Origin: Acidobacteriota bacterium
Lineage (GTDB): Bacteria; Acidobacteriota; Aminicenantia; JBFLYD01
NCBI GenBank assembly: GCA_040756905.1
Contig: JBFLYD010000047.1
Location: forward strand, 1-45,276
DNA: 45,276 nt
Direction: 5' to 3'
A program made the position numbers and the translations under genes. Shown one piece after another: positions 1-45,276 of this stretch. Numbering within the stretch: the stretch's first letter is position 1; the number at the start of each line of letters is the position of its first letter. The notes beneath the pieces were generated by a model. The model had not been told where the DNA came from and ran no database searches. It worked only from the letters and a program-made list of their open reading frames with translations.

Positions 1-177
1 ATCTTTATACTCAAATTTTATCTTTGGAGAGTTTGAGAGGAAATCCTCTCAAAGGAGGGGCTGTCTCCTTCTTAGACAGCCCCTCTGCTCAGCGAAGCGT
101 CTAAGGAGATCTTTCTCCCATAGGGAAAGTGTCGTGTCACATCAAAACAACAAAAGGCATTTAGGTGACACGACACT
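1..177 (+). repeat. In-frame palindromic element, copy A (cut by window start)
   Basis: This is the 3' part of a family of palindromic elements. It aligns without gaps to copy C (14868-15044, opposite strand). The first 127 bases are identical, and differences begin in the terminal hairpin. The terminal stem is a perfect 13-bp inverted repeat (AGTGTCGTGTCAC at 128-140, its complement at 165-177) with a 24-base loop. Two further hairpins precede it (around 31-52 and 55-84). The element ends 38 bases before the ATG of the DUF5107 gene. Its coding frame is open from base 2 and joins the downstream gene frame without a stop. By comparison with copy C, about 165 bases should lie upstream of the window. 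Confidence 0.9.
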
Positions 178-214
178 AGATTCAATTATTTCAATTGATT
201 ATTGGAGGAATAAA

Positions 215-3200
215 ATGAAAAGTAATAAATTCCTGACGATAATTTTACTGATTGGAATAATCCTTATCAGTCCCTCAGTTCTTGTTTTGGCTAAATCTCC
301 AGTAAAAATATGGAAAGAGCATCTTATAATTCCAACTTATTTAGTAGACGAGCCTGATTTAAATCCTATTTTTTATACTGGAAGAGCTTACCAGGGAGCC
401 AAGGGTCCTGTTTACCCTTATCCATTATTGGATAAGCTGACTGATGTCCGTAAGAATAAAACTTACAATGCAATCTATCTGGAAAACAAATATGTAAAGC
501 TCTGTGTTCTTCCTGAAATAGGTGGGAGAATTTTTTCTGCTGTAGATAAAACGAATAATTATGACTTCTTCTATCATCAGCATGTGATTAAACCTGCCCT
601 TATAGGCATGCTCGGTGCTTGGATTTCTGGTGGTGTGGAGTGGAATTTTCCCCACCATCACAGAGCCACAACCTTTATGGCAGTTGACTATACATTAAAA
701 GAAAACCCTGATGGCAGTAAGACCATTTGTGTAGGAGAAATAGAACTTCGACATAGAATGAAATGGGTGATTGGCATAACTCTCTATCCTGATAAGTCTT
801 ATGTAGAAGTTACTGTTAAACTTTTTAACCGTACCCCTTTCGCCCATTCTTTTTTGTACTGGGCTAATGTTGCTGTCCATGCGAATTCAGAATATCAGGT
901 AATCTTCCCGCCAAGCACGGAGTATGTAACTTTTCACGGAAAAAATCAGTTTTCAGAGTGGCCAATTTCATACAGTGTGTTTAACAATGTCGATTATACA
1001 AACGGTGTGGACATCAGCTGGTGGAAAAACCACCCTGCTCCGACATCTTTCTTTGCCTGGAACAGTAAAGAGGATTTTTTAGCAGGATATGACCATGGGA
1101 AAAAAGCAGGTGTTGTGCATGTGGCTGACCATAACATCGTCCCTGGAAAGAAATTCTGGGAATGGGGAAATGGTCCCCAGGGAAAAATGTGGGATAAAAT
1201 CTTAACCGAAGCCGATGGCCCTTATGGGGAGCTCATGGTTGGAGCTTACTCAGATAATCAACCTGATTACAGTTGGATACAACCGTACGAGGTTAAAATT
1301 TTTAAACAGTACTGGTACCCAATTAGGCAAATTGGCAGTGTAAAAAATGCAAACATGGAGGCTGCTGTTAACTTAGAGATAACTCCAGAGAATATTGCGA
1401 AGATAGGATTTAACACAACATCAGAATACAAAGATGCAAAAGTATTGCTTAAAGCGGGAGAGAAAGTAATCTTTGAAAAAATATTAACTGTAAATCCCGA
1501 GAAGCCCTTCTGGAGAGAAATTGCCCTCCCTTCCGGAGTAAAAGAAGAAGACGTACAACTTTCTTTATTTTCTTCAGAAAATAAAGAATTAATTACTTAT
1601 AGACCTGTTAAAAAAGAAAAATCCCCAAAGCCAGAGGTGGTGAAACCTCCGCTTACGCCTAGAGACATAAAAACAATCGAGGAGCTTTATCTCACTGGAC
1701 TGCGTCTTGAGCAATTTCACAATCCAGCTTTAGAACCATATCTTTATTATGAGGAGGCATTAAGAAGAGACCCTGATGATTATCGAGTCAACACTGCCCT
1801 TGGAATTCTTTTTTGCAAAAGAGGAATGTTTAAAGAAGCAGAGGAAAAGCTCAATCGGGCGATTAACCGAATGACAAAAAATTATACAAGCCCTAAAGAT
1901 ATGGAAGCCTACTATTATTTAGGGTTAGCTTTGAAGTATCAAGGAAAATATGAGACTGCCTATGAGACATTTTATAAAGCCACATGGAGTCATGCGTGGC
2001 ATTCAGCGGGATATTACTCCCTGGCAGAACTTGCATGTCAAAAAGGAGATTTTTTAAAAGCGTTAGAATTTCTCAACCGTTCCATTTCTACCAATGCTTT
2101 AAACACAAAAGCGTTAAATTTAAAGGCTGCGGTGCTTAGAAGAATGGGACAGTTTGAAGAAGCAGAAAAAATAATTTCCCAGACTCTCGTGATAGACCCA
2201 TTAGATTTCTGGGCAGGAAATGAGCTCTATCTTGTAAAATCCATGATAGGATTGGAAAACGAAGCTTCCAAAGAAATGAAAGTCTTGAAGGAAATCATGA
2301 GAGAAAATGTTCAGTCTTATCTGGAATTGGCTGTTGACTATGGAAATTGTGGTTTTTTGGATGAGGCAATCGAAATTCTTTCAAGGCTTATTGACTCAGA
2401 TAAAAAAGAACCCAGGACTTATCCGATGATTTACTATTATCTTGGTTATTTCTGGGAGAAAAAAGGAGGTATAGAGAAAGCTCTTAGATATTATCAGCTC
2501 GGAGGCATGATGCTCACTGATTACTGTTTTCCCTTTCGATTGGAATCAATGGATGTGCTTCAAAATGCTTCGAAGAAAAACCCCCAGGATGCTCGAGCTC
2601 CCTATTATCTTGGAAACCTCCTCTACGATATTCAACCAGAAAATGCAATAAAGGAATGGGAAAAATCCAGGAATTTGGACGACACATTTTCAATTGTCCA
2701 TCGAAACTTAGGCTTAGCTTATGCTCGAATCCACAATAATATTCCAAAAGCTATTACAAGTTTAGAAAAGGCAGTTTCCTGTAACAATAAAGACCCAAGA
2801 CTCTATTACGAATTAGACTTACTCTACGAAGCAGGAGGAGTATCTCCTGAGAAAAGAATGGAACTTATGGAAAAAAACCGTAAAACAATCATTAAACATG
2901 ACGATGCTCTTTCTCGAGAAATCATTCTTTATGTTCAGTTAGGAAAATATGATAAGGCTATCGATTTACTGAAAACTCATCATTTCCATGTATGGGAAGG
3001 CGGGGGCAAGATTCATGATGTATATGTCGATGCCCATTTACTGAGAGGAGAGAAAAAATTTAAGGAAAAAAAATATTTTCAAGCTCTCAAAGATTATGAA
3101 GCAGCCCTTGAATACCCTGAAAATTTAGAGGTGGGAAAACCATACCGAGATGGGAGGTCTTCTCAAATCTTCTATTTCATCGGAACTGCTCATGAAGCTT

Positions 3201-3571
3201 TAGGCGAAAAAAGAAAAGAAAAAGAGTTTTATGAAAAATCAGTGGCTGAAAAACATGGTTGGTCAGAGATCTCCTATTATCAGGGACTGGCATTTCGAAA
3301 ACTCAGTCGGGAAGATGAAGCAAACAAGATATTTGATGGATTGATTAAATTCGGAAGAGAAGGACTTGAATCCAGCCCATCTCTTGATTATTTTGCAAAA
3401 TTTGGAGAAAAACAATCTGAAATGGCCAGAATAGCAAATTTTCATTATCTAATCGGCCTTGGATATTTAGGAAAAGGTAAAAAGTCAGAAGCTAAGTCCG
3501 AGTTTGAGAAAGCTCTTGAGATAAATCCCAACCACATTGGAGCCAGAATTCAATTATCAGCCCTAAAATGA
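215..3571 (+). CDS. Exported DUF5107 domain / tetratricopeptide-repeat protein
   Basis: The protein is about 1118 aa. The N-terminus (MKSNKFLTIILLIGIILI...) is a signal peptide of about 26 residues, so it should be exported. Residues about 30-400 resemble DUF5107, a galactose-mutarotase-like beta-sandwich domain (motifs such as LPEIGGRIFSAVDK and GGVEWNFPHHHR). From about residue 490 to the C-terminus it is a long array of tetratricopeptide repeats (for example DYRVNTALGILFCKRGMFKEAEEKL and a final AKSEFEKALEINPNHIGARI). A sugar-binding or polysaccharide-processing scaffold role is likely, but no reaction is established. The ATG at 215 is preferred because GGAGG lies 6 bases upstream and the signal peptide starts there. 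An in-frame GTG at 134 lies inside palindromic element A and would add 27 residues before the signal peptide. Confidence 0.85.
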   Translation: MKSNKFLTIILLIGIILISPSVLVLAKSPVKIWKEHLIIPTYLVDEPDLNPIFYTGRAYQGAKGPVYPYPLLDKLTDVRKNKTYNAIYLENKYVKLCVLPEIGGRIFSAVDKTNNYDFFYHQHVIKPALIGMLGAWISGGVEWNFPHHHRATTFMAVDYTLKENPDGSKTICVGEIELRHRMKWVIGITLYPDKSYVEVTVKLFNRTPFAHSFLYWANVAVHANSEYQVIFPPSTEYVTFHGKNQFSEWPISYSVFNNVDYTNGVDISWWKNHPAPTSFFAWNSKEDFLAGYDHGKKAGVVHVADHNIVPGKKFWEWGNGPQGKMWDKILTEADGPYGELMVGAYSDNQPDYSWIQPYEVKIFKQYWYPIRQIGSVKNANMEAAVNLEITPENIAKIGFNTTSEYKDAKVLLKAGEKVIFEKILTVNPEKPFWREIALPSGVKEEDVQLSLFSSENKELITYRPVKKEKSPKPEVVKPPLTPRDIKTIEELYLTGLRLEQFHNPALEPYLYYEEALRRDPDDYRVNTALGILFCKRGMFKEAEEKLNRAINRMTKNYTSPKDMEAYYYLGLALKYQGKYETAYETFYKATWSHAWHSAGYYSLAELACQKGDFLKALEFLNRSISTNALNTKALNLKAAVLRRMGQFEEAEKIISQTLVIDPLDFWAGNELYLVKSMIGLENEASKEMKVLKEIMRENVQSYLELAVDYGNCGFLDEAIEILSRLIDSDKKEPRTYPMIYYYLGYFWEKKGGIEKALRYYQLGGMMLTDYCFPFRLESMDVLQNASKKNPQDARAPYYLGNLLYDIQPENAIKEWEKSRNLDDTFSIVHRNLGLAYARIHNNIPKAITSLEKAVSCNNKDPRLYYELDLLYEAGGVSPEKRMELMEKNRKTIIKHDDALSREIILYVQLGKYDKAIDLLKTHHFHVWEGGGKIHDVYVDAHLLRGEKKFKEKKYFQALKDYEAALEYPENLEVGKPYRDGRSSQIFYFIGTAHEALGEKRKEKEFYEKSVAEKHGWSEISYYQGLAFRKLSREDEANKIFDGLIKFGREGLESSPSLDYFAKFGEKQSEMARIANFHYLIGLGYLGKGKKSEAKSEFEKALEINPNHIGARIQLSALK

Positions 3572-3598
3572 AAGCTGGAGAAAAGTCAAATCTAAAAA

Positions 3599-3898
3599 TT
3601 ATTCGCCGCTCTTAGAAGCAAAAGCCTTACTCTTAATCAGATCCACTGCAAAAATCAGAATTGCTAAAGAGCCAAGAATTGCGGGGATAATATATACTTC
3701 CTTATAATTTAAGCCTTCCCACCAATGACCAAATACAGGTGAACCTAACCATGCCCCGAACCACCCAATGATTACCTTAGAGAAAAAGGATACTAACCCT
3801 GGCCTGACATAATACTTAAAACCAAAATGCAAAATCGCAGAGACAACCAAGCTGATAACCAATAAAGTAAGAAAACTAATGAAATCTATCCCAATCAT
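3599..3898 (-). CDS. Small multi-pass membrane protein (GlsB/YeaQ-like)
   Basis: This is a 99-aa protein with three hydrophobic segments (about residues 5-27, 38-58 and 70-88) and a glycine-rich central stretch (IIGWFGAWLGSPVFGHWW). The size and pattern recall GlsB/YeaQ/YmgE-type stress membrane proteins, but the match is weak and the function is unknown. A strong AGGAGG lies 6 bases before the ATG. It is convergent with the DUF5107 gene, with 27 bases between stops. Confidence 0.7.
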   Translation of the reverse strand: MIGIDFISFLTLLVISLVVSAILHFGFKYYVRPGLVSFFSKVIIGWFGAWLGSPVFGHWWEGLNYKEVYIIPAILGSLAILIFAVDLIKSKAFASKSGE

Positions 3899-3991
3899 CT
3901 TAAACCTCCTTTTCTTCGACTTTTATTTTTATATCCTAAAAATTTATTTTAGTCAAATCTCTGTATAAGTTAAAGACATTTGCGACATATG

Positions 3992-4147
3992 TCAAGTCTC
4001 AATTAGATAATCAATCAGTGTCTTATTCCCCACCGACTTGTGCTCTCGCTTAGTGTTATAATAGATCAGATATTCTGCCAGCTTCTGATTGAATATCTTG
4101 TCTGTCCCTCTTTTGTCCAATCTGGACAAAAAAATTTCGATTTTGGC
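3992..4147 (-). pseudogene. C-terminal remnant of an IS481/IS3-type integrase-core transposase
   Basis: On the minus strand, the frame ending in a TGA at 3992-3994 encodes KIFNQKLAEYLIYYNTKREH followed by KSVGNKTLIDYLIET. This matches the typical C-terminal end of rve-domain transposases (FNxKLxEYLxYYNTKRPHxxLGxKTPxxYL). The frame has a stop at 4148-4150, and no start or catalytic DDE region is recognisable upstream, so only the tail of the gene survives. It lies about 70 bases from tRNA-Thr. Confidence 0.65.
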
Positions 4148-4214
4148 TCACTTTACCCTATTTTGACAAAAACCGAGGAAGGACAGAAAAGCTTATCAGA
4201 AAAGGATTTTCAAA

Positions 4215-4286
4215 GCCGATGGAGAGATTCGAACCCTCAACCTGCTGATTACGAATCAGCCGCTCTAACCATTGAGCTACATCGGC
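4215..4286 (-). tRNA. tRNA-Thr (anticodon CGT)
   Basis: The minus strand folds into a full cloverleaf. The acceptor stem is GCCGATG pairing with CATCGGC. The D arm is GCTC/GAGC, and the anticodon stem GCTGA/TCAGC encloses the loop TTCGTAA. The T arm is GAGGG with TTCGAAT. The anticodon CGT reads ACG (Thr). The length is 72 bases. CCA is not encoded (GGC is followed by TTTG). The antisense open frame here, with its DSNPQPADYESAALT-like peptide, is the usual artefact of a tRNA and not a gene. Confidence 0.95.
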
Positions 4287-4342
4287 ATCTCTTTTTATTT
4301 AACAATTTATTTGGATTGATTTCAATACAAAATCCAAATCCA

Positions 4343-6457
4343 TTATTTTAGCACGAATTTGCCTTTAAGTCTTATATCTTGCGAGGAGCTCCCTATTAAT
4401 ACTTCAAACTCTCCTGGTTCAGCTACCCAATCCTTTCTGATTTCATCGTAAAATGAAATTGCTTTTCTCTCCAGGGTGAAGCTTATCGTTTTTGTTTCTC
4501 CGGGCTTCAGATTAACTTTCTTAAATCCCTTCAATTCTTTAAAAGGTCTTTCAACGCTTGATTCCACATCCCTTATATAAAGTTGGACTACCTCAGCGCC
4601 TTCTATTTTGCCTGAATTTTTTAAATCAATTTTTACGTTAACAACTTCATCATCTGAAATAGCATCTGGAAAGATTTCAATATTATTATATTCAACAGTA
4701 GTATAGGATAGACCGTGACCAAAAGGAAAAAGAGTTTTAATATTTTTTTTATCAAAGTAACGATAACCTACGAAAATTCCCTCTGAATAAGACGTTTCTC
4801 CATCTTTTCCAGGATAAGTAAGATACGCTGGACAGTCTTCCCAGCGTAATGGAAAAGCTACCGGTAATTTTCCCGATGGATTATAGTACCCAAACAAAAT
4901 ATCTGCTATTGCATTCCCCCCTTCTTGCCCTGGATACCAGGCTTCGACAACAGCTGAAACTTTGTCTATCCATCTGTTCATTAAAACAGGTGAACCGGTA
5001 TTTAACACAACTACGACATTTTTATTGACCTCAGAAATTTTCTCAATCAACTCATTCTGACACTCAGGTAAATTTAAGTCTTTTCTATCAAAGCCTTCAC
5101 TTTCAAATTGATTTGAGAGCCCTGTAAATATAATGACCATATCAGATTTTTTTGCAGTAGTCACAGCATCAATAAAAAGTTCTTTCGGGGAAATTTCATC
5201 TTCAAGTTTACATCCTAATGAGTAATTAATTTCTACATCATTGCCGATCTTTTTCTTTAAGCCTTCTAAGGGACTTATCGAATAAAACGGACTCACTGCT
5301 GAACTACCGCCACCTCCGTGTCTATTGATTGCCGCGTTCGGACCTATTACGGCAATTGATTTCATTTTCTCGATATTTATGGGTAAAATCTTTCTCTCAT
5401 TTTTCAAAAGAACTACCCCTTCCCTTGCTGCCTGTAAAGCAATTTCTCTGTGTTCCTTAGTATCAAGGGCTCCTCTATCCAGATTTGACTTTCCATCAAA
5501 TAGCCCAACTAAGAACATCACTCTTAATATCCGTCTGACTTTATCATCGATTATCGATTCTTTTACTTCCACGCTCTTAACGGCTTTTAATAAATCCTCA
5601 CCAAAGTAAATTCTCTCAGGCATTTCTAAATCAAGCCCAAAGTTTGCCGCATTTATTGTGCTGTGAGTTGCGCCCCAATCGGAGACAACAAATCCTTCAA
5701 AGCCCCACTCATTTTTTAGAATATCATTCAATAAGTGATTGTTTTCAGTGCAGTGAAAGCCATTTACCTTGTTATAGGCAGCCATAATTGACCAAGCCCT
5801 TCCTTCTTCAACAGCAGATTGAAAAGCAGGAAGGTAAATTTCTCTTAAAGCTCTTTCATCAACTTTAACATTTATTGAATGTCTTTCCCATTCTTGATTA
5901 TTGCATGCATAATGCTTAGGAGTTGCAATAACACCTTGCTCCTGAACAATTTTTACATAAGAGACAGTCAATCGAGAAGTCAGATAAGGATCTTCTCCAA
6001 AACTCTCAAAATTTCTCCCACCCATGGGAACTCTATTAATATTAATGCAGGGACCTAATAACATATGTCTTCCTTTTGCTTTGACTTCTCTTGCAATAGC
6101 CCAACCGATTCTGCTTATTAATTCGGTGTCCCAACTTGCCGCCATTCCGATTGAAGAAGGAAAACATGTAGATTTATCCCATCTCACACCCACAGGCCCA
6201 TCACACATTCTTATGGAAGGAATGCCCAGCCTCTCAACGGGATTGGTTTCAAATCCCTTGCCGCTCAAAAGAGTGATTTTTTCTTCTAAGGTCATCCGCT
6301 TTAACAACTCTTCGACTCTATTCTCCATAAAAAGTTCTGGATTTTTATATAAAAGAATTTTTCCATTCTGAGATGAATAAAGACTTATTAAAAATATTGA
6401 TAGAATTAACGCCAAACCCGTGGATAATCCTGATTTACTTTTTGGATATAAATTCAT
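4343..6457 (-). CDS. Glycoside hydrolase family 3 beta-glucosidase-like, exported
   Basis: This is a 704-aa GH3 enzyme that hydrolyses terminal beta-linked sugars, probably beta-glucosides or xylosides. Family features seen are the N-terminal barrel with GPCININRVPMGGRNFESFGEDP, the KHYACNNQE substrate region, and the catalytic nucleophile Asp in VVSDWGATHS (about Asp260). These are followed by the alpha/beta sandwich domain (GREGVVLLKNE, GPNAAINRHGGGGSS) and a C-terminal fibronectin-like domain (GAEVVQLYIRD, LKPGETKTI). The start at 6457 is chosen because GGAGGAGG precedes it and the next residues form a signal peptide (LALILSIFLISLYSS). Cytoplasmic glucose release is therefore unlikely and a periplasmic role is expected. 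It follows the cyclophilin gene after about 65 bases, so the two probably form an operon. Confidence 0.92.
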   Translation of the reverse strand: MNLYPKSKSGLSTGLALILSIFLISLYSSQNGKILLYKNPELFMENRVEELLKRMTLEEKITLLSGKGFETNPVERLGIPSIRMCDGPVGVRWDKSTCFPSSIGMAASWDTELISRIGWAIAREVKAKGRHMLLGPCININRVPMGGRNFESFGEDPYLTSRLTVSYVKIVQEQGVIATPKHYACNNQEWERHSINVKVDERALREIYLPAFQSAVEEGRAWSIMAAYNKVNGFHCTENNHLLNDILKNEWGFEGFVVSDWGATHSTINAANFGLDLEMPERIYFGEDLLKAVKSVEVKESIIDDKVRRILRVMFLVGLFDGKSNLDRGALDTKEHREIALQAAREGVVLLKNERKILPINIEKMKSIAVIGPNAAINRHGGGGSSAVSPFYSISPLEGLKKKIGNDVEINYSLGCKLEDEISPKELFIDAVTTAKKSDMVIIFTGLSNQFESEGFDRKDLNLPECQNELIEKISEVNKNVVVVLNTGSPVLMNRWIDKVSAVVEAWYPGQEGGNAIADILFGYYNPSGKLPVAFPLRWEDCPAYLTYPGKDGETSYSEGIFVGYRYFDKKNIKTLFPFGHGLSYTTVEYNNIEIFPDAISDDEVVNVKIDLKNSGKIEGAEVVQLYIRDVESSVERPFKELKGFKKVNLKPGETKTISFTLERKAISFYDEIRKDWVAEPGEFEVLIGSSSQDIRLKGKFVLK

Positions 6458-6521
6458 AAATCCTCCTCCAAAACAAATTAAATTATATCCAGCCTTATTG
6501 TGCAAAATCAAATCCTTATCC

Positions 6522-7115
6522 TTATTGAATTGGAGGTGTGATTTTTTGAGGCTCTGGAAAATCTTTTCCTTTCAAATCTAATGTTATACTCTTTATAATA
6601 GGAGGCTTTAAAGGTTTATCTCTGTTATCTCTTGGAAGAGATGCTATCTTGTGTGCCACATCCATACCTTTGATAACTCGACCAAATGCACTGTATTTTC
6701 TATTAAGATGGGAAGCTCGTCCAAGTGTGATAAAAAATTGACTTCCCGCACTGTCAGGATGAGAGGATTTTGCCATTCCAACAACTCCTTCTTCAAAGGG
6801 AATGTCGTTAAATTCTCCCTTAATGCTGTACGATGGCCCTCCTTCACCATTTCCAATAGGGTCGCCACCCTGAATCACAAACCCGGGAATCACCCTGTGA
6901 AACGTTAGTCCATCATAAAACTTTTTCCTTGCCAAGTCGATAAAATTATTTACTGTATTTGGCGCCTTTTCTGGATATAGCTCTATTACCATCTGGGAAC
7001 CATCCTTCATAATAATTGTAGCAACAGGGTTTTCAGGCATCTTTTTCTTCTCACCCGCGACCAAAACCATAGAAAGAGCGATAAAGAAAATTGCAGATTT
7101 CTTAATTATGTCCAT
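6522..7115 (-). CDS. Exported cyclophilin-type peptidyl-prolyl cis-trans isomerase
   Basis: This is a 197-aa protein with an N-terminal hydrophobic signal (IIKKSAIFFIALSMVLVAG) followed by a complete small bacterial cyclophilin. The family hallmarks are present: FHRVIPGFVIQGGDP, GMAKSSHPDSAGSQFFI and YSAFGRVIKGMD. It should speed prolyl isomerisation during folding of exported proteins. The start at 7115 is supported by AGGAGGG a few bases upstream; a start 21 bases earlier is also open. It lies directly upstream of the GH3 gene on the same strand. Confidence 0.92.
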   Translation of the reverse strand: MDIIKKSAIFFIALSMVLVAGEKKKMPENPVATIIMKDGSQMVIELYPEKAPNTVNNFIDLARKKFYDGLTFHRVIPGFVIQGGDPIGNGEGGPSYSIKGEFNDIPFEEGVVGMAKSSHPDSAGSQFFITLGRASHLNRKYSAFGRVIKGMDVAHKIASLPRDNRDKPLKPPIIKSITLDLKGKDFPEPQKITPPIQ

Positions 7116-7271
7116 AAAACCCTCCTTTTTTATCATAAAACTCCAAGTTTTTCTTAAAGAATTACTCAGCGTTTGTCAAGAAATCATGAGAATTTTTCCT
7201 GATTTTATGTTCGATAACGAAAGAAATAGCAATTATTTTAGCGAATCTCGTCATAAATCAATAAAAATCAA

Positions 7272-7430
7272 TTAATATAAAAGCAATAAATAATTTGTAG
7301 GGCAACCCTTTAGAGCCTGCCCCAAACCTTGCCCTGAACTTATTTCATGGGTTGATTCGGGGGTTGCTTAATGCAAGGCTAAAGCCTTGCCCTACATGTC
7401 AATTTATTTAATTCGTTTGTATTAGTTAAA
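7272..7430. repeat. Intergenic palindromic (MITE-like) element 1
   Basis: Outer arms of about 25 bases are mirrored (TTAATATAAAAGCAATAAAT on the left, and the complement of AATTTATTTAATTCGTTTGT on the right). They enclose a core that starts with GTAGGGCAACCC and ends with AAGGCTAAAGCCTTGCCCTAC. The right arm recurs almost unchanged beside the element at 30584-30690. No open reading frame is present. It fills much of the gap upstream of nrdJ. Confidence 0.75.
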
Positions 7431-7457
7431 TAATTTTTGAAGAAAATAAAAAATCTC

Positions 7458-7484
7458 TTGACATACTAAATATTGTGGTATAAA
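7458..7484 (+). promoter_or_regulatory. Probable sigma-70-type promoter of nrdJ
   Basis: TTGACA at 7458-7463 matches the -35 consensus exactly. TATAAA at 7479-7484 is a good -10, although the 15-base spacer is short; shifting the -10 by two bases (TAAATT) gives 17. The ribosome binding site AGGAGG at 7512-7517 and the ATG at 7523 follow. No adenosylcobalamin riboswitch fold or B12-box is seen between this promoter and the gene. Confidence 0.55.
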
Positions 7485-7508
7485 TTAAAAAAGCACAATA
7501 AATTGAGA
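7463..7508 (+). promoter_or_regulatory. Candidate pair of NrdR boxes over the nrdJ promoter
   Basis: Two 16-base sites, ATACTAAATATTGTGG (7463-7478) and GCACAATAAATTGAGA (7493-7508), match the known NrdR-box consensus ACACWATATATWGTGT at 13 and 12 positions by eye. Their starts are 30 bases apart, close to the three-turn spacing usual for NrdR boxes. The first lies between the -35 and -10 hexamers and the second just downstream of the -10. NrdR represses ribonucleotide reductase genes when dATP is abundant. The nrdR gene is not in the window. Confidence 0.45.
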
Positions 7509-7522
7509 TAATAGGAGGTAAA

Positions 7523-10500
7523 ATGGCAAAACCTGTTTCCTTTTCTGAGAATGCATTAAGGATTTTAAAAGCCCGTTATTTTATGAAAAATGAAAATGGA
7601 GAATTAATCGAAAAAACCCCTGAGCAACTTTTCAGAAGAATAGCAAAGTACATAGCAAAGGCAGAAAAAAGTGAGAAATTGAGAAAATTCTGGGAGAAAA
7701 AATTCTATGAAATAATGATAAATAAAGATTTTATGCCAAACTCCCCTACTCTTACAGGAGCAGGAAGAGATATGTGTCTGAGTGCATGCTTTGTTTTACC
7801 GATAGAAGACTCCCTTGCATCTATTTTTGAAACTGTAAGAAATGCTGCTCTTGTTCATAAAGAAGGTGGGGGAACCGGTTTTGATTTTAGCAGATTGAGA
7901 CCCAAAGGAAGTTTTGTTAGAAAAACACAGGGAATTGCCTCAGGTCCTATCTCGTTCTTGAAGGTCATCGACGCAGCCACAGAGGCAGTTAAGCAAGGAG
8001 GATGCGTTGCTCCTGAAACCCGAATTTCAACAGAAAAAGGCTTTGTTGAAATAAAAAATCTTGGACCCGAAGACAAACCTGGTTGGTATCCTCTTAAAAT
8101 AAAAGTTATGACTGATGAAGGTGAAAGAGAAACAGATGAATTTTACAATAATGGTGTCGCTCCTGTTAAGACAGTGATAACAGAATGTGGCTACCATATT
8201 ACAGCTACTTTTAACCATAGAATTAGAGTGATTGATGAGAATGGAAATTATGTATGGAAAAAAATGGAGGAGTTAAAAGAGGGTGATTGGGCAGTTTTAC
8301 AGAAAAATTCATACTTTGAAAATGATTTCAACTTTCCTGAATTCATTGAACAACCTCATTGCAATTCAAAGAAAATTAAAATACCTAAAAAACTAAATCA
8401 TAATTTAAGCGAACTTTTTGGGTATTTTATTGGAGATGGATGCTTTCATAATGGAAGATTAATCCTTTCAATTTCTCATTCCCAAATTGATTTAAAAGAA
8501 CACTATGAAAATATTATGAAAGAGGAATTTGGAATTGATGGAAGAATTGAGCAAAAACAAAATGATAAAAGTATTAAGCTCATCTTTCAAAGTAATTTAC
8601 TTGAGAAATGGTTCGATCTTATCGGGGTAAAGAAAGAAAATGCTTTGAAAGCAAGAATTCCTGAATTTATTTTTAAGACAACGAAAGAAAATGCTGCTTC
8701 ATTTTTGAGAGGATTGTTCGATGCAGACGGAACAATTTCGAAAGAGGGTTATGTAGAAATCTCATCGGTGTCCGAGGGGTTGATAGATGATGTTCAAATG
8801 TTACTGCTCAGTCTTGGAATTCCTTCAAAAAAGAGATCTCAGGAAGACAGAAACAATAGCTTCGGAAAAAATCCCATTTGGCGACTCAGAATTATCACCC
8901 TAGAAGGATATAACAAATTCAGAGAATTAATCGGATTCACAAGTATAATAAAAAAAGAAAGATTAGAAAATATCAACCTGAAACCTTGGGAATTCAACGA
9001 TATCATTCCTAATCAGCACTATTTAGTTGCGTCTTTATATAGATACACAGGAAGAGGCTGTTCCGCTGGAAGAACAAGTAGAGGTGCTGACAGAAACTTA
9101 TACAGAGACATTCAACACTATCTTCCAGGAATCTCTGCTCAGAGAAATTTGACTCGATCAAGGTTAGCCTATTTAATCGAAAAGCATACTAAATTAAAAG
9201 AATCTAAACTTTTTTTGCTTTTTACCAAAAATCAGTTTTACGATAAGGTTAAAGCTATAAAAGAAGGCAAATCTCTTACGTTAGATCTCTCAGTTCCAGG
9301 AAATCATACATACATTGCAAATGGATTTGTTAGCCATAATACAAGACGGGGTGCTAACATGGGGATATTGAGGGTTGACCATCCTGATATCGAGGAGTTT
9401 ATCACAATGAAACGCGATGGAAAAACTCTCACAAATTTCAATATATCGGTAGCAATTACAGATAAATTTATGGAAGCATTAAAAAATAATGGAGAATATG
9501 AAATTGTTAATCCCCATACTGGAAAAATTGTTGAGAAAAAATCCGCAAAGAAAATATTCGACATGATTGTCGAATCTGCCTGGATGATAGGAGACCCGGG
9601 TCTTGTCTTCATCGACAGAATCAACCAATTAAACTCAACAAGAGAGTTAGGAGAAATCCGAGCCACCAATCCTTGTGTTACTGGAGAGACTCTCATATCC
9701 ACAGAAAAAGGGTTAGAAAAAATGAAAGAACTTGTTGAAAGATCCACAAGGGAATCTGTTTACATCAGCACAGATAATAGAGTTCCAATCGAAGTCTGGA
9801 CTTCAAATGGATTGATGAAAATTTCCCAGGGAATAGGAATTTCTCAGAGAAGAATCACTAAAGCCTGGAAAACAGGTATCAAGGAAACATTCAAGTTAAT
9901 AACAGAATCAGGATATGAGGTGGAAGCTACTGAAGATCATAAATTCTTAACCCCAGAAGGCTGGATAGCTCTAAAAGATATCATACCAGGCCATCACAAG
10001 GTATTAATCCAATCAGGTTCTGGAAAGTTCAACGAGAATTCTAAGCTTCCATTTAAATTCGACAATATATATCTCGGTGATAATGGAAGAATTTACAGAT
10101 ACAATTTTCCTCGGGAATGGTCAAAGGAACTCGGTCAGGTGCTTGGCTGGCTTGTCGGAGATGGCTGGCTTAGAGATGGCTGGCTTAGAGATGGAGATAA
10201 AAACTGTAGAGTTGGGTTTTCATTTTCTAAGAAGGATAGTGAAATTCTAAATTATCTTAAACCGATTTTAAATCAAATGTATGGTGAAGAAATAAAGGAA
10301 GTTACGAGAGAAAATGGCGTGACACATCTCTCATATCATTCCAAGTATTTTGTGGAATATTTTAAAAAATTAGGGGTTAAGTCGGTCAAGGCTGAAGAAA
10401 AAGAAGTGCCGAAAAGTATTTTCACAGCTACAGAGGATGCCGTAATTGGGTTTCTACAAGGATTATTTTCAGCAGATGGAACGATAGGACTTAATGAAAA

Positions 10501-12193
10501 AATCAAAGATAAATATGCTAGACTTACATCAAAATCTAAAAAACTTCTTAAAGGAATTCAAATTCTTCTCCTCAACTTAGGAATACGGTCAAAAATTTAC
10601 CCAAGGCACAGAAAAGAAAGGATTGGGTTCAACTACATTACTAAAAAAGGAACAGAAAAATCCTATAGATTGGATGGAGTTCTTTATGAGTTAAACATCG
10701 CTTGTGAAAGCATAGAAAGATATTTAAATAAAATAGGGTTTCTATTAAATAAGCAAAAAAATAAAATTGAAAAAATTAAAAAATATGGATTTAAAATTGA
10801 TAAATTTGAAGATCAGGTTAAAGAGATTAAATATACAGGGAAGCAAGAAGTTTATGACCTTACAGAGCCCATAACATTGAGTTTTATAACAAATGGCTTA
10901 ATATCATTGGATTGCGGTGAACAGCCTTTACATGACTATGAATCCTGTAACCTCGGCTCGATTAATTTAGCCAACTTCTGGGATGAATCGAAAAAGGAAT
11001 TTCAGTGGGAAAGGTTTGAAGAGGTTATTAACACTTCTGTCAGATTTCTGGACAATGTAATTGATGTAAATAAGTATCCTCTTCCCCAGATTGAATACAT
11101 GACAAAAAGCAACCGAAGGATTGGATTAGGAGTAATGGGGTTTGCTGACCTACTTATAAAGATGAAAATAAAATATGATACTGAAGAAGCAATTGAAGTG
11201 GCTGAAAAGATAGCTTCTTTCTTCCTTAAAAAATCACTAAAAGCAAGTGAGAAATTAGCAGAGGAAAGAGGTAACTTTCCAAACATAGACAAATCCATCT
11301 ATAAAGGGAAAAAGATGAGGAATGCAACGACTATTACGATTGCTCCCACTGGCACAATATCGCGAATTGCAGGATGTTCTTCATCGATCGAACCAATATA
11401 TGCATTTGAAATGGTATCAAAGATTATCGATTCAGAAATTAAAGATGTCCATCCACTATATGAAGAATGGAAAAAAGAAAATCCGGATAAACCTTTGCCT
11501 GATTATTTCATTACCGCCCATGAGATCTCACCTGAATGGCATATAAGAATGCAGGCAGCCTACCAGCGTTTTGCCAATAACGCCGTTAGTAAAACGATTA
11601 ATCACCCTAATTCTGCGGCAAAAGAGGATGTGGAAAAGGCGTATATGCTTGCTTATGACCTGGGTGTTAAAGGTGTTACGATATACAGGGATGGTTGTCG
11701 GGCTGAACAGGTTCTCTACAAAGAAGCACCTCCTGAAGGAAAAAAGCTTGCTCCCATGGAAAGGCCAGATTCACTCTATTCAGTAACTGACAAAATAAAA
11801 ACTGGATTTGGAAACCTATACATCACGATAACATATTTTATGGGAAAACCCTTTGAAGTCTTTGCATCAATTGGAAAAAGCGGATATTCCACTATGGCAG
11901 ACGCAGAGGCATTGGGAAGACTGACTTCGCTCTGTCTCAGAAGCGGCATAGAACCAAAAGAGATTATAAGTCAATTAAAAGGAATAGGTGGTTCAGAACC
12001 CATATTCCACAATGGGCACCTTGTTCAGTCAATTCCGGATGCAATTGCTCAGGTTCTTGAACGCCATATAGGAAAAGTGGAAACTCAGGGCAGAAAAGAC
12101 CTTAATGCTTTGAAGTGTCCAATCTGCGGTGCATCGCTTCCCGATGAAAAATGTCCTATCTGCATAAACTGCGGCTGGACCCGCTGCACATAA
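7523..12193 (+). CDS. nrdJ: Adenosylcobalamin-dependent class II ribonucleotide reductase with two inteins
   Basis: The precursor is 1556 aa. Removing the two inteins (446 and 413 aa) leaves a reductase of 697 aa. It reduces ribonucleotides to deoxyribonucleotides using a thiyl radical generated from B12. Extein landmarks are [10 protein letters not shown], the redox-Cys region [64 protein letters not shown] and [17 protein letters not shown]. The C-terminal [20 protein letters not shown] segment carries CxxC pairs that suggest zinc or redox function. The start is supported by AGGAGG at 7512-7517. It is likely controlled by the promoter and NrdR-like sites just upstream. It converges with the gene ending at 12212. 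Confidence 0.95.
   Translation: [1556 protein letters not shown]
8003..9340 (+). mobile_element. Intein 1 in nrdJ (LAGLIDADG type)
   Basis: This is a 446-aa in-frame insertion between QGG and TRRGANMG of the reductase. The splicing blocks are complete. The first residue is Cys ([10 protein letters not shown], block A). Block B has TATFNH with Thr and His. Block F contains [10 protein letters not shown]. The end is VSHN followed by Thr as the first C-extein residue. Two LAGLIDADG-type motifs, LFGYFIGDG and LRGLFDADG, are present, so the homing endonuclease may be active. Nothing in the sequence suggests inactivation. Confidence 0.93.
9674..10912 (+). mobile_element. Intein 2 in nrdJ at the active-site Cys, atypical C-terminus
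   Basis: This is a 413-aa in-frame insertion between ATNP and CGEQPL, directly before a catalytic cysteine of the reductase. Block A is [10 protein letters not shown], and block B is [14 protein letters not shown] with Thr and His. The LAGLIDADG-type motifs are LGWLVGDG and LQGLFSADG. The C-terminal blocks are odd. Block F reads TLSFITNG instead of the usual THSF, and the end is ISLD before the +1 Cys. The penultimate His is therefore replaced by Leu and the terminal Asn by Asp. Because the host enzyme needs exact excision, this intein should still splice, perhaps by altered chemistry. Confidence 0.9.
10160..10189 (+). repeat. 15-base perfect tandem duplication in intein 2
   Basis: GATGGCTGGCTTAGA occurs twice in direct succession and keeps the frame, giving [11 protein letters not shown] just after the first LAGLIDADG motif. 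It adds five residues next to the endonuclease active site. Confidence 0.9.
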
Positions 12194-12211
12194 ATAGGAG
12201 ACTTTGATTTT

Positions 12212-15200
12212 TCAAAATCCTATCCATAAGAATATCTCGAGGGAGCTATTTGAGCCTTTCTCAGGGTCATGGTTAAATTCTGAAAAAACACCGAATTCGA
12301 ATATTTTCCAGAAATAAGAAAATCCAACATTAATGGAATATCCTGGTTTTCGAAAATTCTCCATAGGAAAAGAACTCTCTGCCTGAAGAGTGATTAAGAA
12401 ATCACCAGTAAGCTTCTGAATCCCTGTGCCGAGCATCATCTCGAAGAAAGGAGAATTAGAAGGTCTTAGAGGCTTCCACAATTCCATATCTCCATAGAAT
12501 TCCCAAAATCCAACTATATTCTTACCGATACCTAAACTGAGAAAACCTTCCTGGGCATGATGGGATTTGGTGGAAGATATTCCAAGATTTGTGTAGAGAA
12601 AATATGCAGGACCTAATGGAAAATCCGCCTCGGCAATAAACTCCGCTTCGCTCCTTTCTTTAGAGCTGATTTCCCCTCCTATGTCATAGAAACCTGAACT
12701 GTATACATTTAAATCCCATTTTCTGAAAGAAGATGTATAAGAAATTTCACCACTGGTTCCTATTGTCTTTCCCAAAATATCATAGGATGTCCCAAAGGAA
12801 ATCTCTCTTTCTCCCTGCCTTCTTAACACAGTTCCGAATATTCTCTTAGGTTTTTTAACTTTTTTCTCTTCGGAAGCCCTTTCATTTTTCTTAATTTGTA
12901 TTTCATCTTCTTTCGTCTTCAAAATTATAATGGCAAAAGTTTTTATTTCCGGGATTATAAAAGATATCTTCTCTTTATCAGATGAAAATTTAATTTTCTC
13001 TACTTTTCCATCTGGAGATTTTTTCAAAACCTCTATTACTTTCAATGGGATGTAAAGGTCTACCTCTATGTTCTTTAAAGGTTTCCTATCAAGATCCACC
13101 ACAGAAAAACAAATAAAATCTTTTCCCTCTCTAAGCTCAGCGATTACCTTATATTCTTTTTTAAATTTTATTGGAGAAAAATTAATATCTTTAAGTTCCC
13201 TTTTGGTTAAGTCCTTCAATGGATTTTCTTTTCTAGGATTTCCAATACCATCATAATTTCCACTTTCTCCAATGATTATTATCTTTCTTCCCTTTTCAGT
13301 AAATTTCTTTATAACATCAATAGTATTATCTTCGAGATAATTGGCCTCAGGAAGAATAAGAAATTTGTATTTTAAAAGGGTTTCCAGGGAAAGGCCATTC
13401 TCCACAACTATATCAAATGGGATGAAATTTCTATGAAGATAAAAGGAAGTCTCCCTGTAAGTCTTAAAATGTTTAGAATCACCTAGTGTCATATCACTTA
13501 AACACCTTTTGTTATTCTGTTGTGACATGACACCTTCCCTATGGGAGAAAGATCTCCTTAGACGCTTCGCTGAGCACCCCCCAGACATGGGGAAGCCTCT
13601 TCCCCATACCCCTTCAGTGTGCTTTATGAGAAATTGTTTATTTGAGAAGATATTTATGGGGCAGCACACTATATCATAGAAATCACCTTCTCCTCTATCT
13701 CCAAAATCTCTGCTTCTTGAAGAATAGAGGAGAGCCACTTCAGCCATGGACCTGGACTTATAAAAATATTTTTCATTCTCCTTTATCCATGAAAAAATTC
13801 TTTCCCTGTATTCATCTCCTACTGTTTCAGCCATAGAAGGCCCTTGAGTTTCATAGTAGTTTGCTCCATTGGAGATAATTATTCCTGCCATTCTTTCAGC
13901 ATCGTCAGGTTTATAACCATAAGTCAAAATCCATGAGGGTTTTTCTCCATCGCATGCCCTGGCAAATTTTATCATTGTGGAAAAGGCTACCCATTCTTTT
14001 AGAGATGCTTCTTTCATTCCTTTCTCTCCCAGATCCACCCTGTCCCCGATTGTTGATACTTCATGGCCAGTATAGATATCCTTTACGTCAAAGAACATTG
14101 CTGGATCATTAGCATAAAGAGTAGACCCAGGAGAGTCTCCATTCCAGTTCTCTTCAAAAACTACAATTTCAGGGTTGATTCTTTTGGCTTTTTCTTTAAT
14201 TTCTACGAGAAATCCCTTGATTTTTTCATATCTCCACAGGATCCATCTTCTCCATACATAATCATCCCAGTTCTCCTTCCTTGGAGTTTCAAACCCTGTT
14301 TCTTCTTTAAATCTTCTTTTGCTGTAAGCATCATGGGAAGGCCATAGATTTTCATGATGACCTATGGAATGCTGAAGATAGACTACATCATTCCAGATTC
14401 CATCCACTCCAGTTTTTACTATCTCCTCCACTCTTTTTAAATAGAACTCTTTATAGGGAGAACATGGGGAAAGCCATGCATCGTATTCTCCTTTCTCCAG
14501 CCAGTGTTCCTCTTCAGAGGAAATATCATTAAAGGCAATTGGCTTTCCTTCTATTGAAATCTGCATCCAATCAGGATTTTCCTTTGATGGTTCTCTTCCT
14601 TTACCAGTTACCTCAAGCCCTGTAAGATACCAGACCACTTTCAAACCTTTCTCATGGGCTTTTTCAACAACTTTTTTTATTAATTTCAGGTTTTTCTTGA
14701 ACTCATCTTCATCATGCCAGGCTGAATAATCCCAGCCGATTGGACAATCGGCAATGAGCACACTCACATTTTGCTCTTTAAAGGATTCAAGAGCCTCATC
14801 AATCTCTTTATCGCCCTCATCAGGCTCAACAGCGTATCCGGCAATTCTTGCTTTATAAGCCCATTCTGGTGTCGTGTCACCTAAATATCTATCGTTATCT
14901 CTTTGTGACACGACACCTTCCCTATGGGAGAAAGATCTCCTTAGACGCTTCGCTGAGCAGAGGGGCTGTCTAAGAAGGAGACAGCCCCTCCTTTGAGAGG
15001 ATTTCCTCTCAAACTCTCCAAAGATAAAATTTGAGTATAAAGATAAAAAATTTAATTTTCTTTTGGGGTTATAAAGGGGGTATTTTAAGTCCCCCTTCAA
15101 GAGAGGCTGTCCAGACTTTTCAGACAGCCTCAAGTCTCTTCCCCATACCCCTTCAGTGTGCTTTATGAGAAATTTTTTATTTGCGAAGATATCTATAGGA

Positions 15201-15298
15201 CAGCACACTAGCAATGATCTATCGATTGAGGGAGAGGCAATATAAAAAGATAAAAATAAAATGAAAAAACATGCTATTCTTTTAGATATTTTTTTCAT
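12212..15298 (-). CDS. Exported glycosidase-like protein with C-terminal beta-barrel, carrying two in-frame palindromic elements
   Basis: The open frame is 1028 aa. Residues 1-28 form a signal peptide (ISKRIACFFILFLSFYIAS). Residues about 30-144 are encoded by element C. Residues about 145-540 look like an (alpha/beta)8 glycosidase of the GHL/GH42-related type (EKGLKVVWYLTGLEV, DGIWNDVVYLQHS, PEIVVFEENWNG). Residues about 543-605 are encoded by element B. After that comes a Rossmann-like region similar to glutamine-amidotransferase or trimerisation folds (FLILPEANYLEDN, GRKIIIIGESG). From about 820 to the final Phe, the alternating polar/hydrophobic strands suggest an outer-membrane beta-barrel (for example EISFGTSYDILGKTIGTSGE). 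A surface-anchored glycosidase is inferred; the substrate is unknown. The start lies just before the signal peptide; no strong Shine-Dalgarno site is visible. Confidence 0.8.
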   Translation of the reverse strand: MKKISKRIACFFILFLSFYIASPSIDRSLLVCCPIDIFANKKFLIKHTEGVWGRDLRLSEKSGQPLLKGDLKYPLYNPKRKLNFLSLYSNFIFGEFERKSSQRRGCLLLRQPLCSAKRLRRSFSHREGVVSQRDNDRYLGDTTPEWAYKARIAGYAVEPDEGDKEIDEALESFKEQNVSVLIADCPIGWDYSAWHDEDEFKKNLKLIKKVVEKAHEKGLKVVWYLTGLEVTGKGREPSKENPDWMQISIEGKPIAFNDISSEEEHWLEKGEYDAWLSPCSPYKEFYLKRVEEIVKTGVDGIWNDVVYLQHSIGHHENLWPSHDAYSKRRFKEETGFETPRKENWDDYVWRRWILWRYEKIKGFLVEIKEKAKRINPEIVVFEENWNGDSPGSTLYANDPAMFFDVKDIYTGHEVSTIGDRVDLGEKGMKEASLKEWVAFSTMIKFARACDGEKPSWILTYGYKPDDAERMAGIIISNGANYYETQGPSMAETVGDEYRERIFSWIKENEKYFYKSRSMAEVALLYSSRSRDFGDRGEGDFYDIVCCPINIFSNKQFLIKHTEGVWGRGFPMSGGCSAKRLRRSFSHREGVMSQQNNKRCLSDMTLGDSKHFKTYRETSFYLHRNFIPFDIVVENGLSLETLLKYKFLILPEANYLEDNTIDVIKKFTEKGRKIIIIGESGNYDGIGNPRKENPLKDLTKRELKDINFSPIKFKKEYKVIAELREGKDFICFSVVDLDRKPLKNIEVDLYIPLKVIEVLKKSPDGKVEKIKFSSDKEKISFIIPEIKTFAIIILKTKEDEIQIKKNERASEEKKVKKPKRIFGTVLRRQGEREISFGTSYDILGKTIGTSGEISYTSSFRKWDLNVYSSGFYDIGGEISSKERSEAEFIAEADFPLGPAYFLYTNLGISSTKSHHAQEGFLSLGIGKNIVGFWEFYGDMELWKPLRPSNSPFFEMMLGTGIQKLTGDFLITLQAESSFPMENFRKPGYSINVGFSYFWKIFEFGVFSEFNHDPEKGSNSSLEIFLWIGF
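13485..13670 (-). repeat. In-frame palindromic element, copy B (186 bp)
   Basis: This copy lies within the gene at 12212-15298, on the same strand, replacing nothing visible and adding exactly 62 codons. The 5' stem is AGTGTGCT with its complement (13663-13670 and 13616-13623). The central hairpin is ATGGGGAAG/CTTCCCCAT (13587-13595 and 13599-13607). The 3' stem is GGTGTCATGTCAC paired with GTGATATGACACT, with one G-T wobble. The encoded peptide begins VCCPINIFSNKQFLIKHTEG and ends near CLSDMT. It falls between the barrel domain and the following Rossmann-like domain. Confidence 0.92.
14868..15209 (-). repeat. In-frame palindromic element, copy C (342 bp, long form)
   Basis: This copy lies within the same gene, just after the signal peptide, and adds exactly 114 codons. 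It shares both ends with copies B and D and contains 156 extra bases made of hairpins: GAGGCTGTC (15103-15111/15123-15131), AAGGGGG (15074-15080/15091-15097), TTTGAGAGGA (14992-15001/15004-15013) and AGGGGCTGTCT (14961-14971/14979-14989). The terminal stem is GGTGTCGTGTCAC, perfect over 13 bp (14868-14880/14905-14917). The reading frame stays open throughout. Confidence 0.93.
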
Positions 15299-15498
15299 TT
15301 TTTTTCCTTCTCAATATAGATATAATCTGTAAGTAAGTAAAGTTTTTTATAGTAGAAATTAATTTATTATTCTCCGAGTAGCAAGGTTAAAGAGGTCAAC
15401 CATTTTCTGAGCGATATATTTATAATTTGACATTAGTGGTCATATACAATACAATTTTTTTCTATTGAATAAAATTAAAAAGAGTGGGGAGTTTAGCC

Positions 15499-17028
15499 AT
15501 GAAAAATATTCCTAAAAAAAAGAAAATGGAGCTCGAGCTTCTCCATGAAATGGAGTTGATTCACAAAATTGGACTACAAATTACCTCAGAGCTTGACTTA
15601 AATAAGCTTCTTCAACTTATTGTAAATCAAATAAAAGAGACCCTTCATTACTCTTACTGTTCCATTCTTCTTAAACAGGGGGATGACTTAATCATTCGTG
15701 CTGTTACAGATTTTCCCGAGGATATCATCGGAAAAAGGATTCCCATTGGTCAGGGAGTAACTGGTCGATGTGCCACATTGGAAAAGGAACTGTTAATCTC
15801 AGACCTTTCTAAATGCAAGTTTTATATCCACCTGGGAGAGGAGAGTTTTCAATCAGAGTTAGCGGTTCCCATCATTTATAAAGAGAATGTCCTTGGAGTC
15901 TTAAACACAGAAAGCATCAAGAAAAATGCATATAACGGAAAAGATGTCAGAATTCTTAAAATCTTAAGCAATCAGTTGGCTGGAGCCATTCATAATGCTC
16001 AGGTCCACACTCAATTAGAGCTTGTTCAGAATATTGGAATTCAACTTGTTTCCATAATGAATCTGGATGAGCTTTTATCCGGGATAGTTCAGGAGACCAA
16101 AGATACTCTCCATTATGATTCCTGTGCTATTCTTCTTTTAGAAGGGGAGAATCTTATTGTAAAAGCAATTACGGAATTTCCTGAGGAAATAATGAGATTA
16201 AAGATTCCCATAGGTAAGGGAATAACGGGGAAATGTGCTAAGCTTAAAAAAATTATCAATATCGGTGAGATTCCTCGATATGACAACTATATTCCATCAG
16301 GAATAGAAGGAATTCAATCTGAGATCGCCTTGCCCATTCTCTTTAGAGATGAAATTTTAGGAGTTCTAACAATTGAGAGCAAAAGAAAAAATGCCTTCGA
16401 TGAAGATGACATTCGGGTGCTCTCAATTCTAACTTCTCAGATTGCTGTTGCCATTCACAATTCAAAGATCTATTCAGAAATGGAGAAAATGGCTGTTACT
16501 GATCCATTGACAGGACTTTACAATTACCGCTATTTTTATAAAAAGCTATCCAGTGAGATAGCTCGATCAAAAAGATACAATCACCCTCTATCTCTTATCT
16601 TAATCGATCTTGATGATTTCAAGCTCATCAATGACATTTATGGCCATCTTAAAGGAGATACAGTCCTAAAATCAGCTGCTGGATTGATTATAAAAAATAT
16701 CAGAGGATGGGATGAAGCCGTAACAATGAGAAGCAATGAAATTGACATTGCTGCAAGATATGGCGGAGAAGAATTTATGATTATACTTCCAGAGACAGGC
16801 ATTGATGAAGCTCTGGTCGCAGGAGAAAGACTAAGAAAAATAATAGAAGAGAACTTAACTCAAAAGGTCAATCTTAGGAAGAAAAATGGCTCTTTCATGA
16901 GGATAACCGGAAGTTTTGGGGTTACTTCTTATAAGGAAGAGGACATGGAGAATTTTCTCAAAAGAACTGATCGGGCAATGTACAAGGCAAAAAAATTGGG
17001 CAAAAATAGAGTTTACGCCCTAAAATAA
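15499..17028 (+). CDS. GAF-GAF-GGDEF diguanylate cyclase
   Basis: This is a 509-aa cytoplasmic signalling protein. There are two tandem GAF domains (about residues 20-165 and 170-320), with repeated motifs such as IPIGQGVTGRCA and IPIGKGITGKCA and then LGVLNTES and LGVLTIES. They are followed by a GGDEF domain (about 330-508) with DPLTGLYNYRYF, LILIDLDDFKLIND and the active-site GGEEF at about 422-426. It should make cyclic di-GMP from GTP under GAF control. The usual inhibitory RxxD site five residues before GGEEF reads NEID, so product inhibition may be absent, and about ten extra residues (GWDEAVTMRS) precede it. The ATG at 15499 is preferred over the GTG at 15484 because GGGGAG is well spaced before it. 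There are no membrane segments. Confidence 0.92.
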   Translation: MKNIPKKKKMELELLHEMELIHKIGLQITSELDLNKLLQLIVNQIKETLHYSYCSILLKQGDDLIIRAVTDFPEDIIGKRIPIGQGVTGRCATLEKELLISDLSKCKFYIHLGEESFQSELAVPIIYKENVLGVLNTESIKKNAYNGKDVRILKILSNQLAGAIHNAQVHTQLELVQNIGIQLVSIMNLDELLSGIVQETKDTLHYDSCAILLLEGENLIVKAITEFPEEIMRLKIPIGKGITGKCAKLKKIINIGEIPRYDNYIPSGIEGIQSEIALPILFRDEILGVLTIESKRKNAFDEDDIRVLSILTSQIAVAIHNSKIYSEMEKMAVTDPLTGLYNYRYFYKKLSSEIARSKRYNHPLSLILIDLDDFKLINDIYGHLKGDTVLKSAAGLIIKNIRGWDEAVTMRSNEIDIAARYGGEEFMIILPETGIDEALVAGERLRKIIEENLTQKVNLRKKNGSFMRITGSFGVTSYKEEDMENFLKRTDRAMYKAKKLGKNRVYALK

Positions 17029-17099
17029 AGGGCCAGATACTTACTGAGACCTTGGATAAATCTCTCAGAGCCTAAAATAATTTGTCCTTTCTGAGCCGA

Positions 17100-17786
17100 T
17101 CATACCTTTTGCTTATTTTTCAAAAAATTTTTTAAAAGGGAAACGTTAGCTGCAATAATAAGAAATACAAATAAAACAATTAAAAGAAAATCCGGAATTT
17201 TAATAGCATAGCCAAAAAACGCCAGAATATAAAACCGGGGTGTTCTGGAAAGTATTATTGCCATAATGTATTTCGCCAGAGGATAACGAGCAAGCACAAC
17301 AAGGAAGCGAAAAGGATAAAAAGGAATGGGTGTGATCCCTGCAATAAAAAGGGCGAGAAAAGGAGCTTTATAAAACATATCTATAATCTTGATAATAACT
17401 TTATTTCTTGATGTAATTTTCTTAAAAGGTTTGAGGTCTTCTGCAACAAATTTAAAGATTGAATAGTTTAAAATTTCTGCAAGAGAAGTTCCTGCTATCC
17501 CTACAAGAGCAACGGTTAAAGAAGAATAAAATTTACCAAAATAGATAATAACAGGCTCATGGGGTACCAGAGCTATTAAAAATTCAGCAGGAAAACTGTA
17601 AAAAAAGAATACCAGTAAATCCCTGCTTTTTTTGATTTCCTCAGAACTCAACCACCATATAAGAAGAATAATAATCAGAGATATTTCAAGAGCAAATATA
17701 AGTGTTCTTATGGATAAACTAACCCTCTTCCTCTTTTCATCGGTAAAGGTAGTTAAAACCTTATTATTCTTTATTTTCTCAGACAT
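17100..17786 (-). CDS. VTT (SNARE-associated/DedA-like) membrane protein
   Basis: This is a 228-aa integral membrane protein with about five hydrophobic segments. Residues about 60-205 match the VTT/DedA-like pattern: GTSLAEILNYSIFKF, then the re-entrant APFLALFIAGITPIPFYPFR, then RYPLAKYIMAIILSRTPRF. DedA-family proteins are linked to lipid-carrier flipping and envelope homeostasis, but the exact role here is unknown. No Shine-Dalgarno site is obvious before the ATG. The truncated radical-SAM remnant lies 22 bases upstream on the same strand, so the two may once have been an operon. Confidence 0.8.
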   Translation of the reverse strand: MSEKIKNNKVLTTFTDEKRKRVSLSIRTLIFALEISLIIILLIWWLSSEEIKKSRDLLVFFFYSFPAEFLIALVPHEPVIIYFGKFYSSLTVALVGIAGTSLAEILNYSIFKFVAEDLKPFKKITSRNKVIIKIIDMFYKAPFLALFIAGITPIPFYPFRFLVVLARYPLAKYIMAIILSRTPRFYILAFFGYAIKIPDFLLIVLFVFLIIAANVSLLKNFLKNKQKV

Positions 17787-17808
17787 TTAATATATGCTTT
17801 TTAGATTA

Positions 17809-18135
17809 TCAAATTATATTTATATTGTCCTTTAATAAATACCAGGCTGGTTTTTCTGAATTTGCACGAATACTTGTATAACAATAGATGCAATTATTTT
17901 TCCGGGAGAACTCTTCTCTGAGCTCCTTTTGAGTTTTATAATTTTTTATTATTAATCCGCATGGAGAGAGTGACTCATCCGGATTCACATTAAAAAACCT
18001 CTCTCCAATTCGACATCGGGGAATAGAGCCATTTTCAAAATAATCAATCATCCTCTTGAAAACATATAATGGATTAAGTTTTCGTGATATCTCTCCAATT
18101 TTTAACCTTCCTAAAATTTTTATCAGATAATTCCA
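17809..18135 (-). pseudogene. C-terminal remnant of a radical SAM/SPASM protein
   Basis: The frame is open from 18135 to the stop at 17809. It encodes CRIGERFFNVNPDESLSPCG followed by CIYCYTSIRANSEKPAW, the paired-Cys layout of a SPASM or twitch Fe-S domain seen at the C-terminus of radical SAM enzymes. The CxxxCxxC radical SAM core is missing. The frame ends upstream at a stop exactly where the IS256-like remnant begins (18138), so the gene was probably truncated there. An ATG at 18051 could start an 80-aa product, but function is unlikely. Confidence 0.65.
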
Positions 18136-18137
18136 TC

Positions 18138-18490
18138 ATGTTCAAGAGATATCCTCTTTCAGGCTCAAGGTATGAGATTGAGAGGATAGCAGAGGAGACA
18201 GGTCTTGCTCTAATGCTTACAGTAATTGAATGCGAGGCAGAGAAGAAGGCAGGGCCAAAACACAGCAAAAATCCTCATCGGGATAGCTATTGGTGAGGAG
18301 AGCAACCTGATTATGTATATTATGAAGATAAGAAAGCTCCCATCTATAAGCCGCGACTAAGAACAAAGGGGTAGCGGAGAGATTTCTTGAAGGATATGGG
18401 ATAAAGAAAAGCAGTGTAATCAGAAGATATATAAGGGCAACAAAGGAGAAGAGGCAGGAACTTCTTGTGACCTTAAGAGATTGGACATAA
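18138..18490 (+). pseudogene. Decayed IS256/mutator-type transposase, N-terminal part
   Basis: The first segment encodes IAEETGLALMLTVIECEAEKK and then AGPKHSKNPHRDSYW. This matches the N-terminal region of mutator/IS256-like transposases (xLAGPKGxxNPxRxAYRxGxxxGxV). A TGA at 18294-18296 interrupts it, probably mutated from TGG, and the frame resumes with GEQPDYVYYEDKKAPIYKPR. A deletion and frame change then lead to VAERFLEGYGIKKSSVIRRY and the end at 18490. The catalytic DDE region is absent. The left edge coincides with the end of the radical-SAM remnant. Confidence 0.6.
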
Positions 18491-18518
18491 AGGTGATATT
18501 CATATTCTTTGGGTGTGA

Positions 18519-19562
18519 TTATGGCTTTACACAGCTTGAACTTAGATTTCTCATCTTCAGTGAGATTACAGCTCTTACTTCTTTTTCGACTCCTTCCATA
18601 TTTTTTTTAAAAGTTATTTCGATTTGAGAGATTTTCTTGAGTTCTGCTGATATTTTCTCGGTCTTTTCCTTATCTTTATACTTTTTAATTAAGTTGTAAA
18701 CTTTAATAAGATCAATCGTAATACCTCGCATTCTGTAATCGCTCTGTGGTGCATTTGGAGTATAAGCTCTATATCCTGGAGGAAGAGGCTCGAGGAGTTT
18801 CTTAATGTCTATTGAAAAGAATTTTTCAGGAGCTCCTTTTTTGGAAACAAATAATTTGTTTCCGGTCAACATTGACACTGCGAATTCATTGTTATTGATT
18901 TTTACCTTTGATCTCTTTACAACTTCGTCAGAGTCTAATTTAATATCAATTCCAACTTCCTTTTTCAAAATTAAATCATCGGTTTTCAAATCTAAAAAAT
19001 AAGCATATAATCCTGATTTCTCTAATAAAGGAAGAAGCTCTAAACCGAGAAGATTAAGCCCTTTTCCAAAAAGCCCTGCTTGAATTGTTTTCTCCTTGTC
19101 AGAAAATTTATAATATGCCTCATTTCTTATGTTGACACCGATTTTTAATTTAGAAGGTGGGGTAAATTCATTGGTTGAGTCTTCTTTTATAAAAGCTACC
19201 CCAGTAACCAAGGGGTATTTCCCTTTCCAAAGTTTTAAATAACTGGCTATTTCTTCATAGGTGATCTCTCCCAGAAAGCTGAATATAGTGTCCCTTCCTC
19301 GATAATTTTCAAAGTATTCTGAGAGCCATTTATATTCTTCATTTTTATTGTTGAGTTTGTTGTAAGAGAAGGCAAGTAAGCCAGTAAAGATTGGTAAAGA
19401 GATTTCCTCAGAGGCACCAAAGTTGCTTTTGAGATAATCTACCGCACCCTTATAATCTTTTCTAATGTCAAAATAGGAAGATAAATCAGTTTTCCAGTCA
19501 GCAAATGAATTAAACTTAAGAATTATAATGAAAACTAAGATAAAAAATATTTTTTTAATCAT
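18519..19562 (-). CDS. Exported protein of unknown function
   Basis: This is a 347-aa protein with a signal peptide (IKKIFFILVFIIILKFNSF). I do not recognise the family. The early part (DYKGAVDYLKSNF, LPIFTGLLAFSYNKLNNKNE) is helical and could be a short TPR-like region. The middle is beta-rich (LKIGVNIRNEAYYKFSDKEKT), and the C-terminal part contains LPPGYRAYTPNAPQSDYRMR followed by a lysine-rich helix. The start at 19562 is chosen because it begins the signal peptide; an upstream in-frame ATG would add 18 residues. It is divergent from the broken sensor gene at 19635. Confidence 0.6.
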   Translation of the reverse strand: MIKKIFFILVFIIILKFNSFADWKTDLSSYFDIRKDYKGAVDYLKSNFGASEEISLPIFTGLLAFSYNKLNNKNEEYKWLSEYFENYRGRDTIFSFLGEITYEEIASYLKLWKGKYPLVTGVAFIKEDSTNEFTPPSKLKIGVNIRNEAYYKFSDKEKTIQAGLFGKGLNLLGLELLPLLEKSGLYAYFLDLKTDDLILKKEVGIDIKLDSDEVVKRSKVKINNNEFAVSMLTGNKLFVSKKGAPEKFFSIDIKKLLEPLPPGYRAYTPNAPQSDYRMRGITIDLIKVYNLIKKYKDKEKTEKISAELKKISQIEITFKKNMEGVEKEVRAVISLKMRNLSSSCVKP

Positions 19563-19634
19563 AATTCGAGTTATTCGATTCTTCTTAAATATAAAACAGA
19601 CGCTTATGAAAATCAACTTGAAAAACTTTTTCAG

Positions 19635-20190
19635 GTGGACAAATCAGGAGGCACACCCATAATTATATTTTACATCAATTACAATGAATTGAGAAAGAGG
19701 GATGTCATTGGATTAAATTTAGGAATCTCTTATGCAAGAGAGAATTATTTTAAACTTAATGAAGAATACAAAAGTTCATCTGTTATTTCAAGGGACATTT
19801 CTCTGGTCATTCAACGATAAATTATATGAAATAGTGACAGTGCCATTCTCTACTCAATTCAGATTTGCCGTCGGGTTGATAATAGGGTTTTTGATCAACA
19901 ATCAGACTACAATTGAATTAAAATCAATGATTAATTCAGAAATAATATTTTTTCTTAATGGGAAAATAGTTGCCACATCTCTGACCGAATCTGAAAGTTT
20001 AGATAATTTTAATTTTATAGAAAAAAGGTCTGATAATAATCCTATAGAAATTTAAATAGATAGCGAAAGTTATCTATTATCAAAAAATCCATTAAAAATT
20101 ACAAATTCACGATGGATAAAAATCCGAGAAAAGGTGGACTCGGAATATGTTCCTACGATCAAAACAATACGAATTGAAAATTCTCGATAA
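19635..20190 (+). pseudogene. Broken extracellular-sensor (Cache/CHASE-like) gene fragment
   Basis: The first frame (from GTG 19635 to 19820) and a second frame (ending 20055) appear to be parts of one gene separated by a frameshift. The second carries KLYEIVTVPFSTQFRFAVGL, IIGFLINNQTTIELK and IIFFLNGKIVATSL. This resembles the ligand-binding half of membrane sensor kinases or cyclases (VPxxxxxxxxGxLxxGFxID...GxxVASTL). After a TAA at 20055, the same frame continues to another stop at 20188. No kinase, cyclase or HAMP domain follows. The gene is probably dead. Confidence 0.45.
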
Positions 20191-20214
20191 AAAAACAATA
20201 AGCAAAATTTTAAA

Positions 20215-20871
20215 TTAAAATTTATAACCTTCATAAAATGCTATATTATGAAGATATTTTGCTGTATGTTTTACTTCTGAAAACTCTGCCTCTTTCATAA
20301 GTAATGGAATTCTTCCCTTCTTTCCATCTTCAATGAGTTCAAAAAAGCCCATAAGTATGGACAAGATACGATTAAAAAAGTTTGAATCTGGTGGTCCAAA
20401 ATCAATAAGCAACATCTTCCCTCGAGGTTTTAAAATTCTTAAACACTCTCCAAGAGAGGGCATCCTCTCTTCTTTTTTTATATGATGAAATGCCAGTGAT
20501 GAAACAAGAACATCGAATGAATTATCTTCAAAAGGCATATTATCCATTTTAGAACAATACAATGTAATATTAATGCCGTTTTTCTCAAATTTTTTCTTAG
20601 CGATATTCAACACATTTGAATCCGGATCAAGTCCCTCCGCAGTAATTGAAGGATAAATTTTTTTTAAAATAAGAAGCAATGTTCCAGTTCCACAGCCAGC
20701 ATCAAGAATTCTTTCTTTTCCTGAAAGTTTTAAATTCTGAACAATAAAAAATCTGAATTTTTTACCAAGTCCCATCAGAATACATCCAATATCATAAAAT
20801 TTGGTAAAAAAATTTAAAGGAGTTGGCGGAATATAATTTTTAATTTCATCTCTTTTATTATTTCCAATCAT
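20215..20871 (-). CDS. Class I SAM-dependent methyltransferase (UbiE/Methyltransf_11 type)
   Basis: This is a 218-aa Rossmann-fold methyltransferase. Motif I is RILDAGCGTGTLLLIL (about residues 53-68), the acidic residue after strand beta-2 lies in AEGLDPDS, and motif IV is FDVLVSSLAFHHI. A post-motif GKMLLIDFG follows. The acceptor substrate cannot be told from sequence; the overall form suggests a small hydrophobic molecule or lipid. No close operon partner is present on this strand, and no strong ribosome binding site precedes the ATG. Confidence 0.85.
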   Translation of the reverse strand: MIGNNKRDEIKNYIPPTPLNFFTKFYDIGCILMGLGKKFRFFIVQNLKLSGKERILDAGCGTGTLLLILKKIYPSITAEGLDPDSNVLNIAKKKFEKNGINITLYCSKMDNMPFEDNSFDVLVSSLAFHHIKKEERMPSLGECLRILKPRGKMLLIDFGPPDSNFFNRILSILMGFFELIEDGKKGRIPLLMKEAEFSEVKHTAKYLHNIAFYEGYKF

Positions 20872-21088
20872 TTTTATTGTTTAAATTTCCCATATAATTT
20901 TTAAAACCATCAGTAAAATATTATATTCTTATAAAATGTATTTAAAAACATAAATAAAACCATAAGTTTGAAAAATTACCTGGAGAGGGAAAAATATTTA
21001 TTAATTATCGAGAATTAAATTTATCATCTCTTTAGTTGAACTAACCGATGAAATCTGTTTAGATATAATTGAAATTCAGGAGGAAGGT

Positions 21089-21646
21089 ATGCTTAAACCT
21101 GATAAATGGATAAAAAAAATGGCCATTGAGAGAAAGATGATAGAGCCTTTTGAGGAGAAACAGATAACAAAAGGAGTGATTTCATACGGAGTTTCATCTT
21201 ATGGATATGACCTGAGAGTGGCTGATGAATTTAAAGTATTCACAAATATAAATTCCACAGTTGTTGATCCAAAAAATTTTGATGAGAGGTCTTTTGTTAA
21301 TTTCAAAGGAGATGTATGCATAATACCACCAAACTCTTTTGCCCTTGCAAGAACAGTGGAATATCTGAGAATTCCAAGAAATGTAACAACAATTTGCGTT
21401 GGAAAATCCACCTATGCGCGATGTGGAATAATAGTTAATGTGACTCCATTCGAATCAGAATGGGAAGGATATGCAACTCTGGAGATATCAAACACAACTC
21501 CCCTTCCAGCTAAAATATATGCAAATGAAGGAATCTGCCAGGTCCTGTTTTTTGAATCGGAAGAGGATTGCGAAATATCCTATGCTGATAGAAAAGGGAA
21601 ATATCAAAAACAGACAGGCATTATCCTTCCAAGGATAAACAAATAA
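21089..21646 (+). CDS. dcd: dCTP deaminase
   Basis: This is a 185-aa member of the dCTP deaminase/dUTPase superfamily. It deaminates dCTP to dUTP (or to dUMP in bifunctional forms) for thymidylate synthesis. Diagnostic segments are [51 protein letters not shown] and [20 protein letters not shown], with the catalytic Glu region in the last. The length is normal for the family. GGAGGAAGG precedes the ATG at good spacing. It works in the same pathway as nrdJ although the two are 9 kb apart. Confidence 0.93.
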
Positions 21647-21655
21647 AACATGTTA

Positions 21656-21712
21656 GAGGGAAAGTGTCGTGTCAAAGAAGAATAAAAAAGGATGTTTAGG
21701 TGACACGACATT
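21656..21712 (+). repeat. In-frame palindromic element, copy E (3' hairpin only)
   Basis: Only the terminal hairpin of the family is left. AGTGTCGTGTCA at 21663-21674 pairs with TGACACGACATT at 21701-21712 (one G-T wobble), with a family-like but divergent loop. The bases before it (TAGAGGGAAAG) still resemble the TAGGGAAAG found there in other copies. The GTG at 21669 inside the stem is the apparent start codon of the glycerate kinase gene. Confidence 0.8.
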
Positions 21713-23036
21713 AGAACTGTTAACAATTGCAAAAGCTATTCTTAAAGAATCTTTAAAAGCTATAAACCCTGAGTTTCTCATAAAGAAAAAAATTGTAATA
21801 AAGAAAGGAAATCTAATAATTAAAGAAAGTCAATTTCCTCTAAACTCATTTAAAAATATCTGGATATTAGGAGCTGGAAAAGCATCAATTCCGATGGCAA
21901 AAGGGTTAACAGAGATTCTAAATGAAAGAATAACTGGTGGATTTTTAATCAGATCAGAAAAAATAAAATCCTTTTCTCCAAAAATTACAATCGAAAAAGG
22001 CTCTCACCCTGTTCCTGATGGAAAAAGTCTTTACGCAGCTTTAGAGATGGAAAAATTTATTAAAAGCAATATAAGAAAAAATGACCTTGTTTTTTTTCTT
22101 CTCTCAGGAGGAGCATCATCGCTAATGGCTTATCCTGACCATGGAATTTCTATTGAAGAAAAAGCTAATTTAACAAGATCTCTTTTAGAATCAGGAGCTG
22201 ATATAAATGAAATTAATGCAATTAGAAAGCATGTTAGCAAATTCAAGGGTGGAAAACTTGCAAGGTATCTATACCCAGTCAGAGTTTTTAATTTAATCCT
22301 TTCAGATGTTATAGAAAACAGGATTGATTCGATAGGCTCAGGTCCTCTTGTTGCTGACTCATCGACCTGGAAAGATTGCTGGAAAATTTTTAAAAAGCAT
22401 AAACTTTTAGAACTTCTTCCAGAAAAAATAAGAAAAATTTTTGAAAAAGGAAAACAAGGAAAATTGAAAGAGACTCCGAAGAAAGGAAATAAGATCTTTG
22501 ATAATATTTACAATTTTATAATTGGAAAAAACTTAGATGCCCTTAAAGCTGCAAATGAAGAAGCCATAAAACATAAATTCAATTCATCTATATTAACTTC
22601 TTCAGATAGAGGTGAGGCGAAGGAAGTTGCGAAATTATACGGAGCAATCATAAAAGAAATTGTTTATTCTGATAATCCTGTTAAAAAGCCAGCCTGCATC
22701 ATTTCAGGAGGAGAGCTTACTGTAACTGTTAAAGGAAAAGGCAAAGGTGGAAGGAATCAGGAATTTATATTAGCCTTATTAAATGAACTAAAGGAATTAC
22801 AAGGAGAATTTCTTTGCATGAGCATAGGAACAGATGGAATTGATGGGCCTACTGATGCAGCCGGAGCCTGGATAGACCACAAAACATGGAAAGCAATCAA
22901 GAAGAAAAGATTGAACCCTGAAAAATTTTTATCAAATAATGATTCTTATAATTTTTTCAAGAACTCTGGAAATTTAATCATCACAGGAAAAACCTTTACT
23001 AATGTTGGTGATATGAGAATTTTCCTTATTCCTTAA
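21669..23036 (+). CDS. Glycerate 2-kinase, MOFRL family
   Basis: This is a 455-aa enzyme of the MOFRL/DUF4147 family, which phosphorylates D-glycerate to 2-phosphoglycerate in serine and sugar-acid catabolism. Seen are the N-terminal domain with NIWILGAGKASIPMAKGL, KGSHPVPDG, LLSGGASSLMAYP, INAIRKHVSKFKGGKLA and LSDVIENRIDSIGSGP, and the C-terminal MOFRL domain with GKGKGGRNQEFILAL and IGTDGIDGPTDAAGAW. The first start in frame is GTG 21669, inside palindromic element E; GAGGG at 21656-21660 is suitably placed. The first 16 residues (for example KKGCLGDTTLE) are therefore element-derived. No other ATG or GTG lies close to the conserved start of the domain. Confidence 0.92.
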   Translation: MSKKNKKGCLGDTTLELLTIAKAILKESLKAINPEFLIKKKIVIKKGNLIIKESQFPLNSFKNIWILGAGKASIPMAKGLTEILNERITGGFLIRSEKIKSFSPKITIEKGSHPVPDGKSLYAALEMEKFIKSNIRKNDLVFFLLSGGASSLMAYPDHGISIEEKANLTRSLLESGADINEINAIRKHVSKFKGGKLARYLYPVRVFNLILSDVIENRIDSIGSGPLVADSSTWKDCWKIFKKHKLLELLPEKIRKIFEKGKQGKLKETPKKGNKIFDNIYNFIIGKNLDALKAANEEAIKHKFNSSILTSSDRGEAKEVAKLYGAIIKEIVYSDNPVKKPACIISGGELTVTVKGKGKGGRNQEFILALLNELKELQGEFLCMSIGTDGIDGPTDAAGAWIDHKTWKAIKKKRLNPEKFLSNNDSYNFFKNSGNLIITGKTFTNVGDMRIFLIP

Positions 23037-23052
23037 ACTTTATTTTTATTAT

Positions 23053-23745
23053 TTATTCCTCAAGCTTATCTTCCTGAACTAATTCTTCTTCCTGAACATA
23101 GATTCTCCCACCTTCTTCTTCAAAGGCAAGGCAACACATCAATCTTCCGCATAGTCCAGAAATCTTCATAGGATTTATGTTTATGTTTTGATCTTTTGCT
23201 TTTTGAATTGGAATTGGCTCAAAATTTCTGATAAAAGAATGACAGCAAAGAACTCTTCCACAAACCCCCAGTCCACCTAACATCTTTGCTTCATCTCTCA
23301 CGCCTATCTGTCTCATTTCTATTCTCATCTTAAATTCTTTTGCCAGATCTTTTACAAGTTCTCTAAAATCAATTCTTCCATCAGCGGTAAAGTAAAAAAT
23401 CCCTTTTTTCTCATTTAGAAAAAAAATCACCTTTATTAATTTCATAGGAAGTTCTCTTACTTTTATTCTTTCAAGACAGAACTTAAAAGCTTTTTCCTCG
23501 TCGGCACTTTTTCTTGAAAGAGTTTCTAAGTCTTCTTCATTAGCTTTCTTTGAAAGGGTGTTAATTCCGGTTTTGTTGCTTAAATGATCTTTCCAATAGG
23601 GACAGTCATTTACTACCTGAGCTAATTCTCCTCCAAGATCATTCGGAACAATAACTTTCTCCCCTTCTTTTATTTCTTCTCCTTCCCATCGACATCTCAT
23701 AATTTTTTTTGAGCCCAACAATTTAACACACACTATCTCAGACAT
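23053..23745 (-). CDS. ricT: PSP1-domain protein RicT/YaaT
   Basis: This is a 230-aa protein with the PSP1 C-terminal domain. Two conserved Cys clusters, GVCGRVLCC (about 155-163) and GLCGRLMCC (about 197-205), are those that hold an Fe-S cluster in the B. subtilis Ric complex. There the protein affects RNase Y, sporulation and competence; the role here is probably in RNA turnover. Its start overlaps the end of holB by 8 bases. The ricT-holB neighbourhood is also seen in Bacillus, which supports the call. Confidence 0.9.
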   Translation of the reverse strand: MSEIVCVKLLGSKKIMRCRWEGEEIKEGEKVIVPNDLGGELAQVVNDCPYWKDHLSNKTGINTLSKKANEEDLETLSRKSADEEKAFKFCLERIKVRELPMKLIKVIFFLNEKKGIFYFTADGRIDFRELVKDLAKEFKMRIEMRQIGVRDEAKMLGGLGVCGRVLCCHSFIRNFEPIPIQKAKDQNININPMKISGLCGRLMCCLAFEEEGGRIYVQEEELVQEDKLEE

Positions 23746-24742
23746 ACTCTTTTTCTCCCTCTAAGAACATCCCTATAAAGGAATTCAAAGCTAAATCCAG
23801 ATTTACATTTTTTGAAATTGCAGATATCATCTCTTCTATTCGGTCAATATAATCAAAAAGGTTTTTGTTTTTCAATTTGACTTTCAAATCCAGTAGTTCA
23901 TTTTTAAAATCATTGTTTATCAGTAAATCATCAGATTTTGAATCATTCAAATAGATAATATCTCTAAAAAAAATAGACACAATTTTCAATAAATCTTTAA
24001 ATTCTTCTCTTGATTCTGATTTTTTATTTTTTACAATCATATTGTTCATTTCATTTATATATTCTATAATATTTTCTTTGTATATCATAGACTTTATTAT
24101 TTCAAAAACCTTATTCCTTCTTTCTTTAAAAAATCCGAGGTCAACATTTAATGCTTCCTCTATATCTCCTTCAAATATCTGATATAAAAGTTTCGTTTCA
24201 TCTTCAGAATAATTTTTAACCTTCATAAATTTAAGCCATTCTTCTTTTTTCAACTTTGAAATAAAGAATTTAAAACATCGTGACTGAATAGTTGGAATTA
24301 CCGAAACGGGATTCTCAGAAAGGAGAATAATTTTTGTAAAAGAAGAGGGCTCTTCGAGAACCTTCAGAAGGGCATTTGAGGATTCCTCATTGAGATTTTC
24401 TGCATTTGAGATTATAAATACCCTTTGCCTCCCAATCATAGGTTTTAGATACGAGATTTCGATTAAAAATCTGATCTGATCTATCTTTATGAAAGTTCCT
24501 TCTGGCTTAAGAGTTATGATATCAGGGTGAACATCTTTTTCAATAAGTCTGCAATTCCTACAGTTCTCACAACTATCATCCCCTTGAACTTCACAATTTA
24601 GAGCTTTTGAAAGAACTTTTGCCACCAGATTTCTCACTGAAGAGCCATAAAACATAATTGAATGGGGAAGTCTCTCCTCTCTCAGAGAATTCCTCAATAT
24701 TTTCTTTATAATTTCATTTCCTGGAATTTCATTGAATCCCAT
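23738..24742 (-). CDS. holB: DNA polymerase III delta' subunit
   Basis: This is a 334-aa clamp-loader subunit. It carries the AAA+ fold with a four-Cys zinc module (CENCRNC preceded by NCEVQGDDSCENC), IDQIRFLIEISYLKP, the Walker B-like RVFIISNAENLNEESSNALL, KVLEEPSSFTKIILLSE and the SRC motif IPTIQSRCFKF. The P-loop region (YGSSVRNLVAK) is degenerate, as is usual for delta', which does not need to bind ATP. It overlaps uvrA by 14 bases and ricT by 8, so the three are translated from one message. Confidence 0.9.
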   Translation of the reverse strand: MGFNEIPGNEIIKKILRNSLREERLPHSIMFYGSSVRNLVAKVLSKALNCEVQGDDSCENCRNCRLIEKDVHPDIITLKPEGTFIKIDQIRFLIEISYLKPMIGRQRVFIISNAENLNEESSNALLKVLEEPSSFTKIILLSENPVSVIPTIQSRCFKFFISKLKKEEWLKFMKVKNYSEDETKLLYQIFEGDIEEALNVDLGFFKERRNKVFEIIKSMIYKENIIEYINEMNNMIVKNKKSESREEFKDLLKIVSIFFRDIIYLNDSKSDDLLINNDFKNELLDLKVKLKNKNLFDYIDRIEEMISAISKNVNLDLALNSFIGMFLEGEKEYV

Positions 24743-27242
24743 GTTTCTTCACCATTACTCTCTTTAAAGCAATTCCTGTGTAAGACTTTCCATTTTTAAC
24801 AATATCTTCTGGAGTTCCTTCTGCTATGATATATCCTCCTTCATCTCCTCCTTCTGGACCCAGATCAATTACCCAGTCTGATGATTTTACTATTTCTAAA
24901 TTATGTTCAATTATTATAACTGTATTTCCATTTTCTACAAGTTGAAAGAGGACATTAAGTAATTTTTTTATATCATCGAAATGCAGTCCAGTTGTAGGTT
25001 CATCAAGAATATATATAGTTTTCCCAGTTCCTTTCCTTCCCAATTCCTTGGATAATTTAATTCTTTGAGCCTCTCCCCCTGATAATGTTGTTGCAGACTG
25101 CCCGAGTTTTATATAGCCAAGTCCAACTCCTTTCAGAACCTCGAGCCTTCTTCTTAAAAATGGAATGTTCTTAAAAAACTCAAAAGCTTCATCTATGGTC
25201 ATCTCAAGTACTTCATAAATATTCTTGCCTTTGTATCTTATTTCTAATGTCTCCCGGTTATATCTTCTTCCATTACATCTATCACATGTCACATAAACAT
25301 CGGGTAAAAAATTCATCTCTATTTTTTTTACCCCAGCTCCCCTGCATTCCTCGCATCTTCCTCCTTTTACGTTAAAACTAAACCTTCCTTCTCTGTACCC
25401 TCTTATTCTTGCTTCAGGGACAAAAGAAAAAAGCTTTCTTATTGTCGAAAAAATCTCTGTATAAGTCGCAGGGTTTGACCTCGGAGTTCTCCCGATTGCT
25501 TTCTGATCAACATTAACAACTTTATCTACTGCTTCCATTCCTACTATTCTTTTATACTTTCCAGGTCTTTCTTTTGCATGATAAATAATCCTGGATAAAG
25601 CTTTGTATAGAATATCACACACAAGAGTGCTCTTCCCTGAGCCCGAAACGCCTGTTATTGAAACCATAACCCCCAAGGGAATTCTGACATCTATATTTTT
25701 CAAATTATGTTCTGAAGCGCCCTCTATTAAAAGAAATCCTCTGGGCTTTCTTCTCTTTTCTGGAATTGGAATAAATTTTTCGCCTTTTAAATAAGCTCCT
25801 GTTAATGAATTAGGACATTCAGTTATATTTTCAAGACTGCCTATCGCTATCACATACCCTCCTTTCTCTCCGGCTCCTGGACCAAGGTCCACAATATAAT
25901 CTGCATATCTGATTGTTTCCTCATCGTGTTCAACTACAATTACAGTGTTTCCATTTTCTTTTACTTTTTTTAGGAAATAAAGAAGTTTTGAATTATCCTT
26001 TGAATGAAGTCCAATGCTCGGCTCATCCAGCACATATAAGATTCCTCTCAATCCAGAACTTATTTGAGAGGCAAGCCTTACTCTCTGGGCTTCTCCTCCT
26101 GACAATGAAACCGCAGTTCTGTTTAAATCAAGATAACCAAGTCCCATTTCAACCATAACTTCAAGTCTTGAGTCTATTTCCTGAAGTATCCTACTTCCAA
26201 TTAACTTCTCTTTTGAATTCAACTCTAATTCTAATAACTTTTTTCTTAGAAATGTTATTGGAAGAGTCGAAAAATAATGTATATTTTTATCGTTAATTGT
26301 AACAGCAAGACTTTCTTCTCTCAATCTTTTACCCCTGCATTCAGGACAAAGTTCATCGGTCAATATCATATCCCCCCATTCATCAAAATCCGTAAGCCAT
26401 CCTATTCCATTACATCTCTTACATGCGCCGAAAGGACTGTTAAAGGAAAAACTTCTTGGTTCTAACTCAGGAAGGCTTATCTCACAATAGGGACAGAAAA
26501 GCTTGGTTGAATAAAAAGATTCATTGTTCGTTTCATCCATTACAACGCATGTTCCTCCTGAGAGGTCTATGGCTGACTTTAAAGATTCCATAAACCTTCC
26601 TTCTCTCACTCCAGAAAGAGTCAATTCATCAACAAGGATTTCAATGTTATGTTTCTTTGTCTTCTCAAGATGAATATTTTCAGCAAGGTCATAAATCTTT
26701 CCATCTATTCTCGCTCTAATAAATCCTTTTTTTTGAATTCTTTGAAGCAGTACATGATATTCTCCTTTCTTTGCCTTGATTACCGGGGAAAGTATTTTTA
26801 TCTTTTTTCCATAAAATTTTGACTTCACAATTTCAATAATCTGAGAAACTGTATTCTTTGCAATCTCTCTTCTGCATTCAGGACAATGGGGAATACCAAT
26901 CCTTGAGAAAAGAAGTCTCAGAAGATCATTGATTTCAGTTACTGTTCCAACTGTGGAACGGGGATTATGAGAAATAGTCTTCTGGTCTATTGCAATTGAA
27001 GGGGAAAGGCCTTCGATTGTCTCATACTCAGGCTTTTGCAGATTTTCAATGAACTGCCTTGCGTATGTTGAAAGACATTCGATGTATCTTCTCTGTCCTT
27101 CAGCCCATAATGTATCAAAGGCAAGGGAAGATTTTCCAGAACCGCTCGGTCCTGTAATCACGATAAATTTGTTCCGAGGAAGGGTAAGATCAATCTTCTT
27201 GAGATTGTGCTGGGCTACTCCTTTTAAAACTATATTATCCAT
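24729..27242 (-). CDS. uvrA: Excinuclease ABC subunit A, compact form
   Basis: This is an 837-aa damage-recognition ATPase of nucleotide excision repair. Two ABC modules are complete: P-loops GPSGSGKSS and GVSGSGKST, signature motifs VSLSGGEAQRVRLA and TTLSGGEAQRIKLS, and Walker B motifs ILYVLDEPSIGLH and TIYILDEPTTGLH. Zinc-binding pairs are CPYC...CKRC and CEEC...CDRC. The UvrB-binding region after HCPECRREI is present. It is about 100 residues shorter than typical UvrA (about 940). The loss appears to lie just after CKRCNGIG, where the usual long segment before the first signature motif is reduced. It is first in the operon with holB and ricT. Confidence 0.95.
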   Translation of the reverse strand: MDNIVLKGVAQHNLKKIDLTLPRNKFIVITGPSGSGKSSLAFDTLWAEGQRRYIECLSTYARQFIENLQKPEYETIEGLSPSIAIDQKTISHNPRSTVGTVTEINDLLRLLFSRIGIPHCPECRREIAKNTVSQIIEIVKSKFYGKKIKILSPVIKAKKGEYHVLLQRIQKKGFIRARIDGKIYDLAENIHLEKTKKHNIEILVDELTLSGVREGRFMESLKSAIDLSGGTCVVMDETNNESFYSTKLFCPYCEISLPELEPRSFSFNSPFGACKRCNGIGWLTDFDEWGDMILTDELCPECRGKRLREESLAVTINDKNIHYFSTLPITFLRKKLLELELNSKEKLIGSRILQEIDSRLEVMVEMGLGYLDLNRTAVSLSGGEAQRVRLASQISSGLRGILYVLDEPSIGLHSKDNSKLLYFLKKVKENGNTVIVVEHDEETIRYADYIVDLGPGAGEKGGYVIAIGSLENITECPNSLTGAYLKGEKFIPIPEKRRKPRGFLLIEGASEHNLKNIDVRIPLGVMVSITGVSGSGKSTLVCDILYKALSRIIYHAKERPGKYKRIVGMEAVDKVVNVDQKAIGRTPRSNPATYTEIFSTIRKLFSFVPEARIRGYREGRFSFNVKGGRCEECRGAGVKKIEMNFLPDVYVTCDRCNGRRYNRETLEIRYKGKNIYEVLEMTIDEAFEFFKNIPFLRRRLEVLKGVGLGYIKLGQSATTLSGGEAQRIKLSKELGRKGTGKTIYILDEPTTGLHFDDIKKLLNVLFQLVENGNTVIIIEHNLEIVKSSDWVIDLGPEGGDEGGYIIAEGTPEDIVKNGKSYTGIALKRVMVKKHGIQ

Positions 27243-27373
27243 GATTCTATATTTTATTCCTTAAATCAATTTTCTTCAACCTCTTTTTTCTTCTTTTTTT
27301 CTTCGAATTGATTAGCTTATAGATTTATGGTATGAAAAGCTTTATAAAAATGAAGCTAATTGGATTATAATTA

Positions 27374-28258
27374 ATGAAAGATAACGTTTTTTATTTAATT
27401 CTAATATCAATGAGACCGAAGCAGTGGGCAAAAAATATCGCTATTTTTGCTGCTTTAATCTTCTCTCAGACCTTTTTTGTTTACGACCATTTGATTAAAA
27501 GTATCCTCTCTTTTATAATCTTCTCCCTTTTTTCAGGAAGTTTTTACATAATTAACGACCTCATAGATTTAAAAAAAGATATAAAACATCCGATAAAATC
27601 AAAAAGACCTATTGCATCTGGAAGATTAAATAAATACTCAGCATTGATTGTATCAATCTTTATCTTAATCTTAACAGGTTATATATCTTTTTTGTTGAAT
27701 TTGTATTTTGGCATCTCATTAATTTCATATTTAATTCTTCAGATTTTATATTCTTTTCTTCTAAAACATCTTGCAATTTTGGATGTATTCTCAATCGCAG
27801 CTGGTTTTTTAATAAGAGTTGTAGCAGGTGCTCTTGTGATTTCAGTTCCAGTTTCATCATGGCTTCTTCTCTGCACGATTTTCCTTTCATTGTTTATCGC
27901 CCTTGGAAAGAGAAGAAGCGAGCTTAACCTTTTGGGAGAAGAAGCTCTGAATCACAGAAAATCTCTCAAAGATTACAACATTAAACTCCTCGACCAGATG
28001 ATAATAATTGTCTCAGCTTCAACAATTCTTGCTTATTCTCTCTATACTCTTTCTGAGGAAACTGTAAGAAAGTTTGGAACAACAAACCTCAAATTCTCGA
28101 TTCCATTCGTTATCTATGGAATCTTCAGATACCTCTATCTCCTGTATCAGAAGGAAGAGGGAGGAAGCCCTGAAAATATCCTTGTAAATGATAAACCAAC
28201 TATTATAAACATAATACTTTATGGAATAACAGTTGGAATTGTTTTATACATAAAATAA
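27374..28258 (+). CDS. UbiA-family prenyltransferase (decaprenyl-phosphate phosphoribosyltransferase-like)
   Basis: This is a 294-aa protein with about eight or nine membrane helices. The N-terminus (MRPKQWAKNIAIFAALIFS) and the first Asp-rich motif (NDLIDLKKDIKHP) match the subfamily that includes phosphoribose transferases acting on polyprenyl phosphate. The second conserved region is LDVFSIAAGFLIRVVAGALV. It should transfer a group onto, or from, a polyprenyl diphosphate in the membrane; the exact substrate is inferred from subfamily resemblance. Only 4 bases separate it from the DUF362 gene, so the two are co-transcribed. Confidence 0.85.
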   Translation: MKDNVFYLILISMRPKQWAKNIAIFAALIFSQTFFVYDHLIKSILSFIIFSLFSGSFYIINDLIDLKKDIKHPIKSKRPIASGRLNKYSALIVSIFILILTGYISFLLNLYFGISLISYLILQILYSFLLKHLAILDVFSIAAGFLIRVVAGALVISVPVSSWLLLCTIFLSLFIALGKRRSELNLLGEEALNHRKSLKDYNIKLLDQMIIIVSASTILAYSLYTLSEETVRKFGTTNLKFSIPFVIYGIFRYLYLLYQKEEGGSPENILVNDKPTIINIILYGITVGIVLYIK

Positions 28259-28262
28259 AAAA

Positions 28263-29348
28263 ATGAAAACTTCTAAAGTTGTGGTATTAAAAACAAACCC
28301 AGAAACTGTCCTTTCTGATATAGAAAAAGCCATGAAACTTACAGAATTTGAAATTCATCTAAAAAAAGAAAACCCAACGATTCTGAAGGATAACATTTCA
28401 TGGCATATGCCTTTTTTAAGCGCTAATACAACTCCCTGGCAACTTGAGGGTGTCATCCTTGCCTTAAAAAAAGCAGGATATAAGAGTATTGTTACAGTTC
28501 ACAATAACACGGTGGTTACAGATCCAGTAAAAGGTTCGATATTAAATAAACTTGACCCCTTATATAAAAAATATGGAATTGAAGAAAAATATAACTTTAT
28601 TCCAGAGGATATAAAATGGATCGTATATGAACCAAAATCAAAAATGCGAATTCTTGATAAAATTTACAAAAAAGGAATCTTTATTCCAGAATATTTTGTA
28701 GACAAAAACATAGTCCATCTTCCAACAGTTAAAGCTCATATTTATTCTACAACCACAGGCTCAATGAAAAATGCATTTGGTGGTCTTCTTAATACAAAAA
28801 GACATTACACCCACTCCCATATTCACGAAACTCTTGTGGACCTTCTTGCAATTCAGAAAGAAATTCATTCTGGCATATTTACAGTAATGGATGGAACTAT
28901 TTGCGGAAATGGTCCTGGCCCCAGGACTATGATCCCTGAGGAAAAAGATTATATCTTAGCCAGCTCAGACAGCGTTGCAATTGATGCAGTATCTTCAAAG
29001 ATGATGGGATTTGATCCGATGAGCATCCCATACATCAGAATAGCTCATGAAGATGGACTGGGTAAAGGAAGAATGGAAGAGATAGAAATACTGGGTGAGG
29101 ATATTAAAGAAATAAACTTTGGTTTTGAAGTAGGAGATAATTTTGCCAGTAAATTTGGAGACTTATTCTGGTTCAGCCCCCTTAAAATATTCCAGAAATT
29201 ACTTTTCCAGACCCCTTTAGTTTATTTATTTGTCTTTGGCTCCTATGTATATCATGATTTTATCTGGTGGCCACTCAAAGGAAAAAGGCTCCAGAGAGCC
29301 AGGATAGAACCTACAAAATGGGGGAAACTTTTTAGAGAAAAATATTAA
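28263..29348 (+). CDS. DUF362 domain protein
   Basis: This is a 361-aa cytoplasmic protein of the DUF362 family. Seen are KNIVHLPTVKAHIYSTTTGS, MKNAFGGLLNTKRHYTHSHI, the acidic VMDGTICGNGPGPR and SSDSVAIDAVSSKMMGFDP. The reaction is unknown. Some family members are Fe-S proteins, but no ferredoxin-like Cys cluster is visible here. It begins 4 bases after the UbiA-type gene and is followed after 38 bases by the M24 peptidase gene. Confidence 0.85.
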   Translation: MKTSKVVVLKTNPETVLSDIEKAMKLTEFEIHLKKENPTILKDNISWHMPFLSANTTPWQLEGVILALKKAGYKSIVTVHNNTVVTDPVKGSILNKLDPLYKKYGIEEKYNFIPEDIKWIVYEPKSKMRILDKIYKKGIFIPEYFVDKNIVHLPTVKAHIYSTTTGSMKNAFGGLLNTKRHYTHSHIHETLVDLLAIQKEIHSGIFTVMDGTICGNGPGPRTMIPEEKDYILASSDSVAIDAVSSKMMGFDPMSIPYIRIAHEDGLGKGRMEEIEILGEDIKEINFGFEVGDNFASKFGDLFWFSPLKIFQKLLFQTPLVYLFVFGSYVYHDFIWWPLKGKRLQRARIEPTKWGKLFREKY

Positions 29349-29386
29349 GGAAGCATTAAAATTTATAATTAAGAAAGAGAGGGTAA

Positions 29387-30583
29387 ATGAAAAATTCAAG
29401 AAGAAGTTTTATTAAAAAATTAGTTGTATCAACTCCATTACCATTTTTTATTTCCAGAAGATACATTTTCTCTCTCCCGATTCCTTATGAGTTTGAAGAG
29501 AGACCCTTTACTATTCCAATAGAATCTTTCTCTAAAAGAATTAAAAGAGCAAGAGAGAAAATGAAAGAAAATGGATTTTCCCATCTCCTTATATCTCCAG
29601 GAACAAATTTTTATTATTTCACTTCTTTAAGAACATGGTACAGTGAAAGAACAGAGCTTTTGATTCTTTCGATTGATAAAGAGCCCTACATTCTTTGCCC
29701 ATCCTTTGAACTGAGAAGGTTCAACCGTCAACCACTTATAAAAAACTTCATTCTCTGGGAAGAGCATGAAAATCCTTTCGAGAAATTGAGCGAGTTCATA
29801 TCAAAATCATCAGGCTCTAAAAAAATTGGAGTTGACCCAACTATGAGAGTGATAACTGAGGAAGGGATCAAAAAAGCTCTTCCCGATAAGGAAATACTGA
29901 ATGGAGAAGAGATTATCAATATTCTGAGAATGGTTAAGGAACCAGATGAAATCGAAGCTTTACGAAGAGCTTCCTCTATAACTTTAAATAAACTCGAAGA
30001 AGGAATGAAAAAAATTTATCCTGGAATGACAGAAAATGAACTCCAGAGAATTTTAGGAGGAGGTCTTGTTCAGTTCGGTGAAAACTCTTCAATCCCTCAT
30101 GGGTATGATGGAACGAAAAAACTTGAAAAAAATATGGTAATTCTTATCGATAAAGGGGATAGAGTTGCTGATTATGTTTCTGACATAACAAGAACATATT
30201 TCTTCGGAAAACCCTCTCAGAAATTCATCGAAGTTTGGGAAACTGTTCTAAGGGCTCAGGAAGCAGGGATGAAAGCAGCAAAAACTGGGGTTCCCTGTGA
30301 GGATGTTGACAGAGCTGCGAGAGAAGTAATCGATAAAAAAGGGTATGGAAAATACTTCATCCATAGACTTGGCCATGGACTTGGATTGGATGGACATGAA
30401 CATCCCTATCTTGTAAAAGGTAATAAACTACCTTTACCTGAGGGAACAACAATTACAATTGAGCCTGGTGTTTACATTCCAGGGGAATTTGGAGTAAGAA
30501 TCGAGGATGACTTTGTTGTTACTTCAAAAGGAGCAGAACCCCTTTCCCAGAGAATAGAAAAACTCCCTATTATAAACATTTAA
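29387..30583 (+). CDS. M24-family (Xaa-Pro) aminopeptidase with Tat-type N-terminus
   Basis: This is a 398-aa metallopeptidase that removes N-terminal residues, commonly before proline. The creatinase-like N-terminal domain precedes a pita-bread catalytic domain. The metal ligands are Asp in LIDKGDRVADYVSDITRTYF (about 254 and 265), His in HRLGHGLGLDGHEH (about 330), Glu in TITIEPGVYIPG (about 357) and Glu in VRIEDDFVV (about 371). The N-terminus NSRRSFIKKLVVSTPLPFF has the twin-arginine pattern SRRxFIK, which suggests folded export by the Tat pathway. GAGAGGG precedes the ATG. Confidence 0.9.
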   Translation: MKNSRRSFIKKLVVSTPLPFFISRRYIFSLPIPYEFEERPFTIPIESFSKRIKRAREKMKENGFSHLLISPGTNFYYFTSLRTWYSERTELLILSIDKEPYILCPSFELRRFNRQPLIKNFILWEEHENPFEKLSEFISKSSGSKKIGVDPTMRVITEEGIKKALPDKEILNGEEIINILRMVKEPDEIEALRRASSITLNKLEEGMKKIYPGMTENELQRILGGGLVQFGENSSIPHGYDGTKKLEKNMVILIDKGDRVADYVSDITRTYFFGKPSQKFIEVWETVLRAQEAGMKAAKTGVPCEDVDRAAREVIDKKGYGKYFIHRLGHGLGLDGHEHPYLVKGNKLPLPEGTTITIEPGVYIPGEFGVRIEDDFVVTSKGAEPLSQRIEKLPIINI

Positions 30584-30690
30584 CATAAACAAATTAAATA
30601 AATTGACCTGGAGGGCATGACTTTAGCCTTTTGTTAAGCAACCCTGAAGGGTTGCCCTACAAATTATTTAATGCGTTTGTATTAGGTAAA
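30584..30690. repeat. Intergenic palindromic (MITE-like) element 2
   Basis: It begins directly after the M24 stop codon. The left arm ACATAAACAAATTAAATAAA mirrors the right arm AAATTATTTAATGCGTTTGT. The right arm is nearly the same as the right arm of element 1 (7396-7430). The core ends in GGGTTGCCCTAC. It carries no coding potential. Confidence 0.7.
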
Positions 30691-30754
30691 ATTTATTTTA
30701 TTTTAAGAATTTCTATTTGAATTTTTTATTTAAATTATTTGATTTGAATTCTTT

Positions 30755-30890
30755 TTAACCCGAATTACGCAAGATTATTTGCAGATTACCGTAGGGCAAG
30801 GCTTTAGCCTTGCTTTGATTCACCAAAGATGCAGGGCTAAAGCCCTGCCCTACAAGGGCTTTGACATAGGTTTGCATAATTCGGGTTTAA
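30755..30890. repeat. Intergenic palindromic (MITE-like) element 3
   Basis: The outer arms TTAACCCGAATTACGCAA (30755-30772) and TTGCATAATTCGGGTTTAA (30872-30890) are inverted repeats. Inside are GTAGGGCAAGGCTTTAGCC and the mirrored GGCTAAAGCCCTGCCCTAC. The core matches elements 1 and 2 but the outer arms are different, so the core is shared between two arm types. Together with element 2 it fills the 358-base gap between the M24 and deaminase genes. Confidence 0.75.
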
Positions 30891-30941
30891 CATATATTTT
30901 TTAGCACAAAGTATATAAAACACCAATGTCTTCAAGGGAAC

Positions 30942-31988
30942 CTACTCCATTTCTTTATATAGTTCTTCCCATTCTTTTTCAAATTGAGATTTCATTATCT
31001 CTTTATCTTGACTTGACATAAAGGAAGCTTCAATGCCATTGATAATAAGACGTTTTATCTCTTCTAATGTAAAGTTGAGTTTTTGAGCTAACAACAAATA
31101 TTCTTGAGTAAGGGATGTATTGAACATAGTGGGATCATCAGAATTCACAGTCACCATTAGTCCATCTTCAAAATACTTTCTTATTGGATGGACATCCACA
31201 GACGCGCATATTCCAGTTTTCACATTACTTAACACACACATTTCCAATGGAATTTGTCTTTCCTTGAGCAGAGACATGAGTTGGAAATCCTCATAAACCC
31301 TCACACCATGTCCAATTCGTTCAACTCCCAATTTCTTAATAGCATTCCATATAGATTGTGCTCCTACCACTTCACCAGCATGAGCAGTGAGTCTAAAGCC
31401 CCGTCGCTTCGCCTCTTTGTAAACAAAGGCATAAGGGTCAACAGGAAAATCTTGTTCACTTCCGCCAAGACCAATTCCGATAACCCCCTTGCCCAAATAA
31501 GGCGTAACTTCTTCCAAACGTTGCATTCCTATCTCAGGACCATGATCCCTTATAAGGTCTATAATTAACTCACATCTAATACCAAAATCATGATATGCTT
31601 TCTCCCTACCCTTTATCAGGTATTCTGTAATTCCTTGTGTAGAGAGATTTTGCCTCCAATAATCACCTGGAGAATAGAAAGCCTCAACGTACTTCACATT
31701 TTGTTTGCTAAGACTGTTTAGCATTTGATAGGATATTTCTTCAAAGTCTCTTTCTTCTTTGATGAAAGTATTCTTCCAGGTCCATACCTCGATAAAGTGT
31801 GCAAAATCAGTGTAAGTGAGTTTCCTGCGCAAATCGTCGAGGCTCTTAATTGATGGGTCTTTCCCTTCCCTCTGAATAAGATTAAATAGCATCTCCAAAG
31901 GGATAGCTCCTTCCAGATGCAGATGAAGTTCTACCTTAGGCATTTCTGTTATAAACTGCTCTATTTTGTCAGTGAAGTTTTTATTCAT
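30942..31988 (-). CDS. Adenosine deaminase-family amidohydrolase
   Basis: This is a 348-aa metal-dependent deaminase. Seen are the N-terminal metal motif ELHLHLEG (His22 and His24), the region RLTAHAGEVV with the catalytic His and Glu, GHGVRVYED and the active-site SDDP in VTVNSDDPTMF. It most likely deaminates adenosine, but the related adenine or aminodeoxyfutalosine deaminases cannot be excluded. The start overlaps the S9 peptidase stop by 4 bases (ATGA type), so it is translated after that gene. Confidence 0.88.
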   Translation of the reverse strand: MNKNFTDKIEQFITEMPKVELHLHLEGAIPLEMLFNLIQREGKDPSIKSLDDLRRKLTYTDFAHFIEVWTWKNTFIKEERDFEEISYQMLNSLSKQNVKYVEAFYSPGDYWRQNLSTQGITEYLIKGREKAYHDFGIRCELIIDLIRDHGPEIGMQRLEEVTPYLGKGVIGIGLGGSEQDFPVDPYAFVYKEAKRRGFRLTAHAGEVVGAQSIWNAIKKLGVERIGHGVRVYEDFQLMSLLKERQIPLEMCVLSNVKTGICASVDVHPIRKYFEDGLMVTVNSDDPTMFNTSLTQEYLLLAQKLNFTLEEIKRLIINGIEASFMSSQDKEIMKSQFEKEWEELYKEME

Positions 31989-34384
31989 TTTTTATTCTTA
32001 ACATACTTGTCGAACCACTCGAACATCTCTGCCAGAACATGAAGGGTTGACTCCCTTGCTCTGTAACCATGGCTTTCATGGGGAAGCATGATCAATCGAG
32101 CAGTAGCCCCATGCCCTTTTAAAGCATGAAAGAGTCTTTCGGATTGAATTGGAAATGTTCCAGAGTTATTGTCAGCTTCACCATGGATTAGAAGAATAGG
32201 CTCATTAATTTTATGGGCATGCATGAATGGAGACAGTTTGAAATATACATCAGGAACTTCCCAGAGAGTTCTTCTTTCATTCTGAAAACCAAAAGGAGTC
32301 AAAGTTCTGTTGTATGCACCGCTTCTTGCAATACCAGCTGCAAAAAGGTCGCAATGTGCTAAAAGGTCAGCCGTCATGAAAGCTCCGTAGCTATGTCCAC
32401 CCACACCCACACGTTTTGGGTCTATTATGCCCATTGAATCCAGCTTGTCTATTGCTGTTTTTGCGCTTGCTACAATCTGTTCTACAAAAGTATTATTCAT
32501 GGTTTTTGGGTCACCAACAACAGGCATTTGAGCTCCATCCAGAACTGCATATTCTTGCGTTACAAAGAATAGCTGGGATGTCCCCCTGAAAAAGGTAAAC
32601 CTGTTAGGAGAACCTCTTACCTGTCCAGCAACTTTCGGGTCGCTATATTCAAGAGGATAAGCCCAAACAACAAGAGGAAGCCTTTCTCCTTCTTTATAAT
32701 TTGGTGGAAGATAAAGGGTCCCTGAAAGCTCAACTCCATCCTCTCTCTTGTATTTTACTAATTGTTTTTTCATTCCCGTAAGCTCCGGAGCAGGGTCTTT
32801 AAAATCAGTTATAGCTTGCCGTTTTTTTGTCTTCAAATTTACAAGATAATAATTTGGAGGTTCGGTTTTAGACTCATAGCTCGTTATTATCTGAAAGCGT
32901 GAATCTCTAACAAAGGCAAAAAATGTTTCATAGTAATTTTCTCCAGATTGATAAAGACGCTCTTTTTTCATGGTTTTAATGTTCATTCTATCCAGAAAAG
33001 GTCTATCTCCTTCTGGAGAGGCACCCCTTCCAGAAAGATAAATCCAATCTTTATCCTGGAGTAACACACTTTCTCCGAATTTTGTAGTTTTTGAAACAGG
33101 GAAACCCGGGTCGTTGTAACTATCGTGAATGCTCAGGTCGAAAACCTTTTTTGGGGCTACGTCAGGATTTTCAACATTTATTAAATAAGTTATGCGCCAA
33201 TTTCTCTTCCAATCGAATTCTGTAATGAAAGACATTCCTTCAGATTCGAGCCATGAAATTCCTGAATATCTATGTTTAATTCTCATTATTTCCTCTGATT
33301 CATCCTTAAAAGGAGAAGATAATGTCATCAGTTTATCCCTGTGTGGAACTTCTTTTTCTGGATCACCTCCATCTAAAGCTTCAACCCAGGTAAGAGTGGC
33401 AGGTTTAAGGGGTCTCCAATCGATTGACCTGGGACCAGTAGGAACCCCTCTTATTGGAACTTCATCTGCTAAAGGAAGATCTGCGATGATATGCACTATT
33501 TCTCCTTTTCTGTCCCATATTTCTAAAGAATGTGCGAAGTAGTAATAAGGGACACTATAGGAGTAAGGTCTTTTTATTCTATAAACAAGAAGGAAATTTC
33601 CATCAGGCGATGGAGTTACATCCATGTATATTCCTGGTGAGCCAACTTTACGGTTGTTTCCAGAGAGGATATCTATTTCCACAATTTGAGAAGTTGTGTA
33701 ATAATCAAACAAAGCTTCATCATAAGGGTCACTTAGAAGGTCCTGGAAAGTCCAAACTTTTGAAAATTTACCAGATACCTCCTGAACCTTTGGACCCACT
33801 GGAACTGAAGGAGCCTCTGGTGGGTTTCCTCTATTTTCTAAAACCATATTAACAAGTAAATGGCGATTATCAGGCATCCATTGGAAGCCACTGTTCAAAA
33901 TAGCATTAATGTTAAGAGCTGTGATTGACTTTGCTTCTCCTGATTTTGTATCAGCTAACCACAATTCAACGCCATTCTCCTTATATCTAAGAAAAGCAAT
34001 CCATCGGTCGTCATAAGACCATTGAGGAAAACCTAATTTAGCTCCATTCGGAGTGGAAATACGCTTAGTAGATCCATCTTTTAATCCTTTTAGTGTAAAT
34101 CCGGTATAGAAAGTCATCTGCTGAAGGCTGTTATTTTTAGGTGTAATTCTAATACCAGCAAGCCTTAACATAGGCTGGGCAAGATAAGCAATAGAAGGCA
34201 TAGCTTCATATTCAGCTAATAACATTGAATTTCCATTTGGGCTCATCAATGCAATTGGAGGAGGAGGTGCATCAAGAATACGTATTACTTCTTTTGGAGG
34301 AAGCTTGTAATGTTCCTGAGCGATCAGGACACTTCCTGGTATAAATACAAAAAACAAAGAAAAGATTAAAATAAGTTTTTTCAT
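31985..34384 (-). CDS. Exported S9-family prolyl oligopeptidase-like serine peptidase
   Basis: This is a 799-aa protein with a signal peptide (KKLILIFSLFFVFIPGSVLI). It has a beta-propeller region (PQWSYDDRWIAFLRY, ISWLESEGMSFITEFDW) and a C-terminal alpha/beta-hydrolase domain. The nucleophile is Ser665 in GVGGHSYGAFMTAD; the acid lies in LLIHGEADNNSG, and the His in LPHESHGYRAR. It should cleave short peptides in the periplasm. The start at 34384 is supported by GAGGAG a few bases before it; an upstream in-frame ATG at 34405 would place seven residues before the signal peptide. It is coupled to the deaminase gene. Confidence 0.92.
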   Translation of the reverse strand: MKKLILIFSLFFVFIPGSVLIAQEHYKLPPKEVIRILDAPPPPIALMSPNGNSMLLAEYEAMPSIAYLAQPMLRLAGIRITPKNNSLQQMTFYTGFTLKGLKDGSTKRISTPNGAKLGFPQWSYDDRWIAFLRYKENGVELWLADTKSGEAKSITALNINAILNSGFQWMPDNRHLLVNMVLENRGNPPEAPSVPVGPKVQEVSGKFSKVWTFQDLLSDPYDEALFDYYTTSQIVEIDILSGNNRKVGSPGIYMDVTPSPDGNFLLVYRIKRPYSYSVPYYYFAHSLEIWDRKGEIVHIIADLPLADEVPIRGVPTGPRSIDWRPLKPATLTWVEALDGGDPEKEVPHRDKLMTLSSPFKDESEEIMRIKHRYSGISWLESEGMSFITEFDWKRNWRITYLINVENPDVAPKKVFDLSIHDSYNDPGFPVSKTTKFGESVLLQDKDWIYLSGRGASPEGDRPFLDRMNIKTMKKERLYQSGENYYETFFAFVRDSRFQIITSYESKTEPPNYYLVNLKTKKRQAITDFKDPAPELTGMKKQLVKYKREDGVELSGTLYLPPNYKEGERLPLVVWAYPLEYSDPKVAGQVRGSPNRFTFFRGTSQLFFVTQEYAVLDGAQMPVVGDPKTMNNTFVEQIVASAKTAIDKLDSMGIIDPKRVGVGGHSYGAFMTADLLAHCDLFAAGIARSGAYNRTLTPFGFQNERRTLWEVPDVYFKLSPFMHAHKINEPILLIHGEADNNSGTFPIQSERLFHALKGHGATARLIMLPHESHGYRARESTLHVLAEMFEWFDKYVKNKK

Positions 34385-34463
34385 AAATTTATCTCCTCTC
34401 ATCATATTCCTGAACTAATTTGTTAAATATTTTGATATTTTTTGTACTCATAAAATTAAAACT

Positions 34464-35630
34464 TTAAGAATTGCAAAAATCTACAATCACTCTGGCTAAA
34501 ACCCTCGCAGTCTCAATAACAGAGTCAAAATCAACATACTCGACTGAAGCATGCAGTCCTTCACCGCTCGGACCAAAGATAACTGCTGGAATCCCTGCTT
34601 CTTTTAAAATTGCTGAATCTGTCCAGAAACTCAGTCCTTTGTGTTTCGGTTCTTTTTTTAAGACACTTTCATATGCTTTTTCCAATGACCTAACTATTAA
34701 TTCATTTTTAGGTATTTCATAAGGAGGTCGATGAAAAAATACCTCAAAATTAGCTTTAAATTTTTCATCTTTCCTTGAAATCTTATCTATTAGGTCTTTC
34801 ACCTCATCTACTACAGTTCCATAATTCTCTCCTGGTATTGTTCTCCTTTCCAATTCAATTTTACAACAATCAGGGTAAATGCTCAGCTCAGTCCCCCCAC
34901 TAATTAAAGAGGCATGGATTGAGGGTGAACCAAGCAATGGATGTTTTTTCTGGGGGAAAATGGTACAAGCTAACTCATCCACTTCAAATAATATTTTTCC
35001 TGCATTCACAATTGCATCGATACCTTCATCTGGTCTACTGCCATGAGCTGCTTTCCCAAATACTTCAACTTTAGTCCATGCAAACCCCTTGTGGGCAATA
35101 CATATTTCTAAACTTGTTGGTTCACATACAATAGCAGCATCTGCAGAATACTCCTTTATCAACTCTTCTGTTCCTATACTTGCATACTCTTCATCAGCCA
35201 CAAATGCAAGAATTACATCTCCTTTTAATGGGAGCCCAGATTTAACGATTGCATCTGCTGCCATAATCATTGCTGATAAGCCACTCTTCATATCAAGGCT
35301 TCCTCTTCCATATACTTTACCTTCGTCATATTTTGGAGTTAGTGGTTCAATATCCATTTTATCTGTGCTCACTGTATCAGTATGTCCATTCAACATAAGA
35401 GATTTTCCGTTGCCATTTCCTCTAAGCATACCGATAACATTTACTCTATCAGGCCTAATTTCTTGAAATTTTACTTCAAGGCCAATTTCTTCTAAAAGGT
35501 TTCCTATGTAATGGGCAATTTTCGACTCTCCTTTTCCACCTTTAACAAGGGAAGGATTTACCGAATCAATCCTGATCATCTCCTCAAGCAATTTTAACAA
35601 TTTTCTTTCGTCAATAAATAAGTCATCCAT
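34464..35630 (-). CDS. M20-family peptidase/deacylase (ArgE/DapE-like)
   Basis: This is a 388-aa di-zinc hydrolase. The metal ligands are seen in LMLNGHTDTVS (His), YGRGSLDMKSGL (Asp), VADEEYASIG (the catalytic Glu pair), AIVCEPTS (Glu) and GPSGEGLHASVEYVDF (His). The dimerisation domain AAHGSRPDEGIDAIV lies between. It cleaves an amide bond of an N-acyl amino acid or peptide; the substrate cannot be settled. There is no signal peptide, so it is cytoplasmic. It is separated by 79 bases from the S9 gene. Confidence 0.9.
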   Translation of the reverse strand: MDDLFIDERKLLKLLEEMIRIDSVNPSLVKGGKGESKIAHYIGNLLEEIGLEVKFQEIRPDRVNVIGMLRGNGNGKSLMLNGHTDTVSTDKMDIEPLTPKYDEGKVYGRGSLDMKSGLSAMIMAADAIVKSGLPLKGDVILAFVADEEYASIGTEELIKEYSADAAIVCEPTSLEICIAHKGFAWTKVEVFGKAAHGSRPDEGIDAIVNAGKILFEVDELACTIFPQKKHPLLGSPSIHASLISGGTELSIYPDCCKIELERRTIPGENYGTVVDEVKDLIDKISRKDEKFKANFEVFFHRPPYEIPKNELIVRSLEKAYESVLKKEPKHKGLSFWTDSAILKEAGIPAVIFGPSGEGLHASVEYVDFDSVIETARVLARVIVDFCNS

Positions 35631-35653
35631 AATCTATTTTCTTCCTAACATTT

Positions 35654-36295
35654 TCATGATTCTATTTCTTTTTGACCAGAAAATACAACAAAACCTCCTT
35701 CGCTATAACCATCTTTTATAGGCTCAACAGCAACTACCTCTTTTGGGTCCCTGAAGATTGTCTGGCAAATTCTGATGTTCTTGTATTTTAATCTTTTAAA
35801 CCAATCTAAGACCTGATTAACAGAGTAAAAATGGGCATATCGATAAAACTTGCTGTTATTCTTTTTTGATTTATAAATCTTACCAAGAGGGCTATCCCTA
35901 TCAATCATTCCGATTATAATATTTCCTCCTGGCTTAAGAATTCTTTTTACTTCCTTTAGTGCCTTAATAGGGCTATCGAGAAAACATATCGTTGTTACAA
36001 TCAGTACAAAATTGAAAGATTCATTATCAAAAGGGAGCTTTTCTGCTCTTGCTTCATAAACTTTTATTCCACGTTTTCTTGCTATACCTGCCATCGCTTT
36101 TGCCGGCTCAACTCCAACTTGAATACCAAGCTTAACTGCAAATCTTCCAGTACCTACTCCTACTTCTAAACCATAACCCTTTTTTGGAATAAATTTTCTT
36201 AAAGCCAGAACCTCTGACTCATAGACAAACTTGTTTTCATCAAACCATTCATCATACTCTTGAGCTGACTCTTCAAATATCTGGATATTTTTCAT
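35654..36295 (-). CDS. Class I SAM-dependent methyltransferase
   Basis: This is about 213 aa. The Rossmann motif I is YGLEVGVGTGRFAVKLG, then VEPAKAMAGIARKRG, AEKLPFDNESFNFVLIVTTI and a post-motif LKPGGNIIIGMIDRDSP. The acceptor is unknown. I place the start at 36295 (MKNIQIFEESAQEYDEWF), where family members usually begin. The frame is open to 36391, which would overlap the macro-domain gene by up to 65 bases; an ATG at 36358 is also possible. It is downstream of the macro gene on the same strand. Confidence 0.82.
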   Translation of the reverse strand: MKNIQIFEESAQEYDEWFDENKFVYESEVLALRKFIPKKGYGLEVGVGTGRFAVKLGIQVGVEPAKAMAGIARKRGIKVYEARAEKLPFDNESFNFVLIVTTICFLDSPIKALKEVKRILKPGGNIIIGMIDRDSPLGKIYKSKKNNSKFYRYAHFYSVNQVLDWFKRLKYKNIRICQTIFRDPKEVVAVEPIKDGYSEGGFVVFSGQKEIES

Positions 36296-36326
36296 GTTTT
36301 TACAATCATTAGGGATGTTTTCCCAT

Positions 36327-36860
36327 TCAGGGTTGAAATTTCGCAAAAACTCTTTCATGAATCTCAAGGTCCTTGTCGCTATAAAGCACAAATCGAATCC
36401 TTTTCACATATTTTAAATTTGGGACAACCTCTATAATGGTTTTAAATGCAACTTCTGCTGCTTCTTCTATAGGATAGCCAAAAACTCCAGTAGATATAGC
36501 TGGAAAGGCAATTGAATCTATTTTGTATTCCTCAGCTAATTTCAGCGCATTCCGATAGCAATTAGCTAAAAGCTTATCAGATGGTTTATCCACTCCATAA
36601 ACAGGTCCTAAACAATGAATCACATATCGATTGGGAAGATTGTGACCTCCTGTGATAACAGCCTCTCCTGGCTTAATGGGTGCTAATGGACGACACTCCT
36701 CTTCCAATCCAGGTCCAGCTGCTCGATGAATCGCACCAGCAACACCTCCTCCTCTTCGAAGCTCAGCATTTGCCGCATTCACAACAGCAGTAAAATTTCC
36801 CTGCGATGCTATATCTCCCTGAATGCACTCTATCTTAATTCTAGATATCATTTTTTCCAT
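36327..36860 (-). CDS. Macro-domain ADP-ribose hydrolase
   Basis: This is a 177-aa single macro domain of the YmdB/O-acetyl-ADP-ribose deacetylase type. Seen are CIQGDIASQ, AVVNAANAELRRGGGVAGAI, HRAAGPGLEEEC, GEAVITGGHNLPNRYVIHCL and IAFPAISTGVFGYP, which form the ADP-ribose pocket. It probably removes or recycles ADP-ribose or O-acetyl-ADP-ribose. GGAGGAGG lies about 10 bases before the ATG. It lies between the cupin and methyltransferase genes in a minus-strand run. Confidence 0.92.
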   Translation of the reverse strand: MEKMISRIKIECIQGDIASQGNFTAVVNAANAELRRGGGVAGAIHRAAGPGLEEECRPLAPIKPGEAVITGGHNLPNRYVIHCLGPVYGVDKPSDKLLANCYRNALKLAEEYKIDSIAFPAISTGVFGYPIEEAAEVAFKTIIEVVPNLKYVKRIRFVLYSDKDLEIHERVFAKFQP

Positions 36861-36910
36861 ATTAATTTGGCCTCCTCCCTCTTTACAAAGCTCCTTTCAC
36901 TTTTCTCGCT

Positions 36911-37252
36911 TTAAGACCTTATCATTATTAAAATCATCTTAAATTTTTCCACTGCCTTTAAGGCATGGGGCTTATTGGCTGGCATTATGACCATCTCACC
37001 CTCTTTTAACCAAATAGATTTTCCAGATATTGTAATTTTCGCTTCACCCTCAAGAAGATAAGCAAGAGCATCAAATGGAGCTGTATGTTCACTCAATCCC
37101 TGTCCTTTATCGAAAGCAAACAAAGTTACTGTTCCTGTCTTTCTGTTTATTATCTCCCTGCTCACTACAGAATCATCCTGGTAATCTACTAAATTGATTA
37201 ATTTTTTAGCCTGTGCTTCAAGATTTTTAATACCTATCTGTTTTTTCATCAT
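36911..37252 (-). CDS. Small cupin-domain protein
   Basis: This is a 113-aa single cupin barrel. The first motif is GQGLSEHTAPFDALAYLLEG, and the second is EGEMVIMPANKPHALKA. The metal-binding His/Glu set is partly present (HTAPFD has one His; PHAL gives another), so a metal is possible but not certain. The function is unknown; family members act as dioxygenases, isomerases or sensors. An ATGATG start gives two options three bases apart, with no clear ribosome binding site. Confidence 0.8.
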   Translation of the reverse strand: MMKKQIGIKNLEAQAKKLINLVDYQDDSVVSREIINRKTGTVTLFAFDKGQGLSEHTAPFDALAYLLEGEAKITISGKSIWLKEGEMVIMPANKPHALKAVEKFKMILIMIRS

Positions 37253-37477
37253 ATTTCATGCTCTTTTTAAAATTACTTTATCAATTTTTTCCATTTCATT
37301 AATAATTTTTATTGTTTTTTCCATTTTATTGTTTAAAATATAAAAATAATTATTTATTATGTCAATTTTCCTAAAAGGACAAATATTTTAAAAGTTTATC
37401 TTTTTATAAAAATCAGCCCCTTAAGGAAGAGAAAGATTTAAATTGTCAACCCTTTGAGATTTTCCGTGAATAGTCTA
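37253..37477. other. AT-rich gap with no recognised feature
   Basis: The gap is very AT-rich, with short T runs. It may hold the promoter of the cupin-macro run and the end of the unknown 343-aa gene. I see no open frame of note, no strong hairpin with a T tract, and no copy of either repeat family. Confidence 0.5.
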
Positions 37478-38509
37478 TTAGTGGATTTGGCCGATTAGAG
37501 TCTTTATGAAGTCAAAAAAACGCTTATTGAATTTCACCTCGTATTCTCTTTTGTCTATATCACTATGGGTGATCCCAACCTCTCTGAGGAATTCTTCAAT
37601 GATTTTACTAATTTTATTTAAAACCGACTCATTTCCATTTAATCCCCTATTATAATAACTTTCTAATTCTTCCTGAATCTTATCCCAGTATTTGGCTATA
37701 TAATCTCGATAGAAGCAACTATCATTAGGTTTATTTGTGGATTTAGAGAGATCAAGGTTTATATCATAACCTGATATCCTTGCAAGAGGTTTAAACATAT
37801 GTCGCCAGATACATCTCATTAACATGGACCAAGGTTGTTGTATTTTGTCTCTCAGGGTTCTAGCTATAATTTGAGCTAATTCTATAGCTGAGGCATCGAG
37901 TATAAGGGCAATGGGTTCTTTAGAACGAATTATCCCAATTATCTTTCTCTCTTCGGTTTCTACCAGTCGATCTGTAGCAAGGATTAAAGCCAACACTTTA
38001 CACACAATATATTCGTCATGGATAAGAGAACTCAGCAAAAACAGGTCGGTTTCAAAAGAAGATGCAAGGGTTTTTGGATAAAGGTAACCCCGATCTTTCC
38101 AGGCGATGACGTATATCTGAACATAGAGTAGTCCTTCCAGAACTGCCATGACAAAGTCTAATGTATGGTAATTATTCTCATCAACTGATTGTAATAGACT
38201 TTCACTCATCACTATAAAACATAACAAATTCGATTCGTATTCTACTGGAATTGCAATTGCTTTTGGAGGTGTGGGATCAGATAAGTAAGAGTATTTCTTT
38301 AAGAAAGTCTTTGCAATTTCGTGGACAGTAGGTTTAATTAAGTTATCGGGAACAATTAGTATTCCTTCTAAATGTTCTTTTAAATGAAAGATATAGGGAG
38401 CTGATGAAAGCTCTTTTATCAGGTTAGCTAATGCATCAAGTTTTCCTTGAGGAATTTGGCAAAAGACCACAATTGGAATTTCATAGTTATATTGCTTAGA
38501 TTCCCTCAT
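37478..38509 (-). CDS. Protein of unknown function, 343 aa
   Basis: I do not recognise this protein. It has no signal peptide. The N-terminal third mixes beta strands and helices (IPIVVFCQIPQGKLDALANL, LEGILIVPDNLIKPTVHEIA). The middle is hydrophobic but not clearly membrane-spanning (LDFVMAVLEGLLYVQIYVIA), followed by HDEYIVCKVLALILATDRLV. The C-terminal third is charged and helical (ISKIIEEFLREVGITHSDID). Its start codon overlaps a 43-aa gene by 14 bases, which suggests translational coupling. It lies downstream of an MntA-HepT toxin-antitoxin pair on the same strand, so a role in that locus is possible but unproven. Confidence 0.65.
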   Translation of the reverse strand: MRESKQYNYEIPIVVFCQIPQGKLDALANLIKELSSAPYIFHLKEHLEGILIVPDNLIKPTVHEIAKTFLKKYSYLSDPTPPKAIAIPVEYESNLLCFIVMSESLLQSVDENNYHTLDFVMAVLEGLLYVQIYVIAWKDRGYLYPKTLASSFETDLFLLSSLIHDEYIVCKVLALILATDRLVETEERKIIGIIRSKEPIALILDASAIELAQIIARTLRDKIQQPWSMLMRCIWRHMFKPLARISGYDINLDLSKSTNKPNDSCFYRDYIAKYWDKIQEELESYYNRGLNGNESVLNKISKIIEEFLREVGITHSDIDKREYEVKFNKRFFDFIKTLIGQIH

Positions 38510-38627
38510 CTGTCTTCTCCTCTATGCTTTCAATCACCCATCTTCTCCAAGACGAAGGAAGTTTTGCAAGTTCTTTGCGCCTCAGAGCCTTTGTTTTAAA
38601 AATTCTTTCTCTTTCGTTATTCTTCAT
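38496..38627 (-). CDS. Small basic protein, 43 aa, coupled to the 343-aa gene
   Basis: This gene begins MKNNERERIFKTKALRRKEL and continues AKLPSSWRRWVIESIEE. Its last 14 bases overlap the start of the 343-aa gene in another frame. The basic stretch KTKALRRKELAKLP recalls small antitoxin-like proteins found near toxin genes. No family is assigned. There is no strong ribosome binding site (GAAGGA lies a little far upstream). It begins 37 bases after the end of hepT. Confidence 0.5.
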   Translation of the reverse strand: MKNNERERIFKTKALRRKELAKLPSSWRRWVIESIEEKTDEGI

Positions 38628-38663
38628 AATATAGTCCTTCACTACTTTTTTAATTAAATTATT

Positions 38664-39123
38664 TTATTCGATTTTTAATTTATATTTCCCAGGAAATTTT
38701 AACACTTTTTTTATAAATTCATTGAACTTCCCAAAGTCATCTAAGTGCTCGCAAATAATTTTATGCATTTCCTCCGTAGTAATTTCAGAATAGAAATGAA
38801 TAAGGCGATTTCTATATCCTGCCATTTTAATCAATGTTTCTTCTGAAAAACTCCCTTAAGACAATTTTATACTGTCCTAAATTTTTCGCAATTTCTCTAT
38901 AACTTGTAATTCTTGCTCCAGGTATTTTTGAAAGAATATGGGCACCAATTTCAAACAGTGCTTCCAAAGCACGCCTTAAATAATGTTCTGCTATTGCAAA
39001 ATTCTCCCCTTCTTTAAACTCTTCATAAGAAATACTTTGAAATTTTTTTAATTTTTCTACATCTCTTTGAATCTCATCTAATTTTGAAGTAATTGTATGT
39101 TTATTTAATGGGATTTCCTTCAC
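38664..39123 (-). pseudogene. hepT: HepT toxin gene (HEPN/DUF86), frameshifted
   Basis: The first frame encodes 98 aa (IQRDVEKLKKFQSISYEEFK, AIAEHYLRRALEALFEIGAH) and stops soon after REFFRRNID. If one T is removed from a run of five (complement of 38846-38850), the frame continues as REFSEETLIKMAGYRNRLIH, then FYSEITTEEMHK and KVLKFPGKYKLKIE, ending at 38664. That gives a 152-aa protein of the normal HepT length. The RX4HXY RNase motif, RNRLIHFY, lies only in the second frame. HepT is an RNase toxin that MntA neutralises by AMPylating the Tyr of this motif. It overlaps mntA by 4 bases. Confidence 0.8.
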
Positions 39124-39509
39124 ACTCTCTCCAAAATTATTTTATCAATTTCTCTTTGAATTGGCTCAAAATCGATATATTCCAGTATTATCTTTTCTTC
39201 ATAATTGAGGCGAATATTTCTATCTCTTTCATACAATATTTTTCCATTTCTTATTGCATCAAATTGTAATGAAAGGGGAGCATCGTTGAGGAATACTATA
39301 TCTATTTCCTTAGCTGGAAAAATATCTGAAAATATTGAATAAAGTTTATTATAAATTTCAAGTTTATTTTCGGATAATCTGTTATTTTCAAATAAAATCC
39401 CTATATCCAAATCACTTTCTCTATGTTTAATCCCATGTGTAGAGGAACCAAAAAGATATACTGCGATAATTTTTAAGTTTTTTAATTCCTTTTGGATACT
39501 TTTCAACAT
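39120..39509 (-). CDS. mntA: MntA-type antitoxin nucleotidyltransferase
   Basis: This is a 129-aa minimal nucleotidyltransferase with the active-site pattern GSX10DXD: Gly21-Ser22 through Asp33 and Asp35 in GSSTHGIKHRESDLDIG. A third acidic residue lies in KEIDIVFLNDAP. In MntA-HepT systems this protein is the antitoxin, transferring AMP to the toxin. Its stop overlaps the hepT start (ATGA type). It appears intact, whereas hepT is frameshifted. Confidence 0.88.
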   Translation of the reverse strand: MLKSIQKELKNLKIIAVYLFGSSTHGIKHRESDLDIGILFENNRLSENKLEIYNKLYSIFSDIFPAKEIDIVFLNDAPLSLQFDAIRNGKILYERDRNIRLNYEEKIILEYIDFEPIQREIDKIILERV

Positions 39510-39548
39510 ACAACTTTTTTAACACAAAGCATATAAAACATCAATGTT

Positions 39549-39671
39549 TCAATGCTTTATTTTCCATACCTTTTCTTTAGAACTCTTCTTAATTTCTTTG
39601 GTAATCTTTTGTAGTTCTATGAGTATCCTGATTTTTTGCATTATATCAATGACTTTTATCATCCTTTCCAT
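39549..39671 (-). CDS. Possible small protein, 40 aa
   Basis: A short open frame encodes MERMIKVIDIMQKIRILIEL then QKITKEIKKSSKEKVWKIKH. The IRILIELQKITKEI stretch looks like the C-terminal half of the small antitoxin-like proteins whose N-terminal half resembles the 43-aa gene at 38496-38627. There is no ribosome binding site. It lies 39 bases upstream of mntA. The call rests on composition and context only. Confidence 0.3.
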   Translation of the reverse strand: MERMIKVIDIMQKIRILIELQKITKEIKKSSKEKVWKIKH

Positions 39672-39809
39672 TATATTTTTATTTTTAAAAATATATTATT
39701 AGTTCTTGGCTCTGTCAATGTTTGAAAGTTTTCCAAAAAAATGATGAGGGGAATCGAAAAATATAGTAAGATTATGATGTTTTTTAAAATTTTAGTTGGG
39801 GAATTTAAA

Positions 39810-42320
39810 ATGGGAAGCATAAAAAAAATTTATACTTTGTTTATTTTTCTTTATTGGATATTTTCATCCATTTTATCTTCTCAGATGGTAAACCCTGCCA
39901 TTGACAGAGATGAGAAGCCATTTTCATACTTTAGATACCCTGTTGATGTTGTGGGAATAATGGATGGAAGGGAAGGAACTGAGATAACTCCTGAAGGTTA
40001 TCTTTATACAGGCTATTGCGAATTGATGTTTTTTACTGGAAGCCCTCCTGAACCTGTAAATCAAAGAGTAAAAACTCTTTATAAAGGATACCTTCCAATT
40101 ATTCAATATCAATTCATAAAGGAAGATGTAAAATATTCTGTTACAATTTTTGCTTTTACTCTAAATGGTAGCCCTGGAGAGAACCTTATAAATTTTATAA
40201 AAATAGAATTTCAAAATCTTTCCAATTCCCAAAGATCCGTCTATTGGACAGCTGGAACAAGATACACAGCTGAATCAAATTATATCCATGGAGTCCCTGA
40301 CCACAGGTTTAAAAGGCCAGCAAAGTCTGAAAGAATAGGAACTTACGAGCAGGCAGGAGAAGAATTCAACCCTGAATGGCAATATGAGTTTTCTGATGGA
40401 ATGATGATGAGGGATAAAAAAGTCTTATATTTTTTCCCTGAGGAAATTAAACACAAAAAACTCGTCACATTGAGAAATGAATACAGGAGTGAATATAAAA
40501 AGCCAAGAATCATGCCAACAACTCCAGTTGGTCTTGTAAAATTTGAAATTAAGCTTGACCTGGGCGAAACAAAATCCCTTGTTCTCAAAATGCCATACCA
40601 TCCAGTGTGCTGTCCCATAAATCTCTTCCCAACTAATCAACTTCTCGTAAAGCACACTGAAGGGGTATGGGAAAGGGACTTCCCCATGGGTGGGGAGTGC
40701 TCAGTGAAGCGTCTAAGGAGGGCTTGCCCCCATAGGGAAAGTGTCGTGGCACAAAAGGATAACGAAAGGTATTTAAGTGACATGACAATAGTTGCTCAAG
40801 AGGACAATCTAATAGAAAAAATAAAAAATGCTGATTTTGATGAATATCTTAAAATCACAGTAAATTATTGGGAAAAAATTCTGGGAGAAGGAATTGAGAT
40901 TTATCTATCTGAGGAAAAAGTGATAAATACTTTCAAAGCAAACTTAATCTATGACCTGATTGCAAGGGACAAAATTGGAAAAGATTATGTACAAAAAGTT
41001 AATGAATTTCAATATGATGCCTTCTGGTTAAGGGATAGTTCATACATTGTTAGAAATTATGATATATCGGGTTATCATAAAATCGCAGAACAGTGTCTGG
41101 ATTTTTTTCTTAAATGGCAGAATGAAAATGGAAATTTTATCTCTCAGGGAGGACAGTATGATGGTTGGGGACAAACTCTGTGGGCATTCGGACAGCATTA
41201 TAAGATTACAAATGATTTAAATTTTGCAAAAAAAGTTTATCATTCTGTTAAAAGAGCGATGGAGTGGCTCCATAATGCAACAAAAAAGGATCCTCTAAAA
41301 ATTATGCCAGTTACAACTTCTGGAGATAATGAATTAATAACAGGCCATGTAACAGGCCATAATTTCTGGGCTTTAGCAGGAATAAAAAATGCAATCATTC
41401 TTGCTAATGCTCTTGAAGAAAAACAGGATGTAAAATTTTTTAAAAAGGAATACGAAGATTATTTCAAGAACTTTTTAAAGGCATTAAAATACATAACAAA
41501 AAAATCTGGGGGATACATACCTCCGGGCTTAGATGATCTGAGTGGTCAGAACTGGGGAAATATGCTCTCGGTGTATCCAGAAAAGATTCTAAACCCATTC
41601 GACCAAATGGTTACAGCCACTCTTAACCATACAAAGAAAAAATATCAGGAAGGAATTATGACCTATGGAGATGGAAAATGGCTTCATCTATATCTTACGA
41701 TGAAAAACACTGAAACAGAGGTAATCCGGGGAGAACAGGAAGAAGTTCTTGAAGAATTCTATTCGATGTTAATGCACACAAGTTCAACCCATACTGGCTT
41801 TGAATTTTCAATATTACCATGGGGAGATAGGGATTTTGGACAGAATCTTACACCTCATGGATGGTTTGCTGCAAAATTCAGAGTCTTACTGAGAAACATG
41901 CTTTTAAGGGAGGAAGACAAAAATCTTCATTTATTATCAGTTATCTCTCCAGTCTGGGTGGAAGATGGAAAGGAAACATTTGTTAAGAATGCGCCAACAG
42001 ATTTTGGAAAAATTGATTTCTCAATTAAATTTAAAAAAGATGGCGCTCTCGTATACATAAACTCTCAGTTTCGCATGCCTCCTGAAAAAATCATTATTCA
42101 TATCCCCTTCTTTGTAGACCTAATCAGCGCAAAAGCTGATGAGAAAAAAGCAAAAATAAAAGATCAAACTATTTTAATTCCTTCGGCAACAAAAAAGGTC
42201 GAACTTTTATGGAAGAAAAAATCTGAAATTCCAGAATTTAGTTATGAGAAAACTGTAAAAGATTATAAAGAGGAATACAGAAAAAAATTTAAAGAGTTTC
42301 TCGAAAAAGGAGAAAAATAA
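39810..42320 (+). CDS. Exported six-hairpin glycosidase-like protein carrying an in-frame palindromic element
   Basis: This is an 836-aa protein. The signal peptide is IKKIYTLFIFLYWIFSSILS. Residues about 30-263 form a beta-rich N-terminal domain. Residues about 265-327 are encoded by palindromic element D. From about 340 comes an (alpha/alpha)6-barrel-like region typical of GH15/GH63/GH65-type glycosidases, with YDAFWLRDSSYIVRNYD, GGQYDGWGQTLWAFGQHY and SGDNELITGHVTGHNFWAL. It probably hydrolyses an alpha-linked oligosaccharide, but the family is not certain. The start at 39810 is chosen for the signal peptide and the GGGG upstream; an ATG at 39741 is also in frame. Its stop is immediately followed by the ATG of the symporter gene. 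Confidence 0.8.
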   Translation: MGSIKKIYTLFIFLYWIFSSILSSQMVNPAIDRDEKPFSYFRYPVDVVGIMDGREGTEITPEGYLYTGYCELMFFTGSPPEPVNQRVKTLYKGYLPIIQYQFIKEDVKYSVTIFAFTLNGSPGENLINFIKIEFQNLSNSQRSVYWTAGTRYTAESNYIHGVPDHRFKRPAKSERIGTYEQAGEEFNPEWQYEFSDGMMMRDKKVLYFFPEEIKHKKLVTLRNEYRSEYKKPRIMPTTPVGLVKFEIKLDLGETKSLVLKMPYHPVCCPINLFPTNQLLVKHTEGVWERDFPMGGECSVKRLRRACPHRESVVAQKDNERYLSDMTIVAQEDNLIEKIKNADFDEYLKITVNYWEKILGEGIEIYLSEEKVINTFKANLIYDLIARDKIGKDYVQKVNEFQYDAFWLRDSSYIVRNYDISGYHKIAEQCLDFFLKWQNENGNFISQGGQYDGWGQTLWAFGQHYKITNDLNFAKKVYHSVKRAMEWLHNATKKDPLKIMPVTTSGDNELITGHVTGHNFWALAGIKNAIILANALEEKQDVKFFKKEYEDYFKNFLKALKYITKKSGGYIPPGLDDLSGQNWGNMLSVYPEKILNPFDQMVTATLNHTKKKYQEGIMTYGDGKWLHLYLTMKNTETEVIRGEQEEVLEEFYSMLMHTSSTHTGFEFSILPWGDRDFGQNLTPHGWFAAKFRVLLRNMLLREEDKNLHLLSVISPVWVEDGKETFVKNAPTDFGKIDFSIKFKKDGALVYINSQFRMPPEKIIIHIPFFVDLISAKADEKKAKIKDQTILIPSATKKVELLWKKKSEIPEFSYEKTVKDYKEEYRKKFKEFLEKGEK
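40604..40789 (+). repeat. In-frame palindromic element, copy D (186 bp)
   Basis: It has the same length as copy B and adds 62 codons. The 5' stem AGTGTGCT/AGCACACT is perfect (40604-40611 and 40651-40658). The central ATGGGAAAG/CTTCCCCAT hairpin has one mismatch. The terminal stem AGTGTCGTGGCAC/GTGACATGACAAT has two mismatches and one wobble, so this looks like an older copy. The encoded peptide begins VCCPINLFPTNQLLVKHTEG. It sits between the N-terminal domain and the helical barrel of the host protein. Confidence 0.92.
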
Positions 42321-44066
42321 ATGATTCTCAATTATATCGATTGGTCAATCATAATTGTCTACTTTATTTTTTCTCTCATTATTGGGTTATATTTCTCGAA
42401 AAGGGCAAGTAAAAGTATTAACGAATATTTTCTTTCAGGGAGAAGCATTCCATGGTGGCTTGCTGGAACGTCAATGGTAGCCACAACATTTGCAGCAGAT
42501 ACTCCCCTTGCAGTCACAGGAATGGTATCAAAACACGGAGTAGCTGGAAACTGGCTGTGGTGGAATTTTGCCATGAGTGGAATCCTTACTGTTTTTTTCT
42601 TTGCTCCCCTTTGGAGAAGGGCTGGAGTTATGACAGATGTTGAATTTGCTGAGATAAGATACAGTGGAAAACCTGCATCATTTCTAAGAGCCTTCCGGGC
42701 GCTTTATTTAGCTATTCCGATAAACTGCATAATCATGGGCTGGGTCACATTAGGAATGGCAAAAGTGATGGAACTAACTCTTGGAATTAAAAAATGGGAA
42801 GCGGTTTTTATATGTTTCGGTGTGACTGTAATCTACTCAATAATTTCTGGCCTCTGGGGTGTTTTGGTCACAGATTTCTTTCAATTTATCATAGCTATGG
42901 GAGGTTCAATAGTACTTGCTGTATTTTCCCTTAAAGCAGTTGGGGGAATTGAAGGAATAGTTAAGCATTCTGAAGCTTTGCCTGTAAGAGGTTCTCCCCT
43001 TTCTTTTATTCCTGATGTAGGCTCTGCGTGGATGCCTCTAATTACATTTTTTGTTTATGTTGGAATGATATGGTGGTCATCCTGGTATCCTGGAGCTGAA
43101 CCAGGAGGAGGTGGATATGTTGCCCAAAGAATTTTCTCCACAAAAAATGAAACTCATTCAATTCTTGCAACTTTCTGGTTCAACATTGCCCATTATGCTT
43201 TAAGGCCCTGGCCATGGATTCTTGTAGCTCTTTCGTCAATGATTGTTTTTCCTAACCTTTCAGACCCGGAAACTGGATATGTAAGAATGATAAAAGATTA
43301 TCTTCCAAATCCATTCAGAGGTCTCATTTTAGCTGGCTTCGCTGCAGCCTATATGTCAACAATTGCAACCCATCTTAACTGGGGAGCTTCTTATGTAGTA
43401 AATGATTTCTACAAAAGATTTATAAAAAAATCTGAATCTGAAAAGCATTATGTGTTCATCTCAAGAGCAGCAACAATCTTTATCATGCTTCTATCTGGAG
43501 TGGTTACTTATTTCATGGGGTCTATTGAACATGCATGGAAACTTTTAATCTCAATCGGTGCAGGAGCTGGATTAGTTCTACTCCTTAGATGGTACTGGTG
43601 GAGAATTAATGCATGGTCTGAAATTTCTGCGATGGCAGCTTCTCTAATCATTTCTCTAATTTTACAGGTAGGCTTCAAGCTCGATTCAAACAACCCAATT
43701 GACTTCGCTAAAATTATGTTGATAACTGTTTCAGGTTCAATCTTGATGTGGCTTTCTGTTACCTATCTCACAAAGCCTGAGCCAGAACAGAAGCTTATCG
43801 AATTCTATAATAAAGTTAGACCTGGAAAACTTTTCTGGAAGCCAGTAGCTGAGAACTTCATGGAGATGGAATCGAAGAACAATCTGCTGATAAATCTTTT
43901 CTGCTGGGTTCTTGGCTCTATTTCTATCTATCTTTCTCTTTTTGGGATAGGAAAATTGATCTTTGGGTCTTATTTGAAAGGAATTATATATTTAGCATTA
44001 TCACTCACTTCAATTTTCATTATCCTATTCCAAATAAAAAGAAATAAACTAAGATTGACAAATTAA
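42321..44066 (+). CDS. Sodium:solute symporter (SSF family)
   Basis: This is a 581-aa membrane transporter with about 13-14 helices. The SSF pattern is clear: YFSKRASKSINEYFLSGRSI, PWWLAGTSMVATTFAADTPL, FSMKNETHSILATFWFN-like spacing at FSTKNETHSILATFWFN, and GLILAGFAAAYMSTIATHLN with the sodium-site Ser/Thr near the helix. It should take up a sugar or other small solute with sodium. It starts directly after the glycosidase stop (TAAATG), with GGAG in the end of that gene, so the two are co-translated. The transporter may import the released sugar. Confidence 0.9.
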   Translation: MILNYIDWSIIIVYFIFSLIIGLYFSKRASKSINEYFLSGRSIPWWLAGTSMVATTFAADTPLAVTGMVSKHGVAGNWLWWNFAMSGILTVFFFAPLWRRAGVMTDVEFAEIRYSGKPASFLRAFRALYLAIPINCIIMGWVTLGMAKVMELTLGIKKWEAVFICFGVTVIYSIISGLWGVLVTDFFQFIIAMGGSIVLAVFSLKAVGGIEGIVKHSEALPVRGSPLSFIPDVGSAWMPLITFFVYVGMIWWSSWYPGAEPGGGGYVAQRIFSTKNETHSILATFWFNIAHYALRPWPWILVALSSMIVFPNLSDPETGYVRMIKDYLPNPFRGLILAGFAAAYMSTIATHLNWGASYVVNDFYKRFIKKSESEKHYVFISRAATIFIMLLSGVVTYFMGSIEHAWKLLISIGAGAGLVLLLRWYWWRINAWSEISAMAASLIISLILQVGFKLDSNNPIDFAKIMLITVSGSILMWLSVTYLTKPEPEQKLIEFYNKVRPGKLFWKPVAENFMEMESKNNLLINLFCWVLGSISIYLSLFGIGKLIFGSYLKGIIYLALSLTSIFIILFQIKRNKLRLTN

Positions 44067-44105
44067 TTATGTCTTTATTCAGCTCTTTGTGATTTTGATT
44101 TTAAA

Positions 44106-44330
44106 TCAGTCATAATGTTTTACTTGAGACCATGTTTCTTTAACCGACTTCTTCAGATTTCTGCAGATGTAGATGGGTAGATTATTTTCATATGGCATGC
44201 AATATTGACATTTAATAGTCTCTGCCTGTTCAACTTCTCTAAATAACTTCTTTAGGTCTTTCAGGTGACCACCCAATACTATAAGAATTTCTCCAGAATA
44301 ATTCCTTTTTTCCCCTTTAGCATTTCTTTT
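44106..44330 (-). pseudogene. C-terminal fragment of an unidentified protein
   Basis: The frame is open between stops at 44331-44333 and 44106-44108. It encodes EILIVLGGHLKDLKKLFREV, EQAETIKCQYCMPYENNLPI and YICRNLKKSVKETWSQVKHYD. There is no start codon with a ribosome binding site. The peptide looks like the end of a real protein, perhaps a membrane glycosyltransferase, but I cannot name it. It slightly overlaps the next fragment (44317-44972). Confidence 0.4.
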
Positions 44331-44972
44331 TTACCAAGTCCAAGACAGAATCCGTGGAAAACGAAGGCATCTGGACTCTCCAGAAGAGTTCATATTCGCC
44401 TTTAAGCACACAGACTGCATGACCGCGGACACACACTCGCTTAATGATGTCATTTGATAACCATAACCTTACTTCAATTTGACTTGGTCGCCCCATTTCA
44501 ATTCCCTGTTCTACCTGCACTTTTATTTCTTCAGATTGGTCTGGAGAAACCAATCCTTGCCTTAGCAGATAACAAGCCAGAGCCCCGGAAGTCGTCCTAC
44601 TGGCGCGGGGTGAAATAGCTCTGTCCACCACGGTACAATTCCATGGGCAACGGCAAAGTAAGCAACCCTCTGCCTACTTTCTGCCTTAGGCATAAACCAG
44701 ACAAATTCATAGTTCTGCACATCTTGGGCCCGCATAACGAAGCCAAACCAGCCTGCTCTTTCTTGACCCAAATGGTGCCCAAGAAAGCGCATCTCCGCCT
44801 GCATCGTGTAATTGCGCTTGATGTCATTTATGAGTGCGACCTTACCGCCGATGTGGTCTACCTCTTTATTGTCGATGATCTGGAGGATCTGTTCGCCCTC
44901 GGACTCGTTGATCTGCCACAAAGGAGAATTGGTTATCAGAGTTTTTTTACCCAGATCAACAAACTTGTTCAT
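44317..44972 (-). pseudogene. Frameshifted LamG/DUF1080-like gene remnant
   Basis: The first frame (from 44972) encodes LWQINESEGEQILQIIDNKE, MQAEMRFLGHHLGQERAGWF and GFVMRAQDVQNYEFVWFMPK, then VAHGIVPWWTELFHPAP. This resembles the beta-jellyroll of DUF1080/LamG-like proteins that bind or cleave sugars. It ends at 44562. A second frame takes over in the overlap (about 44600) and runs to 44317 with less typical sequence. A frameshift, or fusion with unrelated sequence, is likely. The stretch looks richer in G+C than the rest of the window. No signal peptide is visible. Confidence 0.5.
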
Positions 44973-45036
44973 ATGCCTGCCTCAATTTTACAATTTTTTC
45001 TTTTACATTTATTTTGCTTAATTCTGAATAACGGCC

Positions 45037-45108
45037 GAGCGTATCTGAAATTCCGAGCGAAGTGAGGAATTTGGGCGGAGTACCTAAGGCAAGAAGGCAG
45101 ATACGCTC
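45037..45108. repeat. Nested inverted repeat
   Basis: The outer arms GAGCGTATCTG (45037-45047) and CAGATACGCTC (45098-45108) are perfect complements. Directly inside, AAATTCC (45048-45054) pairs with GGAATTT (45066-45072) in a short stem. The palindrome has no T tract, so it is not a simple terminator. It does not match either repeat family in the window. The remaining bases to 45276 contain no open frame or other feature I can recognise. Confidence 0.6.
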
Positions 45109-45276
45109 TGTTGAGCAATGCAACCAATTCATCCATCATTCATCCCATCCCTAGCGTGACTTTACTAAGCAAGAGCGTCGCATAAGAGACAATCTATTGA
45201 AATTATTAGAACAAACGATCTTTTCAATTGTATACACTGAATGGGATATTGGTTTTTAAATCAACTTCAAGCAAAC

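Follow-up and report, generated by a model that had tools for sequence, protein, structure and literature searches.

Palindromic sequences that code for protein were first recognized in Rickettsia and later in Wolbachia, both obligate intracellular bacteria. The Rickettsia palindromic elements (RPEs) are described as short, mobile palindromic repeats of 105–150 bp that lie in frame within unrelated protein genes (Ogata et al. 2000, as reported in PMC10969869 and PMC2229807). Genes harbor nearly half of the 44 RPEs of R. conorii (PMC10969869), and a guanylate kinase with an RPE was translated and active (PMC2229807). TA-terminated bacterial MITEs are mostly intergenic, but fusions in frame with genes have been described for the 107-bp Correia element, ERIC and RPEs (PMC2229807, PMC10969869).

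The window considered here is the whole 45,276-nt stretch of contig JBFLYD010000047.1, from an Acidobacteriota bacterium. A first-pass annotation had located two palindromic segments, copies B (186 bp) and C (342 bp), in a single 1028-aa open frame as stop-free inserts with lengths divisible by three and a common codon phase, and these coordinates are correct. The window also holds members of the same family that were absent from that finding: an in-frame copy in an 859-aa ORF and a long-form fragment at positions 1–178. The features are as follows.

12212–15298, minus strand: 1028-aa exported GHL6/GHL10-like glycosidase ORF with two inserts (ORF call, profile similarity, orthologues in class relatives)
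13484–13671, plus strand: copy B with its flanking TA...TA; the element itself is 13485–13670, 186 bp
14868–15209, plus strand: copy C, of 342 bp, a long-form copy that has one more hairpin module inside it
39741–42320, plus strand: 859-aa exported ORF, the second host gene; DUF608/GH116 similarity is weak and below the curated cut-off
40604–40787 (in a wider delimitation, 40603–40788), minus strand: third in-frame copy, inside the 859-aa ORF, residues ~288–349
1–178, minus strand: long-form copy cut by the contig end, directly upstream of a 1145-aa DUF5107/TPR gene and in frame with it
21656–21710, minus strand: solo left-arm hairpin, intergenic between two genes

We consider it very probable, from comparison of sequences, that B and C arose by insertion of a palindromic, non-autonomous MITE-like element that targets TA and would have been multiplied in trans, with the genic survivors being read through. 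Direct support for this reading comes from the family of related copies, empty sites with TA, the absence of both segments in orthologues and the logic of codon phase. Like the RPEs, as the above accounts describe them, the element has terminal inverted repeats, inserts in frame in unrelated genes, where it contributes a recurring peptide, and is also present in intergenic copies. It differs from them in its length of 186 bp, in its multi-hairpin core, in having under 10% of its copies in genes and in its TA ends, which in those accounts are not universal among RPEs. It is apparently a sequence family other than RPE, the two being set apart by their descriptions. The event is of the same kind as in RPEs, involving an apparently new element in a distant bacterial class, with clean evidence from orthologues and empty sites; the double insertion in one gene and the insertions that rebuild stop codons are its more unusual aspects.

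With the TA-targeting MITEs Correia/NEMIS (Neisseria), ERIC/RU-1, RUP (Streptococcus pneumoniae) and QMITE (Coxiella), the element shares a length of 100–400 bp, the lack of a transposase gene, terminal inverted repeats, TA ends, a high copy number and hairpin RNA (PMC2229807, PMC5896051). Unlike these, it has imperfect ends of ~12 bp, arms that each fold into a hairpin of their own on either side of a conserved core, and a long form with an added module; in addition, no parent transposon was found among the DDE_3/IS630 and Y1 families searched, and the element was detected in this genome only. High-copy palindromes, hairpin pairs and solo units are also features of REP/BIME sequences with RAYT (Y1) (PMC3733652), but REPs are 20–40 bp long (PMC3733652), whereas the present element is much longer, is unlinked to the Y1 genes of the genome and has inverted ends with TA.

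Anatomy and occurrence of the element family

Copy B as query matched ~40 other places in the genome at 77–93% identity. An 18-base core word occurs at 68 places, with no match for a reversed control pattern, and a right-arm pattern occurs at 66 places. Based on copies gathered from 52 fetched stretches and the window, the family in this 2.56-Mb genome comprises 62 full or long copies and ~25 partial pieces, arranged in 76 clusters. Most copies measure 171–197 bp and those of the long form 339–368 bp, and no transposase is coded by any of them. The only Rfam match in the window is a tRNA.

A full element consists of a left-arm hairpin, a conserved multi-hairpin core and a right-arm hairpin, and makes a net addition of 186 nt (62 codons). 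The consensus is TAGTGTC(G/A)TGTCAC...GTGACACGACACTTTCCCTATGGG(A/G)G(A/C)AAG..CTCCTTAGACGCTTCGCTGAGCACCCCCCAGACATGGGGAAGnnnCTTCCCCATACCCCTTCAGTGTGCT...GGGACAGCACACTA. The ends, TAGTGTCGTGTC and TAGTGTGCTGTC, form imperfect inverted repeats that agree at 10 of 12 positions, with near-matching inverted TAGTGT termini. The parts of copy B are delimited as follows.

13485–13535, plus strand: left-arm hairpin of copy B (AGTGTCATATCAC...GTGACATGACAC), in which columns 6/49, 7/48 and 10/45 show compensatory changes
13536–13614, plus strand: core of copy B, conserved and containing short hairpins (GGGAGAAAGATCTCC; GGGGAAGCCTCTTCCCC), with covariation of the core hairpin at columns 66/76
13615–13670, plus strand: right arm of copy B (AGTGTGCT...CAGCACACT), which in the alignments terminates in an inverted repeat of the left end

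The compensatory changes in the left arm and in the core hairpin indicate that both have been kept as hairpins. The long form, to which copy C belongs, has one added hairpin module; B and C are 86% identical over their common 94-nt left part and 88% identical over the 90-nt right part, and siblings of copy C are present on contigs C23 (35121–35459) and C56 (15063–15403) at 88% identity. Solo arms and coreless two-arm elements are seen as further variants. The latter, in which a left arm is joined to a right arm within 87–94 bp (L062, 7296–7389, and L068, 3743–3829), may be the smallest mobile units or may have arisen by deletion.

No copy was detected in 141 other genomes of the class, the 20-base core of the element has no exact match in the GTDB r220 contigs, where a protein scan was also empty, and the element is absent from plasmid and phage collections, all of these being collections that may leave out records very near this genome. 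One viral contig with a 19-base match was set aside as a chance hit, as it has no further similarity and a G+C content of 51%.

In-frame copies and their absence from orthologues

The 1028-aa protein has an N-terminal signal peptide and a weak but significant similarity to the glycosidase-like families GHL6/GHL10. Copy B is read antisense and in frame as residues ~543–605, past the region matched by GHL10, and copy C is read in the same manner as residues ~30–143, at the boundary between the signal peptide and the mature protein. Both lengths are multiples of three and neither copy introduces a stop in the host frame. All of the relatives available for comparison are class level, none having been returned at the genus or family level. 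Against these, the protein gives matches at residues 143–540 and ~617–700 with nothing between; the residues of copy B are absent in all eight orthologues, where a single residue is aligned in place of 63, and the orthologues also lack copy C, their signal peptides leading straight into the region that follows it. The first-pass placement of C right after the signal peptide and of B between two predicted domains is borne out, both segments around B aligning to orthologues.

Three further genic copies or parts of copies were recognized in the genome. The copy in the 859-aa ORF is missing from 5/5 relatives, one of which (G002) aligns to residues 17–290 at 62% identity and then, 3 nt on, to residues 354–859 at 68% identity. 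A copy on contig C9, within a 956-aa exported protein, is missing from seven relatives, in which 8–9 residues are aligned in place of 63. At the end of contig C38, the TPR part of a DUF5107/TPR protein continues in frame from half a copy, which is placed inside the gene, on the evidence of alignment, because a paralogue and orthologues extend upstream of the fusion point. The fragment at 1–178 of the window is likewise in frame with a DUF5107/TPR gene but is probably 5′ untranslated, as a start with a signal peptide (MKSNKFL) comes after it.

The few copies in genes are all oriented antisense and read through. Their extra segment, located in linkers or behind a signal peptide, amounts to 62 residues (114 in the long form) of the type VCCPINIF..KRLRRSFSHRE..SDTT, so that across the genic hosts about 60 to 114 codons are inserted that are absent in related bacteria. 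We looked for orthologues carrying these segments as conserved domains, and those recovered are without B and C. The proposal that the segments are mobile palindromic insertions, in frame in coding sequence as RPEs are, is supported for these genes.

Several other associations with open frames were noted. Two frames crossing copies in L056 and L071 (238 and 137 aa) appear to be open by chance and were left out of the counts. On contig C18 (L039, 11133–11370), a copy and a solo arm lie directly before a gene for a BadF/BadG-family ATPase that has no evident start codon; the N-terminus and the start codon of this gene may come from the element, and no orthologue of the gene was found among 40 relatives. 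On contig C43 (L053, 3933–5419), a ~430-aa gene is bracketed by two copies in the same orientation, one at each end of its open frame.

Insertion at TA, codon phase and rebuilt stop codons

Empty sites could be read from copies that sit in other repeats of the genome. For one host repeat, empty in L064 and occupied in L040, L059 and L060, the empty site is GTTACATTC-TA-TTTTTACC and the occupied site is GTTACATTC-TA-[element]-TA-TTTTT. Of the 62 full or long copies, 38 have TA at both ends; in one group of insertion sites the ends are AA...TT instead. By these features the element is a putative MITE-like element that targets TA and duplicates it to TA...TA; insertion of an element-borne terminal TA on the 3′ side of a TA would fit equally.

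Five copies (L040, L059, L060, L068 and L087) are found at the same TA of this host repeat (empty in L064, 1405–1550), which belongs to a second repeat family unrelated to the element (TAATACAAACGCACAAATATTTGTTACAT...CACCCCCGCATCAAGTACGGGG). Their cores and right arms differ, which suggests that copies have recombined or been converted, or that insertion took place repeatedly. A different inverted repeat family, TGCGTTTGTATTA...GGGTTGCCCTACAAAT, occurs in the window at 7260–7424 and 30581–30697 and has many copies in the genome; it is a landing site for the element in L042, L065 and L075. The second repeat family, TAATACAAACGCACAAATATTTGTTACAT...CACCCCCGCATCAAGTACGGGG, is also found in frame (FVTSYPFSPSPPHQVRGRLQSSPLRGEGGVRG) in the TPR protein of contig C38 (L051, 3464–3586), and the paralogues of that protein are shorter there.

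Read in the direction of the gene, both B and C enter so that the A of the junction TA is the third base of a codon. When the consensus is placed in the six combinations of orientation and phase, only two placements are free of stops: (i) antisense NTA and (ii) sense with T as the third base of a codon. When the TA occupies codon position 1, the result is always TAG, which would be harmless only within a native stop codon, where the stop is restored, and insertions in the remaining phases would usually meet a stop. All genic copies have antisense NTA or a mutated form of it; with only ~5 genic copies, the lack of copies in the sense orientation may be chance. The first-pass annotation was right that B and C enter at the same codon phase; TA targeting and the removal of insertions that make stops account for this phase with no special mechanism. 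The resulting rule for surviving genic insertions (TA target, codon phase and rebuilt TAG) is simple and could be tested on RPEs and other MITEs.

At 12 junctions between a gene and an element, the gene stops at a TAG whose TA is that of the junction and whose G is the first in the element. The joined empty site is TAA or TAG at eight of these 12, indicating that the element entered the native stop codon and that this was rebuilt as TAG with the protein unchanged. Among the TAs of this DNA that are non-coding or lie in stop codons, the latter make up ~4%, and the observed 8/57 is an excess (p about 0.002) in what is an exploratory, post hoc test based on a simple ORF caller. QMITE1 insertions in Coxiella similarly extend over the 3′ ends of functional genes, for which they can provide the stop codon (PMC5896051); the present element differs in that the native stop-codon TA is itself the insertion point at at least eight sites, with TAG rebuilt and the protein unaltered. 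It is conceivable, though we regard it as doubtful, that the family has evolved towards insertions that do no harm, with ends (TA followed by G on each strand) that rebuild TAG in a stop codon, and with a net length of 186 and two stop-free frames, one per orientation, by which it passes through genes as a neutral spacer of 62 codons, so that compatibility with coding would have been selected in selfish DNA and would not be an accident. Two or more stop-free frames are found in 42 of 5000 dinucleotide shuffles, such that the consensus has more than expected, with shuffles that ignore the pairing of the hairpin arms, which couples the frames of the two strands.

Apparent purging of genic copies and rival explanations

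About 55 of the 62 full or long copies are intergenic or at gene ends and about 5–6 (under 10%) are in genes, and the net length is not a multiple of three in 33 of the 62. The comparison with RPEs made in the first-pass annotation is therefore limited to the genic minority: it describes the behavior of these copies well, but not a habit of the family, most copies of which are out of frame or intergenic, a finding that the first-pass annotation had itself named as counting against its reading. Approximately 80% of the TAs in this DNA lie in coding sequence and, set against the 5–6 genic copies, this makes genic insertions appear strongly purged. In the mechanism that we propose, the element would insert at TA and duplicate it, a transposase whose type we infer would act in trans, and selection would then remove most of the hits in genes. 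Neither a frameshift nor a stop is present in the three full-length genic copies, as compared with net frameshifts in 23/43 and stops in 19/43 elsewhere, a comparison that is ascertained in that genic copies are recognized by their open frame.

What remains in the genes would, if translated as the open frames imply, probably be tolerated spacers, and this tolerance would be the reason for their survival. The three full-length genic copies have 56 substitutions from the consensus, and their ratio of synonymous to nonsynonymous changes (14:42) gives no sign of selection on the inserted residues when compared with non-genic copies (199:627; Fisher p 0.75) and the neutral expectation (115:408). 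The same peptide is found in several exported proteins and includes the basic stretch KRLRRSFSHRE, as might be expected of a conserved functional domain or a domesticated peptide with a selected function, but such a role is very unlikely given that the genic ratio resembles both the non-genic and the neutral ones, that every orthologue lacks the insert and that the segment is modeled as coil. For the 859-aa protein, AlphaFold2 gave a poor model (mean pLDDT 50) in which the insert has a pLDDT of 21–25, and which suggests a coil that would link a beta domain to a helical domain; no solved structure matches this family.

Removal of the segments at the RNA level, or their skipping by ribosomes, would leave the mature protein without them, as for intervening sequences and the bypassed hairpin elements of yeast mitochondria. 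The strong hairpins of the insert and the near-repeat of TA at its two boundaries would suit such a process. Skipping would not, however, demand that the segments be open, and the genic copies are all open and multiples of three in a family where 33/62 are not and where 19/43 non-genic copies have stops; the boundary codons of copy B also differ (ATA versus CTA). We give this explanation very little credence. Still less plausible is an assembly artefact, in which contigs misjoined at a high-copy repeat would place the repeat inside genes. Several contig ends do fall in copies (window 1–178 and the ends of C38 and C13), and copies are 80–93% alike, but most differ by 7–20%, which is enough for assembly. 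A misjoin would pair unrelated flanks, and it is very unlikely for copy B, the copy in the 859-aa ORF and the C9 copy because both flanks of each align in order to one orthologous protein; this argument is weaker for copy C, where the upstream side is the signal peptide alone.

It is also unlikely, though less so than these, that a Y1 transposase (IS200/IS605 or RAYT-like) moves the element in single-stranded form, in the manner of REP/BIME sequences and without duplicating the target. Such a process might produce a hairpin arm at each end, the solo arms and the two-arm elements that lack a core, and the genome has four Y1 transposase loci. None of these loci, however, carries the element or its arms, other repeats being common to them instead, and the two ends of the element match as inverted repeats, with a TA on either side of 38/62 copies. 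No IS630/DDE_3 (mariner-type) transposase was found in the genome, which is 97.8% complete. Since the transposase search, which covered the IS630/DDE_3 and Y1 families, gave no linked autonomous partner, we use the label MITE-like and not MITE; the parent transposon may have been lost or may be elsewhere. Two of the Y1 transposase genes (L119 and L121, on contigs C45 and C43) are frames of 335–340 aa with short repeats of their own and are likely RAYT/REP systems separate from the element.
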